Shown here: in pieces, positions 1 through 64,000 of the stretch | How positions within the stretch are numbered: the first letter of the stretch is position 1 | Layout: every line of letters starts with the position of its first letter | Assembly (NCBI RefSeq): GCF_000156175.1 | Contig: NZ_GG692710.1 | Coordinates: forward strand, 1,047,623-1,111,622 | From: Collinsella intestinalis DSM 13280 | Lineage (GTDB): Bacteria; Actinomycetota; Coriobacteriia; Coriobacteriales; Coriobacteriaceae | Reading direction: 5' to 3' | Length of the DNA stretch: 64,000 bases | Translations under genes and position numbers: made by a program | Notes under the pieces: generated by a model | Databases searched by the model: none | Told to the model about the DNA's origin: nothing | What the model saw: the letters and a program-made list of their open reading frames with translations, nothing else

Positions 1-92
1 CCGGGGGCCCGAACCGGGTTTGGGTAAACCCGGAAAAACGGGGGTTTTTAGGGTAAAGTTTTCAAAACCCCTTTTACCGGGTTTTCCCTAAC
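1..92. other. Anomalous low-complexity contig end
   Basis: Bases 1-92 are runs of three to five identical bases (GGGG, TTTT, AAAA, CCCC) that look unlike anything else in the window. The permease gene entering from the right keeps family-like sequence down to about base 93 and then turns into low-complexity codons ending at a stop at 48-50. I read this as assembly or sequencing error at a contig edge rather than biology, but a real recombination junction cannot be excluded. Confidence 0.6.
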
Positions 93-971
93 CGTGTTCA
101 CCTTGGCAGAGAGCTGACGCAGCGTGAACATGTTGAGTCCGCGCCAATACAGGCCCTTCGCGCTCTGCAGCACCCTGAGCAGAAAACCCGAGAGGCCGAA
201 GAAGAACAGGATCGTCCCCGCCACCACGATACCCGTGGTAAGGGAGAACTGGGCCATAGCCGCGTCCATCTCGGCGGCGGGCGCGTCAACCGGAAGACCG
301 TCGCGCAGCAGACGGTAGTACGCAACACCGATCAAGACCGCGCCCAGCACGAACACCACGGCAGACAGCATCGGGTTGCGGGTCTTGATGGCCTCGTTCT
401 TACGGCCGGCGCTCATGAGGTCGATGATGCTCGTCCGACCCACCACGAGCAGGTTGAAGGCAAGCGTCACTAGGAAGATGACGAACAGGCACCCCACCGT
501 GAGCGTGAACGCCTGCATGGAGAAGAAGAAATGGAAGTTCGCGATCTGCGTCTTGAAAATCGATGCCGTGAAGAACGTCATGAGCTGGGAGACCCCGACT
601 CCGAACAAAATGCCCAGCACGAGCGCCGCGCCGGAAACGATGGCCGTCTCGAGGGCCATGACGCGGGCCACCTGTCCGCGGCTCATGCCGAGCACCTGGT
701 AGAGGCCGAATTCCTTCTTGCGGCGTTTCATGATGAAACCGTTCGCATACACCATCAAAAAGCCCATGACAGCGGCGAGGAAGAACGTCAGCCCCGAGAA
801 GATGCCGCCGAGCAACTGTGACAGCGCCTCTTCCATGGAAACGAAATCGACCTGAATGGATATGGTATTGAACGCATAGAACACCGATACGGCAAGTGTG
901 AGCGTGAGGAGATAGACCAGGTAGTCCTTGCCCGCACGGCGCACATTGCCCCAAGCGAGCTTACAGAGCAT
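48..971 (-). CDS. BceB/FtsX-type ABC transporter permease, 3' truncated
   Basis: This is the membrane subunit of an ABC transporter of the antimicrobial-peptide resistance or lipid type (FtsX domain, as in BceB/MacB). The N-terminus has the family start (LAWGNVRRAGKDYLVYLLT) and several hydrophobic helices: about 17-37, 55-80, 105-135, 150-175, 203-220 and 240-265. BceB-like permeases run to about 650 residues. Only about 290 credible residues are present here, followed by roughly 17 residues of low-complexity sequence and a stop at 48-50. The gene is therefore cut by the contig end, and the apparent C-terminus should not be trusted. It overlaps the ATPase gene by 11 bp, which suggests translational coupling. 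Confidence 0.8.
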   Translation of the reverse strand: MLCKLAWGNVRRAGKDYLVYLLTLTLAVSVFYAFNTISIQVDFVSMEEALSQLLGGIFSGLTFFLAAVMGFLMVYANGFIMKRRKKEFGLYQVLGMSRGQVARVMALETAIVSGAALVLGILFGVGVSQLMTFFTASIFKTQIANFHFFFSMQAFTLTVGCLFVIFLVTLAFNLLVVGRTSIIDLMSAGRKNEAIKTRNPMLSAVVFVLGAVLIGVAYYRLLRDGLPVDAPAAEMDAAMAQFSLTTGIVVAGTILFFFGLSGFLLRVLQSAKGLYWRGLNMFTLRQLSAKVNTVRENPVKGVLKTLP

Positions 972-1812
972 CGGAGCCCTCCCCTCCCATCATGGCGACG
1001 ACCTCCATTATGCGGTCGAAGAACTCGCGCCTCGGGCTGTCTCCGCGGCGAAGCTCGGTGAAAATGCGGCCGTCGCGGATGAACAGGACGCGGTTGGTAT
1101 AGCTCGCGGCGAAGCTGTCGTGCGTGACCATGAGAACGGTTGCCTGATACTGGCGGTTCATGGTCTCGATGCTCTCGAGCAGCAGGCGGGCGTTCTTGGA
1201 ATCGAGCGCGCCGGTGGGCTCATCGGCCAAGATGATGGCCGGATCGGTCACCAGGGCGCGGGCTGCGGCGACGCGCTGCTGCTGGCCGCCGGACATCTGA
1301 TACGGATACTTGTCGAGCACCCCTGCGATATCGAGGCGCTGGGCGACCTGCTCCACCCGGGCAAGCGTCTCCTTAGCGGGGACGCGGGCGATGGTGAGCG
1401 GCAGAGCGATGTTCTCGCGGGCCGTCAGCGTATCGAGCAAGTTGGAGTCCTGGAAAATGAAGCCCAGCTGCTCGCGACGGAAACGCGTGAGCTTGGCGTG
1501 CTTCATGCGCGTGACGTCGGCACCGTTGATGACCACGTTGCCGCTCGTCACGGTATCGATGGTGGACACGCAGTTGAGCAGGGTGGACTTGCCGGATCCC
1601 GAGGCGCCCATGATGCCCACGAACTCGCCCTTGTCCACCGCGAAGGACACATCGGCCAACGCTCGCGTCACGTTGTTGCGGCTGCCGTACACCTTCTCGA
1701 CGTGATTGACCTCGAGCACGGGCACGCCCGCTCGCACGGCGGCACCGCCGGCGACGCTCACGCCCGGGACCTGGGGCTCCGCCATATGGGCGCCGTTCTT
1801 ACCAAATGCCAT
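961..1812 (-). CDS. ABC transporter ATP-binding protein (LolD/MacB/BceA class)
   Basis: ATPase subunit of the adjacent FtsX-type permease. The Walker A loop (GASGSGKST), signature ([15 protein letters not shown]), Walker B plus D-loop ([12 protein letters not shown]) and H-loop (MVTHD) are all intact, so it should be active. The start was placed at 1812 because AAAGGA lies 9 nt upstream, giving 283 residues; an in-frame GTG at 1830 is an alternative. An N-terminal tail of about 30 residues precedes the usual family start, which is slightly long. The gene follows a small membrane-protein gene and overlaps the permease start by 11 bp. BceAB-type systems often export or detoxify bacitracin-like peptides; no histidine kinase partner lies in the window, so the substrate is unknown. 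Confidence 0.9.
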
Positions 1813-1852
1813 CTCAATCATTCCTTTCACAAGCTCTCGATGCGAGGCGAAC

Positions 1853-2011
1853 TTATTGGCCGACCATGGCGAGCAGTGCGAGCATAACGCCCGCGAGCAC
1901 CGCCATCACGCACAGCCATACGGTCATCTCGACCTGGGACATGCTCGCGTTGACCATCGCCGCGTCACCCTGAACGAGCTCGGGAGCGAACTGCGTGTTC
2001 ATGGATTTCAT
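1853..2011 (-). CDS. Small single-helix membrane protein upstream of ABC transporter
   Basis: A 52-residue protein starting MKSMNTQFAPELVQG with one strong C-terminal helix (about residues 29-50). The start at 2011 is supported by AAAGGAGA with 6-nt spacing; a longer 88-codon frame upstream of it has no such site. It lies 40 bp before the ATPase gene and probably heads the operon. I do not recognise a family. It could be a small accessory subunit of the transporter or a membrane-active peptide handled by it. Function unknown. Confidence 0.6.
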   Translation of the reverse strand: MKSMNTQFAPELVQGDAAMVNASMSQVEMTVWLCVMAVLAGVMLALLAMVGQ

Positions 2012-2172
2012 CGTAATCTCCTTTTCTCGCTGCGCCACGCGGCGCCTCGCTTCTTCGACCCCTATACTGGCAGGGCGCCCTATTGGCAACCATCGATTTG
2101 GCTTACGAGCCGGTTGCATTGTTGTAAGGTTGCCCGTACGACGCGACGATTATGAGAAGGCGAGGTGGCAGC

Positions 2173-3003
2173 ATGAAGACCGTCCGTGTGGCAGCCGGAA
2201 TCATCCAGCGCGACAACGAGGTCCTGGCCGTACAGCGCGGCTACGGGGAGATGGACGGGCTGTGGGAATTCCCCGGAGGCAAGATCGACGCAAGCGAGAC
2301 CCCCGAGGAGGCCTGCCTGCGCGAGCTGCGAGAAGAGCTGGACGTGCGCATCACGAGCTTGCAGGACTTCTACACGCTCGAATACGATTACCCCGACTTC
2401 CATCTCTCCATGAACTGCTTCCTGTGCCACTTGGACGAGGAGAGCGGCGAACCCGCGCGCAACGATCGCCAGCGCGATATGCGCTGGGTGCACAAGAGCT
2501 CGCTGGCGACCCTCGAATGGATGCCCGCCGACATCGAGCTCGTCAACATGCTCGTGCGCATGGGCGAGGAAGAGGAGCAGGCGCTGGTGAAGCGTCGTGC
2601 AGCCGTGCGCAAGTCTATGCAGGGCAACAAGCGCCGCGACACCAAACCGGAGCTCCTCGTACGACAGCGTCTGAGGGCGGCCGGCCTCACCGGCTACCGA
2701 CTCGACTGGGCCAAGGCACCCGGCAGGCCCGACATCGCCTTCCCCGGGCGCAAGATCGCCATCTTCGTCAACGGGTGCTACTGGCACCGTTGCCCACACT
2801 GCAACCCCAGCATGCCGAGCAAAAACGTCGAGTTTTGGGAGGCGAAGTTCCGTCGCAACGTCGAGCGGGACAAGCGCGCCCTCGCCGAGCTCGAAGAGCT
2901 GGGGTGGTGCGCCATCACCATATGGGAATGCGAGCTCAAGCGCGACCGCATCGACGAGACCATGGAGCGCGTGATCGAAGCGATACACAAAACCTCAAAT
3001 TAG
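2173..3003 (+). CDS. NUDIX hydrolase (MutT-like) fused to Vsr-type mismatch endonuclease
   Basis: One 276-residue frame carries two repair domains. Residues 1-130 are a MutT-like NUDIX domain with a complete box at about 36-58 (GGKIDASE, then RELREEL), as in enzymes that hydrolyse 8-oxo-dGTP. Residues 148-276 match very-short-patch repair endonuclease: RRDTKPELLVRQRL, PGRPDIAF (Asp187, equivalent to E. coli Vsr Asp51), FVNGCYWHRC (His205, equivalent to His69) and WECEL. The position of E. coli His64 is Asn200, so catalysis may differ. The start at 2173 has a GAGG site 7 nt upstream; an ATG at 2152 lacks one. The stop codon and last three codons lie inside a palindromic repeat. No DNA cytosine methyltransferase is seen nearby. 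Confidence 0.85.
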   Translation: MKTVRVAAGIIQRDNEVLAVQRGYGEMDGLWEFPGGKIDASETPEEACLRELREELDVRITSLQDFYTLEYDYPDFHLSMNCFLCHLDEESGEPARNDRQRDMRWVHKSSLATLEWMPADIELVNMLVRMGEEEEQALVKRRAAVRKSMQGNKRRDTKPELLVRQRLRAAGLTGYRLDWAKAPGRPDIAFPGRKIAIFVNGCYWHRCPHCNPSMPSKNVEFWEAKFRRNVERDKRALAELEELGWCAITIWECELKRDRIDETMERVIEAIHKTSN

Positions 3004-3026
3004 GGACAGTCCCTAATTTGAGGTTT
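2990..3026. repeat. Palindromic repeat, family A, forming the 3' end of the NUDIX-Vsr gene
   Basis: A perfect inverted repeat with 18-bp arms (AAACCTCAAATTAGGGAC at 2990-3007 and its complement at 3009-3026) around one central base. The left arm encodes the last residues (Thr-Ser-Asn) and the TAG stop at 3001-3003. A sister copy lies at 3363-3395. It could act as a bidirectional terminator hairpin although no clear T-tract follows. Confidence 0.85.
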
Positions 3027-3073
3027 AACGCGCCCGACGAGGCAATCCGAACCCCCATCGAGTAAGGAGCCCC

Positions 3074-3328
3074 ATGCATATTGGAATGTTTCAAGCCGAG
3101 GAATTCGGCGACCTGCAGCGCCTGGTGGACGGCCTGTTCACGGGGCGCGAGACGATCGATCGCCTCGATCTCATTGTCCAGGCCGAGATCTTGGACCTTG
3201 CACCCGACCTGCTCGAAATCGTGAACCTCGTTCCCCCGGGGACCTACAATCGCACTCGCCTGTGCGACCAGATCAACTCCGCGCTCGCCGCCCACGGCTG
3301 GGGCGCCACGTACGGAACAGTGGAATAG
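3074..3328 (+). CDS. Small conserved hypothetical protein
   Basis: An 84-residue soluble, acidic protein starting MHIGMFQAEEFGDLQRL. It has a strong ribosome-binding site (AAGGAG, 5 nt from ATG) and normal codon use, so it is likely real. The C-terminal part (NLVPPGTYNRTRLCDQIN, then HGWGATYGTVE) looks conserved-domain-like, perhaps a small DNA- or nucleotide-binding fold, but I do not recognise a named family. It lies between two copies of the family A palindrome and converges on nhaA. No function can be assigned. Confidence 0.65.
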   Translation: MHIGMFQAEEFGDLQRLVDGLFTGRETIDRLDLIVQAEILDLAPDLLEIVNLVPPGTYNRTRLCDQINSALAAHGWGATYGTVE

Positions 3329-3362
3329 GCGCCCCGAACAAAGCATGAGGTCTCAATGCGGG

Positions 3363-3395
3363 ACCTCAATTTAGGGACTGTCCCTAAATTGAGGT
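3363..3395. repeat. Palindromic repeat, family A, forming the 3' end of nhaA
   Basis: A perfect inverted repeat with 16-bp arms (ACCTCAATTTAGGGAC at 3363-3378 and its complement at 3380-3395) around one base. It is nearly identical to the copy at 2990-3026. The right arm, read on the minus strand, encodes the last residues (Thr-Ser-Ile) and the TAG stop of nhaA. Confidence 0.85.
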
Positions 3396-4748
3396 TTCGG
3401 GATCCGCTTTCTTTTTGCACACCGCGCTCATGAACGTCATGCCAAGGACGGCCGCGCTCACCGACCCAGCCAGAATGGCGGCTTTCGCAGCCAGGACCTC
3501 ATACGGCTCAGTCGGGAAGGCCAGGCCGGCGATGAGGATGGACATCGTGAACCCGATACCTCCCAGAATACCCACACCCAGGATATGAGCGCCCGTCACG
3601 TTCTTGGGCATGTCGGCGATACCGCTGCGCACCAGCAGGAACGTCACACCCACAATACCCAACGGCTTGCCCAACAGCATGCCAAAGTACGTACCCATGG
3701 CAACGGGGTCGAGCGCGAGCTGGACCAAGTCGACGCCGACGAGACGCACCTGCGCGTTCACAAAGGCAAAGATCGGCAGGATGATGAAGTTCACCGGCGT
3801 GTGGATCATGCGCTCCAGGCGGACCAGCGGAGGGGACACGCGGTGCATCACGCGCTCGGCACCAAAGGTGGCGCTGGTGAAGTCGTGCTGGTCGAGGATG
3901 TGCGCATCGTCATCGTAGCTGTCGACCATGTCGGGCATGTAGCCGCGCAACCAATCGGTCAGGTTGTTCAGTCGCATCCCAGAACGCGCGGGGATGGTAA
4001 AGGCGAGGATCACACCGGCCAGCGTGGCGTGCACGCCGGACTGGAACAGGCTAAACCACAGAACCAGGCCTCCGACCATATACGGCGCAAGGCGGAAATG
4101 CTGCGTCTTGTTGAGCCAGAACAGCACGGCCGTCACCACGACGGCGCACCCGAGCCAGAACAGATTGGGCGCGTGGCCGTAAAAGATCGCGATTGCCGCA
4201 ATGGAAATCAAGTCGTCGGCAATGGCGAGCGTGGAGAAGAAGACGCGGACACCGGCCGGAACGCGATCGCCAAGCAGCGAGAGCACGCCCAGGGCGAAGG
4301 CGATGTCGGTCGCCATGGGAATGGCCCAACCATGCATCGCGCCGCCCTTGTTGAACAGCGCGTAGATGATGGCGGGCATAACCACGCCGCCCACCGCGGC
4401 GAGCATGGGGAGCAGGGCCTGACGCGGACGACGCAACTCGCCGACAGTCATCTCATACTTGAGCTCGATGCCCACGAGCAGGAAGAAGATCGCCATGAGA
4501 AAGTCGTTGACGAAGACCTCGACCGAGACCGCCACGGTGAACTCACCGATGCCCACATGGATCGGCTCCATCAAGAAATGATGGATCACCTCATAAGCAT
4601 CCGTGTTGGCGCAGATCACCGCAGCGATGGCGGCAAGCACCATCACGGCGGCGGCAACGGTGCCGTTCTCGAAAATGCGCCCCCACGTGTCGCGGCGCTC
4701 GATGCGCTTCCTCTGCTTCTCGGTAAACAGCTGCTCGCGTGCGTCCAT
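3384..4748 (-). CDS. nhaA: Na+/H+ antiporter NhaA
   Basis: Inner-membrane sodium/proton antiporter that exports Na+ in exchange for H+ and controls pH and salt tolerance. It is 454 residues with about 11-12 hydrophobic helices. Diagnostic segments are FLMAIFFLLVGIELKYE, MATDIAFALGVLSLLGDRVP and the ion-binding aspartate pair in TLAIADDLISI. The start at 4748 has AAGGAG 5 nt upstream; a longer frame to 4898 would add 50 non-conserved residues that run through the terminator hairpin. A hydrophilic loop at about residues 280-315 (acidic, SYDDDAHILDQHD) is longer than in E. coli NhaA. The C-terminus ADPETSI is supplied by the palindromic repeat. Confidence 0.95.
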   Translation of the reverse strand: MDAREQLFTEKQRKRIERRDTWGRIFENGTVAAAVMVLAAIAAVICANTDAYEVIHHFLMEPIHVGIGEFTVAVSVEVFVNDFLMAIFFLLVGIELKYEMTVGELRRPRQALLPMLAAVGGVVMPAIIYALFNKGGAMHGWAIPMATDIAFALGVLSLLGDRVPAGVRVFFSTLAIADDLISIAAIAIFYGHAPNLFWLGCAVVVTAVLFWLNKTQHFRLAPYMVGGLVLWFSLFQSGVHATLAGVILAFTIPARSGMRLNNLTDWLRGYMPDMVDSYDDDAHILDQHDFTSATFGAERVMHRVSPPLVRLERMIHTPVNFIILPIFAFVNAQVRLVGVDLVQLALDPVAMGTYFGMLLGKPLGIVGVTFLLVRSGIADMPKNVTGAHILGVGILGGIGFTMSILIAGLAFPTEPYEVLAAKAAILAGSVSAAVLGMTFMSAVCKKKADPETSI

Positions 4749-4824
4749 GGCACTCCTTGTCTCTTCACTACGCGTATGCCAAGGCGCGCCCCTCGCGAGA
4801 CGGCCCCATGCGCGCATGGGTACG

Positions 4825-4866
4825 AAAAAAAGCGGCCGCACCACATGCGTGATACGAACCGCTTTT
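4825..4866 (-). terminator. Intrinsic terminator downstream of ppaC
   Basis: On the minus strand, AAAAGCGG (4859-4866) pairs with CCGCTTTT (4828-4835) across a 23-nt loop and is followed by a run of T (A at 4825-4831 on the plus strand). It lies about 120 bp after the ppaC stop and before nhaA, so it would separate the two transcripts. Confidence 0.55.
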
Positions 4867-4988
4867 CTATCAAACACGTATGGTCCTATGGTACCCAACG
4901 GTTACATGCGCCTAAAAAGAGCAGAGGGTCGGCTACAGACCGAATCCAAAACTCGGCGACAAATGTAAGCGTTTTGTTTACCGAGCTG

Positions 4989-5930
4989 TTAGTTGGCGGC
5001 GAGAATCGGAGCGGCGACCTGCTTCTTGCGGGAGAGCACGCCGGGCATCCACACGCCCTCGGCCACATCCTCGATCTGAAGGCCCTTCTGCGCAGTGGCG
5101 GTATCACCCTCGAGCAGGACCTGGGAGCCCTCCTCCATGATGTCAGTGATGCACAGCACGATGCCATCGGCGGCCTTCTCGGCCTGGTAGGCGCGCATAG
5201 CCTCACGAATCTCGGGAATCATGCCGAGCGCGCGGGACTTATCGACCGTCTCGTACTGGCCGATGAGGAGCTTGGTGCCGGCGACCTCGAACATCTTGAT
5301 GTCGTTGCCGACCATCTGCTCGGCGGTGAAAGAACCGGACGGACGGGTGAGGAAGACCTCCATGCCGAACTTGACCGGATCGACGCCGAGCTGCTCGCCG
5401 AGCTTGGCGGCGATGGCAGCGTCCACAGCGGTGGCGGTGGGGCTCTTGAGCATGAGGGTGTCGGTCATCATAGCGGAGAGCAGCAGCTTGGCCTGGGTGT
5501 CCGTGGGCTCGACACCCATGACCTCGAAGAGCTTGGCCACGATGGAGCAGGAAGAGCCCCAGGGCAGCGCCACGATGTGCAGCGGGGCGGCGGTGGTGAA
5601 GTCACCGAAGCGATGGTGGTCGACCACACCGAAGACGGTGGCGTTCTCGAGGCCGGCGACGGACTGGCCGGGCTCGTTGTGGTCGGTGAGGATGACGAGC
5701 TGGGGCTCGGCGCCCTCGGCGGCAGGCTCGATGGCGTCGATCAGCGTCGGAGCGGGCACGCCGGCGTCCTCGAGGAGCTTGGCGGACTCGGCGGGCAGCG
5801 GCCCCAAGCAGCAGGCGGTATAGGTGTTGCCCTGGTACTCGAGCTGGTTGAGCAGCTGAGACAGGACGACGGTGGACATGATGGCGTCGTTGTCGGGGTT
5901 CTGGTGACCGAACACGAGGACGTTGGCCAT
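4989..5930 (-). CDS. ppaC: Manganese-dependent inorganic pyrophosphatase (family II)
   Basis: Hydrolyses pyrophosphate to phosphate in the cytoplasm, pulling biosynthetic reactions forward. This is the DHH-type family II enzyme: GHQNPDNDAI at residues 7-16, LTDHNEPGQS, and the DHH signature in VVDHHRFGDF, with the C-terminal DHHA2 domain. The 313-residue length is typical. The start at 5930 is fixed by GGGAGG 6 nt upstream and by the family N-terminus MANVLVFGHQNPD; the upstream extension of the frame has no homology. It appears to be monocistronic. Confidence 0.96.
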   Translation of the reverse strand: MANVLVFGHQNPDNDAIMSTVVLSQLLNQLEYQGNTYTACCLGPLPAESAKLLEDAGVPAPTLIDAIEPAAEGAEPQLVILTDHNEPGQSVAGLENATVFGVVDHHRFGDFTTAAPLHIVALPWGSSCSIVAKLFEVMGVEPTDTQAKLLLSAMMTDTLMLKSPTATAVDAAIAAKLGEQLGVDPVKFGMEVFLTRPSGSFTAEQMVGNDIKMFEVAGTKLLIGQYETVDKSRALGMIPEIREAMRAYQAEKAADGIVLCITDIMEEGSQVLLEGDTATAQKGLQIEDVAEGVWMPGVLSRKKQVAAPILAAN

Positions 5931-5967
5931 GGGGTTCCTCCCTTGTTGCGAATACATAGATACAGCT

Positions 5968-5973
5968 ATTGTA
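5968..5973 (-). promoter_or_regulatory. Candidate -10 box for ppaC
   Basis: On the minus strand a TACAAT hexamer lies 37 bp before the ppaC start, a plausible distance for a short leader. No good -35 hexamer is visible 16-18 bp upstream, so this rests on the -10 alone. Confidence 0.35.
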
Positions 5974-6098
5974 GCGCGCGAACGGCGCCGTGATGTCGTT
6001 GCAAGCGCGGTATCATACGTGCGGAATACGAACACCCCGCCCCCGCCTCGAGAGCTTGCCGCGGACGTGAAACCGCCATCGGGGGCATGCCCGCTCGC

Positions 6099-6166
6099 AA
6101 GTCCGCATCACGAGCGGCATCTTGTCGGCCGATTCTCCCGAATCCCGCCGCTCGTGATGCGGACTT
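6099..6166. repeat. 20-bp perfect inverted repeat with nested hairpin
   Basis: AAGTCCGCATCACGAGCGGC at 6099-6118 is perfectly complementary to 6147-6166. The 28-nt loop contains a further small hairpin (GATTC, loop TCCC, GAATC). It lies between divergent ppaC and the PHP phosphatase gene, 21 bp before the start of the latter. It may be a cruciform, a leader RNA structure or a small mobile repeat; no T-tract follows. Confidence 0.7.
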
Positions 6167-6187
6167 CACCCTAAAGATTGGACCCCC

Positions 6188-7036
6188 ATGCTCGCCGACT
6201 ACCACGTGCACTCCGAATTCTCCGACGACTCCGTCTTTCCCGTGAACGACGTCTGCGCCCTCGCCATCGAGCGCGGCATCGACGAGATCTGCTTCACCGA
6301 CCATGTGGACTTTGAGATCCGTCCCGACTGGGACGAGTACCGCGCCGACCCCAGCTGCGCACCTATCATCGAGGGGCAGCCGTCCATCAACGTAGATTAC
6401 GAACGCTATTTCCCCACGATCGCCGAGGCTCGCGACCGTTTTGCGGGCGAGCTCACCGTGAAGACGGGCATGGAGTTCGGCGTGCAATCGCACACGATCG
6501 GGCGCTTCGACGAGCTGTTCGAGCGCTTTACCGGCGAATGGGACTTTACCATCCTGTCCATTCACCAGGTGGGCAACCAGGAATTCTGGAACGGCACGTT
6601 CCAGCAGGGCCGCACGCAGAACGAGTACAACATGGGGTATTACGAGGAGATGCTGCGCGTGGCGCAGCGCTTCGACCATTGGTCGGCGCTCGGGCACCTC
6701 GACCTCATCAAGCGCTATGACCAGGCCGGCCCCTGGCCGGACGCAAACGCCCGCGATATTGTGGCCGAGATCTTGGAGGAGGCCATCCGCCGCGGCAAGG
6801 GCATCGAGCTCAACACGTCGTCCATCCGCTACGGACTCGCCGACCTCACCCCGAGCACCGAACTACTGCGCCTGTACCGCGACTTGGGCGGGCGCATCCT
6901 CACGATTGGCAGCGACTCGCACAAGCCCGAGCACCTCGGCGCGCACATCCCCATGATGCGCGAGCGCCTGAAGGATATCGGATTCACCGAGTTCTGCACC
7001 TTCCAGGACATGGAGCCAATGTTCCACAAGCTGTAG
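6188..7036 (+). CDS. PHP-domain phosphatase, histidinol-phosphatase (HisJ/HisK) family
   Basis: A 282-residue metal-dependent phosphoesterase of the PHP superfamily. The N-terminal metal motif is DYHVHSEFSDD (residues 4-14), followed by CFTDHVDFE (36-44), a middle glutamate region (KTGMEFGVQ), SIHQVGNQEF, LGHLDLIKRYD and the C-terminal GSDSHKPEHLG. This order is that of HisK-type histidinol-phosphatases (last phosphatase step of histidine synthesis), but PHP enzymes vary in substrate and no his genes are nearby. The ribosome-binding site is weak (GGA), and the start follows closely on the inverted repeat, so expression may be governed by that structure. Confidence 0.85.
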   Translation: MLADYHVHSEFSDDSVFPVNDVCALAIERGIDEICFTDHVDFEIRPDWDEYRADPSCAPIIEGQPSINVDYERYFPTIAEARDRFAGELTVKTGMEFGVQSHTIGRFDELFERFTGEWDFTILSIHQVGNQEFWNGTFQQGRTQNEYNMGYYEEMLRVAQRFDHWSALGHLDLIKRYDQAGPWPDANARDIVAEILEEAIRRGKGIELNTSSIRYGLADLTPSTELLRLYRDLGGRILTIGSDSHKPEHLGAHIPMMRERLKDIGFTEFCTFQDMEPMFHKL

Positions 7037-7062
7037 GGTGCGCGCGCCAGGACGCTGTGCGC

Positions 7063-7204
7063 GATTGGAGCTTATGAACGATTTGCTGCACGTCGATTAT
7101 TGAGGACAACTAAAACTGCAGCTCAGGGCATGTACAAAAATGGAGCTTATGAACGAATCGTTCATAAGCTCCAAGCGTGACAAGAAAACCGTTCATAACC
7201 TCCA
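7063..7204. repeat. Palindromic repeat cluster, family B (copy 1)
   Basis: Three units in about 140 bp: a forward half-unit (TTGGAGCTTATGAACGATT, from 7065), a full palindrome at 7141-7173 (16-bp arms TGGAGCTTATGAACGA around one base), and a reverse half-unit (CCGTTCATAACCTCCA, to 7204). The same layout recurs at 12709-12856. It fills the gap between the convergent PHP phosphatase and glucokinase genes. I see no gene in this stretch. Confidence 0.8.
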
Positions 7205-7246
7205 GCTGCTCGCAACCGTAATGGCAACACGACTGCAGCCGAAAGC

Positions 7247-8209
7247 CTACACCTCGCGAGCGGCGGCGCGCAGCGCCACGTATGCCGCTCCGAAGATGCC
7301 GGCGTCGTTGCCGAGCGAGGCGACTTCGATCGCCGTGGCGCGACTCGCGGGGAACGCGCGGGCCTCGTACTTCGCGCGCAGGGAATCCAGGAACATATCG
7401 GCCGAAGCGGACGCGCCACCGCCAAGCACGTAAACCTCGGGATCCACAACGGCGGAGATAATTTGCAAACCGAGCGAGAGATAGTCCATGGTGACATCGA
7501 TCGCGGCGAGCGCCGTCTCATCGCCCGCACGAGCCGCGTCGAACACCGAACGCGAATCGCTCGGACCCACCAGCTCGACAGGCTCGACACCGCGCTCCTC
7601 GCACACGCGCAGGTAGTTGCTGACCACGCCGGAAGCCGAGGCGTACTGCTCTAGGCATCCGTGCAGACCGCAGCCGCACGCGCGCTCCTCGGCCGGATTC
7701 ACGCAGATGTGCCCGATCTCGCCGCCGGCACCGAACGCGCCGTCGATGACATCGCCGTTCACCACCACGCCACCGCCGAGGCCCGTTCCGATGGTCACCA
7801 TAACCATGCTGCGGTGCCCCTGCGCACTGCCGCGCCAGACCTCGCCCATCGCCGCCGCATTCGCGTCGTTCACATAGCGAACCAACGCATGCGGGCAGCG
7901 TACCTCGAGCGCCTCTTTGAGTGCCGGGGCGTCGATCTCGATGTTGGCCGCCATGGCGATCACACCGCTTGCGGGCACCGGACAAGGCACTGCCAAACCG
8001 ATACCACGCACGAACAGCATGGGCTGCTGCACGCCAGCCATGAGCTGCTCGATGCCGCCAACCACGGCGGCGTGGCCCTCACCGCATGCCAGTGACGGCG
8101 TGGGGACGCTCGTCTTACCGAGCAGGTCGCCCTCCTCGTCAAACAAGCCGAGCTTGACGGAGGTGCCTCCGACGTCGACACCGATGTAGTACTGTTTGCT
8201 CTCCGCCAT
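7247..8209 (-). CDS. ROK-family sugar kinase, probable glucokinase
   Basis: Cytoplasmic sugar kinase that phosphorylates glucose with ATP, feeding glycolysis. It has 320 residues with the phosphate loop DVGGTSVKLG near the N-terminus, VTIGTGLGGGVVVNGDVI, and the ROK signature with zinc ligands GEIGHICVNP then CGCGLHGCLEQYASA. The start at 8209 is supported by AAAGGAGA 7 nt upstream; the frame opens 24 bp earlier. No DNA-binding domain is present, so it is a kinase and not a ROK repressor. Substrate could also be another hexose or hexosamine. Confidence 0.9.
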   Translation of the reverse strand: MAESKQYYIGVDVGGTSVKLGLFDEEGDLLGKTSVPTPSLACGEGHAAVVGGIEQLMAGVQQPMLFVRGIGLAVPCPVPASGVIAMAANIEIDAPALKEALEVRCPHALVRYVNDANAAAMGEVWRGSAQGHRSMVMVTIGTGLGGGVVVNGDVIDGAFGAGGEIGHICVNPAEERACGCGLHGCLEQYASASGVVSNYLRVCEERGVEPVELVGPSDSRSVFDAARAGDETALAAIDVTMDYLSLGLQIISAVVDPEVYVLGGGASASADMFLDSLRAKYEARAFPASRATAIEVASLGNDAGIFGAAYVALRAAAREV

Positions 8210-8324
8210 AAGGTCTCCTTTCACGCCACCCAAACCGAACTGAGGCGACTGTATTGCTTCCGCTCTCGACTATACCTAGCATCGCGCGGCGTGCGCGCCA
8301 CAACCCGGCAGACGGTCCCAACGC

Positions 8325-9638
8325 CTATTCGACGGCAGAGGAGCGGATGCCCGACACCGCAACGCCGATGACCATACCCACCAGCGCCGGAACGACCCAA
8401 TTCATGCCAAGGTCGGCGAAGGGCATCGCATCGAAGGGCAACCACGCGCCCGCGAAGAACGCATCGCGCAGAGCAGTGGCAACGCTCACCACGCCCGTGA
8501 AGCCCACAACCCACGGCCACACGCGAGGAACGAGGTCGCATCCTTTGTGCATCATCCCCATGAGCACGATCACGATCGCCACCGGATACAGCGCGCTCAA
8601 CAACGGGACCGAGAACGCCAGAATCGCATCGAGGCCCACATTGGAAACGGCACAGGAGAACACGGCGAAACCCAGGGCCCACATGCGATAGGGAACACGC
8701 GGAAACGCCTCGGAGAAATACGCGCCGCAGCAGCTGATGAGTCCAATGCACACGTTCAGACAAGCGAGCAGGAAAATCGCAGCGACAACCACCGTTCCCA
8801 TGGAGCCGAAGTGCAAGGTGGCCGAAGCTGTCAGGATCGCGGCGCCGTTCGTTGCATCCGGCATGGCGGGGGCCACATTCAGGCCCACCACGGCCAGACC
8901 GCAGTAGATGAGACCCATGAGCAAGCCGGCGAACACGCCCGCGCGCGAGACCTCACGCGTGAGACCCGCATCATCGGTCACGCCGAGCTCGCGGATATTC
9001 GTCGCGATGATGATGCCGAAGGTGAGCGACGCAAGCAGGTCCATGGTCTGGTAGCCCGTCTGGAAACCCGCCATGACCGCATTGCTCTCATACGCGCCGT
9101 GCGTCGCACGGACGGCGTCCACGGGATTGAACAGCGCAGCGCCCACCACGGCCACGATCAGCACGATAAGCGCGGGACCGGTGATGCGCCCCAGCAGCTT
9201 GGTGAGCGCACTGGGGTGCATGGCCAGCAGGTAAGCCACGGCAAAGAACGCCACCGAGAACACAAGGCGCGCCACTTCGAGCGAGATGCCGGCAGGAAGC
9301 AGCGGCTGCAACATCTCAAAAGAGGTCGACGAGGTGCGCGGAATGGCCAAACACGGTCCGATCGCGAGGTAGATGGCGGCGACGAACACACTCGAGAACG
9401 CCGGGTGCACACGCGAAGCGAGGTCGCGAATCGTACCGGCAAGGCCGACGGCGATGATGCCGAGCATGGGCAGGCCGATTCCGGTGATGAGAAAACCGAT
9501 CATGGCGGGTACGACGGCGCCGCCCGCCTGCAGGCCGAGAAGGGGCGGGATAATGAGGTTGCCCGCCCCGAAGAACATAGAGAACAAGGTGACGCCCACG
9601 AACAGGGACTGTCGGGGCGTGAGTTTTGCGCTCGTCAT
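8325..9638 (-). CDS. brnQ: Branched-chain amino acid transport system carrier protein (BrnQ/LIVCS)
   Basis: A 437-residue integral membrane protein with about 12 helices that imports Leu, Ile and Val with a coupling cation. The N-terminus is diagnostic (LFVGVTLFSMFFGAGNLIIP, then PPLLGLQAG). GGAGGGAGG lies 8 nt before the ATG. It is followed by pcrA on the same strand after 67 bp and preceded by the glucokinase gene start; it is probably transcribed alone. Nothing unusual was seen. Confidence 0.93.
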   Translation of the reverse strand: MTSAKLTPRQSLFVGVTLFSMFFGAGNLIIPPLLGLQAGGAVVPAMIGFLITGIGLPMLGIIAVGLAGTIRDLASRVHPAFSSVFVAAIYLAIGPCLAIPRTSSTSFEMLQPLLPAGISLEVARLVFSVAFFAVAYLLAMHPSALTKLLGRITGPALIVLIVAVVGAALFNPVDAVRATHGAYESNAVMAGFQTGYQTMDLLASLTFGIIIATNIRELGVTDDAGLTREVSRAGVFAGLLMGLIYCGLAVVGLNVAPAMPDATNGAAILTASATLHFGSMGTVVVAAIFLLACLNVCIGLISCCGAYFSEAFPRVPYRMWALGFAVFSCAVSNVGLDAILAFSVPLLSALYPVAIVIVLMGMMHKGCDLVPRVWPWVVGFTGVVSVATALRDAFFAGAWLPFDAMPFADLGMNWVVPALVGMVIGVAVSGIRSSAVE

Positions 9639-9705
9639 GTGCGCCTCCCTCCGGATCGTCGTTTCTGTAATGGGAGAAACTGTATCAGAGTGGAGTGCCT
9701 ATCCG

Positions 9706-12558
9706 CTAGACGAGTTTGACGATGGGCGCAAATCCCTTCATGAGCTTCTTCGTCTGGCCGGAACGCTCGAACTGGACCTCGATCATATCTCCGGCGGCGG
9801 AGATGACCGTACCGGGGCCGAACGTCTTGTGACTCACGCGATCGCCGGCGACGAACGTCGTTGCCGCCGCCTCGACATCCACCTTGCGCTCGACCGTTGC
9901 CGAGACGGTGCTCTTCTTGGGGCGCGGGGCGCCGGAGCCAAACGTTGCCGGCTTGCGCGATGCCGCCCCCCTATCGGAACCCGCCGTGCCCACACGGCCG
10001 GCATCCGGGCTGATTGCCGTACGGCGCTGCGTACCCGGCGTGGACCGCGTGTAGGAACCGAACACGCGGCCACCGTACATGTCCGAGCCCTGGCCCGAGC
10101 CAAAGGTTCCACGGCGATCGCCGCGCTTCTCCCAGCCGGTGCCCTCGAACCCGGAAGAACCGATCCCGGAGAACTCGATGTTCTCGGCGGGAATCTCGTT
10201 CACAAAGCGCGAACGCGGGTTTGCCTGCGTGGAACCGTAGGTGCGGCGCGTGGCGGCGTAGGTGAGGAACAGGCGCTTACGTGCGCGCGTGATGGCGACG
10301 TAGGCCAGGCGGCGCTCCTCCTCCAGCTTTGCCGGATCGTCGTCTGACCAGCCGGCAACGTGCGGGAAGATGCCCTCCTCCATGCCTGCCACGAACACCG
10401 CGGGGAACTCCAGGCCCTTTGCGGAGTGGACCGTCATCATAGTGATGGCGTGGCTCTCCCCCGCCAGGGCGTCCAGGTCGCTGCGCAGGGCCAGCCACTC
10501 GAGCAGGGCCGGCAGGGCCTTGCAGGCGAGCGGGCCGTACATGCGCTCGACCTCGACTGCGGCGAGAGCGGCGGCGTTCGGAGTGAGAGCGGGCGCCATA
10601 GAAGGGTTCGCCAATGCATCGGACAGCACGCTCGTGGCAGCGGTCATCGCGGTGCTCATCGGCATCGCGATGCCGGCAGGCATGGGGGCGACCTCCGGCA
10701 CGTCCGCCACGCCGGCGGCGCGCAGCTCCTCGAGGCTCTCGAGCGTGCCCTCGATGTCCTCGTGCGTCTCCTCGAATTCGGCGGCGACGCCCAGGAACTC
10801 CTGGATGTTCTCGGCTCGGGACTCGGCCTCCATGGTGCCCTCGGCGCGGAACGCCTGCACCAGACCGCTCTTGTCCACGATCATCTCGACGACGTCCTTG
10901 AGCTCGCCGTCCATGCGGCGTCCCTCGCGCACGATGTTCACAAAGTCGCCGAGGGCATGACGCACCTTGGCGGAGAACATGCCCGTCTCGGCGATGGCGA
11001 GCTCGCACGCCTGGAAGAACGAGCAGGCATTCATGCGAGCCAGGTCCTCGATCTTGCCGATAGAAGTGGAGCCGATGCCGCGGCGCGGGGTGTTGATGAC
11101 GCGCTTGACGCTCATCTCGTCCGCGGGGTTCACGATCATCTTGAGATACGCCATGACATCGCGGATCTCGGCGCGGTCGAAGAATCGCGTGCCGCCCACG
11201 ATCTTGTAAGGCACACCGGCACGCAGGAACATATCTTCCAAGATACGGGACTGCGCGTTCGTACGGTAGAAGACGGCCATGTCGTCATAGCTGGTGCCGG
11301 CAGCGCGCAGTTTCTCGATCTCGGAGGCGATCCAGCGCCCCTCGTCGCGCTCATCGCTCGCCTGATAGGCCTGGATCTTCTCGCCGTCGCCCAAATCGGT
11401 GAACAGGCGCTTCTCCTTGCGCTGCGAGTTGTTGCGCACCACGGCGTTGGCGGCGGCCAGAATATGGCCGGTCGAACGGTAATTCTGCTCGAGCTTGACC
11501 ACCTTGGCCTGCTTGAAATCCTTCTCGAAGTCGAGGATGTTCGAGATGTCGGCGCCGCGCCAAGAGTAAATCGACTGATCGTCGTCGCCCACGACCATGA
11601 GGTTCTGGTACTTGGCGGCGAGCAGGTTGGCGATCTCGTACTGGACATGGTTGGTGTCCTGGTACTCGTCGACGCTGATGTAGCGGAAGCGCTCCTGGTA
11701 CTTCTCGAGCACCTCGGGGCGAGTGCGCAGCAGCTCGAGCGTGCGCACGAGCAGATCGTCGAAATCCATGGCGTTCGCGGCGCGCAGGCGGCGCTCCAGC
11801 TCCAGGTACACCTGGGCAGCCTTCTGCTCCTGCGGTGAGCTCGCCTTCTCGATGAACTCCTCCGGGCCGATCATGGCGTTTTTGGCCGTGGAGATCTTGG
11901 AGCGGATCATGTTGATGGGGTACTGCTTTTGCTCGATGCCCAGGTGGGCCATGATCTCGCGCACCATGCGGCGGGAATCGTCATCGTCGTAAATGGTGAA
12001 CTGGCCGGTGTAGCCGAGCAGATCGGCATCCTCGCGCAGCATACGCACGCACATGGCATGGAAGGTGCACACCCACATGCCGCGCATACCGCCGTCGGGC
12101 AGCATGGCGGAGAGACGCTCGCGCATCTCAGCAGCAGCCTTGTTGGTGAACGTGATGGCGAGAATCTGCCAGGGGCGAATACCCAGGTCGCCGATCATGC
12201 GGGCGATACGGAACGTAAGCACGCGCGTCTTGCCCGATCCAGCACCGGCGAGTACGAGCAGCGGGCCCTCGGTGGTGAGAACCGCCTCACGCTGGGCGGG
12301 GTTGAGCGTGTCGATGTCGACGAGGGGACGCGCTGGAGCGGCAGCGTTCGGGGCCGCAGCGTACGCCGGGGCGGCGGAGGCGTACGACGGGGCTGGGGCC
12401 GGGACGGCGAGAGCCGCTGGTTCGTAGTCCACAGGGATGTAATCGGCGGGGACCTCGACATGGTCGGGCGTTGCGCCATACGCGTCGAGCGGCACAAGGT
12501 CGGGCTCGGGGGTCGGAACGGGAGCGGAGGCGTCCCAGAGGCCAGGCTGATTCGACAT
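9706..12558 (-). CDS. pcrA: ATP-dependent DNA helicase PcrA/UvrD
   Basis: A superfamily 1A 3'-5' helicase acting in nucleotide excision repair, mismatch repair and clearing of replication conflicts. It has 950 residues. About 75 N-terminal residues rich in Pro and Ala precede the helicase core. The core shows Q-motif LNPAQREAV, Walker A LAGAGSGKTRVL, VDEYQDTNH, GDDDQSIYSWRGAD, LEQNYRS, MTVHSAKGLEFP and YVAITRARKRL. An Ala/Pro-rich insertion of about 50 residues lies in domain 2B near residue 630. The C-terminal Tudor-like domain (VSHKTFGPGTVIS) that contacts RNA polymerase is present. The start at 12558 has GGAGAGA 8 nt upstream. Confidence 0.95.
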   Translation of the reverse strand: MSNQPGLWDASAPVPTPEPDLVPLDAYGATPDHVEVPADYIPVDYEPAALAVPAPAPSYASAAPAYAAAPNAAAPARPLVDIDTLNPAQREAVLTTEGPLLVLAGAGSGKTRVLTFRIARMIGDLGIRPWQILAITFTNKAAAEMRERLSAMLPDGGMRGMWVCTFHAMCVRMLREDADLLGYTGQFTIYDDDDSRRMVREIMAHLGIEQKQYPINMIRSKISTAKNAMIGPEEFIEKASSPQEQKAAQVYLELERRLRAANAMDFDDLLVRTLELLRTRPEVLEKYQERFRYISVDEYQDTNHVQYEIANLLAAKYQNLMVVGDDDQSIYSWRGADISNILDFEKDFKQAKVVKLEQNYRSTGHILAAANAVVRNNSQRKEKRLFTDLGDGEKIQAYQASDERDEGRWIASEIEKLRAAGTSYDDMAVFYRTNAQSRILEDMFLRAGVPYKIVGGTRFFDRAEIRDVMAYLKMIVNPADEMSVKRVINTPRRGIGSTSIGKIEDLARMNACSFFQACELAIAETGMFSAKVRHALGDFVNIVREGRRMDGELKDVVEMIVDKSGLVQAFRAEGTMEAESRAENIQEFLGVAAEFEETHEDIEGTLESLEELRAAGVADVPEVAPMPAGIAMPMSTAMTAATSVLSDALANPSMAPALTPNAAALAAVEVERMYGPLACKALPALLEWLALRSDLDALAGESHAITMMTVHSAKGLEFPAVFVAGMEEGIFPHVAGWSDDDPAKLEEERRLAYVAITRARKRLFLTYAATRRTYGSTQANPRSRFVNEIPAENIEFSGIGSSGFEGTGWEKRGDRRGTFGSGQGSDMYGGRVFGSYTRSTPGTQRRTAISPDAGRVGTAGSDRGAASRKPATFGSGAPRPKKSTVSATVERKVDVEAAATTFVAGDRVSHKTFGPGTVISAAGDMIEVQFERSGQTKKLMKGFAPIVKLV

Positions 12559-12708
12559 ACACTCTCTCCAAAACACACGAGGGCCGACACAAGGCCGGCC
12601 TTCAATTTGATCTCATTCAGTATACCGAGGCGTGCGGATAGAAACGCCCCGGGCGCGCGGATGAACCCCTTCTCCGCAAGCGGGGCACGCGCGGGCGATT
12701 TGCAGCCC

Positions 12709-12856
12709 GTGCAAAAATGCAGCTTATGAACGATTTTGATTTTGCCTCACGGTACGGCCAATCAAAAGCCCAGGTAGAAAGCGTGCAAAATCGCAGCTTA
12801 TGCACGAATCGTTCATAAGCTGCAAAAATTGCCAGCGAAATCGTGCATAAGTTCCA
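12709..12856. repeat. Palindromic repeat cluster, family B (copy 2) in a 396-bp gap
   Basis: The gap 12559-12954 between pcrA and metA carries no gene I can support. It holds a forward half-unit (GTGCAAAAATGCAGCTTATG, 12709 onward), a near-perfect palindrome at 12793-12823 (arms GCAGCTTATGCACGA and TCGTTCATAAGCTGC, one mismatch) and a reverse half-unit ending at 12856. This repeats the three-part layout at 7063-7204 with diverged bases. Confidence 0.8.
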
Positions 12857-12954
12857 AGGCCCCTGCGCGTCCGCCGCAGGCCGCACGCCGCACGCCCGCC
12901 CCGTCGCGGTCGCGCTCCCGTCACAGGCCGCAGCCCCCTGCCACCGCAGCGCGC

Positions 12955-13875
12955 CTACGCGCCGACGCGGGCCACGTCGTAGGGCGTGGTCTGGTACACG
13001 TAGTAGTTGAGCCAGTTGGTGTAGAGCAGCTGGGCCTGCGCGCGCCACGAGCACAGGGGCTCGCGCGCGGGATCGTCGTCGGGGAAATAGTTCACCGGCA
13101 CGTCCGGGCCGATTCCGGCGCGGACGTCGCGCTCGTACTCGAGGCGCAGCGTGTCGGCGTCGTACTCGGGGTGTCCGAACACGAAGAACCGTCGGCTGTC
13201 CAAGCTCTTCACCAAGTACAGGCCCGCCTCATCGGAGCTCGCGATGACCTCGAGCTCGGGATGCTCGCGCACGGCATCCTCATCAACGCCGGTATAGCGC
13301 GAGTGGACGGCAAAGAAGCGATCGTCCAGGCCGCGGACGAGCGGCGAGCTCGGCTTTTCCAGACGGTGCCCGTACACCCCCGAGAGCTTGGCGGGCAGCT
13401 CGTGCTTGTCGATCCCGTAATGATGGAACAGGCCCGCCTGCGCGCCCCAGCAGATATGCAGCGTGGAGTGAACGTTGGTGGTGGACCAATCCATGATCTC
13501 TACGAGCTCGTCCCAATAGTCGACGTCCGTGAAATCGAGCTTCTCGACCGGGGCGCCGGTGATGATCAGCCCGTCGAAGCGCTCGTCGCGCACCTCGTCG
13601 AACGTGCGGTAGAACGTCTCGAGATGCTCGGGCGAGACGTTCTTGGCCTCGTGGCTGCGGGTGCGCAGCAGCTCGACCTCGATCTGCAGGGGCGTATTGG
13701 AGAGCTTCCGCATGATCTGCGTCTCGGTGGCGATCTTGGTGGGCATGAGGTTCAAGATCAGCACGCGCAGCGGACGAATGTCCTGATGCAGCGCGCGATA
13801 CTCGGTCATGACGAAGATGTTCTCGCTCTCGAGCGCCGCGGTAGCGGGCAGGGCGTCGGGGATGCGAATGGGCAT
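12955..13875 (-). CDS. metA: Homoserine O-acetyltransferase, MetA type
   Basis: Activates homoserine for methionine synthesis. It has 306 residues. The acyl-enzyme cysteine is Cys142 (HICWGAQAG) and the specificity residue 111 is Glu ([11 protein letters not shown]). In studied MetA proteins Glu111 goes with acetyl-CoA use and Gly111 with succinyl-CoA, so this enzyme is predicted to be an acetyltransferase despite being in the family often labelled homoserine O-succinyltransferase. The start at 13875 has AAGGAGG 5 nt upstream; an in-frame ATG 18 bp earlier is less well placed. No SAM riboswitch or T-box was recognised upstream. Confidence 0.93.
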
Positions 13876-14183
13876 GGGGCCTCCTTGGTTCACATTCCCC
13901 TATGGTACGACACAAACGTGCGCGCTGGGAGGTTGGCTCGATGCGAACCGGTGCCGGAGCGAACCGCGCGCCACAGACGCCATACGTGCGTGCCCGCGCT
14001 GCCCCGCAACCCCGCCGCGCCCGCAACCCGCTTCGTCCGCAGAGCCCATCACGCCCGGAACGTCCGCCCCCACATGCCGCCACCGCAATGTGTCAGAACG
14101 AAGTCGCGTCACTTTATCTCGGCACAGTGCTCGGCGCGAATTACAATTACCCTTACGCGAACTTCGGCCGAAAGGACTCGGAT
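13876..14183. other. Divergent metA / dehydrogenase intergenic region, no gene seen
   Basis: This 308-bp stretch between divergent genes is G/C-rich in its left two thirds. A TACAAT hexamer at 14142-14147 could be the -10 box of the plus-strand dehydrogenase, 36 bp before its start, but no convincing -35 accompanies it. No RNA structure was recognised. Confidence 0.4.
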
Positions 14184-15161
14184 ATGTACCAGACTCGAAA
14201 GATCGGCGTGATCGGCCAGGGCCACGTGGGCGCGCATGTCGCCAACAGCCTGCTGATGCAGGGTATCGCCGACGAGCTCTACCTGTGCGACATCAATGAG
14301 ACGAAGGTGACCTCCGAGGTCCAGGACCTGCGCGACTCACTCAGCTTCGTGCCGTACAACACCAAGATCGTGAACTGCGGCGACCGCTACGAAGAACTCT
14401 CCTGCTGCGACATCGTTGTCAACGCCGCAGGCAAGGTCGCACTCGCCGCGACCAACCGCGACGGCGAGCTGTTCTACACCACCGACGCCGCGCGTACCTT
14501 CGCCAATCGCGTCGTCGACGCCGGGTTCGACGGCATCTTCGTGAGCATCTCCAACCCCTGCGACGTCGTGTGCACCGAACTCTGGCACCTGACCGGCTAT
14601 GATCCCAAGAAAATCATCGGCTCGGGCTGCGGTTTGGATTCAGCGCGCCTGCGCACCGAGATCTCCAAGCAGATCGGCATCTCGCCCAAGTCCATCGACG
14701 CGTACATGATTGGCGAGCACGGCTTCAGCCAGATCGGTGCGTTCAAGGCGGCGACCATCGCCGGCAAAAAGCTCAGCGAGCTCGAGGCCGAGAACCCCGA
14801 GAAGTACGCGTTCGATCACATGCAGATCGAGGAACTCGCACGCAAGGGCGGCTATGTGACATACGCTGGCAAGCAGTGCACCGAGTACGCCGTTGCCAAC
14901 TCCGCCGCGCGTGTCTGCGCCGCCGTTCTGCACAATGAGCACGCCGTGCTCTCCGCCTCCACGCTCATGACCGGCCAATACGGCGAGGAGGGCATCTTCA
15001 CCTCGCTGCCGTGCGTGATCGGAGCCGAAGGCGTCGAGGAGGTCTACACACTCGATCTTTCCGAGCGCGAGCTCGAAGGCTTCCACAAGAGCTGCCAGCA
15101 CATCCGCGACAACATCGCCCAGCTTGATTGGTGGGACGAGGCAGCCTGGAACGCCAAGTAG
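14184..15161 (+). CDS. L-lactate / L-2-hydroxyisocaproate dehydrogenase family protein
   Basis: NAD-dependent 2-hydroxyacid dehydrogenase of the lactate/malate dehydrogenase superfamily, 325 residues. The Rossmann glycine motif GQGHVGAHVA, VSISNPCDVV, GSGCGLDSARLR and the catalytic-histidine loop GEHGFSQIGAF are present. In true lactate dehydrogenase the last motif is normally GEHGDSE; a changed residue after EHG and the loss of the usual substrate-loop sequence fit the L-HicDH branch, which reduces branched 2-oxo acids from leucine-type fermentation. The start at 14184 has AAAGGA 8 nt upstream; the frame runs open further up without homology. Substrate assignment is inference. Confidence 0.87.
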   Translation: MYQTRKIGVIGQGHVGAHVANSLLMQGIADELYLCDINETKVTSEVQDLRDSLSFVPYNTKIVNCGDRYEELSCCDIVVNAAGKVALAATNRDGELFYTTDAARTFANRVVDAGFDGIFVSISNPCDVVCTELWHLTGYDPKKIIGSGCGLDSARLRTEISKQIGISPKSIDAYMIGEHGFSQIGAFKAATIAGKKLSELEAENPEKYAFDHMQIEELARKGGYVTYAGKQCTEYAVANSAARVCAAVLHNEHAVLSASTLMTGQYGEEGIFTSLPCVIGAEGVEEVYTLDLSERELEGFHKSCQHIRDNIAQLDWWDEAAWNAK

Positions 15162-15175
15162 CCGCGAGACGCGCC

Positions 15176-16096
15176 TCACGCGACGAGCGGCATCATGATG
15201 ATGATCATCGCGAAGCCCAACAGGTCGGTCGGTGAGAACACGACGCCGATCCACAGCGCGCTCAACACCGTGGCGGAAATGGGTTCGACCGTGGAGAGCA
15301 TCGCAGTCTTGAGCGATCCGATCTCGTGCACACCCTGCATATAGAAAAGGTACGAGCACCAAGTGCCCAAGACCACAAGCGCGCCGAAGACCACCCAGCA
15401 CGAGATGTCGAACGAGGCGACGGCCTGCCCCCAATCGGGCACGAACGGAGCGGCGATGAGACCGACCAGCAGCATGGCCCAGCCATTCACCGCCGAAACA
15501 CCGTAGGTGGAGAGGATCTTGCCGGGAAACACCGCAAGGCCGGCCCCTCCCAAAGCGGCGAGCAGGCCGAACGCGAGACCCGCGGGCGGCAGCGCCATCT
15601 GCGAGGGGTCCCCGCCGGTGGTGATGAGAAAGGTGCCGGCGAGTGCAAGGACCATGCCGATGACCTCGCGACGCTTGGGCGCTCGTCGGCCGATCACACA
15701 CGCAACCGCCGCAACGGGCAGAAGCTGCAGGCTCTGCAGGACCGTTGCCGTGGCGGAATTCGTCGCCTGGATGGCCATGAGGTAAGAGAACTGGTTGAGA
15801 AACAGCCCCGCGCCCGCGAAAAGCAGCAAATCCCGCACAGCGGACTTGTCGCGCAGCAGCTCAAAGGGACGGCGATCGCCGCGCGCAACGGAAAACAGCA
15901 GAAACAGGATGCCCGCGAGGACCATACGCACGCTCATCACCCACATGGGGTCGATTCCGCTCGAGCGGAACAGATAGCTCACGGCCGTACCGGAAAAGCC
16001 CCACAGCGCGCCGCCCGCCAGGGCGCAGGCCACACCGCGCAGGTTCATGTGATACGACCCGGCACGCGATGCCGTGCCGGCGTGCGCCTCCGCCAT
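15176..16096 (-). CDS. EamA/DMT-superfamily transporter
   Basis: A 306-residue inner-membrane permease with ten predicted helices in two EamA repeats (first repeat from ALAGGALWGFSGTAVSYLF, second around FGLLAALGGAGLAVFPGKIL). Such proteins export or import small metabolites, often amino acids; the substrate cannot be read from sequence. GGAGGG lies upstream of three closely spaced ATG codons, and I chose the one with 7-nt spacing. It converges on the dehydrogenase gene with only 14 bp between stops. Confidence 0.85.
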   Translation of the reverse strand: MAEAHAGTASRAGSYHMNLRGVACALAGGALWGFSGTAVSYLFRSSGIDPMWVMSVRMVLAGILFLLFSVARGDRRPFELLRDKSAVRDLLLFAGAGLFLNQFSYLMAIQATNSATATVLQSLQLLPVAAVACVIGRRAPKRREVIGMVLALAGTFLITTGGDPSQMALPPAGLAFGLLAALGGAGLAVFPGKILSTYGVSAVNGWAMLLVGLIAAPFVPDWGQAVASFDISCWVVFGALVVLGTWCSYLFYMQGVHEIGSLKTAMLSTVEPISATVLSALWIGVVFSPTDLLGFAMIIIMMPLVA

Positions 16097-16247
16097 CATC
16101 CATCCCTCCGTCTTCGGCAACCGAATCTTTGATCGCCACCCATCATGTCACATCGCCCACCTCGCATGACGTCGAAATGCGCACTCCCCTTGCACTACAC
16201 GCAATTCCCGCTTTCCCGTGTCGTCCGGCACCCGTGCAGAACAATGA

Positions 16248-16278
16248 GCCCGGCCCGAACGCATCGTTCAAGCCGGGC
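16248..16278 (-). terminator. Hairpin downstream of PTS operon
   Basis: GCCCGGC (16248-16254) pairs with GCCGGGC (16272-16278), with an inner GAACG/CGTTC stem. It lies about 57 bp after the IID stop. There is no T-tract on the minus strand, so it may be a weak or factor-dependent terminator. Confidence 0.4.
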
Positions 16279-16335
16279 GACCCCATGCCCCAGAAGCGCC
16301 TGAGGGGAAGCACTCGGGGCGTCATATGGCCTCTC

Positions 16336-17160
16336 TTAGGCGAGGAATCCGAAGAACGCGCCGACCAGGGCGATCGCAATCGTCATGAGCAGGATGCCCG
16401 TCGCCTTCATCCCCTTCTTGAGGCAGCCGAACATGAGGAACACGTACAGCAGCGAGAGCAGGGACGGGAAGATCTGGTCGAGATAGGACTGCATCTCGAA
16501 CGTGGTCTCGCCGATGGTCATCGCCAGAGGGGTGGACAGCGCCACCATGCTCGCGCTCATGCCGCCGATGACCATGAGGCCGACGATCGTCGCGCCCTTG
16601 CTGAGCTTTTGCAGGATCGCCCCGCCGCGAGCGCCCTCGACCAGGCTAGTGCCGGACTTGTAGCCGAGCATGGTCAGGAAGTAGCGGATGATGATGTGGG
16701 GGATGTTGAAGATCAGCAGGAACAGGATCGGGCCCAGCGGGCTTCCCTGCTGGCACAGGGAGATGCCGATGCCGCTCGCGATGATGCGCAGCGTGCCCTG
16801 GAAGAACGAGTCGCCGATGCCCGCGAAGGGCCCCATAAGGCCGACCTTCACGTTGTTGATGATGGAAGTGTCGAACTCGGGGTTCTCGCTGGCCTCGCGC
16901 TCGAGGGCTGCGGACACGCCGGAGATGGCGCCCACCACGTGGGGCGTGGTGTTGAAGATTGCCATATGGCGAGTAAGGGCAGCGGCGCGCTCCTCCTTGG
17001 TGTGCCAGAAGCGCTTGATGGCGGGCCACATGGCAAGCGCGAAGCCGAGGCCCTGCTGGCGCTCGTAGTTGTAGCAGTTCTCCAGGAAGAACGAGTTGAC
17101 GAACAGCTCCTTCACGAGCTTCTTGTCGTCAGTGGAAAGCGTGGTTTTCTCGCTACTCAT
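16336..17160 (-). CDS. PTS mannose/fructose/sorbose-family IID component
   Basis: Membrane subunit of a mannose-family phosphotransferase system that works with IIC to move sugar while it is phosphorylated. It has 274 residues. Family features include SFFLENCYNYERQQGLGFA, HMAIFNTTPHV, GPFAGIGDSFFQGTLRII and a hydrophobic C-terminal helix. The start at 17160 overlaps the IIC stop by 8 bp (ATGAGTAG), indicating translational coupling. It is the last gene of the operon SIS-IIB-IIC-IID. Confidence 0.93.
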   Translation of the reverse strand: MSSEKTTLSTDDKKLVKELFVNSFFLENCYNYERQQGLGFALAMWPAIKRFWHTKEERAAALTRHMAIFNTTPHVVGAISGVSAALEREASENPEFDTSIINNVKVGLMGPFAGIGDSFFQGTLRIIASGIGISLCQQGSPLGPILFLLIFNIPHIIIRYFLTMLGYKSGTSLVEGARGGAILQKLSKGATIVGLMVIGGMSASMVALSTPLAMTIGETTFEMQSYLDQIFPSLLSLLYVFLMFGCLKKGMKATGILLMTIAIALVGAFFGFLA

Positions 17161-17926
17161 CGAACAGGTCATCTCCCTCGTCAACAGCGGCAGCCTGAGT
17201 GCCCGCGGAACCGTTTTCATACGCCACGATGAACGCGACGCCGACGCCGATGATGGTGATGGCCATGATCGGCAGCTTGAGATATGCGAAGAGCACGAAT
17301 CCGAGCAGGAAATAGATGAAGTTGCGACCGTTCATCATGGGCTGGAGCAGCAGCGCGAAGCCCACGGCGGGGATCATGCCGCCCGCAAGGGTCAGTCCGC
17401 TCATGATAACCGGCGGGATCGCCTCGACGAACGAGGTGACGGCGGGGGCGCCGAGCAGCACCGCGATGAAGCCCACCAGGAAGTACATACCGCTCTGCAG
17501 CATGAGGCCGCCGAAATTGAGGGCGTGCATTCCGCGGATGTTCGCATCGGCGGCGAGCTTCATGGCGAAGTCCATAAACCAGCTGCGGACGATGAAGAGC
17601 GCAACCTTGATGGACTGGGCCAGAATCGAGATGGGCAGGGCAAGCGCGAGGGCGGTCTCGGTACCTTTACCGGATATGATGGCGAACGCCGTGCCCAGGC
17701 CGGCACCCACGATGACGTCCGGCGGAACCGCGGCGCCGATCTGCATAGCGCCCATGAACACCAGCTCGAGGCTGGCGCCGACGACGAGACCCGTCGCCAG
17801 GTCGCCCAAGACAAGGCCGACCAGCGGCGCCACGACGAGCGGGCGCATGACCATGCACGTTCCGCCCATCTTCTCGAGGGTCCAAGCGATGGCCATGACC
17901 AAACCGACCATGATCGCTTCGTACAT
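17153..17926 (-). CDS. PTS mannose/fructose/sorbose-family IIC component
   Basis: Sugar-channel subunit of the mannose-family PTS, 257 residues with about eight hydrophobic helices. The segment LGDLATGLVVGASLELVFMG then GAAVPPDVIVG is characteristic of the family's substrate-binding core. AAGGAG lies upstream of the ATG with normal spacing. The acidic C-terminus (DEGDDLFDE) ends inside the start of the IID gene. Confidence 0.94.
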   Translation of the reverse strand: MYEAIMVGLVMAIAWTLEKMGGTCMVMRPLVVAPLVGLVLGDLATGLVVGASLELVFMGAMQIGAAVPPDVIVGAGLGTAFAIISGKGTETALALALPISILAQSIKVALFIVRSWFMDFAMKLAADANIRGMHALNFGGLMLQSGMYFLVGFIAVLLGAPAVTSFVEAIPPVIMSGLTLAGGMIPAVGFALLLQPMMNGRNFIYFLLGFVLFAYLKLPIMAITIIGVGVAFIVAYENGSAGTQAAAVDEGDDLFDE

Positions 17927-17987
17927 AGGAACTCCTTCCCCTTTACTTCCGGCAAACCGGATTGATACCTGATTTCAGATGCCTGGA

Positions 17988-18467
17988 TTAGAACTTCTCG
18001 CGCAGATGTTTGTAGGACTGCGCCGTCGTCGAGGGGACCTCTTGGACCTCGATTTCGATGCCCATGGCGTCGATGTCGTCGAGAGCAGCCACGTCCTCAT
18101 CGCTCACATACACCATGCGGGAGAACAGGCGCTTGCCCTCCCCGGAGGCCATGCCTCCCAAATTGACGAGCGGACGGTCGGGGATGAGGTCGAGGAGCCG
18201 CTTGACCGTCTCCGGGTCGGGGCAGACCACGAACACGCGCATGCTCTCCAGACGGGGGTTCTTGAGCAACTCCGCGGCATCCTCGACGGTGCGCACGGCG
18301 AGCTTGACGCCCTCGGGGCAGCACATCTTCATGATCTGCTTGCGCATTGGGTCGTTCGCCGCCGCATCGCTCGCGATGACGATCGCGTTGAAATCGAGCT
18401 TCGACTTCCAGCTGAATGCAACTTGACCGTGCAAAAGCCTGTCGTCGATTCGGATTCTCTGAATCAT
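17988..18467 (-). CDS. PTS mannose/fructose/sorbose-family IIB component
   Basis: Cytoplasmic phosphocarrier of the PTS, 159 residues. The phosphorylated histidine is His13 in RIDDRLLHGQVAFSW. The start at 18467 has AAAGGA 7 nt upstream; an ATG 18 bp earlier overlaps that site and is rejected. It is a stand-alone IIB domain: no IIA domain is fused to it and no separate IIA gene is found in the operon, so phosphate must come from a IIA encoded elsewhere. Confidence 0.93.
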   Translation of the reverse strand: MIQRIRIDDRLLHGQVAFSWKSKLDFNAIVIASDAAANDPMRKQIMKMCCPEGVKLAVRTVEDAAELLKNPRLESMRVFVVCPDPETVKRLLDLIPDRPLVNLGGMASGEGKRLFSRMVYVSDEDVAALDDIDAMGIEIEVQEVPSTTAQSYKHLREKF

Positions 18468-18500
18468 GGATAAATCCTTTCCCATTCAGGCGTGAAACGC

Positions 18501-19553
18501 CTACAGCTCCTTCGAGATGTACGCGCTGATGCCCGCATTGAGCCTGCGCGTGAGGTCCCGCCCGTGGTCATCTGCGAGGCGATACGCGAGCACCTGCGCG
18601 AACGTAAGGTGTTCCAAGGCACCGAACAGCTCGCTCGCCTCCTCGAACACGAAGTCCCGCGACCCCGTTCCGACACCGCCCACCAAGGCGCAGAAGCCGA
18701 TCTCTTCGTTCAGGAACGTCGCGATCGCGCGCGCCTTGTCGGCGTCAGCCCCCTTTCGGGCGAAGATGAGGTACGCGCCCGAAGCGTCGAAGGCATTTTG
18801 CGGACCGTGGATGATCTCCTCGAGCTCGAAGCTGCGCGTGACCATCGGCACCATCTCCATCGCCTTGATATCCGCCTCGCGGGCAACCGCCCACAAGTCG
18901 TCGGAACCGGCGCACATCAGGTAGTCGGCGCGCATGAGGGAGAAACGATGCCGGTCGTACCAGGCGAGCGCCCGATCCATTCGCTCGGGCATGACGCCGA
19001 TGACGGACAGGATCTCATCGTCCATCTGAGACGCTCCGGCCTCTGAAACGGTCCCCGACTCGATCCCCATCGAGATGGCGAGCTGCCAGCAGCTCAGAAT
19101 CGTCGTGCAAACGCCGACCGTTCGATAGAGGAACCGTTCCTCGCCGCACCCCATCTCGATTGCGACATCGGAAGCCGCGGCGATGGGTGATTCGACGTCC
19201 GCGGTAATCGAGCACACCGTGCAGCCCGCCTCATGCAGCTTCTCAACCGCCTCGTACACAAGGCGCGTCGCACCGCCCTGGCTGATTACGACATACAGTG
19301 CATCGCGGTCAAAAGAAGTCGCGTACGAGGTGAACTGGTTCGGGAACACTGGCTGCGCCTCGATGCCCAGGCGATCGAACAGCGGGCAGGCGGCAAGCGC
19401 CCCGTTGTAAGAGGATCCGCTGCCGATGAAGACCGCGCGCTTATACCCGCGTCCGGTGATCACATCCATAAGCGAGTCCATGCGCTCGCTTCGAGACCGC
19501 ACCATCGATTCGAGGATCGGCGGAATCGAGGCGATTGAATCCAAAAACGTCAA
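18501..19553 (-). CDS. SIS-domain sugar isomerase / fructosamine deglycase-like protein
   Basis: A 350-residue cytoplasmic protein with two SIS (sugar isomerase) domains, as in the isomerase half of GlmS, in AgaS and in FrlB/GfrF deglycases. The first domain has VFIGSGSSYNGALAACPLF and VVISQGGATRLVYEA; the second includes SFELEEIIHGPQNAFD. It is the first gene of the PTS operon. Mannose-family PTS genes next to FrlB-like SIS proteins are known for uptake and cleavage of glucose-amine adducts (for example glucoselysine). That is a good hypothesis here, but hexosamine-phosphate deamination or isomerisation is also possible. Confidence 0.8.
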   Translation of the reverse strand: MTFLDSIASIPPILESMVRSRSERMDSLMDVITGRGYKRAVFIGSGSSYNGALAACPLFDRLGIEAQPVFPNQFTSYATSFDRDALYVVISQGGATRLVYEAVEKLHEAGCTVCSITADVESPIAAASDVAIEMGCGEERFLYRTVGVCTTILSCWQLAISMGIESGTVSEAGASQMDDEILSVIGVMPERMDRALAWYDRHRFSLMRADYLMCAGSDDLWAVAREADIKAMEMVPMVTRSFELEEIIHGPQNAFDASGAYLIFARKGADADKARAIATFLNEEIGFCALVGGVGTGSRDFVFEEASELFGALEHLTFAQVLAYRLADDHGRDLTRRLNAGISAYISKEL

Positions 19554-19908
19554 TGCTCCTCCTTGCCACTATCAGATATCAGGACAATGCGAGGTGTTTC
19601 TCGCGTTGCTGGTGATATTGATAGAACAATTTAATTCTATTTGCAATGACATATTGGTGGACTATCGGTTTAATTGTCATGTTTTATCGGTAAGCGGTAG
19701 CACGGCGCGAGGCATTCGGACGACTAAGCGCCCCCAACCTGCCGATACATTTCGCTTTTCCCGGGCTTTTTGACAACATACATCTCGAGGCCTTCACGCC
19801 TGATACCGCTATCCACCCGTTTTAAGCCATTTATCGGCAGCTCGGATAATGTGAACTCCCCTGCATTGCATTCTCGTCTACCATATAAGACGTTTAGGAG
19901 GATTTGTC
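19554..19908. other. Divergent SIS-PTS / gntR control region
   Basis: This 355-bp region is clearly A/T-richer than its surroundings between about 19600 and 19690. It must hold the promoters of both the PTS operon (minus) and the GntR gene (plus). No gene was seen in it. The GntR gene has a strong site (TTTAGGAGG, 7 nt before ATG). Confidence 0.6.
19618..19646 (-). promoter_or_regulatory. Candidate promoter of the SIS-PTS operon
   Basis: On the minus strand TTGCAA (19641-19646) and TATCAA (19618-19623) are separated by 17 bp, each matching consensus at four of six positions. They sit in the A/T-rich part of the divergent region, 65 bp before the operon. Support is modest. Confidence 0.3.
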
Positions 19909-20652
19909 ATGCCAAAAATTTCAAAATACCAAGTCGTCGAGCGTGCCATACGCGACGCCATTATCGACGGAACCCTCAAGGTCGGCGATCAGCTCATGAC
20001 CGAAGAGGAGCTCTGCGCGCGCTTCGGCTTTTCCCGCACGACCACCGGCAAGGCACTCGACAACCTCCGCGCACACGGCTATATCGAACGCGTCGCCGGA
20101 CGGGGGACGTTCGTCAAAGCGGCGCACGTGGAAAAACAGGCCGGAAGCTCAAGCAGCTTCACCGAGGACATGGCGTCCATCGGTCTCAAGGCCGGCGCGA
20201 AGCTCATATCGTATGAAGTGCTTCGCGCGCGCGACGTGCCCGAGATCGCAAAGCATCTGCACGCCGATGAGAACGAACTCATACACCACTTTGTTCGCCT
20301 GCGCACGGGCGACGAGCGCCCCGTCGCGATCGGCTACACCTACATCCGCGGAAGCGTCATCCCCGCAGTCGACATCGAAAGCCTCGACGGCTCCTTCTAC
20401 GCATATGTTCGTTCCCTGGGAATAGAGATACATCCCGCCGAGCAGGTGCGCATTTGTGCGGTCCTGCCGAGCGATGAGCAGCTCGAGCTCCTCGAAGCGA
20501 AGGAGATCGCCCTTCTTAGGTCCTCGCATGTCAACTGCGCCGTAAAAGACGGGTCGACGGCACCCTTCGAATACACGGAGACCTATTACAACAGCGACAT
20601 GTTCTCGTTCACCGCGCAAGACCCCCAGGCGACCGCCACCCCCCAGTGGTAA
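19909..20652 (+). CDS. GntR/HutC-family transcriptional regulator with UTRA domain
   Basis: A 247-residue regulator. Residues 1-75 are a GntR winged helix (YQVVERAIRDAIIDGTLKVG, EEELCARFGFSRTTTGKALD, HGYIERVAGRGTFV). Residues 90-235 form a UTRA effector domain, which in this family binds sugar phosphates or similar ligands. Being divergent from the SIS-PTS operon, it most likely represses that operon and responds to the imported sugar phosphate. FrlR- and NagR-like regulators have the same layout. Confidence 0.92.
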   Translation: MPKISKYQVVERAIRDAIIDGTLKVGDQLMTEEELCARFGFSRTTTGKALDNLRAHGYIERVAGRGTFVKAAHVEKQAGSSSSFTEDMASIGLKAGAKLISYEVLRARDVPEIAKHLHADENELIHHFVRLRTGDERPVAIGYTYIRGSVIPAVDIESLDGSFYAYVRSLGIEIHPAEQVRICAVLPSDEQLELLEAKEIALLRSSHVNCAVKDGSTAPFEYTETYYNSDMFSFTAQDPQATATPQW

Positions 20653-20676
20653 CGACGGGGAACCGGACGTACGGCC

Positions 20677-20696
20677 CCGCCTCCGCTCGGGGGCGG
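20677..20696. terminator. GC-rich hairpin between convergent gntR and recQ
   Basis: CCGCCTCCG at 20677-20685 can pair with CGGGGGCGG at 20688-20696, one pair being G-T. It occupies the 47-bp gap between two convergent stop codons, where a bidirectional terminator is expected, but there is no T-tract. Confidence 0.35.
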
Positions 20697-20699
20697 CGC

Positions 20700-22649
20700 C
20701 TATCGCACGCTCGCCTCGTAATCGGCGATCGCAGCAAGGAAGGCCGCCCCATATGCGTCAGCCTTCTTCTCGCCGATGCCGGGAACGTCGAGCAGTTCCT
20801 CTCGCGTGGCCGGTCTCTTGCGACACATGCCACGCAACGTGGCATCTGAGCAGATGATGTACGCGGGAACCTGATGCTCGTCGGCGAGCTCCCGACGCAG
20901 ATCGCGCAGCTCCTCGAACAGCTCGGCATCATCGCCCACGCGCGAACGGGCATCCAACGCCGCCTCCTCACGCACCAAATCGACGGCGCGCCGCGCACGG
21001 CTGGCCGATTTGGTCTTCGAGGCGCGTTTCTTCACGGTGAAGGCAAACTCGCCCGCATGCTGCGGCGCCAGGGCCTCATCGGCGCGAGGACCGAGGCCCA
21101 CCACCGGGAAGCGCCCCTGCGACTGCACCAGGTACCCGCAGCCCACCAACTGGTCCACGACCTCCTTGATGCGCTTGAGAGGGACCTCGCCCACAGCGCC
21201 GTACCCGGGAGCGTCAAACAAGTTGAACTGCCGGATCTTCTCGGTATTCGCACCATGCAGCACATCGGCAACGAGCGCCTTGCCAAAGCGCCCACCCGTC
21301 GCGGCGACCATCCGCAGGGCGGAGAGCGCGACGTCCGTCACATCCTCGACCTCGTAGTGCGTCAAACAGTTGGAGCAGTTTCCGCACCAATCAGATGACG
21401 AGGCCCCGCCGGTCTCGATGCCAAGAGCCCCCTCGTCGCCGAAATACCGCAGGATGTAGGCGCGCAGGCAACCGGTCGTTTGGCAATAGCCCTCCATCTG
21501 GGCGAGCAGGCGATAACGGTTCTGACGCGCAAACTCGCGCTCCTCCGGACTCAACGTGTCGTCCGGCACATCCTTCTCGATGAAAAAGCGACGCAGGCTG
21601 AAATCATGCCCGTTCCAAAGCAGATAGCACGCCGCCGGATCACCGTCGCGCCCCGCGCGGCCCGCCTCCTGGTAATACGCCTCGATGCTCTCCGGCACGT
21701 TGTGGTGGATCACGTAGCGCACGTTCGGCTTGTCGATGCCCATGCCAAAGGCGTTCGTAGCGACCATGAGCGGCGCGGCGTCGGCGATAAAGGCCGCCTG
21801 CTCGGAAGCGCGATCCTGTTGCCCCATACCCGCGTGGTACCGCGCGACCCGGATGCCGTGCGGCCCCAGGACACGGCCGAGCTCGTCGGAGAGCTCGTCC
21901 ACCGCCTTGCGCGTCGCGCAGTACACGATGCCGCTCTCGTCCTTGTGGGCGAGCGCGTAATCGCGGATCCAGGTCGCCTTGGCCTTGTCTCCCATCTCCT
22001 CCACGTTGAAGGAGAGGTTCGCACGGTCGAAGCCAGTCACCACCGACTGCGGCGAATGGAGCCCGAGCATCTCGGAAATGTCGTCGCGCACACGGTTCGT
22101 CGCCGTGGCCGTAAAAGCCGCCACCACGGGGCGCTGGGGCAGCGCGTCGATGAAATCGGCGATCGCGAGATAGGAGGGTCGAAAGTCCTGGCCCCATTGG
22201 GATACGCAGTGTGCCTCATCGACCGCGATCAGGGGCAGCCCCAACCCATCGGGCTGGGCCAGGCGCTGGGCGAATTCGACGAATCGAGGATCGGACAGAC
22301 GCTCAGGCGCCACGTACATGATCTGATACCAACCCTCTGAGGCGCGCTTGAGCACCGTATTCTGCTGGGCGGGCGTGAGCGAGGAATTGAGATAACTCGG
22401 TCGGGCGCCGACTTCCTTGAGTGCGCGAACCTGGTCGCCCATGAGCGAGACGAGGGGCGAGATGACCAGGGTGAGCCCCTGCAGCATGAGAGCCGGGACC
22501 TGATAGCAAATGGATTTGCCCGCGCCCGTGGGCATAACGCCCAACGCGTCCTCACCGGAGAGGATGGCAGAAACCATCCGCTCCTGACCCGGACGGAAGG
22601 AGTCGTAGCCAAAGTACTGTTTGAGTGTCTGCTTTGCCCCGTCTATCAC
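20700..22649 (-). CDS. recQ: ATP-dependent DNA helicase RecQ
   Basis: A superfamily 2 3'-5' helicase that unwinds recombination and stalled-fork structures, 649 residues. It shows [10 protein letters not shown], Walker [14 protein letters not shown], the DEAH-type box [19 protein letters not shown], motif VI region [10 protein letters not shown], the zinc-binding RQC cysteines ([14 protein letters not shown], then WCGNCSNCL) and a C-terminal HRDC domain ([20 protein letters not shown]). I chose the GTG start at 22649, preceded by AAAGGTG. An open frame continuing to 22883 would overlap the divergent gene and lacks homology. Confidence 0.93.
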
Positions 22650-22716
22650 GCGCCGCACCTTTCGCTTTCGATACCGCACACGATGATAGCCGTTCGTGCA
22701 GACAGTGTATCGTAGG

Positions 22717-22745
22717 TTGAATCGTCGATTTAGCGATGATAGACT
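22717..22745 (+). promoter_or_regulatory. Candidate promoter and repeats upstream of the AlbA_2 regulator
   Basis: TTGAAT (22717-22722) and TAGACT (22740-22745) are spaced by 17 bp, 38 bp before the GTG start. The short divergent region also holds repeated ATCGTCGAT words (22721-22729 and near 22753) and repeated CGATGATAG (22681-22689 and 22734-22742), which could be binding sites for the regulator itself. Confidence 0.4.
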
Positions 22746-22782
22746 CATCATATCGTCGATACCGATAGAACCGGGAGGCGCC

Positions 22783-24336
22783 GTGGAGTTGAGAGAATCC
22801 GACCGTATGGAATTCAAGCTCGAGGTCAACGAGCGCATCTGCAAGACGGTCATCGCATTTGCCAACACGCTCGGAGGCACCATCTATGTCGGCATCGACG
22901 ATTTCGGCAATCCAATCGGCGTCCCCTCCGAAGAGCTCGACGGTGAGATGCTCAAGCTCAGCAATCTCATCCATGATCTCGTCTGTCCCGAGATCATGCA
23001 GTTCGTATCGATAGAACCATATGATCTCAACGGAAAGACGCTCATCAAGATCGGCGTCGACGTCGGAGATGAACGGCCCTACTATCTTGCGAACAAGGGA
23101 CCCGTACCCGCCGGGGCATTCACCCGTGTGGGGCCCGCGAATATCCCCATGTCTCGACGGGACATCCGACGCATGATCCGCCTGGTAGACGGAGATTCAT
23201 ACGAGACGCGTCAGTCTCGCATGCAGGACCTGACCTTCCATGAAGCGAGGCGCGCATTCGATTACCGCGGCATCCCCTTCGACGAGATCCGCTTCCAGGC
23301 CCTCGGTCTTTACTCCCGAGAAGGAGTCTTCTCCAACCTCGCGCTACTCATCTCCGACCAAAATCCCCATGAACTCAAGCTCGCCATCTTCAACGACGAT
23401 GCGGAGACTGAGTTCCTCAACCGCCTGGAATGCACCGGTTCGATCCTCAAGCAGTTCGATGACGCCCTCCAGTTCCTCACATTCAACAATAACCTGCGCT
23501 CCTACTTCCCAACGGCGCAGCGCATCGACAAGTACGACTACCCTCTCGAAGCCGTGCGAGAAGGACTGCTCAACTGCCTGCTTCACCGCGACTACGATGA
23601 AGACACACCCACCTTGGTGAAAATGAACAGAACGCAACTGCGCTTCATATCGCGCGGAGACTTATTCGACATCAGCCTTGAACAGGCGATCATGGGCTCC
23701 TCGAACAGCAGGAACGGAGCCCTCGTGCAAATCTTCCACCGTCTGGGAATCGCAGAGGCGTACGGTTCGGGCCTGAGAAAGATCTTCAAGCTCTACGAAC
23801 ACGAGGAACTCCAGCCAGAGGTAGAGGCCAACGGCTTCTTCTATCTCACGCTGCCCAACTGCAACACGACGCGCAACCCGTATCTCAACCTCAGGAGCAA
23901 CGAGGGACCCGGCCTCCGCGGGGATTACGACGCATTCAGACGGCTCGATGACGAGGGGGCGCTGCCACCTGATGTCGCCCGCGCATTCCGCCCGCTAAGA
24001 GAGCAGACGGAGAGCCGGTTGCGCGAGGTCAAGCGGTGCGACGGGCGCATCGCCGCGAGCCATGAAGCCGCCATTCCCTCGGACGAGAAGCGACCTTACG
24101 CCAGGAAGGTGGAATTGGACGCAAGGTGGACCGGTGACGCAGCAGAACGCCTAATCCTCGAATACGCGCGCAAGACGGACGGTGAGCTCTCTCGCCAAGA
24201 TGTCGAACACGTCCTTTCCTGCGGGCGCGACACGGCACTCAAGGTCCTGAACGGGCTGGTCGAACGCGGAATCATGGCGAAAGATGGTAAAGCGCGCGCA
24301 ACGCGCTACCACATCATCGAAGCCAAGGGCGCGTGA
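22783..24336 (+). CDS. AlbA_2 (Schlafen-like) domain ATP-binding/winged-helix protein
   Basis: A 517-residue protein of the COG2865 type. The N-terminal AlbA_2 domain starts [20 protein letters not shown] and contains [20 protein letters not shown]. The middle carries a degenerate HATPase-like segment ([16 protein letters not shown], then [13 protein letters not shown]). The C-terminus from about residue 445 is a winged helix ([20 protein letters not shown]). Proteins of this build act as putative transcription regulators or in defence and stress; no specific role is known for this one. The GTG start at 22783 is chosen because GGGAGG precedes it by 4-5 nt. It is divergent from recQ. Confidence 0.82.
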
Positions 24337-24384
24337 TACAATCGGCCCACACTTTTATCCAATCCCCACCTCGAAGGAGCTGCC

Positions 24385-25392
24385 GTGGCAAACGCCGTCG
24401 ACGCACTCACCGATCGCGCGCTCGAACTCGCGCGCCTCACGATCGTCCGCCGCATCATCACCGCGGTTGCCGTCACGGTCTCGGCGCTCATCCAGACATT
24501 CCTGATCCAGGCGTTCGTCCAGCCCGCCGACCTGCTGCCGAGCGGTTTCACCGGTGTGGCGGTCCTCGTCGACCGCATCACCGCGCTCGGCGGCGTACAC
24601 ATCGACACCTCGCTCGGCATGCTCGCGCTCAACATCCCCGTAGCCGCCATGTGCTGGAGCGGCATCAGCAGGCGCTTCGTCATCTTCTCGATGACCCAAG
24701 TCGCCCTATCCTCGCTGTTCCTCAACATCTTCAACTTCGGCCCGTTTTTGGGCGACAAGATCATGCTCATCATCTTCGGCGGCGTGGTCTCGGGCCTGTC
24801 CATCGCCATCGCCCTCAAGGCCGGCGCCTCAACGGGCGGCACCGACTTTATCGCCCTGTGGGTCTCCAATCACACGGGCAAGACCATCTGGGGAGCCATC
24901 TTCGCCTTCAATTGCCTCATCCTGGTGATCTTCGGCCAGATATTCGGCTGGGACAACGCCGCGTACTCCATCGTGTTCCAGTTCATCTCGACCAAGACGA
25001 TCGACAGCTTCTACCATCGCTACGACCGCGTGACGCTGCAAATCACGACGCGCCTGGCGGACGAGGTCATGACCGCCTACGTCAACCACTTCCAGCACGG
25101 CATCAGCTGCGCCGAGGTCGTCGGTGGATACAGCCGCGACAGGATGTACCTGCTTCACACCGTCGTATCGACCTATGAGAGCCAGGACATCATCAAGCTC
25201 GTATGCGACGTCGACCCCGGCGCCGTGATCAACGTGTTCCACACGCTCGACTTCGTGGGCGGCTGGTGGGGAGGCCATGTGGACGAGCCGCTGCCCACCG
25301 CGGTGCCCGACCCGGACAAGCCCGCCCGTCTGCTGTCCAAGCAGGCCCGCCGCCAGGAGCAGTCCGGCCTGCAGCAGGACGACGGCCGCTAG
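24385..25392 (+). CDS. YitT family membrane protein (DUF161/DUF2179)
   Basis: A 335-residue protein with about six helices (residues 25-200), including VQPADLLPSGFTGVAVLVDR and LKAGASTGGTDFIALWVS, followed by a cytoplasmic DUF2179 ferredoxin-like domain (GGYSRDRMYLLHTVVSTYES). The family is widespread in Gram-positives; its transport role is unproven. The GTG start at 24385 has AAGGAG 6 nt upstream. The C-terminal 30 residues are a charged tail. Confidence 0.88.
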   Translation: MANAVDALTDRALELARLTIVRRIITAVAVTVSALIQTFLIQAFVQPADLLPSGFTGVAVLVDRITALGGVHIDTSLGMLALNIPVAAMCWSGISRRFVIFSMTQVALSSLFLNIFNFGPFLGDKIMLIIFGGVVSGLSIAIALKAGASTGGTDFIALWVSNHTGKTIWGAIFAFNCLILVIFGQIFGWDNAAYSIVFQFISTKTIDSFYHRYDRVTLQITTRLADEVMTAYVNHFQHGISCAEVVGGYSRDRMYLLHTVVSTYESQDIIKLVCDVDPGAVINVFHTLDFVGGWWGGHVDEPLPTAVPDPDKPARLLSKQARRQEQSGLQQDDGR

Positions 25393-25482
25393 CCCAACGT
25401 CAAGTCGCTACGAATCGGTTGCATCCCCCGATAGATCTCCGCCTCAATTGGAGACGGCCTCAATTGAAGCGTCCGACAAGGC

Positions 25483-25537
25483 GCGTGCAATGTCGAAATT
25501 GGCACGCCTCAACGCTGCATTTTTCGACATTGCACGC
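25483..25537. repeat. 16-bp perfect inverted repeat
   Basis: GCGTGCAATGTCGAAA at 25483-25498 pairs perfectly with 25522-25537 across a 23-nt loop. It lies in the 207-bp gap between the convergent yitT-like and mfd genes, flanked by repeats of CCTCAATTG. It may be a bidirectional terminator or an intergenic mobile repeat. Confidence 0.7.
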
Positions 25538-25550
25538 ACACCTCGATCAC

Positions 25551-25581
25551 GTCTCAATTGGTGCCTGTCCCCAAGTGAGAC
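25551..25581. repeat. Palindromic repeat, family C (GGGGACAGG core), near mfd stop
   Basis: GTCTCAATTGG and CCAAGTGAGAC pair with one mismatch around TGCCTGTCC. The core is the complement of GGGGACAGGCACC and is related to elements at 44470-44492 and 54139-54168. It sits 18 bp from the mfd stop codon. Confidence 0.6.
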
Positions 25582-25599
25582 GCATCTCCGAACGAGGCG

Positions 25600-28500
25600 C
25601 TAGTCGTCGTCTCCCGAGGGGCCGAGCTGGATGAGGATCTCAAGCGCCGCCTGAACGGGCCCGATGCCGCCGTTGGAGACATCTGCGTTGATGCCGCGAC
25701 CAATACCGCTGCCATTGCCCACCCCGACCTTGTACGGGACCGTGAACTTACGCGTCTTGGGAAATGCGATGGCCCCCAGCTTGGTGCGCAGCTCGAACGT
25801 AACGTCCTTGGGCACGTCGACACCCTGGTACGTGAGCTTGCCCGCGATGAGCGAAACGCTCTCGAGCCCGAGCCTGTCGGCGCGAATGCGGATGCGCGTA
25901 CGGTCGAACAGGTTCTGCGCGGCCTCGGGCAGCGCCCCGAATGTCTCCTCGCACTCCAGCTGCAGCGCGTCCACCTGCTCGAGCATGTCCGCGGCAGCGA
26001 GCTTTCGGTACACCAGCACGCGACGGTCGACCGTCGGAACGTACTCCTCTGCCAGGAAAAAGTCGGCTGGCAGGTTGATGGCAACGCATGACTGCTCCAC
26101 GTCCGCACCGCCCTCGCCGCGCGCCTCGGCCACGGCAGCCCCAAGCATCTGCGTGAACAGGTCGAAGCCCACACTCGAAAGATTGCCGTGCTGCTCGGCG
26201 CCGACGAGCGAACCCGCACCGCGAATCTCCAAGTCTCGCATGGCGATGCGCATACCGCTGCCCAGGTCCTGGAACTCGGAGAGAGCGGTGAGGCGCGCCG
26301 TGGCCTCCTCGGTGAGCGGAAGCTCGCCCGGGAACATGAAGTACGCGTACGCCTGGGTTGCCGAACGACCGACACGGCCCTTGAGCTGATAGAGCTGCGC
26401 CAAGCCCAAGCGCTGCGAGTCCTCGATGATGAGGGTGTTCGCGCTCGAGTTGTCGATTCCGCTCTCCACGATGGTGGTGGCGATGAGCACGTCGATCTTC
26501 TTGGTGGCGAACTGCACCATCACATCCTCGACCTCGCGCGGGCTCATCTTACCGTGCGCCACGCCGATACGCGCCTCCGGCGCCGCCTCGAGCACGCGCT
26601 CGACGGCGTCGTCGATGGTCTTCACGCGGTTGGACACGTAGTAGACCTGGCCGCCACGCCCAATCTCCAAACGAATGGCCGCGCTCACCACATCCGGGTC
26701 GTACTCACCCACATGCACAGCAACCGGGCGGCGCCCGGTAGGCGGCGTGGTGATGAGACTCATGTCGCGCACCCCGCTCATGGCCATCTGCATGGTGCGT
26801 GGGATGGGCGTCGCAGAAAGCGTGAGCACGTCGATCTGCTCACGCATGTTTTTGAGCTGCTCCTTGTGTTGGACGCCGAAACGCTGCTCCTCGTCGATGA
26901 TGACCAGGCCGAGCTCGTGCGGGTTCACATCGGCCGAGAGCAGGCGATGTGTGCCGATGAGCACGTCGACCTTACCCTCGGCAAACGCAGCCAACGCGCG
27001 GCGCTGCTGCGCGGGTGTGCGAAAGCGAGAAAGCACTTCGACCTCCACGCCAAAGGGCGCAAAGCGCTCGAAGAATGTCTCGTAATGCTGCTGGGCGAGA
27101 ATCGTCGTGGGGCACAGGACCATGACCTGACGCCCACCGTCGACACACTTGAACGCGGCACGAAGGGCGACTTCGGTCTTTCCAAAACCCACGTCGCCGC
27201 AAAGCAGGCGATCCATGGGCTTGGTCGACTCCATATCGGACTTGATGTCGGCAATGGCATCGAGCTGGTCGCGCGTCTCGTCGTACGGAAAGCTCTCCTC
27301 CATCTCGATCTGGCTCGCGCTGTCCGGCCCAAAGGCGAAGCCCGTGATGGAGCTGCGGCGCGTATACAGATCGACCAGGTCGAACGCGAGTTTTTTAGCG
27401 CTTTTACGGGCCTTGGTGGTGGCGCGGCTCCAGTCGGCGGTGTTGAGACGCGTGAGACGCGGGTTGTCGCCGTCGGGACCGACGTAGCGCGTGATGCGGT
27501 CGACCTGCTCGAGCGGCACGTACAGCTTGTCGCCGCCCGCATACTCCAGCATGAAATAATCGCGCTCCTTGCCGCCCACCTCCTGGCGAACGATCTCGGA
27601 GAACAATGCGATACCGTGCGTGGCGTGAACCACGTAGTCACCAGGCTTGAACGGGAACGTCACCTCGGTGATGTCCACGCGACGACGTGGGCGTCCGCGC
27701 TTGCCGTCCATGCGCGAATTGAGGTCGGCCAGACTGAACACAGCCAAATGAGCCGAAGGTACCACCACGCCGGACGGAATGGGGATGTCGACAAAAGTCA
27801 CGCGACCGCGCGTGATGGTGGGCACGGCCACGGAGCCCTCCTCGAGGCCGCGTGCGTTGAGCGCATCGACATCTCGCTTGAGCAGGAAGACGGTCACGTC
27901 CGATCCCACATGGCCCACGTTTTCCGGCGCTGCCTGCAGCGACTCCTCGAACGGGACGGAGATATCGGTGAACGAGAGCTCCATCGACTCGCGCGCCCCG
28001 CGATCGGGGATGGCGAACACGCAGGCATAGCGGTTGTTCACCACCTCCTGGATGCGACTGACGAATCGGTTGTCGGAGCCCGCCAACGCCGGCTGCTCGA
28101 TCTTGAGCTCGGCCGTGACCTGGCCGCCGGCACGGATGAGGCTCACGTAATTCAGGCGCTGCTGCCGTCCGAAATCAAGTTCCTGGGGGCGAACGTAGAG
28201 GCCGTCCAAACGCGCGACCTTCGCATCGGCGGCACGGCGCTCAAGATCCTCGTACGCACGCGCGCAATCGTCGAACAACGACCGCGGCTCGGAAAGGATC
28301 ACGAGCGCATCGCGGTGCACGTGCGCGAGCGGGCTCACCGTGCCCCCGTACATCAGCGGCAAGAACCGCTCGAGCTCAGGTGTAACCACGCGCGCCTGCA
28401 CGAGCTCGAGCAGCGCCGCAAGCTCCGTGTCATTCTGCGCGGGAAGATAAAGCGCCTCCGAGATGCGTTTCACCGCGTCATCGGTGAGGGCGAGCTCGCG

Positions 28501-29178
28501 AACGGGACTTATCTCGACCGACTCCTCATCGCCGATCGTCTGGCCGGTCGACGCCACCATGAGGCGGATGCGGTCGATCTCATCGCCGAAGAACTCGATA
28601 CGCACCGGGGCCGTGGATTGGGCGGCCCAGATTTCGACGGTATCGCCCTGCACGCGGAAGAGGCCGGGGGCATCGGCTGCGTCGGCGCGCGTGTACCCCA
28701 TGCCCACCAGGCGTGCAGGAACCTGCTCGAACGGAATCTCCTCCCCCACCGAAAAGACGGTCGATTGCCAATAACGGCTCTCGAGCGGCGGGACGCAGCG
28801 CAGCAGCGAACGCGCCGAGGCGACCATGATGCACGATTCGCCCTGGGCAACACGCGACATGGCGGCACAACGAGCGGCGACCACCGCATCGTCCGGCTCG
28901 TTGCTTTTCCAGGGATAATCCTTGCGCTCGGGAAAACGAGCCACGTGCTCCACGCCCACATACGCCGCGAGCGAACGGGCCGCCCGATCTGCCGCCTCCT
29001 CGCCCGAAACGATATACACCGTGGGGCGCGGGGTGCGGGCAAACTGCGCCGCGACCGCAAGGGTGCGGCCGGATTGGGAAATCGCAAGCGTGGCGTCCTC
29101 ACCAGCGGCGAGGGCCGCCTCGATGTCCTGAAGCGCTTCCGCGGTGTAGAGCTGCGCGGCTATGCGGTGAATAAGCAT
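25600..29178 (-). CDS. mfd: Transcription-repair coupling factor Mfd
   Basis: A 1192-residue translocase that removes RNA polymerase stalled at lesions and recruits UvrA. The N-terminal UvrB-homology region includes PERKDYPWKSNEPDD and FFGDEIDRIR. The RNA polymerase-interaction domain starts near PGDYVVHATHGIALF. The RecG-like motor has DRLLCGDVGFGKTEVALRAA (Walker A), LVIIDEEQRFGV (Walker B), GIDNSSANTLIIEDSQRLGL and QLKGRVGRS. The C-terminal TRCF domain is present. It is the last gene of an operon with nth, rmuC and a small membrane protein, 30 bp after nth. Confidence 0.96.
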   Translation of the reverse strand: MLIHRIAAQLYTAEALQDIEAALAAGEDATLAISQSGRTLAVAAQFARTPRPTVYIVSGEEAADRAARSLAAYVGVEHVARFPERKDYPWKSNEPDDAVVAARCAAMSRVAQGESCIMVASARSLLRCVPPLESRYWQSTVFSVGEEIPFEQVPARLVGMGYTRADAADAPGLFRVQGDTVEIWAAQSTAPVRIEFFGDEIDRIRLMVASTGQTIGDEESVEISPVRELALTDDAVKRISEALYLPAQNDTELAALLELVQARVVTPELERFLPLMYGGTVSPLAHVHRDALVILSEPRSLFDDCARAYEDLERRAADAKVARLDGLYVRPQELDFGRQQRLNYVSLIRAGGQVTAELKIEQPALAGSDNRFVSRIQEVVNNRYACVFAIPDRGARESMELSFTDISVPFEESLQAAPENVGHVGSDVTVFLLKRDVDALNARGLEEGSVAVPTITRGRVTFVDIPIPSGVVVPSAHLAVFSLADLNSRMDGKRGRPRRRVDITEVTFPFKPGDYVVHATHGIALFSEIVRQEVGGKERDYFMLEYAGGDKLYVPLEQVDRITRYVGPDGDNPRLTRLNTADWSRATTKARKSAKKLAFDLVDLYTRRSSITGFAFGPDSASQIEMEESFPYDETRDQLDAIADIKSDMESTKPMDRLLCGDVGFGKTEVALRAAFKCVDGGRQVMVLCPTTILAQQHYETFFERFAPFGVEVEVLSRFRTPAQQRRALAAFAEGKVDVLIGTHRLLSADVNPHELGLVIIDEEQRFGVQHKEQLKNMREQIDVLTLSATPIPRTMQMAMSGVRDMSLITTPPTGRRPVAVHVGEYDPDVVSAAIRLEIGRGGQVYYVSNRVKTIDDAVERVLEAAPEARIGVAHGKMSPREVEDVMVQFATKKIDVLIATTIVESGIDNSSANTLIIEDSQRLGLAQLYQLKGRVGRSATQAYAYFMFPGELPLTEEATARLTALSEFQDLGSGMRIAMRDLEIRGAGSLVGAEQHGNLSSVGFDLFTQMLGAAVAEARGEGGADVEQSCVAINLPADFFLAEEYVPTVDRRVLVYRKLAAADMLEQVDALQLECEETFGALPEAAQNLFDRTRIRIRADRLGLESVSLIAGKLTYQGVDVPKDVTFELRTKLGAIAFPKTRKFTVPYKVGVGNGSGIGRGINADVSNGGIGPVQAALEILIQLGPSGDDD

Positions 29179-29208
29179 GAAGGGTGCCTCTCAACAAATC
29201 TCAATGGA

Positions 29209-29871
29209 CTATCCCAGTTTGGCACTTGGGCAGATGTCGGCCAGCGGGCACTCGCCGCACAGGGGCTTGCGGGCGTCGCAGATCTCGCGTCCCAGCATGA
29301 TCCACTGGTGATTCACGTCATTCCAGTACTCACGCGGCAAGATCTTGAGCAAGTCCTGCTCGGTTTTGAGCGGCTCCTTCTCATGGGTCTTGGGCGAGAG
29401 CTTGAGACGATGGGCGATGCGGTTCACATGGGTATCCACCGCAATGCCATCAACGATTCCGTAACCGACGTTCAAAACGATATTAGCCGTCTTGCGCCCC
29501 ACACCCGGAAGCTTGACGAGCTCCTTCATCTCGTTGGGAACCACACCGCCGTAATCGGCCACGATCATCTGCGCGCACGCGATGCAGTGCTTGGCCTTGG
29601 TCTTGTAAAAGCCGAGCGACTTGATGACGTCGGAAAGCTCCTCGTATGTCGCCCCGGCCATCTGCTCTGGCGTGGGCCAACGGCGAAACAACTCGGGCGT
29701 CACCTTATTGACCTGGGCATCCGTCGTCTGTGCAGAGAGCAGGACGGCGATGACCAATCTGAACGGCGTTTCATGGTCCAGGAAGCACTCAACCGGGCCA
29801 TAGCGCTCGTTGAGCCTACGACATGTCTCGATCGCGCGCTCGCGCTTGGCCGCATTCGTCTCACGTGGCAT
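29209..29871 (-). CDS. nth: Endonuclease III (DNA glycosylase/AP lyase)
   Basis: Removes oxidised pyrimidines and cleaves abasic sites. It has 220 residues. The helix-hairpin-helix is LVKLPGVGRKTANIVLN, with the catalytic lysine in that hairpin and the catalytic aspartate in VDTHVNRIAHRL. The C-terminal four-cysteine iron-sulfur loop has the expected C-X6-C-X2-C-X5-C spacing (CDARKPLCGECPLADIC). It lies 20 bp after rmuC. The upstream AAGGAG is 12 nt from the ATG, rather far, so the exact start is slightly uncertain. Confidence 0.95.
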   Translation of the reverse strand: MPRETNAAKRERAIETCRRLNERYGPVECFLDHETPFRLVIAVLLSAQTTDAQVNKVTPELFRRWPTPEQMAGATYEELSDVIKSLGFYKTKAKHCIACAQMIVADYGGVVPNEMKELVKLPGVGRKTANIVLNVGYGIVDGIAVDTHVNRIAHRLKLSPKTHEKEPLKTEQDLLKILPREYWNDVNHQWIMLGREICDARKPLCGECPLADICPSAKLG

Positions 29872-29891
29872 GATTCGTGCACGCTCCTTGC

Positions 29892-31241
29892 TTACTCTTC
29901 GTCGTCCGCTACATCGCTGGATACATCCGAGATCTCGAGCAACTCGGCCGCCAGGGCGCCATCCTCCATCGCGGTGACGCTCTTGAGCTTGCGCTCAATC
30001 ACATTCGTGCGGGTGTTGATGATGCCGTCGACGGTTTTGCCCGCCGTTTCGATCTGCCGAAGTGCGCGGCGCAACTCCGCCTGGTATTTGGGAAACTCAG
30101 CTTTCACGGCACTCAAGACCCTTTGGATCTCATCCGCTCTGCGCTGGAAGGCAAAGGTCTGATAGCTCATCTGCAGACTGTTCAAGATGACCGCCATGGT
30201 CGAAGGGCCCGCGATGTTCACCTGATAATCGCGCTGCAAGCATTCGATAAGGCCGGGACGGTCCACCACCTCGGCATATAGCCCCTCGAACGGCAAGAAC
30301 ATGATTGCGAAGTTCGTGGTCTCTGGAACGCTCAGATACTTGGAGGAGATATCTTTGGCCTCGGCTTTGATCACCTGCTCGAGGGCTCGGCGCGCCGCCG
30401 CCACCCCTTCCGCATCGCCCGCCTCGATGGCGTCGCGCAAATGCTCGTAGGTGTCCCCGGGGAACTTGGAGTCGATGGGCAGCCAAATGGGATCGCCGCC
30501 CTCGACGGGCAGCTTGACCGCAAACTCCACGCGCTCCGCACTGCCCGGCTTCGTGGCCACGTTCTCGGCGTATTGGTCCGCCGTCAGTATGTCCCGCAAG
30601 ATCGCACCGAGCTGGACTTCGCCCAAGATACCGCGCGTTTTCACATTCGAGAGCACGCGCTTGAGATCGCCCACCCCCGAGGCGATGTTCTGCATGTCGC
30701 CAAGACCGCGATACACCGCCTCGAGCTGGCTGCTCACTTGTTTGAACGAAGCCCCGAGGCGGTCGTTGAGGGTGGTGGCGAGTTTCTCATCCACCGTGGC
30801 CCTGATTGCCTCGAGCTTGAGCTCGTTATCCCGACGAATAGCGCTGAGCTGCACGTCGACGGTCTCGCGGACCTTGTCTAGGCGCTGCTCCACCGCCCCG
30901 CGATTCTGCTCGAGATTCTGGGCGATTTCACGACGCGCCTCATCGGCCTTGGAACTCACCTGGTCGATCGCACGCACCTGCGAGTCGAAATGCTGCTGCT
31001 CGATGATCGAGGTGCTGGCCGCCTGGTTGAGCGTCGCCTGCATCGTCGTGAGCACCTGGGAAAGCACAGATTGGACGGAGACGAGCGCTTCATTTGCGCG
31101 CGCCATCTGCTCGCTCGCCTCATCCATGCGCGCACGGCTGCGCTCGAGCTCACGATGTGCGCGTACTTGCATCGCAATCGCCGTGGCCGCGCACACCGCA
31201 GCCGCAACGGAAGCCAACGCCGCAACCAGTTCCATGCCCAT
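29892..31241 (-). CDS. rmuC: DNA recombination protein RmuC family
   Basis: A 449-residue protein with an N-terminal membrane helix (ELVAALASVAAAVCAATAIAM), a long coiled coil to about residue 190, and the RmuC nuclease-like core (GILGEVQLGAILRDIL, WLPIDSKFPGDTYEHL, VPETTNFAIMFLPFEGLYAEV). RmuC limits inverted-repeat recombination in E. coli and has been linked to phage defence; its biochemical activity is inferred from its PD-(D/E)XK-like fold. The start at 31241 has GAGGG 7 nt upstream and begins 10 bp after the preceding stop. Upstream in-frame codons overlap the previous gene. Confidence 0.9.
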   Translation of the reverse strand: MGMELVAALASVAAAVCAATAIAMQVRAHRELERSRARMDEASEQMARANEALVSVQSVLSQVLTTMQATLNQAASTSIIEQQHFDSQVRAIDQVSSKADEARREIAQNLEQNRGAVEQRLDKVRETVDVQLSAIRRDNELKLEAIRATVDEKLATTLNDRLGASFKQVSSQLEAVYRGLGDMQNIASGVGDLKRVLSNVKTRGILGEVQLGAILRDILTADQYAENVATKPGSAERVEFAVKLPVEGGDPIWLPIDSKFPGDTYEHLRDAIEAGDAEGVAAARRALEQVIKAEAKDISSKYLSVPETTNFAIMFLPFEGLYAEVVDRPGLIECLQRDYQVNIAGPSTMAVILNSLQMSYQTFAFQRRADEIQRVLSAVKAEFPKYQAELRRALRQIETAGKTVDGIINTRTNVIERKLKSVTAMEDGALAAELLEISDVSSDVADDEE

Positions 31242-31251
31242 GCCATTGCCC

Positions 31252-31599
31252 TCACTCAAACGGCCAAATGCCCCACGAGGCGCCGACCGACCTGACATTC
31301 TCCCAAACCATCTTAAAGCAGTCGGCAAGCGCTTCCACGACTTCCTCGGGGCTAGCCCCACTCAACACGAACGTCAGCGCGTAGGAGGCGATGAACACCG
31401 CCACCAGAAGGACGGGCACGGCCAAGATGAGTACAAGGGTCCGAAGCACGGCCAACACCCGGCGCCTGCGAACTCGCCTGCGGTCGAAGGCCAGCTCAGC
31501 CTGATACTCTTCATAAGCGACAGAGTGAGGCGAATCGTCCAAAACGGTACAAGCCGCTTGGGATCCAATAGATTTCCGCTGCTCAATAAAAAGGTCCAT
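31252..31599 (-). CDS. Small single-pass membrane protein, first gene of rmuC-nth-mfd operon
   Basis: A 115-residue protein starting MDLFIEQRKSIG, with an Arg-rich stretch (FDRRRVRRRRVLAVLR) followed by one strong helix (about 57-77) and a short C-terminal segment. The start at 31599 has an excellent AAGGAGGAGGG site 6 nt upstream; an open frame to 31698 is not supported. Topology suggests a cytoplasmic N-terminus. I do not recognise a family. Its position suggests it may work with RmuC, but that is a guess. Confidence 0.65.
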   Translation of the reverse strand: MDLFIEQRKSIGSQAACTVLDDSPHSVAYEEYQAELAFDRRRVRRRRVLAVLRTLVLILAVPVLLVAVFIASYALTFVLSGASPEEVVEALADCFKMVWENVRSVGASWGIWPFE

Positions 31600-31740
31600 G
31601 CAAAGCCCTCCTCCTTGGGAAGGACGCACATGGATCGGAGCTCTTAGCATTGCGCGGCCGGCGTCCGGAGTCAAGACCCGTTCGCCGACCGCGCTCACCT
31701 ATCACCCGTACGGTGTCACCGCAACAGCCCGATCAATCAC

Positions 31741-34700
31741 CTAGGACCGGCGAAGCCTTTGCATCAAGCCGGCAAACGCCGTGCTCAGGCCAAGCGCCAA
31801 AGCCCCCAGGGCCATCGGCATTGAAGCATCGCCCGTCGAGGGCAAACCGCTGACGGGCTTACCGTTGGCAGGCTTACCGCTCGCGCCGGGCGTTTCCTCC
31901 GGTGTATCGAGCTCGGCATCCGGCTGAGACTGCTCGCCTTCGGGCCGCTGAGGCTTCTCGGAGCCGTCGGGAGCGCCGCCGCTGCCGTCGGACCCATCGC
32001 CACCGTTGCTGTTGCCGTTGCCGCTGTCACCGCCGTTGCCATTGCCATGGTCACCGCCGCCGTTGTCACCACCGTTGCCGCTATCGCCACCGTTGCCATT
32101 GCCGCCATCGGGACCAGGAAGCTCGGGGCCAGGCTCGGCGGGGCCCAAATCGATCTGGACCTCATCCGATGTCACCGCGTCGAGGCCGGGCAGACCCTTC
32201 ACACGCGCAAAGGCATAGTATTTCTCGCCCGGCATCAGGCTCGTGAACACCGGGTCGGCTGTCCACGTGTTGAGCGGGTTGCCCTGAACCGAAGGCTCGT
32301 CCCCCAGAAGCACCGGAGCCTCCATGGGCGGATTGGGCGAATCGCACAGCGCGTACTCAATCCGATGCTCCAGCCCCTCAACGCCCGAAACCGTCGCGCT
32401 CAAGCGCAGCGAATCCCCGCCGATCTTCTCGACCGAAATCGCCACCTGCACGTTCGCTGGCGAGACCGTCACCGCAAGCGGGACGTTGAGCTGGCGCACC
32501 TCAGCGCTCGAACCCGCCGCACGGTACGTCACCGTCGCCACGGCCTCATGCGTGCCGGCCGCGATGCCCGCAGCCGGAGAAATCTTCCAGCTCGAATCGG
32601 TCCCCTCGGGAGCCACCGCGGAATTCCCCTTTGTCACGACAAACGCATCGGAATCAACGGTGACGGACTCGATGGTCACCTCGGCCTTGCTCGTGTTGAC
32701 CAGCTCGATGGGCAGGGCCTCCACAGGCTGACCGACCTCCATCGGCTTGAAGCGCAGCGGCTCGGCCTCCAGACCCGGCTCATGGACCTCGTAAAAATCA
32801 AAAAGCGTCACGCTGAAGTAGATGTCCGTCAGATGAATCTTGAAGTAGCGACCGCGCACCGGACCGTTCTTGAACGCAAACTCCGCGCTCAGTCTCTCAT
32901 CGCTCCATTCGGACGGCCTCGTATCCGTGCCCCCCCTCCAGCTGTAGCCCTCGACCTCGGTGAATTGCGCCGCATCGACCGGCTCGCCCGTCGGCAGGCC
33001 CGTATCGGGGGCCGCCGAGACCGTCACCCTCATGTTTTTGCCCCAACGGGGAATGCCGTTGGTGTTGATGCCCTTCGGCCTCCAGTAGGTGAGCGAACTG
33101 ATCTCGCGCTCATGACCCAAATCGATCACGATCCATGCGTCGGGACCGCTCTCCGCATTCGTAATCCAAAACTCGTTGCCCGGGCCGTAATATCCGTCGA
33201 TGACACGGTTCGCCATCGCCGCGCCGTCACGCGAAGACGAATACGAGTTCACGGCCATCTCCTCGTACGGCACGAAACTCGCATCGCGCTCGCCCGCGGT
33301 GAAGGGGAACGTCACAGCCTCGGAAGCCGCCGACATTCCCGTTGCGGGACGGCGCACCTCGACCGTGCGATTTCCCTTGTACGTGCGCCCGATATCAAAA
33401 GGCTCCCACGTTCCGCCGTCAACACGCATCTGCAGCCCCTCGACGACCTTGCCGTCCTGGAAGTAGATGCGGTTGGCGCGATCGTTGCCCTCGATCATGA
33501 TGCGTCCGAGCTCGCGCTTGGAAATATCGATGGAGTTGACCACATTCGCGCCAATGAGCTGGATCTTGATGTCGTTCTCGGCCGTGATCGACTCGAGCTG
33601 ATCACCCGTGAGCTGGACCTCGGTTTCGCCGGCGGTCAGCTGCGTCCAGGAGGAGCCTCCGTCCAAGCTGTACTTCCAAGCAACGCCGCCGCGCAGGTGT
33701 TCGCCCAGGCGGATCTTTCCGCCATGCTCGCCATCATAGGAGAACAGCGCCACCGCGCCATCGGAGCGACCCATGAGAGCATGGGCGATGCTCACGCATG
33801 CATCGCGGTTGACGGTCTCCTCCTTTGTCACCTGCGTGGCTTTTTGCAGCGCATCCATGCGAATCGCGTCCAGTGCCACCAGGTACTTGTTTTCGGTGCG
33901 ACGGTTGATCTCCTTGATGAGGTCGTGCATCGGCAGCGGATGGAACTTCAAGTCCTCCGCGAGCCCGGAGGCGAATGCCGCCCATTCCTCGGCCGCAGCG
34001 CCGCGCTTCACCATAAGGTCGATCTGCCCGCAAATGGCATCGTAGTTGATGGCCTGCGCAGCCCGCGCCGCATTCATCGCCTCTTCCTGGGCGGCGGCGT
34101 CGCCGTCAAAGCTCAGGGCTACCAGGCGCGCCTCGTAGCTGCGACGATACGTCTCCGCATCCGCCAGCGCCTCCTGGGCGTACAGGGCGTAACCGCCGCG
34201 GAAATCATAGGTGGAGGTACGGCCCCAGTCGCCCATCCAGTGCGCGACGTCGGCGTTCCGGCTCCGCCCAAAACCCGACACGTCATTTTGGACGCGATAC
34301 GTGGGCACCATCTTGCCCGACGCGTCCCGACGCAGCTCGTACGTGAGCGTCGCCGCATGGCCGGGCTGTCCCACCACGAATGAGGGGACACCCACCATGC
34401 CGTTGAGATTTGCGAACGTCTTTGCAAGGGCACCGCACACGCCGCCCTTCTCAAACGCCATCCACAGGCGGTGGTACCTCGTCTTTTCCTGCGTGGCACC
34501 GGGGACCTTTGAAGTTTCGCCACAGCCGATGTGATAGGGATCGGTCGGCTTCTGATTAGGGAAGTTCGGATCATCGTAGGCGAGGCGATACTTCTCCTGC
34601 CAACCGCCTTGCCACGTCGTAAGAGCACCGCCATCCGTTCCGGTGGAGGACTTGATCTCGGTCACAGGGCCGGTGAACTTCGCATCGTCGTAAAAATCGG

Positions 34701-35595
34701 CGTAGCTGTACCCGCCATTGTTGGTGAAATCGCCCTTGTACCACACATACGAATACGCATTCAGGCGACTGTCCTCATGCTCGGCGTTGGGATAGCGATG
34801 CAGCGAGTAGTTGGCCAGCCAGGCGAGCTCCTCGTCTGGGATCTGGTTCTCGAACACATAGCGCATGGTTTCGACCGGCAGTCCGTCGAAGAGCTCCTTC
34901 TGGAAGCGATATCGGCTGTCCGCGCGAAAGACCTTGATCATGTTGTAGCGCACGAGCGGATCAGATACGAAACCCGGGTCGCCCGTCCACAGGCGCGCGC
35001 GACCCGAGACGTCGAGCGAGGCGGCGATCATCATGCGCAGGAAGACGTCGGCGTCGGCACCAGTCAGATCCCCACCATAGGCCTTACGCAAATCGCGCAA
35101 AATACCGAGGGACTGGATGTAGTCAGCCGGAAGCGCCACAGCGTTCCGCCTATTTGTATGAACCTTGCCGCCCAGGATGTAATGACGCAACGCGGAAAGA
35201 TCGCCCATCAGCCAGTCGACGAGCTCGGCATTGGCCGCATCCTTCTCGCAAAACTCGCGGAGCTTCTGCTCGCCCGCGCGGTTGACGAGCTCCCGCTGTA
35301 AAAGTAGACGCTCCGCGGCCTCATCCAACGCGCCCTCGGCGGCACGGGCCGCAAGATCGCGCGCACTACCGAGCTTGCGGATCTGTCCATCCAGGCTCGC
35401 AAGCGACTGAGCCGCGCTCGCCGGCGCCGCGTGGGCAGCGATGGGCGGCGTCGCCATGGGAACCGCCACCGATGCCGTGACGATACCGGCGGCTACGGCG
35501 GCCGCCCTGATCGCACTCGTCGCAGTGCGGGAGGTATTCACATAGCGGGTAGTTGCGAGATGGGCCTCGCGGGGGCGCTGGTCGATCATGGCCAT
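31741..35595 (-). CDS. LPXTG-anchored surface protein with transglutaminase-like and F5/8 type C domains
   Basis: A 1284-residue exported protein. Residues 1-57 form a long signal peptide ending near AHA-AP. An N-terminal region (60-600) contains a transglutaminase-like signature: Cys387 in GGVCGALAKTFANLNG and His413 in VGQPGHAATLTYE. Residues about 775-945 are a discoidin/CBM32-like domain (IDGYYGPGNEFW, WIVIDLGHEREISSLTYWRP). Two beta-sandwich-like repeats follow to about 1160, then a Gly/Asn/Asp-rich linker (1165-1220). LPSTG at 1251-1255 with a hydrophobic helix and RLRRS tail directs sortase anchoring. A role in binding or remodelling host or cell-wall glycoproteins is inferred. No sortase gene lies in the window. 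Confidence 0.85.
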   Translation of the reverse strand: MAMIDQRPREAHLATTRYVNTSRTATSAIRAAAVAAGIVTASVAVPMATPPIAAHAAPASAAQSLASLDGQIRKLGSARDLAARAAEGALDEAAERLLLQRELVNRAGEQKLREFCEKDAANAELVDWLMGDLSALRHYILGGKVHTNRRNAVALPADYIQSLGILRDLRKAYGGDLTGADADVFLRMMIAASLDVSGRARLWTGDPGFVSDPLVRYNMIKVFRADSRYRFQKELFDGLPVETMRYVFENQIPDEELAWLANYSLHRYPNAEHEDSRLNAYSYVWYKGDFTNNGGYSYADFYDDAKFTGPVTEIKSSTGTDGGALTTWQGGWQEKYRLAYDDPNFPNQKPTDPYHIGCGETSKVPGATQEKTRYHRLWMAFEKGGVCGALAKTFANLNGMVGVPSFVVGQPGHAATLTYELRRDASGKMVPTYRVQNDVSGFGRSRNADVAHWMGDWGRTSTYDFRGGYALYAQEALADAETYRRSYEARLVALSFDGDAAAQEEAMNAARAAQAINYDAICGQIDLMVKRGAAAEEWAAFASGLAEDLKFHPLPMHDLIKEINRRTENKYLVALDAIRMDALQKATQVTKEETVNRDACVSIAHALMGRSDGAVALFSYDGEHGGKIRLGEHLRGGVAWKYSLDGGSSWTQLTAGETEVQLTGDQLESITAENDIKIQLIGANVVNSIDISKRELGRIMIEGNDRANRIYFQDGKVVEGLQMRVDGGTWEPFDIGRTYKGNRTVEVRRPATGMSAASEAVTFPFTAGERDASFVPYEEMAVNSYSSSRDGAAMANRVIDGYYGPGNEFWITNAESGPDAWIVIDLGHEREISSLTYWRPKGINTNGIPRWGKNMRVTVSAAPDTGLPTGEPVDAAQFTEVEGYSWRGGTDTRPSEWSDERLSAEFAFKNGPVRGRYFKIHLTDIYFSVTLFDFYEVHEPGLEAEPLRFKPMEVGQPVEALPIELVNTSKAEVTIESVTVDSDAFVVTKGNSAVAPEGTDSSWKISPAAGIAAGTHEAVATVTYRAAGSSAEVRQLNVPLAVTVSPANVQVAISVEKIGGDSLRLSATVSGVEGLEHRIEYALCDSPNPPMEAPVLLGDEPSVQGNPLNTWTADPVFTSLMPGEKYYAFARVKGLPGLDAVTSDEVQIDLGPAEPGPELPGPDGGNGNGGDSGNGGDNGGGDHGNGNGGDSGNGNSNGGDGSDGSGGAPDGSEKPQRPEGEQSQPDAELDTPEETPGASGKPANGKPVSGLPSTGDASMPMALGALALGLSTAFAGLMQRLRRS

Positions 35596-35697
35596 GGCGC
35601 ACTCCTTTTATGCTGCGTGTATAGTACCCGCTTATTTTACCCTAGTACCTTGGTGGGAAATATGTTTTTCGCACCGCGAAATCGCCTATCACGAATA

Positions 35698-35727
35698 AGC
35701 CCCCGCGATCGCTCGATCACGGGGGCT
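35698..35727. terminator. Bidirectional hairpin after rubrerythrin gene
   Basis: AGCCCCCG at 35698-35705 pairs with CGGGGGCT at 35720-35727, extended by CGAT/ATCG inside. It lies 32 bp past the rubrerythrin stop, followed on the minus strand by TTATTC, and also precedes the surface-protein promoter region. Confidence 0.65.
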
Positions 35728-35758
35728 CTCTTCACTTGCAATACGCGAGGCGCCGATC

Positions 35759-36298
35759 CTAGTAGTTGACGACCTGCTCCTCAAAATAGGCCTGCGGATG
35801 AGCGCATACGGGGCACAGCTCCGGCGCAGTGGGACCAACATGCAGATGGCCGCAGTTCAGGCACTTCCAGACCTTCACGCCCTCGCGAGCAAAGACCTCG
35901 CCCTTCTCAACGCGCTCGGCAAGCTTGTTGTAGCGCTCCTCATGGGCCTTCTCAACGGCGCCGACGCCGCGGAACTTGGCGGCGATGGCCGTAAAGCCCT
36001 CTTCCTCGGCGGTCTTGGCGAACTCATCGTACATGGTGGTCCACTCGTAGTTCTCGCCCGCCGCCGCGTCGCGCAGGTTCTCCAGCGTACTCGGGATATC
36101 GCCGCCGTGCAGCTCCTTGAACCACAGCTTGGCGTGCTCGGCCTCGTTCAGGGCCGTCTCCATGAAGATGTTGGAAATCTGAACGAAACCCTCCTTCTTA
36201 GCCTTGGAGGAGTAGTAACGATACTTGGTATGCGCCTGAGACTCGCCGGCGAATGCGGCCTCGAGGTTCTTCTTGGTCTGCGACTGCTCGAAATCCAT
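35759..36298 (-). CDS. rbr: Rubrerythrin
   Basis: A 179-residue non-haem di-iron peroxidase that reduces hydrogen peroxide in anaerobes. The ferritin-like half has [14 protein letters not shown] and the metal glutamates around NEAEHAKLW and VEKAHEERY. The C-terminal rubredoxin domain has Cys146, Cys149, Cys162 and Cys165 ([20 protein letters not shown]). The start at 36298 has GGGAGG 5 nt upstream. It follows the mutY-like gene by 133 bp and an Rrf2 regulator lies two genes upstream, which suggests an oxidative-stress group. Confidence 0.96.
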
Positions 36299-36431
36299 GA
36301 GTTCCTCCCTCGGTGGTGCAACACAGGCACGGCGCCGCGGCTGCACCACATCCACGACCCGATGATGGGCCGGCCCCTATCGAGAAACCGTCCCAATGAG
36401 ATAGTTGTACCCCAATTCCACGATGCCTCAA

Positions 36432-37355
36432 TCAGGCGATGCGCCAAACCCCTTCGTTTTCACAGCAGAACCCCTCGCGTTCCAGATCCGAGAGGATGGA
36501 CTCGACCAGCTCACGCTCCACCGGAGCTCGGCCTGCATCGCGCTCGGAGGCGCAAAGCGCCGCGTGCACGGACGGGGCATCCATCCCCTCCCCGAGTTCG
36601 CCCGCCGCGAGAAGCATGCGCACGATCTCAGCGCGTTTCTGACGACGGGACCCCTCGAACTTCGACTGGCGCGTATACGCCTTAGCGCGTCGAGAGGGGT
36701 TGGGAACGGTCTTTTTGAGGTACGCACCGTAATCGAGCATCGCGTAATACCAAGAACGGGGCGTATCGTCTTCGTCCTGAGGAACGGCGTAAGCACCCAG
36801 GAACCCGCCATCGACGTCGATCGATGTTTCGAACGAATCCAGCCCCGCCGGGCAGGTTGCCTCGACGATGGGAACAAGCTCCTTGTCGGGCACAGACGGC
36901 ACGTCGGGAAAGAGATGGTGCAGTACCACGGTCCTCACGTTCGTCTCGAGGTACACCCCGGGCAGATCGAAGGCGAACGCCCGAATCCCCTGCGCCGTCG
37001 CAGGTCCGATGCCGGGCAGGGCGACGAGCTCCTTCACTTCAGTGGGGAAGACGCCGTCGTAATCGAACGCGATTTGCTCGGCCGCCGCCTTGAGCGCCAA
37101 CGCACGGCGGTTGTAACCCATGCCCTGCCACGCTGCCAACACCTCGGCTGTACCGGCTTCGGCGAGGGCGAACACGCTCGGGAACCGGTCCAGCCATTCG
37201 ACCCAACGGGTCTCCACGCGCGCCACCTGCGTTTGTTGCAACATGACCTCGGACAGCCATATCTCATACGGATCGCGCGTGCGGCGCCACGGAAGGTCGC
37301 GATACAGACGAACCCCTTCCGTCCTCACAAGCGTACGGAAGGGGTTCATGTCCAT
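36432..37355 (-). CDS. MutY-like adenine glycosylase lacking the iron-sulfur cluster
   Basis: A 307-residue HhH-GPD DNA glycosylase. LPWRRTRDPYEIWLSEVMLQ is MutY-like and carries the catalytic glutamate (Glu36); the hairpin is LVALPGIGPATAQGIRAF. The residue matching E. coli MutY Asp138 is Glu137 (YLETNVRTVV). All four cluster cysteines are absent: MLDYGAYLKKTVPNPSRRAK replaces the usual C-X6-C-X2-C loop. The C-terminus lacks a NUDIX-like 8-oxoG recognition domain and instead looks like a short winged helix (from about 255). This matches a known Fe-S-free branch of MutY-like proteins. The start has AAGGAG 5 nt upstream. Confidence 0.87.
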   Translation of the reverse strand: MDMNPFRTLVRTEGVRLYRDLPWRRTRDPYEIWLSEVMLQQTQVARVETRWVEWLDRFPSVFALAEAGTAEVLAAWQGMGYNRRALALKAAAEQIAFDYDGVFPTEVKELVALPGIGPATAQGIRAFAFDLPGVYLETNVRTVVLHHLFPDVPSVPDKELVPIVEATCPAGLDSFETSIDVDGGFLGAYAVPQDEDDTPRSWYYAMLDYGAYLKKTVPNPSRRAKAYTRQSKFEGSRRQKRAEIVRMLLAAGELGEGMDAPSVHAALCASERDAGRAPVERELVESILSDLEREGFCCENEGVWRIA

Positions 37356-37379
37356 GCGTGCTCCTTAAGGGCGAGCAGC

Positions 37380-37862
37380 TTACTTGCCGCACACCTTCCC
37401 ACACGACGCGTATTCGACAAAGCGGTCGCGGTCGGTGAATTTAACGTCAACAGCGGGATATTGACGGTGATTGACGACATCGTCAAGCGTCACAGAATCA
37501 AGGTAGTCGCGCAGCAACTCCTGAGCACCGGCCCAGATGGGGTGATAGCAGCAGCACTCCATACGCGGGCACATGCCCTCCTCGGCAGTGCAGTCGTTCA
37601 TGACGAGCGGGCCCTGCACAGCCTCGACGATCTGTCGAATGGTGATCTCGGACGGCTTGAGGCGCAAGCGCATACCGCCGCGCACGCCACGCAAGCTCTC
37701 CACGATGCCGGCCTGAACCAGACCGTGCTGAATCGAGCGAGCGAAAGAATACGGGACATCCACCGCCTCGGCGGCGGTACGGACCGACAGAAGGCTCTTG
37801 TTACCTTCGGCAAGCATCGCCAGCATTCGGAGGGCGTAATCGGTTTTGCGGGAGATATCCAT
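37380..37862 (-). CDS. Rrf2-family transcriptional regulator, probable Fe-S sensor
   Basis: A 160-residue winged-helix regulator of the IscR/NsrR/RsrR family. It begins MDISRKTDYALRML and has SVRTAAEAVDVPYSFARSIQ as recognition region and LRGVRGGMRLRL as wing. Cys91, Cys98 and Cys103-105 have about the spacing of the iron-sulfur ligands in IscR. It probably senses iron-sulfur status, oxidants or nitric oxide. The mutY-like gene follows by 24 bp in the same direction and rubrerythrin after that. GGAG lies 9 nt before the ATG. Confidence 0.9.
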   Translation of the reverse strand: MDISRKTDYALRMLAMLAEGNKSLLSVRTAAEAVDVPYSFARSIQHGLVQAGIVESLRGVRGGMRLRLKPSEITIRQIVEAVQGPLVMNDCTAEEGMCPRMECCCYHPIWAGAQELLRDYLDSVTLDDVVNHRQYPAVDVKFTDRDRFVEYASCGKVCGK

Positions 37863-38045
37863 CTCAATAAACTCCTTGCTGGGCTTCACGCCACTCGACC
37901 GCAGGTTAAAACACAATCAGTATGAACACGGGCGCCCCGAGAAGACCCCCTATCAATTTATATCAGTTTTTTTCATCAACTATACAACGTTTGACGAAAG
38001 ACGTCCTTTTGGGAACTCATATACTTTAAGACTTAAATCTAACGC

Positions 38046-38073
38046 AAAAAGCCCCGTCAGACGACGAGGCTTT
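38046..38073 (-). terminator. Intrinsic terminator of tRNA-Asp
   Basis: On the minus strand AAAGCCTCGTC (38063-38073) pairs with GACGGGGCTTT (38048-38058) with one G-T pair and a 4-nt loop, followed by TTTTT. It begins 9 bp after the tRNA 3' end. Confidence 0.85.
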
Positions 38074-38081
38074 AATTGCGA

Positions 38082-38159
<78 letters not shown>

Positions 38160-38197
38160 AGGCAGGCAATTCGCTTGTGCTCCTTGCTGCGGGGATT

Positions 38198-38227
38198 AGT
38201 ATACACAGAGAACAACGATGGACGCAA
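38198..38227 (-). promoter_or_regulatory. Promoter of tRNA-Asp with A/T-rich upstream element
   Basis: On the minus strand TTGCGT (38222-38227) and TATACT (38198-38203) are spaced by 18 bp, placing transcription start about 30 bp before the tRNA. Directly upstream (38228-38250) is an A/T run resembling an UP element, sharing AAAAAAGTTCTTGC with the tRNA-Leu promoter at 49012-49040. Confidence 0.6.
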
Positions 38228-38364
38228 GAACTTTTTTCAAAAAAATTTTCCCGTTGCCCAATGGATATAAAACCGCAGGTCAGATGCGATAAAACTCGCC
38301 TTAAACAGGCTTCTTCGCGCCGATGAGCGTAAAACTTTTTCTCTAAACCCATCGCCCATCTAAG

Positions 38365-38392
38365 AAAAAAGGGCCGCGCACATGCGCAGCCC
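38365..38392 (-). terminator. Intrinsic terminator of the GT-LytS-LytR-phosphoesterase operon
   Basis: On the minus strand GGGCTGCGC pairs with GCGCGGCCC around ATGT and is followed by six T. It begins just 4 bp after the phosphoesterase stop codon. Confidence 0.85.
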
Positions 38393-38396
38393 CTCC

Positions 38397-38852
38397 CTAT
38401 AAATCGATGATCTCGACCGAGAGAACTCGGCCCGCCTCCGCCATCAAACGCGCGATGGTGGGCCCGCGCATGCCGCGCGGCAATGAAGCCGATCCCGGAT
38501 TGATCACCAAGCACCCATCAAGACGCTCGATCATGGCGCGGTGCGTGTGACCGCACACGGCCACGTCGACGTCACCCAAAGGCAGCCGCTCGCGGAAGTG
38601 CGATACCGCGAAACGCAGGCCCTCGTACGTGAACTCGTTCAAACGAACGACCTCGGGGCCGTACGCGTAAAAGCCATCATTGTTGCCGAGCACGCCGCGA
38701 ATGGCAGGCACGCTCACCTCAAGCTCGGCCCAATTGGACTCCGATGTGATATCCCCTGCATGGATCAACAGATCGCACCCGTCAATCTCACGCTTGAGCT
38801 CCGGTGCGAGATAGCCGTGCGTATCCGAGACGATGTCGATGCGGCGCGCCAT
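38397..38852 (-). CDS. YfcE/MJ0936-family metallophosphoesterase
   Basis: A 151-residue calcineurin-like phosphoesterase. The metal-binding motifs are IVSDTHG (7-13), IHAGDI (30-35), VLGNND (54-59), CGHTHRA (99-105) and NPGSASLPRG near the end. Substrates of the family include cyclic and bis-phosphodiesters; the natural one here is unknown. It is the last gene of a four-gene operon, its ATG overlapping the response-regulator stop by one base (TAATG). A paralogue of the same family lies at 54169-54732. Confidence 0.9.
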   Translation of the reverse strand: MARRIDIVSDTHGYLAPELKREIDGCDLLIHAGDITSESNWAELEVSVPAIRGVLGNNDGFYAYGPEVVRLNEFTYEGLRFAVSHFRERLPLGDVDVAVCGHTHRAMIERLDGCLVINPGSASLPRGMRGPTIARLMAEAGRVLSVEIIDL

Positions 38853-39580
38853 TACAGATTCAACGCCTTCTTGAGCGGAACCACACGGCGACGGCTCACG
38901 GGGATACGCTCATCTACGCCGCTCACGCCGAGCTGGATGGCGCCGGAAGGCACGGTCTCGACATCTTCGACGTTGACAAGGTTCACGATATATCGGCGAT
39001 GCACGCGGAAGAAGCCGAACTCGCCCAGCTTGGACTCGAACTGCGCGAGCGAGGTGGTGGACAGATAGCGATCGTCCTCCGTGAAGATGCAGGAGTAATC
39101 GTCCTTGGCCATGATGAAGCGGATCTGATCGACCGGGATGAGAACCTTGCGACCGCCCTTTTCCACCGGGATACGCTCGATGTTGGTTGGCTTGGCCACA
39201 GGCTCGACCGGCACCGGCTTGGCGCGAGCGATGACCTTCTCGATCGCGCGGTCCAAACGGGCCTCCTCGACCGGCTTCATGAGATAGTCGACCGCATCCA
39301 CGTCGAACGCCTCGACCGCATGGTCGCTGTAGGCGGTCACGAATACAATCGCAGGCGGATTCTTGAGCTTATAGAGGGCCTCGGCAAGCTGCAGACCCGA
39401 CGCTCCGGGCATCGAGATATCCAGGAACACGACGTCGACCCTCGTCCCCATGAGCATCTCGATGGCGGAGCGGACGCTCGACGCCTCGGTGATGGAGCCG
39501 ATCTTGCCCGTCTGCTCCAAGAGGAAACGCAGCTCAGAGCGCGCAGGGGCCTCGTCATCGACGATCATCGCACGTAGCAT
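38852..39580 (-). CDS. LytTR-family response regulator
   Basis: A 242-residue regulator with a receiver domain (MIVDDEAPARSEL; phospho-acceptor Asp54 in VVFLDISMPG; KPVEEARLD) and a C-terminal LytTR DNA-binding domain from about residue 137 (YSCIFTEDDRYLSTTSL, FFRVHRRYIVNL). It is the partner of the LytS-like kinase encoded 72 bp upstream. LytSR/BtsSR-type systems respond to membrane potential, autoinducing peptides or pyruvate; the signal here is unknown. AAAGG lies about 11 nt before the start. Confidence 0.93.
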   Translation of the reverse strand: MLRAMIVDDEAPARSELRFLLEQTGKIGSITEASSVRSAIEMLMGTRVDVVFLDISMPGASGLQLAEALYKLKNPPAIVFVTAYSDHAVEAFDVDAVDYLMKPVEEARLDRAIEKVIARAKPVPVEPVAKPTNIERIPVEKGGRKVLIPVDQIRFIMAKDDYSCIFTEDDRYLSTTSLAQFESKLGEFGFFRVHRRYIVNLVNVEDVETVPSGAIQLGVSGVDERIPVSRRRVVPLKKALNL

Positions 39581-39652
39581 ATAAATCGATTACCTTTCAT
39601 TCCTACAAATGGGACCCGGCACAGGCGCCGTCCGTACGGTCTCGTACCCATT

Positions 39653-41032
39653 CTACCCCTCGTCGTACATACTACCCTCAAGATCGAGATGCAGGCGAAC
39701 GGCGGTTCCATGTCCGGGCTCGGACTCGACGCTCGTGCGCGACTTGGGCCCGTAGAAGCGCTTGATGCGCTCAGATATGTTGTGCATGGCAACGCCCGCG
39801 CCACCGCCCTGGGGTGCATTAGGGTCGGGAGGTGTCACCGATTGGTCGAACAGGCGCATGGCGGTCTGCTCGTCCATGCCCACGCCGTCGTCGGCGACCT
39901 CGATGGACACCGCGCGATTCCCCGCCATGGCAACGGTGATGGAGATGCCGAGCGGCCCCTCGTCGGGCATGGCATGGCGCACGGCGTTCTCCACCAGCGG
40001 CTGGATGACGAACGCGGGAATCTGCATGTCCTCCGCGTCCTCGTCCACATTGGTGGTCACGACGATACGGTCCTCACCAAAGCGAGCCTTCTCGAACTTC
40101 AGGTAGCGCAACGTCTGGGCGATCTCTCGCTTGACGGGAATGAGCTGGCCGGAGTTCTCGAGCGTGGCGCGGTAGAACTGGGAGAACTCGCGCAGGAGCT
40201 CGCGAGCCCGCAGGGGCTCGGTACGGGTGAGCGCCGCGATGGTGTTCAGCGTGTTGAACAGGAAATGCGGGTTGATCTGGGCTTGCAGCGCGCGGATCTC
40301 GGCGCGGGCGGTGAGCTCGGACTGGCGCTCGAGCTCGTGCACCGTGAGCTGGGTGGAGAGCAGCTCGGCAAAACCCGATGCCAATGCATACTGGGTGCGG
40401 TTGACATGGCGCGGGGAGCGGAAATAGAACTTAAGCGTTCCCACCGCCTGCCCGCGCACCATGAGCGGCGCGATGATGCCCGCCGGAATGTGGCGGCGGC
40501 GTCCCCGCTCGCCGCGCACGTCCATCACGTTGGTGAAGGACTGGGCGATGCCGTGATCGATGACATAGCGCGTGGCGGGGGTGTGAATGGACGATCCCGC
40601 CGGAAAATCCTCAGAGAGCTCGCCCACGCAAGCGAGGACGACCTCGCGGTCGGTGACGGCGATGGTCATCGCACGGGTATGCGGCAGCAGGCGGCGGCAG
40701 ATCTGCTCGGCGCTCTCGGGCGTGAGGCCACAGGTGATGTCCTCGAGCATCTCGGACGCGACGGCGAGCGTCTGCTCGGTGTACTGGGAGCGCAACGTGT
40801 CAGGCGTGAGGAACGCATAGATGAACGCGAGGACCAAGATCACGAGCAGCGTGAGCGCCGCGAGGGTCGTGATCGATTCGACGCCCGTGAGGATGGCGTG
40901 GCCGAACAGGCAGACCAACGCGAAAATCGCCATCGCGCTCAACAGGCGTATGGCGGGAAGCGCATCGACAGGGGCCAGGCCGCGCGCATCGGCGGCGATT
41001 CGGGCGCTCGCCCGCATATCTTGCTTGTTCAT
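39653..41032 (-). CDS. LytS-like sensor histidine kinase
   Basis: A 459-residue kinase with two N-terminal helices (about 28-48 and 52-75), a GAF-like sensor region (about 85-205), the His_kinase domain (AQINPHFLFNTLNT, phospho-acceptor His256) and an HATPase domain (VIQPLVENAVRHAM, VADDGVGMD). Only two helices are present, unlike the multi-helix sensor of LytS itself, so sensing may rest in the GAF region. The start overlaps the glycosyltransferase stop by one base (TAATG). Confidence 0.92.
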   Translation of the reverse strand: MNKQDMRASARIAADARGLAPVDALPAIRLLSAMAIFALVCLFGHAILTGVESITTLAALTLLVILVLAFIYAFLTPDTLRSQYTEQTLAVASEMLEDITCGLTPESAEQICRRLLPHTRAMTIAVTDREVVLACVGELSEDFPAGSSIHTPATRYVIDHGIAQSFTNVMDVRGERGRRRHIPAGIIAPLMVRGQAVGTLKFYFRSPRHVNRTQYALASGFAELLSTQLTVHELERQSELTARAEIRALQAQINPHFLFNTLNTIAALTRTEPLRARELLREFSQFYRATLENSGQLIPVKREIAQTLRYLKFEKARFGEDRIVVTTNVDEDAEDMQIPAFVIQPLVENAVRHAMPDEGPLGISITVAMAGNRAVSIEVADDGVGMDEQTAMRLFDQSVTPPDPNAPQGGGAGVAMHNISERIKRFYGPKSRTSVESEPGHGTAVRLHLDLEGSMYDEG

Positions 41033-42216
41033 TAACGCTCCAACAGGGCACGCAGCCCCTCGTCGCCCGCGAGACCGGCCACGATACTCGGCCAGAAGCT
41101 CACAAAGCGCAGATAATCATCTTGATGCTCGCGCGCATGCTCGCGCGCCTCGTCTATCCCATGGCGATAGACGCGCCAATATCCACGATGCTCGCGGGTG
41201 AACAGGGCGCGGACCAGCGCGGTCTTGCGCACGCGGTCGTCCAGCCCATCCGAGATCCACGGGCCCGGATAAGGCATGAGCGAGGCGGCCGTGACCGATG
41301 TGATGTCGGGTCGGCGCGCGGCGCTGGCGAGCTTGGCGCGCTCGTAGTACCAGCGGTACACGTTTTGCATGAAACGCGGCGCGTACTCGGCCTGGTGGGG
41401 CGGCAGATGCTTGACCACCCAGGCGTTGTCGAACCACACGTCCATACCGGCGAGGCGCATGTTGAACAGGAAGTCCAGGTCCTCACCGCGAGTGATGAAC
41501 GGATCGAAGGACACGCGGCGAAACGCCCGCGCGTGCACGGCAAAGCAACCGCCGCACACGTAATTCGAACGCGAGATGCGCGTGCCCGAAAGAGCACGCT
41601 CCATCCAACGGTTGAACTCGATGCGCTTGGTCCACCAGCGATTGGTGAGACCGTTCTTCTTCGTGGTGTCGGCCAGGGGCGAGCCAGCCTCGTTGTAAAA
41701 GTAGCCGCTCTTGGCGAGGATGGGCAGGCGCTGGCGCGTCTCATGCCCCAGGCCGTACAGGGCCTTCTCCAAGAAATCGGGGGCGAGCACCACTTCGTCG
41801 TCGTCCAAGAACACCACGGCGTCATGGCCGAGAATAGCGGCGCAGACCAAGCCCATGTTGCGAATGGCGCCGTAGCCGCGCAGGGACACGCCCTCGCCAC
41901 GCACCTTGGGCGCGATCGCGGCGACACGGTCCATGATGACCGAGGCCTCGCGGTTGGTGACGAGCGTCACCTCGAGCGAGGGATGGTCCTCGATGATTCC
42001 ATGGACGCGCTCGGCGATGCGCTCCGTGAGCTGCTGGGGGCAGACGAGCAGCACGATGATGCGGCCGATGTTCCTGACCTGCTCGAGGGAGGCCAGGCAG
42101 CGATCGAGCTCGGGGCGCGCGGAGCCCACCTCGGAAGCGTGATCATACGCCCCCGGCGATTCGAGATCGGCGGAATCGCCCGCCCAATAGCTCGGTATCA
42201 CGATGGTTGGATTCAT
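41032..42216 (-). CDS. Glycosyltransferase family 2-like protein
   Basis: A 394-residue cytoplasmic GT-A-fold protein without membrane helices. It starts MNPTIVIPSYWAG and has the nucleotide-sugar site AVVFLDDDEVVLAPDFLEKA, SNYVCGGCFAVHAR and the acceptor-site acid region ITRGEDLDFLFNMR. The substrate is unknown. It is translationally coupled (one-base stop/start overlap) to the LytS-like kinase, an uncommon partner. The start has GGGGAGGG 4 nt upstream. Confidence 0.85.
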   Translation of the reverse strand: MNPTIVIPSYWAGDSADLESPGAYDHASEVGSARPELDRCLASLEQVRNIGRIIVLLVCPQQLTERIAERVHGIIEDHPSLEVTLVTNREASVIMDRVAAIAPKVRGEGVSLRGYGAIRNMGLVCAAILGHDAVVFLDDDEVVLAPDFLEKALYGLGHETRQRLPILAKSGYFYNEAGSPLADTTKKNGLTNRWWTKRIEFNRWMERALSGTRISRSNYVCGGCFAVHARAFRRVSFDPFITRGEDLDFLFNMRLAGMDVWFDNAWVVKHLPPHQAEYAPRFMQNVYRWYYERAKLASAARRPDITSVTAASLMPYPGPWISDGLDDRVRKTALVRALFTREHRGYWRVYRHGIDEAREHAREHQDDYLRFVSFWPSIVAGLAGDEGLRALLER

Positions 42217-42306
42217 GCGCCCTCCCCTCGGCTAACATCTCGAGCGGAAGCGCCTGTAATCGCGCGCCGATTCACGGCGCGCGGTGCGAGCGAACTCCCG
42301 CAGCTA

Positions 42307-42945
42307 TTACCTGTTTGTACCCGTTTGCGCGAGTTCACGCTTGATGAGCGGCGTTTTTGCCAGCGAACGGGCAAGCGGATACCCCAACAGATACATGATA
42401 ACCGCTTCACCCAGCCCCGTGGTCACCAACCCGAAGAGATACATAAGCGGATAGGTACCATCTAGCGAGATGGACGTGAAGGGAATGGTGTAAAAGCCGA
42501 TCCCCTGCAGCAACAGAGGAAGATACGCCGGAACGATGAGGGCGTTGGCCAGCACCGGGCCCATGAGCGCGATCGCCGGACGACGGCGCAGCTTCCAGGT
42601 GATGGACGCGCCAACGAATGTGGCGAGGGAGCCGAACGCCACGTCGAGCATGCCGAGCATGCCCGTACCGGACAGGGCGATGTTGGCGATATTGGCGATG
42701 GCGCAGCCCAGGGTAAGCCCCGGAACGGCCGCAGGCGTGAACAGGGCCAAGACGCACAGGGCTTCGCTCACGCGGAACTGGATGGGGCCCCAGGCGAGAC
42801 TGCCCAAAAACATCACTGTGACAAGCGTGGCGGCGGCGTACACGGCCGCGATCATGCCCACGCGCGCGATGTAATGCGTGTCACGCGAGCGCACGGGGGC
42901 CTCACCCGTCATGACGGAAGGGGTGTTCTTGCTGTTCTGTTCCAT
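42307..42945 (-). CDS. queT: QueT family transporter (ECF S component, queuosine precursor)
   Basis: A 212-residue membrane protein with about six helices that acts as substrate-binding subunit of an energy-coupling-factor importer for queuosine precursors. Family sequence includes ARVGMIAAVYAAATLVTV, LAWGPIQFRVSEALCVLALF and GTYPLMYLFGLVTTGLGE. The start at 42945 was chosen because AAGGTG lies 9 nt upstream. That AAGGTGA can pair with an upstream TCACCTT, so translation may be controlled by RNA structure. No ECF ATPase is in the window. Confidence 0.88.
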   Translation of the reverse strand: MEQNSKNTPSVMTGEAPVRSRDTHYIARVGMIAAVYAAATLVTVMFLGSLAWGPIQFRVSEALCVLALFTPAAVPGLTLGCAIANIANIALSGTGMLGMLDVAFGSLATFVGASITWKLRRRPAIALMGPVLANALIVPAYLPLLLQGIGFYTIPFTSISLDGTYPLMYLFGLVTTGLGEAVIMYLLGYPLARSLAKTPLIKRELAQTGTNR

Positions 42946-42953
42946 GTTCTTCA

Positions 42954-43011
42954 TCACCTTCAAAGAATCGGAGGGCTTTGCTGTTGCTCGCAAAGCCCTC
43001 CGCAAAGGTGA
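42954..43011 (-). promoter_or_regulatory. Structured leader that can sequester the queT ribosome-binding site
   Basis: On the minus strand TCACCTT (43005-43011) is complementary to AAGGTGA (42954-42960), the queT ribosome-binding site. Between them is a perfect 12-bp hairpin (GGAGGGCTTTGC at 42990-43001 with its complement at 42970-42981, 8-nt loop). This is a plausible translational riboswitch-like or attenuator element. It does not match the preQ1 riboswitch consensus as I remember it. Confidence 0.5.
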
Positions 43012-43057
43012 CCGATGTCATCCCCCGCACCGGACGGCGCGGGGCACAGGCAAGCGC

Positions 43058-44320
43058 TTAGACGCGCGCCTCCTGCATGCGGGAGAGCTTTACTAGCATG
43101 ACCAAACCCACTACCAGCAAGATCCCGATGGAAAGCACTCCTAAAGAAGGATCATGCGTGAGCGAGGTCACGACAGATACTAGCAGAGTACCCATGACAG
43201 ATGCGTAACGTCCGAAAATATCAAAGAAGCCGTAATACTCGTTGGAGCGCTCTTTGGGGATGAGACGACCGAAGTAGCTGCGAGAAAGCGCCTGGACGCC
43301 ACCCTGGAACATGCCCACCAGGACGGCCAAGATCCAAAACTCCGCAGCGGACTTGAGGAAGAAGGCGGCAAACAGCACGATGCCCACATAGGCCGCCACC
43401 GCGACGATGATCATGCGCAAGGTGCCCACGCGGCCGGCGAGCTTTCCGTAGATGATCGCCGAGGGGAAGGCCACGAACTGCGTGACGAGAAGCGCCAGTA
43501 CGAGCTGGGTGGAGTCGATGCCAAGGGCGGCTCCGTAGCTGGTAGCCATGGAGATGACCGTGTGGACGCCGTCGATGTAGAAGAAGAACGCGACCATGAA
43601 GACGAGCAACACGCGGTCGTGCATGATGCTGCGCATGGTGTCGGCCAGGCCCTTGAACGTGTTCTTGATGTTGTGGACCACGCCGCTCACGCTCTCGTCG
43701 CGCTCCTTGCCAAAGCGCTGCTGATACGTGCGCAGCAGCGGAACGGTGAAGGCGAGCCACCACAAGGCGGTGATGATGAAGCAGATGCGCGTGCAGGTGA
43801 GGGTGTCCAGGCCGAGCATACCCGGGCCGGCGAAGATCAGGGCGATGCATGCCATGAACGGTATGGTAGAGCCAACGTAGCCCCAGGCAAAACCGGAGCT
43901 CGACACCGCGTCCATGCGTTCATCGGTGGTGACGTCGGTGAGCATGGCGTCGTAGAACGTCATCGACGAGTTGAGGCCGATGGTGCACAGCACATACACT
44001 ACCAAGAACGGCAGCGCCCCCATGGGGATTGCCTCGACCATGCACAAGATGACACCGGTGAAGAAAAAGCCCGTGAAGAACTTGATCTTATTGCCCGCAT
44101 AATCGGCCAGCGAACCCAGGATGGGCATGAGCAGGGCCACCACAAGAGAGGCGACCGTCTGGGCATTGGCCCAGGCGGTCACCAGCTCCGCCGGGTGCGC
44201 GCCGGTGTTGATGGCGTTGAAGTAGATGGGCACGACAGCGGTGTTCAGCAGGACGAGGGCGGAATTGCCCACGTCGTACATGACCCAGTTGCGCTCCATC
44301 TTGGTGTATTTGAGTGCCAT
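43058..44320 (-). CDS. MFS transporter, UMF1 (Atg22-like) family
   Basis: A 420-residue permease with 12 predicted helices. The N-terminus (NWVMYDVGNSALVLLNTAVV) and SSMTFYDAMLTDVTTDERMD then SSSGFAWGYVGS are typical of the UMF1 branch, whose substrates are mostly unknown (amino acid efflux in fungi). A loop in the middle carries an Arg/Lys-rich segment (RTYQQRFGKERDE). GAAGGG lies 9 nt before the start. Its promoter region holds GTATCGTAATGATAC at 44364-44378, a possible operator. Confidence 0.87.
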   Translation of the reverse strand: MALKYTKMERNWVMYDVGNSALVLLNTAVVPIYFNAINTGAHPAELVTAWANAQTVASLVVALLMPILGSLADYAGNKIKFFTGFFFTGVILCMVEAIPMGALPFLVVYVLCTIGLNSSMTFYDAMLTDVTTDERMDAVSSSGFAWGYVGSTIPFMACIALIFAGPGMLGLDTLTCTRICFIITALWWLAFTVPLLRTYQQRFGKERDESVSGVVHNIKNTFKGLADTMRSIMHDRVLLVFMVAFFFYIDGVHTVISMATSYGAALGIDSTQLVLALLVTQFVAFPSAIIYGKLAGRVGTLRMIIVAVAAYVGIVLFAAFFLKSAAEFWILAVLVGMFQGGVQALSRSYFGRLIPKERSNEYYGFFDIFGRYASVMGTLLVSVVTSLTHDPSLGVLSIGILLVVGLVMLVKLSRMQEARV

Positions 44321-44469
44321 GCCAGCGGCCCTTCCCGTCGGTTCCTAACGCTGCTTTAAGCAAGTATCGTAATGATACGGCACGCCACGTTAAGGCTCGG
44401 TAAGTATTCGGCCAAACGGTCGCAAGGCAGTGCAACGGGCCTCACGTGGGGGCCCACTTGGTGGCCCAC

Positions 44470-44492
44470 TTGGGGACAGGTACAGATTGCAA
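44470..44492. repeat. Family C element abutting an ABC transporter stop codon
   Basis: TTGGGGACAGGTACAGATTG lies immediately before the complement of the stop codon at 44493. The same word, with one change, lies directly next to the phosphodiesterase stop at 54169. A GGCCCACTTGG word is repeated twice just left of it. Confidence 0.6.
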
Positions 44493-46385
44493 CTATTGAG
44501 CGAATTGGCTGCTGTAAAGCGTGGCGTAGAACCCTCCCGCAGCGAGAAGCTCGTCATGCGTGCCGCTCTCGACGATGCGACCATCGCGCATGACCAAGAT
44601 GCAATCGGCGTTTCGGATCGTGCTCAGGCGATGCGCGACCACAAAGCTCGTACGGCCCTTCATAAGCTCATCGAACGCGGCTTGGACCTGGAGCTCGGTC
44701 CGCGTATCGATGGAGCTCGTAGCCTCATCGAGCAGCAGAATCGTCGGATCGGCAAGCATGACGCGAGCGATGCACAGCAGCTGGCGCTGACCTTGCGACA
44801 GGGAGCCGCCATCCTCGGGAAGCACCGTGTCGTAGCCATGGGGCAGAGCGCGCACGAACGCGTCGGCATGAGCACGACAGGCGGCCCGCTCAACTTCTTC
44901 GCGCGTGGCGCTCGGACGGCCGTAGGCTATGTTGTCGTGCACGGTGCCCTCGAACAGCCAGCTGTCCTGCAGCACCATGCCGAACGACCGACGCAGACTC
45001 TCGCGGGTGCACGACTCGATGGGCACCCCATCGATGCGAATCTCGCCCGCGCCCACGTCGTAAAAGCGCAGGAGCAAATTGATGAGAGTCGTCTTGCCGC
45101 ACCCAGTGGGGCCCACAAGCGCCATACGCATGCCAGGGCGCGCGTGCAGGCAGATGTCTCGCAGCACGGGACGCTCTTCGACGTAAGAAAAATCAACATG
45201 GTCAAACACGACATCGCCCGCCGCAACAGCCGGGCCTGCCGCATGCACGTCCAACTCGACCGCATCTTCCGCATCCGGCACGTCCTCAACGGCATCGAGG
45301 AGCGTGAAAACGCGGTGCGCCGAGGCATATGCGCCCTGAATCTGCGTCACCACCGCCGAGATCTCGTTGAACGGCTTGGTGTACTGGTTCGCATAAGACA
45401 GGAAGATTTGGACCTCGCCCACAGTAAGCGGGGCGGGGAACCCGGTAATCACGCCGACGAATCCCGCCACGGCCACTGCGGCGTAGATGATGTTGTTTAC
45501 AAAGCGGGTTCCCGGATTGGAGAGCGAGCTTAAAAACTGCGCGCGCTCGCCCGCCGCATAGAGCTCGCCATTGATTGCCGAGAACCCCTCACATGCCCGG
45601 TCACCGTACGCAAACGCGCTCACCAGCCGCTGCGCTCCGACATACTCCTCGATATACGCCGAAAGCCCGCCCTGGATGCGCATCTGCGCAGTGAAGCTCT
45701 TGCCCGACAAGCGCGCCATGGCACTGGCCGCGAGCATGGAAAACGGAGTTGCGAGCACCACCACGAGCGCCATGGGCAGCGAAGTCACGACCATGAAGAC
45801 AAGGGTCGTAAGCACGGTCACCACGCCGCTGAAGAGCTGGTTCAACCCCTGGAGCAGACCGTCACCCACCTGGTCGACATCATTGACCACGCGTGAAATG
45901 AGGTCGCCATGGGCATGCAAATCCACGAGCGACAACGGAACTCGCGTGAGCTTGTCGTTAGCCTCGACGCGCAGGTCGCGCACGGTGACATAAGACACGC
46001 GATTCACGCACACGCCCTGCAACCACTGCAGCAAGGCGCCCGCAACAACCACCGTCGCGAGCTCGATCAACAGCGGGGCGAGCGCGACAAAATCAACCCG
46101 GCCCGTACCCAGAATCATGTCGATGCCGCGGCCGATGAGAATCGGCGTGTAGAGTTGCAGCACCACGCTCGCCGCCGAGCTTGCAAACGCGGCGACCAGC
46201 GTCATTCGGTGCGGACGAACATAGGTCAGCAAGCGGCGCGTGACCTGAGCCGCCGACATCCTTGTGCCCGAGACCGGGTCGCGATCGGGGCCGGACGGTC
46301 CCTTTAGCTCATTCAGGCTCTCGTTGCCGGCAACTGCGGCGGTGATGGTAGCCGCGCCGGCCGTGGATGCGTACGGATTAGGCAT
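44493..46385 (-). CDS. ABC exporter, fused permease and ATPase (second of a pair)
   Basis: A 630-residue half-transporter: six-helix ABC membrane domain (about 50-340) and C-terminal ATPase with Walker A VGPTGCGKTTL, signature SLSQGQRQLLCIARVML, Walker B ILLLDEATSSID and H-loop VAHRLST. It overlaps the preceding half-transporter gene by 8 bp, so the two likely form a heterodimer of the LmrCD/BmrCD multidrug type. About 40 extra residues precede the membrane domain. The start at 46385 is fixed by the overlap and by a G-rich site upstream. Confidence 0.92.
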   Translation of the reverse strand: MPNPYASTAGAATITAAVAGNESLNELKGPSGPDRDPVSGTRMSAAQVTRRLLTYVRPHRMTLVAAFASSAASVVLQLYTPILIGRGIDMILGTGRVDFVALAPLLIELATVVVAGALLQWLQGVCVNRVSYVTVRDLRVEANDKLTRVPLSLVDLHAHGDLISRVVNDVDQVGDGLLQGLNQLFSGVVTVLTTLVFMVVTSLPMALVVVLATPFSMLAASAMARLSGKSFTAQMRIQGGLSAYIEEYVGAQRLVSAFAYGDRACEGFSAINGELYAAGERAQFLSSLSNPGTRFVNNIIYAAVAVAGFVGVITGFPAPLTVGEVQIFLSYANQYTKPFNEISAVVTQIQGAYASAHRVFTLLDAVEDVPDAEDAVELDVHAAGPAVAAGDVVFDHVDFSYVEERPVLRDICLHARPGMRMALVGPTGCGKTTLINLLLRFYDVGAGEIRIDGVPIESCTRESLRRSFGMVLQDSWLFEGTVHDNIAYGRPSATREEVERAACRAHADAFVRALPHGYDTVLPEDGGSLSQGQRQLLCIARVMLADPTILLLDEATSSIDTRTELQVQAAFDELMKGRTSFVVAHRLSTIRNADCILVMRDGRIVESGTHDELLAAGGFYATLYSSQFAQ

Positions 46386-48147
46386 GAGACGTCGCCCCCT
46401 CCCCTGCCCCAAGTTGGGATGCGCAGATTTCGCGGTAGATATCGCAGCTGCTCAGCAGCTCTTCATGCGTGCCCACGCCCACGGCCGAGCCATGCCGCAT
46501 CACGCAGATGAGGTCGGCGTCGCGCACCGAGGACACGCGCTGACTCACGATCACCGTGGTCGGGTCCCCACCCTGCGCGCCCTTCGCGCACGTGAGCCCC
46601 CTAATCGCCGTACGTAGGGAGGCATCGGTCTTGAAGTCGAGCGCCGAAGCCGAATCATCCATGACGATGATCCGAGGGCTGCCCACTAGCGCGCGGGCGA
46701 TGGTCAGACGCTGCCGCTGCCCGCCTGAGAAATTCTTGCCGCCCGCCTCAACCGGTGCGTCGAGCCCCAAGGGAAGCGCGGCCACAAACTCGCGTGCCTG
46801 CGCCGTCTCAAGTGCGGACCACAGGTCGGCGGCCGTGGCGGAAAGATCGCGCCACGTCAGATTCGAGCGTATCGTCCCGCTCACCAACTCGGCTTTCTGC
46901 GGCACAAAACCCACCTGACGACGAAGCGCATCAAGGTCCCAGGCCCGTACATCACGTCCGAGCACCTCGACAGAGCCACCCGTCACTTCGTGAAGACGCG
47001 GAACGAGACTCACGAGTGTTGATTTGCCCGAGCCGGTGCCCCCAATGATCCCAAGCGTCCCGCCCCGAGGCAATTCGAGTGTCACATGGTCGACGGCGTT
47101 CACCGTGCTCCCGGGATACGCAAAGCAGGCATCGCGCAAGGCGATGGCGAATTCCGCATGCTCATCCGGCTCGGTCGCCGCATCGGCCCCCGAACGAATT
47201 CCCGGCTCGCAATCGAGCACCTCCAGGATGCGCCCGGCGCTCGCGCCCGCCTTGGTGAATACCACTACCAAGTTGGCAACATAGACGATCGACAGCAAAG
47301 TCTGCGTCATGTAGTTGACGAACGCCATCACCTCGCCCTGCGTGAGAGCGCCGACATTCACCTGCAGACCTCCCACCCACAGAATCGCGCAGACGGCGAG
47401 ATTCATCACGAGAAACGTCGCGGGGTTGAGCACGCAGGAGAGCTTTCCAACGGCGATGGCAATATCTGCCTGATCATCCGCCGCATGACGGAAGCGCTCA
47501 CGCTCGTGGTCCTCCCGTACAAATGCGCGCACCACGCGAGCGCCCGACAGACCCTCGCGCGTAAGCAAGCCGATGCGATCGAGCTTTTGCTGCATGCGCT
47601 TGAAATACGGGACGCAGCGGGCCATCACGAACCAGAAAATACCGCCGATGAGTGGCATTGAGATAAAGAAGATGATGCTCAGCTTCGCATCGATGGCCAT
47701 CGCGGCGATCATCGAGCCCACCGAAAGCAGCGGCCAGCGCGTGAGCTGACGCACGCCCAAAGCGATGGCAAGCTGAACCTGATTGACATCGTTGGTGATA
47801 CGGGTGATGAGCGATGGCGTACCGAAACGGTCGATCTCGGCATAGGACAGGGCATTAACGCGCTCGAACAAGGCGTTTCGCATGTCGGTTCCCATGCCCT
47901 GCGAAGCACGAGACGCCATTTTTTGGCAGACAAGCGTAAAAACAAAACCCGCGCACGCCATGAGCACAAGCAAACCACCGTATGCAAGCACGATTTCCAC
48001 GCTGCGGCCGCCCACCCCACGGTCGATTATCCGCATCACCACGAGAGGGGTGGTCAGGTCGAACACGACCTCGATCAGTTTGCTGAGGGGCCCGAGGATG
48101 CACTCGAGGCGAAAGGGCCTATAGAATCGCTTAAGAAGCTCGATCAT
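46378..48147 (-). CDS. ABC exporter, fused permease and ATPase (first of a pair)
   Basis: A 589-residue half-transporter with membrane domain and ATPase: Walker A IIGGTGSGKSTL, signature NFSGGQRQRLTIARAL, then IIVMDDSASALDFKTD. Here the Walker B glutamate position is Asp-Asp-Ser instead of Asp-Glu, as in the degenerate site of heterodimeric ABC exporters; the partner gene at 44493-46385 keeps the glutamate. This supports a heterodimer. The start is uncertain: ATG codons at 48147 and 48156 both have weak ribosome-binding sites. Confidence 0.9.
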   Translation of the reverse strand: MIELLKRFYRPFRLECILGPLSKLIEVVFDLTTPLVVMRIIDRGVGGRSVEIVLAYGGLLVLMACAGFVFTLVCQKMASRASQGMGTDMRNALFERVNALSYAEIDRFGTPSLITRITNDVNQVQLAIALGVRQLTRWPLLSVGSMIAAMAIDAKLSIIFFISMPLIGGIFWFVMARCVPYFKRMQQKLDRIGLLTREGLSGARVVRAFVREDHERERFRHAADDQADIAIAVGKLSCVLNPATFLVMNLAVCAILWVGGLQVNVGALTQGEVMAFVNYMTQTLLSIVYVANLVVVFTKAGASAGRILEVLDCEPGIRSGADAATEPDEHAEFAIALRDACFAYPGSTVNAVDHVTLELPRGGTLGIIGGTGSGKSTLVSLVPRLHEVTGGSVEVLGRDVRAWDLDALRRQVGFVPQKAELVSGTIRSNLTWRDLSATAADLWSALETAQAREFVAALPLGLDAPVEAGGKNFSGGQRQRLTIARALVGSPRIIVMDDSASALDFKTDASLRTAIRGLTCAKGAQGGDPTTVIVSQRVSSVRDADLICVMRHGSAVGVGTHEELLSSCDIYREICASQLGAGEGATSHA

Positions 48148-48286
48148 GCAGGACATTCCCAAATCGAAGGCGCTTACATCCAAGGAGGCCCGGCCAAACG
48201 CCAACACGGGCCAACGTCCCGTATTCTACTCTGCCGATTACCAGCTCCCGATTAATTGCCCGTGAAAATACGTCGCACCCAACAAT

Positions 48287-48349
48287 GCGTACACGGCAGA
48301 CGCAAGGGCGCACATGGCAGACACCAAGGCGTACATGGCAGGTGCGCGG
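48287..48349. repeat. Three 21-bp tandem repeats
   Basis: Three consecutive 21-bp units begin GCGTACACGGCAGACGCAAG, GCGCACATGGCAGACACCAA and GCGTACATGGCAGGTGCGCG. They share GCGYACAYGGCAG at their left. They are too short, adjacent and without spacers to be CRISPR. Confidence 0.75.
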
Positions 48350-48408
48350 GCCCTCGAGCAGCAAATGCCGTCCAATAGGGGGTTTGTTTTTATTCGTTTT
48401 CCCGGAAG

Positions 48409-48612
48409 TGGTCAAAATACCCTAATAGTGCGCCGAAAAGAGGGGCATCGAAGCCGTGCATAAAAATGGATTCGTCCGAATCCTGGCATTTTGCCCAATT
48501 GTCACGCAAGCGTTCGGCAATATGGCCCCCTCGGCAGACCATTGCCCTCCCTTTCCGGCTTCCGACCAACTCTGGAAGCGAAATTCAGCGCACAATCAGG
48601 GTATTTTGACCA
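48409..48612. repeat. 204-bp element with 25-bp terminal inverted repeats
   Basis: TGGTCAAAATACCCT plus ten more bases at 48409-48433 is matched in inverted form at 48588-48612 with 23 of 25 positions identical. Some similarity (CGTTTTC) continues outside the arms. No coding potential lies inside. This has the look of a small nonautonomous mobile element (MITE) or a structured RNA. Confidence 0.6.
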
Positions 48613-48880
48613 TAACGCCGAAAACGCACGAAGCGATTTCCGTCATTCGCAAAAACTTATTCATTGTGCGTGGCGAAACTTTGATTTTTATTCATTTGCG
48701 GAAAAACGAGGACCGCAGGGCAACAGTGACGCCCAAATCGGACACACACTCGGACACGCACGGGATGGGACGCAATGCCCTCCAGCGCCCCCCAACAGCT
48801 AACATCGCTGAATGGGCGTGCGCATCGAGCGCTGCGTGCGTACCGAGCACCGCGCGCATCGAGCATCGAATCAGGGCATG

Positions 48881-48903
48881 AAAAAAGCCCCATTGCTGGG
48901 GCT
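48881..48903 (-). terminator. Intrinsic terminator of tRNA-Leu(CAG)
   Basis: On the minus strand AGCCCC and GGGGCT pair around AGCAAT and are followed by TTTTT. It lies 11 bp past the tRNA 3' end. Confidence 0.85.
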
Positions 48904-48914
48904 CTCTCAATCAG

Positions 48915-49001
48915 TGGTGCGGGCGAAAGGACTTGAACCTTCACGGGGTTGCCCCCATATGGACCTGAACCATACGCGTCTGCCAATTCCGCCACGCCCG
49001 C
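48915..49001 (-). tRNA. tRNA-Leu (anticodon CAG)
   Basis: A class II tRNA on the minus strand: acceptor GCGGGCG/CGCCCGC, anticodon stem TATGG/CCATA with loop TTCAGGT (anticodon CAG), long variable arm (TGGGGGCAACCCCG), T-loop TTCAAGT and encoded CCA at 48915-48917. Confidence 0.95.
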
Positions 49002-49011
49002 GTGACTTCCA

Positions 49012-49040
49012 ATAATAGTGAAAGACACGGGGACGGGCAA
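49012..49040 (-). promoter_or_regulatory. Promoter of tRNA-Leu(CAG)
   Basis: On the minus strand TTGCCC (49035-49040) and TATTAT (49012-49017) are separated by exactly 17 bp, and the tRNA begins 10 bp after the -10 box. An A/T-rich run with AAAAAAGTTCTTGC lies directly upstream, as at the tRNA-Asp promoter. Confidence 0.7.
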
Positions 49041-49190
49041 GAACTTTTTTCATTTTTTCTCACCAGGCGCTTCGATACGACCCCAACCGCACCGGCGGGC
49101 CACGCGAGCGCATCGATTGCCAGGAATGCCTCCATGAACGTGGCCACATTCTGAGCGAGTGCGAACAGGGCAGCAGGCGGCACCCGCGCA

Positions 49191-49199
49191 TGGTACACT
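49191..49199 (+). promoter_or_regulatory. Extended -10 promoter of tRNA-Leu(TAA)
   Basis: TGGTACACT (TG-n-TACACT) lies 10 bp before the tRNA 5' end. No -35 hexamer is visible, which is usual for extended -10 promoters. Confidence 0.4.
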
Positions 49200-49209
49200 T
49201 CTCCCCTAT

Positions 49210-49294
49210 GGAGGCGTGGCGGAATTGGCATACGCAGGAGACTTAAAATCTTCGGCCTTCGGGATTGTGGGTTCGAGTCCCACCGCCTCTACCA
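49210..49294 (+). tRNA. tRNA-Leu (anticodon TAA)
   Basis: A class II tRNA on the plus strand: acceptor GGAGGCG/CGCCTCT, anticodon loop CTTAAAA (anticodon TAA), long variable arm, T-arm GTGGG-TTCGAGT-CCCAC, discriminator A and encoded CCA at 49292-49294. It is divergent from tRNA-Leu(CAG), 208 bp apart; no gene was seen between them. Confidence 0.95.
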
Positions 49295-49302
49295 GGATGA
49301 AA

Positions 49303-49326
49303 AAGCCCTCCGGCTACGGAGGGCTT
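49303..49326 (+). terminator. Terminator between tRNA-Leu(TAA) and ppx/gppA-family gene
   Basis: AAGCCCTCCG and CGGAGGGCTT pair perfectly around GCTA, giving a 10-bp stem. It is followed by ACTTGTTT on the plus strand and preceded by AA(A) on the other, so it can serve both convergent genes. Confidence 0.8.
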
Positions 49327-49332
49327 ACTTGT

Positions 49333-50310
49333 TTACCAACTGGATAGCTCGGGGATCCAACCGATGACGGTGCGACCGCTCATGGCCGCCTCGTAAATCG
49401 TTGCCGCCGCACCTGCAAGCAGGCTGTTCTCACTCACCGTCAGGCGGCCGTACCCGCCGGCGCGCATGAGCTCGCGCACTACGATCGCACCCGCCAAGAT
49501 CACCGGCGCGCGCTTGGCCTGGATGCCCGGAAGCTGCGCAATTTGCTCAACGGTGAGGCTTCTCATCCGGTCGATACCGTCCTCGACCTGCTCGATCGTC
49601 AAATCTCGCAGATGCACGAAATGCGAGTCGTACACCGCGAGCTCGTGGACCATCGCAACAAGCGTGGTCACGGTGCCGCCCACGGCGACAAGCCGCTCCG
49701 GGCGGTTGGCAAGTCCCGCCCAATAGGGCTCGAACTGCGCGCGCGCCCATGCCGCGGCCTTATCCACCTCGTCGGCACTCGGCGGAACACTTGAGAAGAA
49801 GCGCTCCGTCACACGACGGCATCCGATGTTGAGCGACTCGGTGCAATCGAGCTCCAGGCCCCCATCGCATGCGCGCCCAACCACCAGCTCCGTCGACCCG
49901 CCGCCGGAATCGGCTACGGCAATGCGCTCGTTTGCAAAGTCGTGCGCGACGCCGTAAAACGTCAAGCGAGCCTCAACCTCGCCAGGAATGACCTGCGGAA
50001 CAAGCCCGAGATCTCGCAAGCGATCCAGCAGATCATTGCCATTGGACACATCGCGGGCAGCACTCGTCAGCGTGCAGCACACGTGTTGAGCACCGAATTC
50101 TCGCGCCTTGCGGACGAATTCGGCGCAGGCCTGCGTAACGCGGTCGATCGCGGCGGGGGCAAAGACGCCGGTAGCGTCCACCCGCTCGCCCAGGTCGGTA
50201 ATGACGGTGCGCTTGATCGATGCCGTGATTTGACCGTTGCTCATCTCGGCGCACAGCAAACGAGAGGACACCGTTCCCAAGTCGATAGCGGCGATCTTCA
50301 CCGTGCTCAC
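49333..50310 (-). CDS. Ppx/GppA-family phosphatase (exopolyphosphatase / pppGpp hydrolase)
   Basis: A 325-residue protein of the actin-like ATPase fold. IAAIDLGTVSSRLLCAEM is the first phosphate loop, VADSGGGSTELVVG the second, and VAVGGTVTTLVAM the third. It degrades polyphosphate or converts pppGpp to ppGpp; single-module forms like this occur in Actinobacteria. Translation starts at GTG, overlapping the preceding FtsB/DivIC stop by four bases (GTGA), indicating coupling. Confidence 0.93.
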   Translation of the reverse strand: MSTVKIAAIDLGTVSSRLLCAEMSNGQITASIKRTVITDLGERVDATGVFAPAAIDRVTQACAEFVRKAREFGAQHVCCTLTSAARDVSNGNDLLDRLRDLGLVPQVIPGEVEARLTFYGVAHDFANERIAVADSGGGSTELVVGRACDGGLELDCTESLNIGCRRVTERFFSSVPPSADEVDKAAAWARAQFEPYWAGLANRPERLVAVGGTVTTLVAMVHELAVYDSHFVHLRDLTIEQVEDGIDRMRSLTVEQIAQLPGIQAKRAPVILAGAIVVRELMRAGGYGRLTVSENSLLAGAAATIYEAAMSGRTVIGWIPELSSW

Positions 50311-51242
50311 TCCTTCTCCCCCGTCGAGACCACGGCCATGCCTTTCGCGCCGTCAAACCCGAAAAGCACGTCGAGCACCTTCCAATACCAAGGGGAGTTC
50401 TCCAACACGGCACGCTCGGCGGCCTCGACTTCCGCAGAGGTCATCGGCTTTTTCGAAGGGTCGGCCGCGGCGGCGCTCGACCCGGTCTTGTCCTTGTTCG
50501 CGGCGTCGGCACCCTTCAGCGGCTGGGAATCCTTATCGGAGTCGACTTTGGCGGGGTCCTCGGCAGATGCCTCGTCCGAAGCGCCCTCGCCCTCCTCGGC
50601 GGGCTTGCTCGGATCGACCACAACCGGATTGCCCTCGCTGTCCAAACCCTCGACGGTGATGATCTGCTCGCCGGGCATCACCATGCCCAAGTCTTTGCGC
50701 GCCGTGTCCTCGATACCCTCCTGGGACATGAGGCTGCCCACCTCGTCACCGAGAGTCTCGTTGTACTCCTTGCGAATCGCGGTTTGCTCCTCGAGGATCA
50801 TCACCGTGCGGCGCGCGATGTAGAAATCCTTCACCGGGCCGTAAATCCCCACCAACACCAGCGCGACCACAGCGCCATAAAAGAGATAGCGGCGCGGACC
50901 GGTGGTCAGGGCGTAGAACCACCGCACCACCGCGTTATCCGAAGCGTAGCGCATGAGATCCTGTTGGGCCGGGCGCGGTGCCTTGCCGCCTTTCGCGCGC
51001 GGGGAGCCACTCGCAACCGGAGCGCCGGCAACCGACTTACGCGTGGAGTGCGAAGCGGTCGCGGCCTGTTTGCGAGCGGCGCGGCGCTCCTGCTTCTCGC
51101 GCTTGACCACATCGCTACCGCGGGCTGAACGCTTATGCGGTTTGGACGGGGCCGCTGCCGCAGCAGCGGCGGACAGATCCCCGGTCTTATCGGGATCGCC
51201 CATGCGGGCGGAAGATGTTTTGTTCGAAGAAGAAATAGCCAT
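50307..51242 (-). CDS. FtsB/DivIC family septum formation initiator
   Basis: A 311-residue single-pass membrane protein of the divisome. About 110 basic, Ala/Ser-rich cytoplasmic residues precede the helix (about 119-139), then a coiled coil (RRTVMILEEQTAIRKEYNET) and the conserved DivIC segment EDTARKDLGMVMPGEQIITV. A long acidic, disordered extracellular extension (about 205-280) is unusual compared with the roughly 100-residue E. coli FtsB. It is coupled to the downstream Ppx/GppA gene. Confidence 0.88.
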   Translation of the reverse strand: MAISSSNKTSSARMGDPDKTGDLSAAAAAAAPSKPHKRSARGSDVVKREKQERRAARKQAATASHSTRKSVAGAPVASGSPRAKGGKAPRPAQQDLMRYASDNAVVRWFYALTTGPRRYLFYGAVVALVLVGIYGPVKDFYIARRTVMILEEQTAIRKEYNETLGDEVGSLMSQEGIEDTARKDLGMVMPGEQIITVEGLDSEGNPVVVDPSKPAEEGEGASDEASAEDPAKVDSDKDSQPLKGADAANKDKTGSSAAAADPSKKPMTSAEVEAAERAVLENSPWYWKVLDVLFGFDGAKGMAVVSTGEKE

Positions 51243-51288
51243 GGGCGCCTTGTGTGATTGAAGGTGTATGTGCGCTTATGCGCTGTCC

Positions 51289-51297
51289 ATTATCGCA
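51289..51297 (-). promoter_or_regulatory. Extended -10 promoter for the ftsB/divIC-ppx operon
   Basis: On the minus strand TGCGATAAT (TG-n-GATAAT) lies 47 bp before the start codon. No -35 hexamer is evident. The rest of the 248-bp gap up to the tetR stop is G/C-rich and holds no gene I can support. Confidence 0.4.
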
Positions 51298-51490
51298 CGG
51301 CGGGCTCTGGCGGGGATGCAGGCTTTGTGGTTGCTGCGACGGGACGCGCTCGACGGCGCGCGCCCCGTCGAAGTTGCCGCGCCGGCGGGGCGGCGGGAGA
51401 ACGCCTGCGGGTGCAATCGTGCAGAGTCCACCCGCCGCCCGAATCAAGCGGTCCCGCCCCCAACCAAGAACCGGGCCAATAGAACAAAAC

Positions 51491-52057
51491 CTAATAGAGG
51501 GCCAGCTCGACCAGCGCAAAAAGCGTTTCGCACGAGAAGTCGTCGCGCTTGATGCCCATGAGCATCGCCGTCCACACGAATTCGGCCACCTTGCCCATGT
51601 CGAGCTCGGCGCGAGCGCGCTCCGAAATCGCCGCATCGCGCTCAAACGCATGGCGCACGGTGAGCTGGATGTCCTGCAGGCAGGCACGCTCGGCCTCGGC
51701 GGCGCGCTGACGCGTGCGACCATCGGCCGCACCCGCGTCCCGCAGCCATGTGCTTCGAAAACCACGCAGTGATTCCGCGAGCGTCTCCGTGAGCTTGCGG
51801 CAATAATCCAGCGCCGAACCCGCCTCGCGGGCGCACTGGTTCAGGTCCGCCCCGCTCAGCGCCTCTCGCCAAAAACGCCTCAGCACCTCGGTGCGCAATT
51901 CGGCGATGTCGGGGATGTGGTTGTACATGGTTCCGGTTGCCACACCACACGCTTCGGCGACCGCGCGGACGCTCAAGGAGGAAAGGCCCTCCCGTTGGGC
52001 TTTCTCGTACGCGACGTCGATGATCTGCTCTTTGGTGATGGCTTTCCTACTCCCCAC
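51491..52057 (-). CDS. TetR/AcrR-family transcriptional regulator
   Basis: A 188-residue repressor. The N-terminal helix-turn-helix is ITKEQIIDVAYEKAQREG, SVRAVAEACGVATGTMYNHI. The C-terminal ligand domain is alpha-helical with no recognisable ligand. A GTG start at 52057 has AAAGGAA 6 nt upstream. It is divergent from a pair of small membrane-protein genes; two near-palindromic TGAAC-N3-GTTCA sites in the shared region are probable operators. Confidence 0.92.
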   Translation of the reverse strand: MGSRKAITKEQIIDVAYEKAQREGLSSLSVRAVAEACGVATGTMYNHIPDIAELRTEVLRRFWREALSGADLNQCAREAGSALDYCRKLTETLAESLRGFRSTWLRDAGAADGRTRQRAAEAERACLQDIQLTVRHAFERDAAISERARAELDMGKVAEFVWTAMLMGIKRDDFSCETLFALVELALY

Positions 52058-52208
52058 GGCGGGTTCCTTTCCTCACGTTTTCCAGGCATCGCCCGACCGC
52101 ACCCCTTATGGCAGGCAATTCCGCCAGCTGAACAAGCTCGTGAAACGTTCAGGGTGAATCCGGAAATCGACCGTTGTTTCTTGCCCGGCCCGTCCTCGAA
52201 CCCTAACA

Positions 52209-52236
52209 TGAACATTGTTCAGATGAACGTTGTTCA
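52209..52236. promoter_or_regulatory. Tandem TetR-type operators
   Basis: TGAACATTGTTCA (52209-52221, perfect palindrome) and TGAACGTTGTTCA (52224-52236) lie 15 bp apart centre to centre, with a further GAACAAC half-site near 52247. They overlap a possible promoter for the plus-strand genes (-10 TATTAT at 52237-52242), so binding would block transcription. Confidence 0.7.
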
Positions 52237-52283
52237 TATTATATGCGAACAACGCACGTTTTACTCGTGGAAAGGAAAGACGT

Positions 52284-52775
52284 ATGTCCCCCATGCTCAT
52301 ATTCGCCAGCCTCGCCATCACAAGCGCACTCGTCCTCTACACCATCGGCGTCTTCAAAGAACGGGCCGACGGAAGCCTGCGCGGGTCGCACGTCGTCTTG
52401 TTCTGGATCGGCCTGGCCTGTGACACCACCGGCACCACCCTGATGTCCATCATGGCCCGCACCAGCGCCGAAGCCGCCCCCGCGATCCACGGCATCACCG
52501 GGCTCGCCGCGATCCTGCTAATGCTCTTCCATGCCGGCTGGGCGACGCTCGTCTACTTCCAGGGTAAGCGCGGTGGCGCGGCCGCCCTCAAGCGCGAGCG
52601 CACCTTCCATCGCCTGAGCGCCGCCGTGTGGGTCGCCTGGCTCGTCCCCTATGTCATTGGCATGCTCGTCGGCATCCCCATGATCAAGCTCGGCACGGTC
52701 CCCGCCGTGATCGCGAGCCTCGTGGTCGCGGCCATCGCCGCCGTGCTCGTGTTCCGTCCGGCCAAACGTTCCTAA
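52284..52775 (+). CDS. HsmA/TIGR03987-family small membrane protein
   Basis: A 163-residue membrane protein with four to five helices. MSPMLIFASLAITSALVLYT, then VVLFWIGLACDTTGTTLMS and HGITGLAAILLMLFHAGWA resemble the TIGR03987 family, which is often found beside TetR regulators; function unknown. The start at 52284 has AAAGGAAAG upstream at good spacing. It is under apparent control of the divergent TetR protein and is followed by another membrane protein after 51 bp. Confidence 0.78.
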   Translation: MSPMLIFASLAITSALVLYTIGVFKERADGSLRGSHVVLFWIGLACDTTGTTLMSIMARTSAEAAPAIHGITGLAAILLMLFHAGWATLVYFQGKRGGAAALKRERTFHRLSAAVWVAWLVPYVIGMLVGIPMIKLGTVPAVIASLVVAAIAAVLVFRPAKRS

Positions 52776-52826
52776 GGCGCACGCGTTCCGGACACCCCGT
52801 CCCATCCATTCGTCAGGAGGCGCATC

Positions 52827-53261
52827 ATGAAATTCCTGAGCGTTCACAAGAACACGCTGCTGCTCATCGCTAGCATCGTCTGGCTCGCGGCCGGCGTGAA
52901 CATCGCCCGCATCGGCCTGGAGGCCTACGCCGCCGGACACCTCACCTTGCTCAACATCGTGCTGAGCGCGGTTGTGGGCATCGTGTTCTGGACCTTCATT
53001 TTCGGCAAGCTCGTGGTGAAGCACACCGCACGCATCACCGGCTATGAGGAGGAGCGTCATTTCTTCCTCAAGTTCTTCGATGTACCGGCCTTTGTCATCA
53101 TGGCGGTCATGATGACGGGCGGCATTTCGATCCGCGCGTTCGGCCTCGCCCCCGAGGGGTTCATCGCGGTGTTCTACACCGGCCTCGGGTGCGCTCTGGC
53201 GCTCGCCGGCCTGCGCTTCGCCTGCATGTGGCAACGCGAGGTCCGCGTTACCCGCGCTTGA
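52827..53261 (+). CDS. Small four-helix membrane protein
   Basis: A 144-residue hydrophobic protein with four helices (about 10-30, 40-60, 85-105, 112-132) and a conserved-looking middle loop (ARITGYEEERHFFLKFFDVP). AGGAGG lies 7 nt before the ATG. It is the second gene of the TetR-controlled pair. I do not recognise a named family. Its 3' end overlaps the convergent mazG gene by 14 bp. Confidence 0.75.
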   Translation: MKFLSVHKNTLLLIASIVWLAAGVNIARIGLEAYAAGHLTLLNIVLSAVVGIVFWTFIFGKLVVKHTARITGYEEERHFFLKFFDVPAFVIMAVMMTGGISIRAFGLAPEGFIAVFYTGLGCALALAGLRFACMWQREVRVTRA

Positions 53262-54114
53262 CCTTGTCCCACAGCGAATCGAGCTGCTCGGTCATAAGAG
53301 ACTCCAGGGAAACCCCACCCTCATAGGCGACGTTTTCCATCGCGGCCCAACGCTCGCGGAACTTCGCCGTGCTCGCACGCAGCGCGCTCTCGGCGTCGAT
53401 GCCCTCCTTGCGGGCCACGTTCACCAGTGCGAAGAGCAGGTCGCCAAACTCGAGCTCGCGCTCGGCGGTGCCGGGTGCCTCCGCCTCAAACTCCGCACGC
53501 TCCTCGGCCACCTTGTCCCATACGTCTGCGACGGTCTCCCATTCAAAGCCCGCAGAAGCCGCCTTGCGCGAGACCTTCTGAGCCTCCATGAGCGCCGGCA
53601 ACGACCGCGGAACGCCCTCGAGCAGGCCCTCTGGACGCTCGCCGGCCTCCGCCGCATCGGCGTCCTTGGCGCCCTTCTCGGCAAGCTTGACGCTGTCCCA
53701 AATGGCGAGCACCTCGTCGGCGGAATCGGCGCTGCGCCCTCCAAACACATGCGGGTGGCGACGGATGAGCTTGTCGTTGATGTCGCGCGCGACGTCGGCC
53801 ATTGTGAAGGCACCGGCGTCCGCCGCGATCTGGGCATGCAACACCACCTGCATGAGCACATCTCCGAGCTCCTCGCGCAAGTGCGCCTCATCGCCGGCTT
53901 CGATGCAGTCCAGGGCCTCGTAGGCCTCCTCGATCATGTTCTTGCCGATACTCTCGTGGGTCTGTTTGCGATCCCAAGGGCAACCATCGGGCTGGCGCAG
54001 GCGCCAGATCGTCTCAACGAGGGATTGCATCTCCTCGCGCGCGTCGGAAAGCGTCGAGGTGTCGCGTGTGATGCTCGCCAGACTCGACGACCCGGTCTCG
54101 GTCCATGAACCCAT
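53248..54114 (-). CDS. mazG: Nucleoside triphosphate pyrophosphohydrolase MazG
   Basis: House-cleaning enzyme that hydrolyses NTPs and dNTPs to monophosphates, 288 residues with two MazG folds. The N-terminal fold has RLRQPDGCPWDRKQTHESI, EEAYEALDCIEAGDEAHLRE and LGDVLMQVVLHAQIA; RRHPHVFGG marks the middle; the second fold has EERAEFEAEAPGTAERELEF then GDLLFALVNVARK. AAAGGAG lies 8 nt before the start. It follows the phosphodiesterase gene by 54 bp, a gap filled by a family C repeat. Confidence 0.95.
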   Translation of the reverse strand: MGSWTETGSSSLASITRDTSTLSDAREEMQSLVETIWRLRQPDGCPWDRKQTHESIGKNMIEEAYEALDCIEAGDEAHLREELGDVLMQVVLHAQIAADAGAFTMADVARDINDKLIRRHPHVFGGRSADSADEVLAIWDSVKLAEKGAKDADAAEAGERPEGLLEGVPRSLPALMEAQKVSRKAASAGFEWETVADVWDKVAEERAEFEAEAPGTAERELEFGDLLFALVNVARKEGIDAESALRASTAKFRERWAAMENVAYEGGVSLESLMTEQLDSLWDKVKRG

Positions 54115-54138
54115 GTCTCGTGCTCCTTTTGCTCTGAC

Positions 54139-54168
54139 GTCTCGATTGGGGACAGGTACAAATTGCGA
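54139..54168. repeat. Family C element abutting phosphodiesterase stop codon
   Basis: GTCTCGATTGGGGACAGGTA and the following AATTGC word end directly at the complement of the stop codon at 54169. It is nearly the same as 44470-44492 and related to 25551-25581. Confidence 0.6.
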
Positions 54169-54732
54169 TTAGTCCAGGGTGATGTGGCGGAAGGCCTCAC
54201 AGAGGGGCAGCCCGCTCTCGTAGATGCCGCAACTGTTCGACCCGTCCTTGGGAATCGATACACTGCCGGGGTTGAACAGCCACAGGCCGGGATGGCCCGC
54301 GCTCTCCTCGTTCACCTTGATATGCGTGTGACCGAACAGCAGCGCCGAACCCTCCGGGAGCTGCGGCACGCGATCCGTGCTGCTGTGCTTGCCCGCGCCA
54401 AAGACATGCCCATGGGTGCAGAACAGCTCGCGGCCGTCGTCGTCCAAAACCACGGCGCTGTCGGACATGCAAGGGAAGGCGAGCACCATCTGATCGACCT
54501 CGGCCTCACAATTGCCGCGCACGGCGATGAGGCGCCCAGTCGCTGCCAGACCGTTCAGCAGCTCGATCACGCGCTTGGGAGCGTAATCGCGCGGGAGGTC
54601 GTTACGCGGGCCGTGATAGAGCAGGTCGCCCAAGAGCAGCACGCGGTCGGGCCGCTCGCGATCGACGACCTCCATCAGGCGCTCGGCCCAGTATGCCGAC
54701 CCGTGGATGTCGGAGGCGATGACGAATTTCAT
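54169..54732 (-). CDS. yfcE: YfcE-type phosphodiesterase
   Basis: A 187-residue calcineurin-like phosphoesterase with KFVIASDIHGS (2-12), LLLGDLLYHGP, RGNCEAEVD, FCTHGHVFGAG, LFGHTHIKV and NPGSVSIPKD, the standard five motifs of E. coli YfcE. It is longer than the 151-residue paralogue at 38397-38852. The start at 54732 has AGAGG 7 nt upstream. It lies 99 bp after larC on the same strand. Confidence 0.92.
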   Translation of the reverse strand: MKFVIASDIHGSAYWAERLMEVVDRERPDRVLLLGDLLYHGPRNDLPRDYAPKRVIELLNGLAATGRLIAVRGNCEAEVDQMVLAFPCMSDSAVVLDDDGRELFCTHGHVFGAGKHSSTDRVPQLPEGSALLFGHTHIKVNEESAGHPGLWLFNPGSVSIPKDGSNSCGIYESGLPLCEAFRHITLD

Positions 54733-54831
54733 GGTGAATCCTCTCCGCGCGGACGTGCGCCGCGCTGCATCGAGGTGTGTCGGGAGAACCCGGCCGATCA
54801 AGGGGACGCACGCACTGCATCCCCCGTCAGG

Positions 54832-56373
54832 TCAAAGGGACGCGCGCACCGCATTCATCACGGCGGTCAAAGGCATGCCGGCCGCCCGAGCCGCCGCGGC
54901 ACAATCCTCGTACTCGAGAGTCGCACGCTCGGCCCCATCGGGCAGCACGGCGATCTTTACGGAGATAGGGCCGAACGCGGTGTCGCGCACCTCGAGGCGA
55001 CGCGGCAGCACCGTGCGGTCCATAATGCAACGGCGGATGCCAAGCGTGCTCGTCTCGCGAAACACCACGGCCTCGATGGCCGCAGCCTCCTGCGCCTCAC
55101 ACAGAACTTGCAGCTCGTAGGCGGGGCGGCCCTTCTTGGCAACGATCGGCACCCAATGGACCTCGCGCGCACCGGCCTCGGACAGTCGCTCGGCGGCGTA
55201 AGCCATCTGCTCGGGCGTCATGTCATCCAGGTCGCACTCGAGCTTGCATACCGTGGTCGGAGGCTGCGTCTCGCTCGAGAGGGGCGCGGGCCGAGACGAG
55301 GGCAGGGGATCGGCAAGGATATCTTCGCCCGCGGCACCGCGGCGCCCGCGATGGAAAGTGGGCGTCGGCCCACTCAGCGGCTCGATCAGCATCGCCCGAA
55401 GGATGGACGGCCGCTCGTAGGCACGCTTGCCGGCACCGAGGCCCACGCTCGCCACGACGTAACGCTCCGGAAGCACGAACTCGGGGTTGAGCGCCGCCAC
55501 CAGGGCGGCGCCTGTGGGCGTTACCAACTCACCCTCGACCTCGCAGGGCGCCAGCGGCAGACCGTGTGCACGGCACACGCCCACCGTCGCCGGAACCGGC
55601 ACGGGCATGACGCCGTGCTGGCAGCGCACGGTTCCGCGCCCCTCGACGAGCACGGGCACGATCGCGCGCTCGATGCCAATCAGATCGACGAGGACCGCCG
55701 CCGCCACGATATCCGCGATCGAATCGACCGCCCCCACCTCGTGGAAGTGCACCTGCTCGACCGGCAAGCCGTGGGCCTCGGCCTCGGCCTCGGCGAGGAT
55801 GCCAAAGGCGCGGCGGGCGAATGCGGCGGCCCCAGGAGTGAGCGGGGCGGCCTCGATGATGGCGAGGATGTCGGCGAGGTTGCGATGGGCATGGTCGTGG
55901 GCGCCGCCTCCCGCATGATCATGATGGTGGGCATGGTCGTGGGTGTGGCCGGCATGGTGGTAATGGCCCTCATGGTGATGATCGTCGCAATGGTCGTGGC
56001 CACACCCGCTCTCCCGGCCGTGGATGTGACCGTGATCACCCTCGCACGCATGCTCGTGCCCATGCAGGTACGCCATGTCGTGGTCGTGGTTCTCATGCGC
56101 CTCGTCCAGCACCACATTGAAGTCCAGGCACGAAATGCCCGCCTTGGACACGCGGCCCACCTCGAGGGAGAATCCCTCGACCGGCAGAGCCGCCAGCGTA
56201 GCGCGCACGGCTCGCTCGGCCGCCTCCGAATCCTCGGCCGCATCGATCAAGGCGGCCACGAGCATATCGCCCGCGACACCGGCCTGGCAGTCGAGCCACA
56301 ACGTGCGGCCGCGGCCAGCGTCGTTGCCAGCGGTGCCATCCGCCAATGAGGGCATCCCCTTCTCGTTCACCAT
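54832..56373 (-). CDS. larC: Nickel-pincer cofactor biosynthesis protein LarC, full length with His-rich insert
   Basis: CTP-dependent nickel chelatase that inserts Ni into the pyridinium pincer cofactor of lactate racemase. It has 513 residues in one frame; in Lactobacillus plantarum the same protein needs a programmed frameshift (LarC1/LarC2). The N-terminus has TLWLDCQAGVAGDMLVAALI. Residues 93-163 form an exceptionally His-rich, acidic insert, likely a nickel store. Conserved HFHEVGAVDSIADIV, ELVTPTGAALVAAL and LECDLDDMTPEQMAYA follow. It lies 5 bp after larB. Confidence 0.93.
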   Translation of the reverse strand: MVNEKGMPSLADGTAGNDAGRGRTLWLDCQAGVAGDMLVAALIDAAEDSEAAERAVRATLAALPVEGFSLEVGRVSKAGISCLDFNVVLDEAHENHDHDMAYLHGHEHACEGDHGHIHGRESGCGHDHCDDHHHEGHYHHAGHTHDHAHHHDHAGGGAHDHAHRNLADILAIIEAAPLTPGAAAFARRAFGILAEAEAEAHGLPVEQVHFHEVGAVDSIADIVAAAVLVDLIGIERAIVPVLVEGRGTVRCQHGVMPVPVPATVGVCRAHGLPLAPCEVEGELVTPTGAALVAALNPEFVLPERYVVASVGLGAGKRAYERPSILRAMLIEPLSGPTPTFHRGRRGAAGEDILADPLPSSRPAPLSSETQPPTTVCKLECDLDDMTPEQMAYAAERLSEAGAREVHWVPIVAKKGRPAYELQVLCEAQEAAAIEAVVFRETSTLGIRRCIMDRTVLPRRLEVRDTAFGPISVKIAVLPDGAERATLEYEDCAAAARAAGMPLTAVMNAVRASL

Positions 56374-56378
56374 GTAGT

Positions 56379-57143
56379 CTATGCCTCCCTACCAGGCAGA
56401 TGATTGATGAGCGAAGCTTGGAACCCAGCTCCAAACCCGTTGTCGATGTTCACGACGGATACGCCGCTCGCGCAGCTGTTCAACATGGCGAGCAGCGCGG
56501 TCACACCCTCGAAGTTCGCACCGTAGCCCACACTCGTGGGCACCGCGATCACCGGGCACCGCGCCAGACCGCCAACCACGCTCGGCAGCGCCCCCTCCAT
56601 GCCAGCGACAGCGATGATCACCTGCGCGCGGGAGATCTCCTCGGCATGGGACAACAGCCGATGGATGCCCGCGACGCCGACATCGTGAACCACATTCACG
56701 CGATTGCCCAGGAAACGCGCGGTGAACGCAGCCTCCTCGGCGACGGGCAGGTCGCTCGTGCCGGCGGTGAGCACCAAGACCTCGCCATTTCCATCCGGCT
56801 CGGGCAGTCCGCCCACCACGCCACAGCGGGCGGCCTCAACATACTCGAACGGGCAACCCAGGTCGGCGAGGTCCCGAGCCTTCGCCTCGTCGAGCCGCGT
56901 GATGAGGACGCGCTCCTGGCCGCCCTCACGCATGGCACCGACGATGCCCGCGATTTGACCGGCAGTCTTACCCGCACCGTAGATGACCTCGGACACGCCC
57001 GTGCGAAGGCCGCGCTGCATGTCTACGCACGCGTAGCCGAGATCGGTCGTCGCACCGGCTTGGACGCGCCTCACCAATTCGTCAGGAGCCACACGTCCGC
57101 CCGCGACGTCGCGGGCGAGAGCTTCTAGTTCATGAACCTCCAT
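56379..57143 (-). CDS. larB: Nickel-pincer cofactor biosynthesis protein LarB
   Basis: Carboxylates and hydrolyses nicotinic acid adenine dinucleotide as the first step of pincer cofactor synthesis. It has 254 residues and a C-terminal PurE-like domain (TAGTSDLPVAEEAAFTA, GMEGALPSVVGGLA, VAVPTSVGYGA, VSVVNIDNGFGAGF). The start at 57143 has GAGAGG close upstream. It is coupled to larC. The LarE sulfur transferase and the LarA racemase are not in the window, so they must be elsewhere or another nickel-pincer enzyme is served. Confidence 0.94.
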   Translation of the reverse strand: MEVHELEALARDVAGGRVAPDELVRRVQAGATTDLGYACVDMQRGLRTGVSEVIYGAGKTAGQIAGIVGAMREGGQERVLITRLDEAKARDLADLGCPFEYVEAARCGVVGGLPEPDGNGEVLVLTAGTSDLPVAEEAAFTARFLGNRVNVVHDVGVAGIHRLLSHAEEISRAQVIIAVAGMEGALPSVVGGLARCPVIAVPTSVGYGANFEGVTALLAMLNSCASGVSVVNIDNGFGAGFQASLINHLPGREA

Positions 57144-57314
57144 CGGCCTCTCTTTCGATTCCCCGGATGGCACTTCCATCCACGTGATCGGCCGCAGCGC
57201 GGTGCCGCGGCCGGACTCAAAGGTATCCGGGCGAGATGCCCGACGTGAAACATATGTCAACCGCCGCAGAAGCCACACGCGCGCCGCACCGGGACATGCT
57301 CGCGCGGTGTACGG

Positions 57315-57674
57315 CTACAGGAGTGCCTCCGCCCAGGCGTCCTCCTTGAACCCCGTCAAAACAGCGTTGTCCGCAACGATCAGGGGGCGCTTGACCAGCA
57401 TACCGTCGGTGGCGAGCAGCTCATAGGCCTCCTCGTCCGTCATGCCGACGTCGAGCTTGGCCTTGATGCCGAGCTCGCGGTACTTCATACCGCTCGTGTT
57501 AAAGAAGCGGCGCAGCGGAAGACCGGAGCGCTCGTGCCACTCCGCCAGCTCCGCTGCCGTGGGATTATCCTCGACGATATGGCGATCGACGTACTCGACG
57601 CCATGCTCATCCAGCCATTTCTTGGCCTTTTTGCAGGTAGTGCACTTGGGATATTCGATAAACAGGACGGCCAT
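57315..57674 (-). CDS. ArsC/Spx/MgsR-family thioredoxin-fold protein
   Basis: A 119-residue protein with an N-terminal CXXC (Cys11 and Cys14 in YPKCTTCKKAKKWL) and the family C-terminus VKRPLIVADNAVLTGF. The fold is shared by arsenate reductases, Spx and MgsR. The CXXC favours the YffB/Spx-like side over classical ArsC, but it is commonly annotated as arsenate reductase family. No ars genes are adjacent. GAGAGGAG precedes the ATG. Confidence 0.88.
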   Translation of the reverse strand: MAVLFIEYPKCTTCKKAKKWLDEHGVEYVDRHIVEDNPTAAELAEWHERSGLPLRRFFNTSGMKYRELGIKAKLDVGMTDEEAYELLATDGMLVKRPLIVADNAVLTGFKEDAWAEALL

Positions 57675-57727
57675 GAGGGCTCTCCTCTCGTGTTGGATGC
57701 CAAACTCCTAACAGCGTACCCAACCCG

Positions 57728-57733
57728 TATAAT
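57728..57733 (+). promoter_or_regulatory. Consensus -10 box placing transcription start at the Gx-transporter ATG
   Basis: A perfect TATAAT lies 7 nt before the ATG at 57741, so the mRNA would begin at or next to the start codon (leaderless). No ribosome-binding site is seen before that ATG. No -35 consensus is evident. Confidence 0.5.
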
Positions 57734-57740
57734 GACAAGC

Positions 57741-58301
57741 ATGAGAAACTCAGCTGACACATCCGATAACGGGCGACGCACGGCGCCCGCAGCACCGGCC
57801 TCGCCCGGACGTCGCGCCGCGCTCTACGGCGTGCTCACCGCCGCCGCGCTCGTATGCGGCTACCTCGAACTGCTCATCCCCCTGCCCGTCACCGTACCCG
57901 GCGTTAAGCTGGGCCTGGGCAACATCGTGATCCTCATGGCGCTCAAGCGCCTGGGCGCGAAGGCAGGCCTCTTCCTCATGTTCATCAAGGTCATCGCCTC
58001 GACGCTGCTGTTCGCCAACCTGCAGATGCTCGTCTTTTCCCTGGCGGGCGGGCTGCTGTCGTGGGCCGTCATGGCACTCGCCGTGCGCAGCGGGGCCTTT
58101 TCCACCGTCGCCACATCGGTACTCGGCGGACTCGCCCATAACGCGGGGCAGCTCGCCGCCGTCGCCGCACTGCTCTCCGGCCGCGTCGCACTCGTGAACA
58201 TGCCCGTGCTCGCCGTGTCCGGCGTCCTGTGCGGGGCCGCCGTGGGCGTTGCCGCCCGGCTCGTCCTGCGCGCACTGCCCCAGGAGGCATTCCATGGATA
58301 G
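57741..58301 (+). CDS. Gx transporter family membrane protein
   Basis: A 186-residue membrane protein with about five helices of the Gx_transp family, often labelled heptaprenyl diphosphate synthase component I. It shows LELLIPLPVTVPGVKLGLGN and IKVIASTLLFANLQMLVFSL, the conserved region of the family. It overlaps apbE by 8 bp (ATGGATAG). Its pairing with an ApbE flavin transferase is typical of flavin-based extracytoplasmic electron-transfer loci, where it may help quinone or flavin supply; that is inference. Confidence 0.85.
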   Translation: MRNSADTSDNGRRTAPAAPASPGRRAALYGVLTAAALVCGYLELLIPLPVTVPGVKLGLGNIVILMALKRLGAKAGLFLMFIKVIASTLLFANLQMLVFSLAGGLLSWAVMALAVRSGAFSTVATSVLGGLAHNAGQLAAVAALLSGRVALVNMPVLAVSGVLCGAAVGVAARLVLRALPQEAFHG

Positions 58302-59346
58302 GGCAAAGGGCACGCCGATCTCCCGGCGCGATCTCATGTGCGGCGGCACCTGCTCGGTCCTCACACTGATGCTCTCCGGATGCACACAGCTCAGAACCGA
58401 CGCCTCCGCTGCAAAGCCGGTCACCGGATCGACCTTCGCCTTCGACACCTACTGCACGTTCGGCGTCTACGGCGACGACACCGCGCCGGCACGTCTGGCC
58501 GACGCATGCGCCCACTTCGATGCGCTGTTCGACCTCTACGACGAGAAGTCCGATATCGCCCGCATCAACGCGGCGGCAGGCGAGCCCGTTCGCGTGCACG
58601 CCGACACCATCGACCTCCTGCTCGCCGCCAAAACGTATTGCGAGCAGGCGGACGGCCTGTTCGACGTCACGATCGGCGCAGTTTCCACGCTCTGGGATTT
58701 CACTGAAGGCGTGCGCCCGGCACCCGAGGCGATCGCCGGCGCCCTGCCCCACGTGGATTGGCGCTGCATCGAGATAGACGAGGAGGCGCTCACCGTGCGC
58801 CTCGCCGACCCGCAGGCCAAGCTCGACTTGGGCGGCATCGCCAAGGGGTATGTGGCCGACCGCCTCTGCGATCTGCTACGCGACGAGACGAGCGCCACCG
58901 GCGCCGCGCTCTCGCTCGGCGGCAATATCGCGCTGTTTGGGGAGAAGCCGAACGGCGAACCCTGGGAAACCGGCGTCCGCGACCCCAACGAACCGGGCGG
59001 CGACACCGTGGTGGGCACCGCACGCGTCCAGGGAGGATCGCTGGTGACGAGCGGCCTGTACGAGCGCGTGTTCGAACAAGACGGCGTCACGTACTGGCAC
59101 ATCCTCGACCCGCGCACCGGCGAGCCCGTCCAGACCGACGTGGCGAGCGTCACCGTGCTCAGCCCGTCCTCAACCGCCGCCGACGCGCTCTCGACCACGC
59201 TGTTCGTGGCCGGTAGCCGCCGCGGCGCCGAGATCGCCGACGCGCTCGAGGACACGGCGGCGTACTTCATCCTGCAAGACGGCCGGACCGTCGAGTCCAC
59301 CCGCTGGCAAGAACTCACCGACTTCTCGTCTCAAATGGGACGCTAG
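58294..59346 (+). CDS. apbE: FAD:protein FMN transferase ApbE, lipoprotein
   Basis: Attaches FMN to Ser/Thr residues of exported or membrane redox proteins. It has 350 residues. The N-terminus has twin arginines (ISRRDLMCGG) and a lipobox ending at Cys30 (LTLMLSGC), so it is an exported lipoprotein, perhaps through Tat. Conserved parts are FDTYCTFGVYG, LYDEKSDIARIN, FDVTIGAVSTLW, LDLGGIAKGYVAD, LSLGGNIALFGEKPNG and the C-terminal STAADALSTTLFVAG. No obvious flavinylated target is in the window. CAGGAGG precedes the start. Confidence 0.94.
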   Translation: MDRAKGTPISRRDLMCGGTCSVLTLMLSGCTQLRTDASAAKPVTGSTFAFDTYCTFGVYGDDTAPARLADACAHFDALFDLYDEKSDIARINAAAGEPVRVHADTIDLLLAAKTYCEQADGLFDVTIGAVSTLWDFTEGVRPAPEAIAGALPHVDWRCIEIDEEALTVRLADPQAKLDLGGIAKGYVADRLCDLLRDETSATGAALSLGGNIALFGEKPNGEPWETGVRDPNEPGGDTVVGTARVQGGSLVTSGLYERVFEQDGVTYWHILDPRTGEPVQTDVASVTVLSPSSTAADALSTTLFVAGSRRGAEIADALEDTAAYFILQDGRTVESTRWQELTDFSSQMGR

Positions 59347-60293
59347 AACTCGCCGATCATACGGACCTCGGGCTCGAGGTCGACGCCGAACTGGGACTTC
59401 ACCTCACCCTGCACATGCTCGATGAGACCGAGTACGTCCTTCGCGCTCGCGCGGCCCGTGTTGACCACGAACCCGCAATGTTTCTCGCTCACCTGCGCAT
59501 CGCCCACACACGCGCCGCGCAGGCCCGCGTCCATGATGAGCTTGCCGGCGAAATACCCCTCGGGGCGCTTGAACGTGGAGCCCGCGCTCGCCATCTCGAG
59601 CGGCTGCTTTTCCTCGCGACGGCGCTGGTAGTCGTCCATGGCGGCGCGGATCATGCCCTCGGATGCGGGCGAGAGCTTGAACGTGGCGGAGATTACGATG
59701 AGACCGTCGTCGTGCACGCGGCTCTTGCGATAGCCGAGGTTGAGGTCGCGCGCCTCGAGCGTGACCACGGATCCGCGGTTGCCGTGCTTGCTCGGCACGT
59801 ACACGCGCACGAACTCGAGCACCTCGCCCGTCGTGCCATCGTAGGCGCCGGCGTTCATGAAGCAGGCGCCGCCCACGGTGGCGGGGATGCCCCACAGCGG
59901 CTCCATGCCGGAGAGGCCCTGGTCGGCGGCGGCAAGAGCGACATCGCGCAGCAACGCGCCCGCCTCGGCCGTCACGCGCCAATGCGGTGCGTCCACTTCG
60001 ATGCCCGCAAAGTTGTCACGCAGCAGTACGACGACGCCGCGGATGCCGCGGTCGCCCACCAGCAGATCGGAGCCGTTACCCACAATCGTCACGGGCACGC
60101 CGCCCGCGTAGCAAGTGTCCAGCACGCGCACGAGGGCATCCGCCGTGCGCGGCGTGACCAGCACGTCGGCCGGTCCGCCGATCTTGAACGTGGTGTGCTC
60201 GCGCATGGGCTCGGTCATAAGGACGTTGTCCTCGCCCGCAACCTGTGCCAGGACGCACAACATCTCTTCACTCACATACTCATGCTCGTGCAT
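59343..60293 (-). CDS. murB: UDP-N-acetylenolpyruvoylglucosamine reductase MurB
   Basis: FAD enzyme that makes UDP-N-acetylmuramate for peptidoglycan, 316 residues. FAD-binding motifs include THTTFKIGGPAD-type EHTTFKIGGPADVLV, VTIVGNGSDLLVGDRGIRGV and GIPATVGGACFMNAGAYDG. The catalytic region ASAGSTFKRPEGYFAGKLI and the C-terminal SEKHCGFVVNTG follow. It belongs to the type IIa form without the extra tyrosine-loop domain. GGGAGG precedes the start at 60293. It overlaps apbE tail to tail by 4 bp. Confidence 0.95.
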   Translation of the reverse strand: MHEHEYVSEEMLCVLAQVAGEDNVLMTEPMREHTTFKIGGPADVLVTPRTADALVRVLDTCYAGGVPVTIVGNGSDLLVGDRGIRGVVVLLRDNFAGIEVDAPHWRVTAEAGALLRDVALAAADQGLSGMEPLWGIPATVGGACFMNAGAYDGTTGEVLEFVRVYVPSKHGNRGSVVTLEARDLNLGYRKSRVHDDGLIVISATFKLSPASEGMIRAAMDDYQRRREEKQPLEMASAGSTFKRPEGYFAGKLIMDAGLRGACVGDAQVSEKHCGFVVNTGRASAKDVLGLIEHVQGEVKSQFGVDLEPEVRMIGEF

Positions 60294-60492
60294 CGGGATA
60301 CCTCCCCCGTGTAGAAAACAAGTCCAGTGTATCAAGCTATACAAATACCAAATCTGGCCACAAAAGCCATGTCAGTAATTCAATTTATCGCAATGTCCAA
60401 TCGACGCTTTTATACTACTATTTTCACAGTTATATTAACCTTCTCGCAGTAGCGCGCCTTCGCCCAATCGTTCCCGAAGATTGGATAATCGT

Positions 60493-62139
60493 GTGATTCG
60501 ATACGTCATTGCCAAGTTGTTCAAATCCAACGAAGCCGTCGCTTTTATCGTTGCCTCAGCAGCAGGATTTCTTCTCTCTTACCTTTCCCCATACGCAAAC
60601 GGTAAGTTTCTCGATTTTTTGCTAGCCAATAATGACATCAACAATACTGTCGCTTTCGCCCTTTTGACAGCATCCATTGGAATCTTCTCGTCCCTTTTTT
60701 TGTATTATTCAGGCACGTTATCTGTGAGGGTTATGTCACAAGTCTCTTATTCAATTCTAAGAGATGTCATCCTTGGCTACGAAAGAACCGCCCTTCCCCA
60801 GTTAAATCAGAATGACCCCGCATACACGACACAGCACACGATCTCCGACTCAAACGCAATCGCGAGCTTCCTGCTATCAAACATTGTCAACATCCCCCTC
60901 TCACTCATTGCCGCACCATTAATCGTCTTCATCATGTGGTCAATCAACCCTATTTTTTCCGTCCTTTCTGTTGCTCTGCTTATTCTTTACTGCATAACAG
61001 CCGCCCTACTGCGAGATCTCCTATACAAGGTTTCCCTTGAAAGAAAGAAAGCGGACAGCACATTCTACTCCGCCATCTCTTCACAGCTTAATCAGGTGCT
61101 CGAGACAAAACTTGCTTCAGGCTACACGAGAAGCGAGCGAGGCCTTGACGCCGAATACGCCCTATATCTTCCAAAGATCCTTCGCGCAGGAAAAATATCC
61201 TACTCCCTAGCGTCGATTGATGGTATTTTTTCTGCGTTGTTTCAATCTGTAATATTGATTATATCTGGCATACAAATAATCAATGGAAACATGAGCATTG
61301 GCGAATATACAATAGCCAGCGCCTATTTTTCCACAATGCTAAAAACCGCAAAAAATCTAATGACTCTCTTTCACTCCTATCAAGGAGCCAGGGGATCATG
61401 GGACAGGGTTCGCCAGCCTTTACAGACCAATGAGCTATTCTCCTCAAAAGAAACCCGGGGGGCAACGCTCGACGCAATCGACTCCATCGATATATGCAAC
61501 TTATCCATAACGCCTCTCGACATAGGCGATAGGCAGGGTGACGGGCGCCCTTGTCCCAAGCTGTCATTCTCAAGGCCAGGCACATATTGCATTACCGGGA
61601 AAAACGGGTCTGGTAAAACTACCCTTTTATTGTATTTGCTAGGTCTCTATGAATCCAGTCATAAAGTCAAGTATAACGGACGCTATATCGAGGAATATGA
61701 TCTCGACTCCATCTTAGGGAAACTCGTATCAACCTGTCCGCAAAATCTATATGCACCAGATTGCTCCGTTGATAGTTTGCTGAGTACGCTTGGGACCCCG
61801 TTCCGTGAGCTATGCAACAGCACATCAATAATGCCCTTGCTTACAGCTCGAACAGAGGGCCTTTTACATAAAGCATGTAATGCCTTATCAGGCGGTGAAC
61901 TCAGAAGCATATACATCTGGTCGACAATCGCTCGGCAGACGCCAGTTCTCGTACTAGATGAACCAACTGTCGGTCTTGACGCTCCCGCTTGCGACGAATT
62001 GATTTCTCTTATCAAGCATAACTCGGAACAACGAATGATAATTGTCGTTTCGCATGATGATGCCGTCATCAAGGCCTCTAAAACAGTCATCGACTTCGCA
62101 GACTTCACCAACGCAAAGACGCCTTCGACCACCAGCTAG
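60493..62139 (+). CDS. ABC exporter (fused membrane and ATPase domains) of the RiPP region
   Basis: A 548-residue half-transporter with six helices (about 10-285) and an ATPase: Walker A ITGKNGSGKTTLLLYLLG, signature ALSGGELRSIYIWSTIA, Walker B PVLVLDEPTVGLD and H-loop VVSHDD. No C39 peptidase domain precedes the membrane part, so it does not itself cleave leader peptides. The signature and Q-loop regions are divergent from the multidrug exporters at 44-48 kb. Codon use is clearly A/T-richer than neighbouring genes. The start may be the GTG at 60493 or the TTG at 60481; both have weak ribosome-binding sites. It probably exports the peptide made from the convergent precursor genes. Confidence 0.87.
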   Translation: MIRYVIAKLFKSNEAVAFIVASAAGFLLSYLSPYANGKFLDFLLANNDINNTVAFALLTASIGIFSSLFLYYSGTLSVRVMSQVSYSILRDVILGYERTALPQLNQNDPAYTTQHTISDSNAIASFLLSNIVNIPLSLIAAPLIVFIMWSINPIFSVLSVALLILYCITAALLRDLLYKVSLERKKADSTFYSAISSQLNQVLETKLASGYTRSERGLDAEYALYLPKILRAGKISYSLASIDGIFSALFQSVILIISGIQIINGNMSIGEYTIASAYFSTMLKTAKNLMTLFHSYQGARGSWDRVRQPLQTNELFSSKETRGATLDAIDSIDICNLSITPLDIGDRQGDGRPCPKLSFSRPGTYCITGKNGSGKTTLLLYLLGLYESSHKVKYNGRYIEEYDLDSILGKLVSTCPQNLYAPDCSVDSLLSTLGTPFRELCNSTSIMPLLTARTEGLLHKACNALSGGELRSIYIWSTIARQTPVLVLDEPTVGLDAPACDELISLIKHNSEQRMIIVVSHDDAVIKASKTVIDFADFTNAKTPSTTS

Positions 62140-62146
62140 GGAATCC

Positions 62147-62197
62147 GGCTATATGGAACAATGACTCTACTTCCGTCCTTTATGCTTCCATATAGCC
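62147..62197. repeat. 12-bp perfect inverted repeat between exporter and small membrane peptide
   Basis: GGCTATATGGAA (62147-62158) pairs with 62186-62197 across 27 nt. It covers the stop codon of the 39-residue minus-strand peptide and begins 7 bp after the exporter stop, so it may end both convergent transcripts, though no T-tract follows. Confidence 0.6.
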
Positions 62198-62286
62198 TTT
62201 ACCAACAATACAAACAATACGATTGGCACAGCGCAGACAATAAAGACGAACAACAGACCCAGAACGCATTGAGCAAGGACAAGCAT
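62167..62286 (-). CDS. 39-residue hydrophobic membrane peptide
   Basis: A short frame starting MLVLAQCVLGLLFVFIVCAV and ending in a basic tail (IWKHKGRK), with one membrane helix of about 25 residues. GGGGAGAG lies 6 nt before the ATG. It starts 16 bp after the terminator that ends the precursor transcripts and would be reached by read-through. Candidate role: immunity peptide or small export partner for the RiPP. Its size leaves real doubt. Confidence 0.5.
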   Translation of the reverse strand: MLVLAQCVLGLLFVFIVCAVPIVLFVLLVKAIWKHKGRK

Positions 62287-62301
62287 CTTTCACTCTCCCC
62301 G

Positions 62302-62327
62302 AAAAAGGGCAGTGCAGAGCACTGCCC
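62302..62327 (-). terminator. Strong intrinsic terminator after the precursor peptide genes
   Basis: On the minus strand GGGCAGTGC pairs perfectly with GCACTGCCC around TCT, followed by TTTTT. It lies 38 bp after the second precursor gene. Confidence 0.9.
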
Positions 62328-62365
62328 AAAATCTCACCCCGCCGCTTCATCAGCAGCACGGGCGA

Positions 62366-62554
62366 TCAATCCTCATCGGTCGGATCGCACCAATCCATTG
62401 GCAGGACACAACCTGACACCTTGTCTACGTAACACCAGTCGACCGCTGGGCACTCAGCCAAATCTCGAAGAGTGCAAATATCAACCCCGAAACAATACGG
62501 CCCAGCCTCTTCAGATTCTTTTCCATTCAGATTCAGAGGTAACATGTGCTTCAT
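62366..62554 (-). CDS. Six-cysteine RiPP precursor peptide 1 (SCIFF/ranthipeptide-like)
   Basis: A 62-residue peptide beginning MKHMLPLNLNGKESEEAG. Six cysteines lie at 21, 27, 35, 41, 49 and 56, all within 36 residues. Four of them begin Cys-X3-Asp units (CFGVD, CTLRD, CPAVD, CDPTD); the other two are followed by Asp after 2 and 4 residues. Three are preceded by Asp-X (VDIC, VDWC, MDWC). The ribosome-binding site AAGGAG is 5 nt upstream. It shares its MKHM start and Cys/Asp layout with the neighbouring gene. Thioether bridges to Asp, as in ranthipeptides, are the natural hypothesis. Confidence 0.8.
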   Translation of the reverse strand: MKHMLPLNLNGKESEEAGPYCFGVDICTLRDLAECPAVDWCYVDKVSGCVLPMDWCDPTDED

Positions 62555-62576
62555 GGCAACTCCTTACAGCTAATAC

Positions 62577-62780
62577 CTATGTTTGATCAATGCCGCAATG
62601 ATCAATAACACAAATGCTCCCATGATCCTTATCGTAATCGCAGTAGTCAGTTAGCGCGCATCCATCTGCATGATCTTGGAATTTGCAAAAATCGGTTACT
62701 CCCAGCGCACAGTCAAAACTCAGCGGCTGAACAACGGAACCGCCTCCAAGCTCCTGACTAATTAATCGCATGTGCTTCAT
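62577..62780 (-). CDS. Six-cysteine RiPP precursor peptide 2 (SCIFF/ranthipeptide-like)
   Basis: A 67-residue peptide beginning MKHMRLISQELGGGSVVQ. Six cysteines lie at 24, 32, 41, 47, 57 and 62. Each is followed by Asp within one to six residues (for example CKFQD, CALTD, CVID, CGID), and three are preceded by Asp-X (TDFC, TDYC, IDHC). A very good AAGGAGG site lies 8 nt upstream. It is 22 bp upstream of precursor 1, so both are probably on one transcript behind the radical SAM gene. Sequence outside Cys/Asp positions differs strongly, suggesting two distinct products. Confidence 0.8.
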   Translation of the reverse strand: MKHMRLISQELGGGSVVQPLSFDCALGVTDFCKFQDHADGCALTDYCDYDKDHGSICVIDHCGIDQT

Positions 62781-62798
62781 GGCAAACCTCCTTATGCC

Positions 62799-62906
62799 CT
62801 AAAGATGAACCATAGACTTATTATGCCGGGCTAAAGCACATGTCTGGGTAACAGTTTCGCCAAATGCTGCATTTTCTAGGATAAACGGAGCCAATATAAT
62901 CCCCAT
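62799..62906 (-). CDS. Possible 35-residue open frame between maturase and precursors
   Basis: The 167-bp gap between the radical SAM gene and precursor 2 has an open frame starting MGIILAPFILENAAFGET with one cysteine. AAGGG sits directly against the ATG, too close for a normal ribosome-binding site. It might be a third small peptide, or the gap may simply be a leader with a promoter for the precursors. I consider it more likely noncoding. Confidence 0.2.
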   Translation of the reverse strand: MGIILAPFILENAAFGETVTQTCALARHNKSMVHL

Positions 62907-62947
62907 CCCTTGCCAATTTCGCGGGGCATTAAAACACGGTGCTAAGT

Positions 62948-64000
62948 CTATCCAAAATCCTCCGAACGCGAGATTAAATCAAGCGCGATTTCTAGGCACA
63001 TTCTTTTATACTCGCAGGACGTCGGATGCCGACTTTCATCCAGATATCCAGTTTCATCCGCCGCCTCCCAACTACAACCGCCACCGCAGAAAGACCTTGC
63101 CCAACAACTCGAACAATCCGTTCTCTTGTCAACGGTCTGCGCCCAATTTACGGAATAAGATTGTTCATCAACACCATCGAGGATGTTGCCCATCTTGAAC
63201 CAATCCATCCCAACAAATCTATGACATGGATATACATCTCCTTCAGGCGTAATAGATATAAAACGCCGACCAGCTCCACACCCAACGACCGAAAGTCGTC
63301 TCTCAAAAATTAAATCGACCACTTTTTTAAGAGTGCCAAAAAGTGGTTTATCGCCTTGCTTGATCTGTTCAAGATAATCATTAGATAGCTCAATCAGGTC
63401 ATGCCTGATTTTCTCTAACGCATTTTCATCGAGCATGATGCGCTCGTCGAATGTGCTAACCGGGGAGAAATAAATCTTTTTGAAACCCATATCCTTAAAA
63501 CTGGCGTAGTCATCTAGAAGGCTACAGTTATTTTTTGTCAAGGTCGCACGGGCGCCGAGTGAAGCTCTTTTCGAATAGAGCCTCACATTCCTTTCTATAT
63601 CTGCAAACGAGCCCCTTCCGTTCTTATATGGCCGCGATTCATCATGTTTACATCCGACTCCATCAAGACTCACCAATATAGAAAAGCCATGCTCCTTAAA
63701 GGCCTCAATTGCTCGATCGTTAAGCAGGGTCCCATTTGTGGTGATGGAGTATGTGAACCTCCGTTTTGGGTGAGCGCTTTCTGCATAGTCAACCGTCTTC
63801 CATATCAAGGGCTCATTTAGCATTGGCTCTCCGCCGAAGAACACTATCGTAAGAACATCATTTTTAGATGAATTATGCACGAGATAGTCAACCGCCGCAT
63901 AAGCGACTTTCTCCTTCATAAGCAGCGATTGCGTGCCATAATTACCTTTTCCGGCAAAACAGTAATCACATCCCAAATTACAGACATGGGCCACGTGCAG
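62948..64000 (-). CDS. Radical SAM/SPASM peptide maturase (SCIFF/ranthipeptide type), 5' partial
   Basis: 351 codons are visible and the frame continues off the right end. It opens LHVAHVCNLGCDYCFAGKGN, with the CX3CX2C cluster of radical SAM enzymes and strong likeness to SCIFF maturases. FFGGEPMLNE and TTNGTLL follow. The C-terminal SPASM region binds further clusters: CGAGRRFISITPEGDVYPCH, CSSCWARSFCGGGCSW and CEYKRMC. Such enzymes form thioether bonds from Cys to backbone or side-chain carbons of their precursor. About 90-100 N-terminal residues, including the usual RRE leader-binding domain, should lie beyond the window. Confidence 0.9.
   Translation of the reverse strand: MHVAHVCNLGCDYCFAGKGNYGTQSLLMKEKVAYAAVDYLVHNSSKNDVLTIVFFGGEPMLNEPLIWKTVDYAESAHPKRRFTYSITTNGTLLNDRAIEAFKEHGFSILVSLDGVGCKHDESRPYKNGRGSFADIERNVRLYSKRASLGARATLTKNNCSLLDDYASFKDMGFKKIYFSPVSTFDERIMLDENALEKIRHDLIELSNDYLEQIKQGDKPLFGTLKKVVDLIFERRLSVVGCGAGRRFISITPEGDVYPCHRFVGMDWFKMGNILDGVDEQSYSVNWAQTVDKRTDCSSCWARSFCGGGCSWEAADETGYLDESRHPTSCEYKRMCLEIALDLISRSEDFG

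Follow-up and report, generated by a model that had tools for sequence, protein, structure and literature searches.

Few ranthipeptides have been characterized, those named being CteA/Tte1186a, freyrasin and NxxcA (PMC8326336). The freyrasin maturase PapB forms bonds between Cys and the Asp beta-carbon within CX3D motifs, and synthetic peptides were used to show that it accepts Cys-Xn-Asp pairs with n=0-6, both in-line and nested (PMC9413430); an earlier study, as described in PMC8172795, found the enzyme strict for CX3D. In QhpC, three thioethers from Cys to Asp/Glu are installed by QhpD, a reaction that needs the leader (PMC7876137). For clostridia, a link between SCIFF products and quorum sensing has been reported (Chen et al. 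2020, cited in PMC8326336).

Here we describe a locus at the right end of a 64-kb window (the whole stretch of 64,000 nucleotides that was analyzed) from a Collinsella genome of 1.81 Mb. A first-pass annotation of this window had proposed a complete RiPP locus, and all the elements that it named are present (Table 1): two adjacent six-Cys open reading frames with MKHM starts and strong ribosome-binding sites, a small membrane peptide and a convergent ABC exporter, in DNA richer in A/T (44-51% GC vs 58-69% for the neighboring genes on the right-hand side). The strong terminator is also found, directly 3' of pepB, with the total number of terminator-like sites across the region equal to the shuffled background. 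The locus is complete in the genome rather than in the window, whose end cuts the maturase gene leaving the C-terminal 350 of 441 residues inside; the remainder was taken from the host genome.

Table 1. Features of the Collinsella cassette, in window coordinates.
Feature	Position	Strand	Basis
Inserted cassette	60325..64000 in window, on to ~64508, ~4.2 kb total	.	Alignment to G028
Radical SAM/SPASM peptide maturase	62948..64000 in window, start at window-equivalent 64273	-	Motif, NCBIfam/PDB matches, tree
Precursor pepA, 67 aa, three Cys/Asp modules	62577..62780	-	Shine-Dalgarno AAGGAGG
pepA core: CALGVTDFCKFQD / CALTDYCDYD / CVIDHCGID	62586..62711	-	Module parse and shuffles
Precursor pepB, 62 aa, three Cys/Asp modules	62366..62554	-	Shine-Dalgarno AAGGAG
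pepB core: CFGVDICTLRD / CPAVDWCYVD / CVLPMDWCDPTD	62375..62494	-	Module parse and shuffles
Intrinsic terminator-like hairpin 3' of pepB, 9-bp stem, 7 GC, then T5	62307..62327	-	
39-aa single-span membrane peptide, basic C-terminus	62167..62286	-	C. aerofaciens-group syntenic counterparts
ABC exporter, convergent	GTG 60493 or TTG 60481, to 62139	+	Pfam PF00664 and PF00005

The two precursors matched no Pfam or NCBIfam family above threshold. When they were compared with three others of a kind a clear grammar emerged: five distinct precursors from three lineages, namely the window pair, the C. aerofaciens pair and a single peptide upstream of the maturase in the coriobacterium G163, all parse (5/5) as exactly three modules of the form C-x(2-5)-D-x-C-x(2-3)-D. 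Among 20,000 shuffled versions of each peptide, its composition being kept, not one reached three modules; for the window pair this count is descriptive, since the pattern was defined after viewing those peptides, and the independent case is that of G163. A comparison of the two Collinsella lineages shows the core Cys and Asp residues to be identical at 28 of 28 positions vs 33 of 57 for the other residues (Fisher p=1.5e-5), and this invariance has persisted through 33 synonymous changes in the codons of conserved residues. Each precursor offers six Cys-xn-Asp pairs with n=2-5, resembling the acceptor motif of PapB and freyrasin (about CX3D) with a non-uniform spacing, and Thr is rare in the cores. 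The six Asp paired with the six Cys were overlooked in the first-pass annotation and are most likely the feature that defines the chemistry of this system.

The leaders comprise about 19-23 residues and begin with MKH or MQH. The MKHM start and the six Cys had been taken as SCIFF-like, a reading that fails on two counts: QhpC, the substrate of QhpD, also begins with MKH, and the precursors gave no match to the SCIFF model TIGR03973 (two of them searched up to E=10, P0001 and P0002, and a third, P0007, up to E=0.1), to which a true SCIFF precursor scored 85.5 bits against a cut-off of 50. As both gut SCIFFs and QhpC carry such starts, the MKH start marks a wider group of enzymes rather than SCIFF. 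The same annotation was right in noting that the typical SCIFF core (CGECQTSC-like) is absent and in expecting a product of another type.

The maturase carries a CX3CX2C radical SAM motif (CNLGCDYC) and a full SPASM domain, and an alignment showed this motif and the SPASM cysteines to be common to the SCIFF, PapB and QhpD controls. Its top-scoring NCBIfam model was that of the SCIFF maturases (TIGR03974, 277 bits, cut-off 425), followed by PapB (NF047865, 274.5 bits, cut-off 340) and QhpD (TIGR03906, 253 bits, cut-off 453), while a true SCIFF maturase, QhpD and a PapB-type enzyme from Anaerococcus reached 726, 781 and 359 bits, respectively. All three families modify ribosomally made peptides or proteins, PapB and QhpD at Cys-Asp pairs, which agrees with a peptide-acting enzyme; the scores stay below every cut-off. 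By HMM the enzyme does not qualify for the PapB family, and the PapB-model score carries no PapB signal, because the SCIFF and QhpD control enzymes score as high (270-273 bits); the three enzymes of the window's own clade, described below, gave 274.5 (window), 271.6 and 284.6 bits, all under 340. QhpD membership is likewise unsupported, by its score and by the lack of qhp genes in the ~4.2-kb cassette. A PADLOC match to the anti-phage viperins was weak, confined to the common radical SAM core, and was discarded. The closest solved structure by sequence was the radical SAM protein of PDB 5wgg, which we take to be the SCIFF maturase CteB, and the AlphaFold model of the C. aerofaciens homolog was too poor for use (pLDDT 45).

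In the phylogenetic tree the enzymes of the window, C. aerofaciens and G163 formed a clade of their own (100/99), separate from the SCIFF, PapB and QhpD groups, whose order is unsettled. The best tree placed this clade beside SCIFF, weakly (79/65); forcing it to join PapB cost 5.4 lnL units (p-AU 0.18, in a tree holding just two PapB rows), and forcing it to join QhpD gave a p-AU of 0.29, so that neither placement is rejected. Since the enzyme falls below every curated cut-off and its nearest known clade is unsettled, the acceptor chemistry cannot be read from the enzyme. The earlier designation as a SCIFF/ranthipeptide-type maturase therefore stands in its second half, a ranthipeptide-type radical SAM/SPASM enzyme, and falls in its first, given the TIGR03974 score and a position outside the SCIFF clade (100/100).

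Together, these results led us to propose that the locus is probably a Cys-Asp ranthipeptide cassette of a distinct subfamily, in which the maturase links each core Cys to a downstream Asp and the peptides are exported. Six Cys-Asp thioethers per peptide would be the most likely reaction, because the enzyme is related to PapB and QhpD and the Cys-xn-Asp pairs are invariant. Docked on the MKH-type leader, the maturase would employ radical SAM chemistry to attach the sulfur of every core Cys, six in all, to the beta-carbon of the Asp that comes next downstream, giving up to six thioether rings (-12.09 Da). Three twin-ring units would follow one another in tandem, each reading C-xn-D, one residue, C-xn-D, with a natural n of 2 to 5, and each Collinsella locus would yield two such peptides. 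The exporter has its membrane and ATPase domains fused and lacks a C39 peptidase domain, implying that the leader would be removed by another protease before the convergent ABC transporter exports the product.

Within this proposal, it is conceivable, though we would not expect it, that links to Asp form at some modules alone or in a nested manner, the first Cys joining the second Asp. PapB makes both in-line and nested links and part of freyrasin is nested, and the abundance of aspartates in the precursors leaves exact pairings (e.g. CDYD, CDPTD) ambiguous; however, PapB, when tested on nested pairs, chose CX3D rather than a shorter or longer pair, and the spacing in the window peptides favors the nearest Asp. 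The locus might otherwise be a divergent SCIFF locus making one or a few Cys-Thr (gamma-carbon) bridges, with the remaining Cys free. The top-scoring model, the weak placement of the clade in the best tree and an MKH start like that of some gut SCIFFs all point in this direction, but the precursors fail TIGR03973 and lack the CGECQTSC core, Thr is rare in their cores whereas Asp is invariant, and the enzyme lies outside the SCIFF clade, so that we consider such bridges improbable. Both curated models, like the tree, speak against SCIFF membership as such, which we reject. Metal binding is known among acidic Cys-rich peptides, and on this general knowledge alone the precursors could be metal-binding or redox peptides whose Asp ligate the metal, with few or no cross-links to Asp; the fact that they strictly accompany a radical SAM/SPASM maturase and an exporter, and the precedent of PapA and QhpC for Cys-Asp links, make this quite improbable. 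A sactipeptide-like product, with links from sulfur to the alpha-carbon of non-Asp residues, is very improbable, as the sactipeptide maturase models that match do so much more weakly than the ranthipeptide models (RumMC, 113 bits) and the invariance of Asp would be left unexplained.

Returning to the proposed Cys-Asp cassette, its accessory genes are also conserved. Seven C. aerofaciens-group loci have a counterpart of the membrane peptide in synteny (MPLLQG...RRK/RKK), whose true start is probably MPLLQG, because every copy retains an intact downstream ATG preceded by a GGAGG site. In one C. aerofaciens-group genome (G009, L013) the first ATG of the gene is followed by an in-frame TAG. From its placement we guess that the 39-aa product may be an immunity or accessory peptide, and in the scheme proposed above it might give immunity. 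The C. aerofaciens counterpart of the exporter, 48.5% identical, occupies the same place. In another genome of the group (G025) the exporter is broken into two overlapping frames (L017:6098-7749) with maturase and precursors intact, which suggests decay.

Searches of 45 Collinsella genomes located the maturase in 8 and the precursors in 9, and located no cassette gene in 22 other genomes of the family. Among about 398 Coriobacteriia one further genome, G163, carries a maturase (40% identity) and, adjoining it, a precursor of the same grammar; this genome is 82% complete, so contamination of the contig is possible. Over the 398 genomes the precursors occur in 10, with the maturase in all except G013, where the precursors lie near the contig start and no maturase was found. 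The association of MKHM peptides with such enzymes, put forward as a check in the first-pass annotation, is borne out, in that C. aerofaciens-group Collinsella and G163 likewise have precursor genes next to this maturase, a recurrence that speaks against chance, with the amendment that MQH starts occur besides MKH. No further precursors were found in a 396-genome sample of the phylum, nor a further maturase in the order of G163; three genomes of the wider Actinomycetota hold distant enzymes (217-290 bits), beside which no peptide with Cys/Asp modules was found.

The gene order (maturase, pepA, pepB, membrane peptide, convergent exporter) is kept in C. aerofaciens with different neighbors. In the host genome of the window the insert is bordered by murB and an FMN riboswitch/ribU-like gene, which are separated by 218-288 bp in nine related genomes without the cassette (G028, G029, G018, G023, G024, G040, G030, G044 and G026). 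Homology to the nearest of these (G028, 92-93%) stops at 60325 and resumes at ~64508, 86 bp having been replaced. The riboswitch itself (RF00050, 113 bits; L002:4522-4671, window-equivalent ~64521-64670) sits at the right edge of the cassette and precedes an ECF S-component, the ribU-like gene. A scan of each cassette end revealed no flanking repeats in common, and the cassette showed neither an integrase nor a transposase. The A/T-rich insert is a mobile RiPP cassette in gut Collinsella; it is real and conserved, and probably functional.

A phage origin was rejected, as viral contigs and phage records held no close relative; matches to human-faeces "phage" sequences were distant (~29-36% identity), and three of the four examined adjoin SCIFF peptides. 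Plasmid records gave nothing above 35% identity among the matches listed. It is worth recording that in Anaerococcus prevotii plasmid pAPRE01 encodes a maturase of the PapB family together with a nested CxxCDxxxD peptide, class III lanthipeptide genes lying nearby (L047:229-5308), and that related radical SAM enzymes on Nostoc, Bradyrhizobium and Mycetohabitans plasmids (L067, L068, L069) adjoin ferritin-like proteins, the latter two also genes annotated as tryptophan 7-halogenase; these enzymes possibly serve a tryptophylquinone-type maturation.

In the literature searched, largely papers free of subscription, we found no published report of the cassette; an earlier mention in a sequence-similarity survey is possible. 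Its natural substrates appear to use a variable Cys-xn-Asp spacing, and its maturase clade is a new one for peptide macrocyclization. As the cassette is present in 9/45 species genomes of Collinsella, which are common gut bacteria, a secreted modified peptide could affect competition or signaling in the community. We tentatively extend the proposal to a human-gut Actinomycetota subfamily in which one maturase might install six Cys-Asp beta-thioethers, in three tandem twin-ring units whose ring sizes are non-uniform and set genetically, in each partner peptide of a mobile two-peptide antimicrobial or signaling system, although here we would not claim even odds.

Judged by its genes alone, the locus has the gene pair expected of a ranthipeptide system, a radical SAM/SPASM maturase of the SCIFF/PapB/QhpD group adjoining a Cys-rich precursor. 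Like freyrasin (PapA/PapB) of Paenibacillus polymyxa, it combines six Cys and six acceptor Asp in Cys-xn-Asp motifs with such a maturase; unlike it, the cassette belongs to Actinomycetota and has three regular twin modules with a spacing of 2-5, two precursors, MKH leaders and a maturase outside the PapB clade and below its cut-off (272-285 vs 340). With SCIFF/thermocellin (TIGR03973/TIGR03974) it shares six Cys in ~45 residues, an MKH-type start and a related maturase, but it lacks the SCIFF core, its precursors fail the model, the conserved partner is Asp and not Thr, and the enzyme clade is separate. The QhpD/QhpC pair of quinohemoprotein amine dehydrogenase has an MKH leader and Cys-to-Asp/Glu thioethers; however, QhpC is an enzyme subunit encoded in a qhp operon, whereas the cassette encodes stand-alone peptides and an exporter, and the two maturases are 27% identical. 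Two-component thioether bacteriocins of the thuricin CD type, in which two modified peptides are encoded together with an exporter, are alike in architecture alone; they are sactipeptides with alpha-carbon links. On this comparison of sequences, the cassette is best read as a new ranthipeptide branch, distinct from SCIFF and ranthipeptide-like in its expected mechanism.
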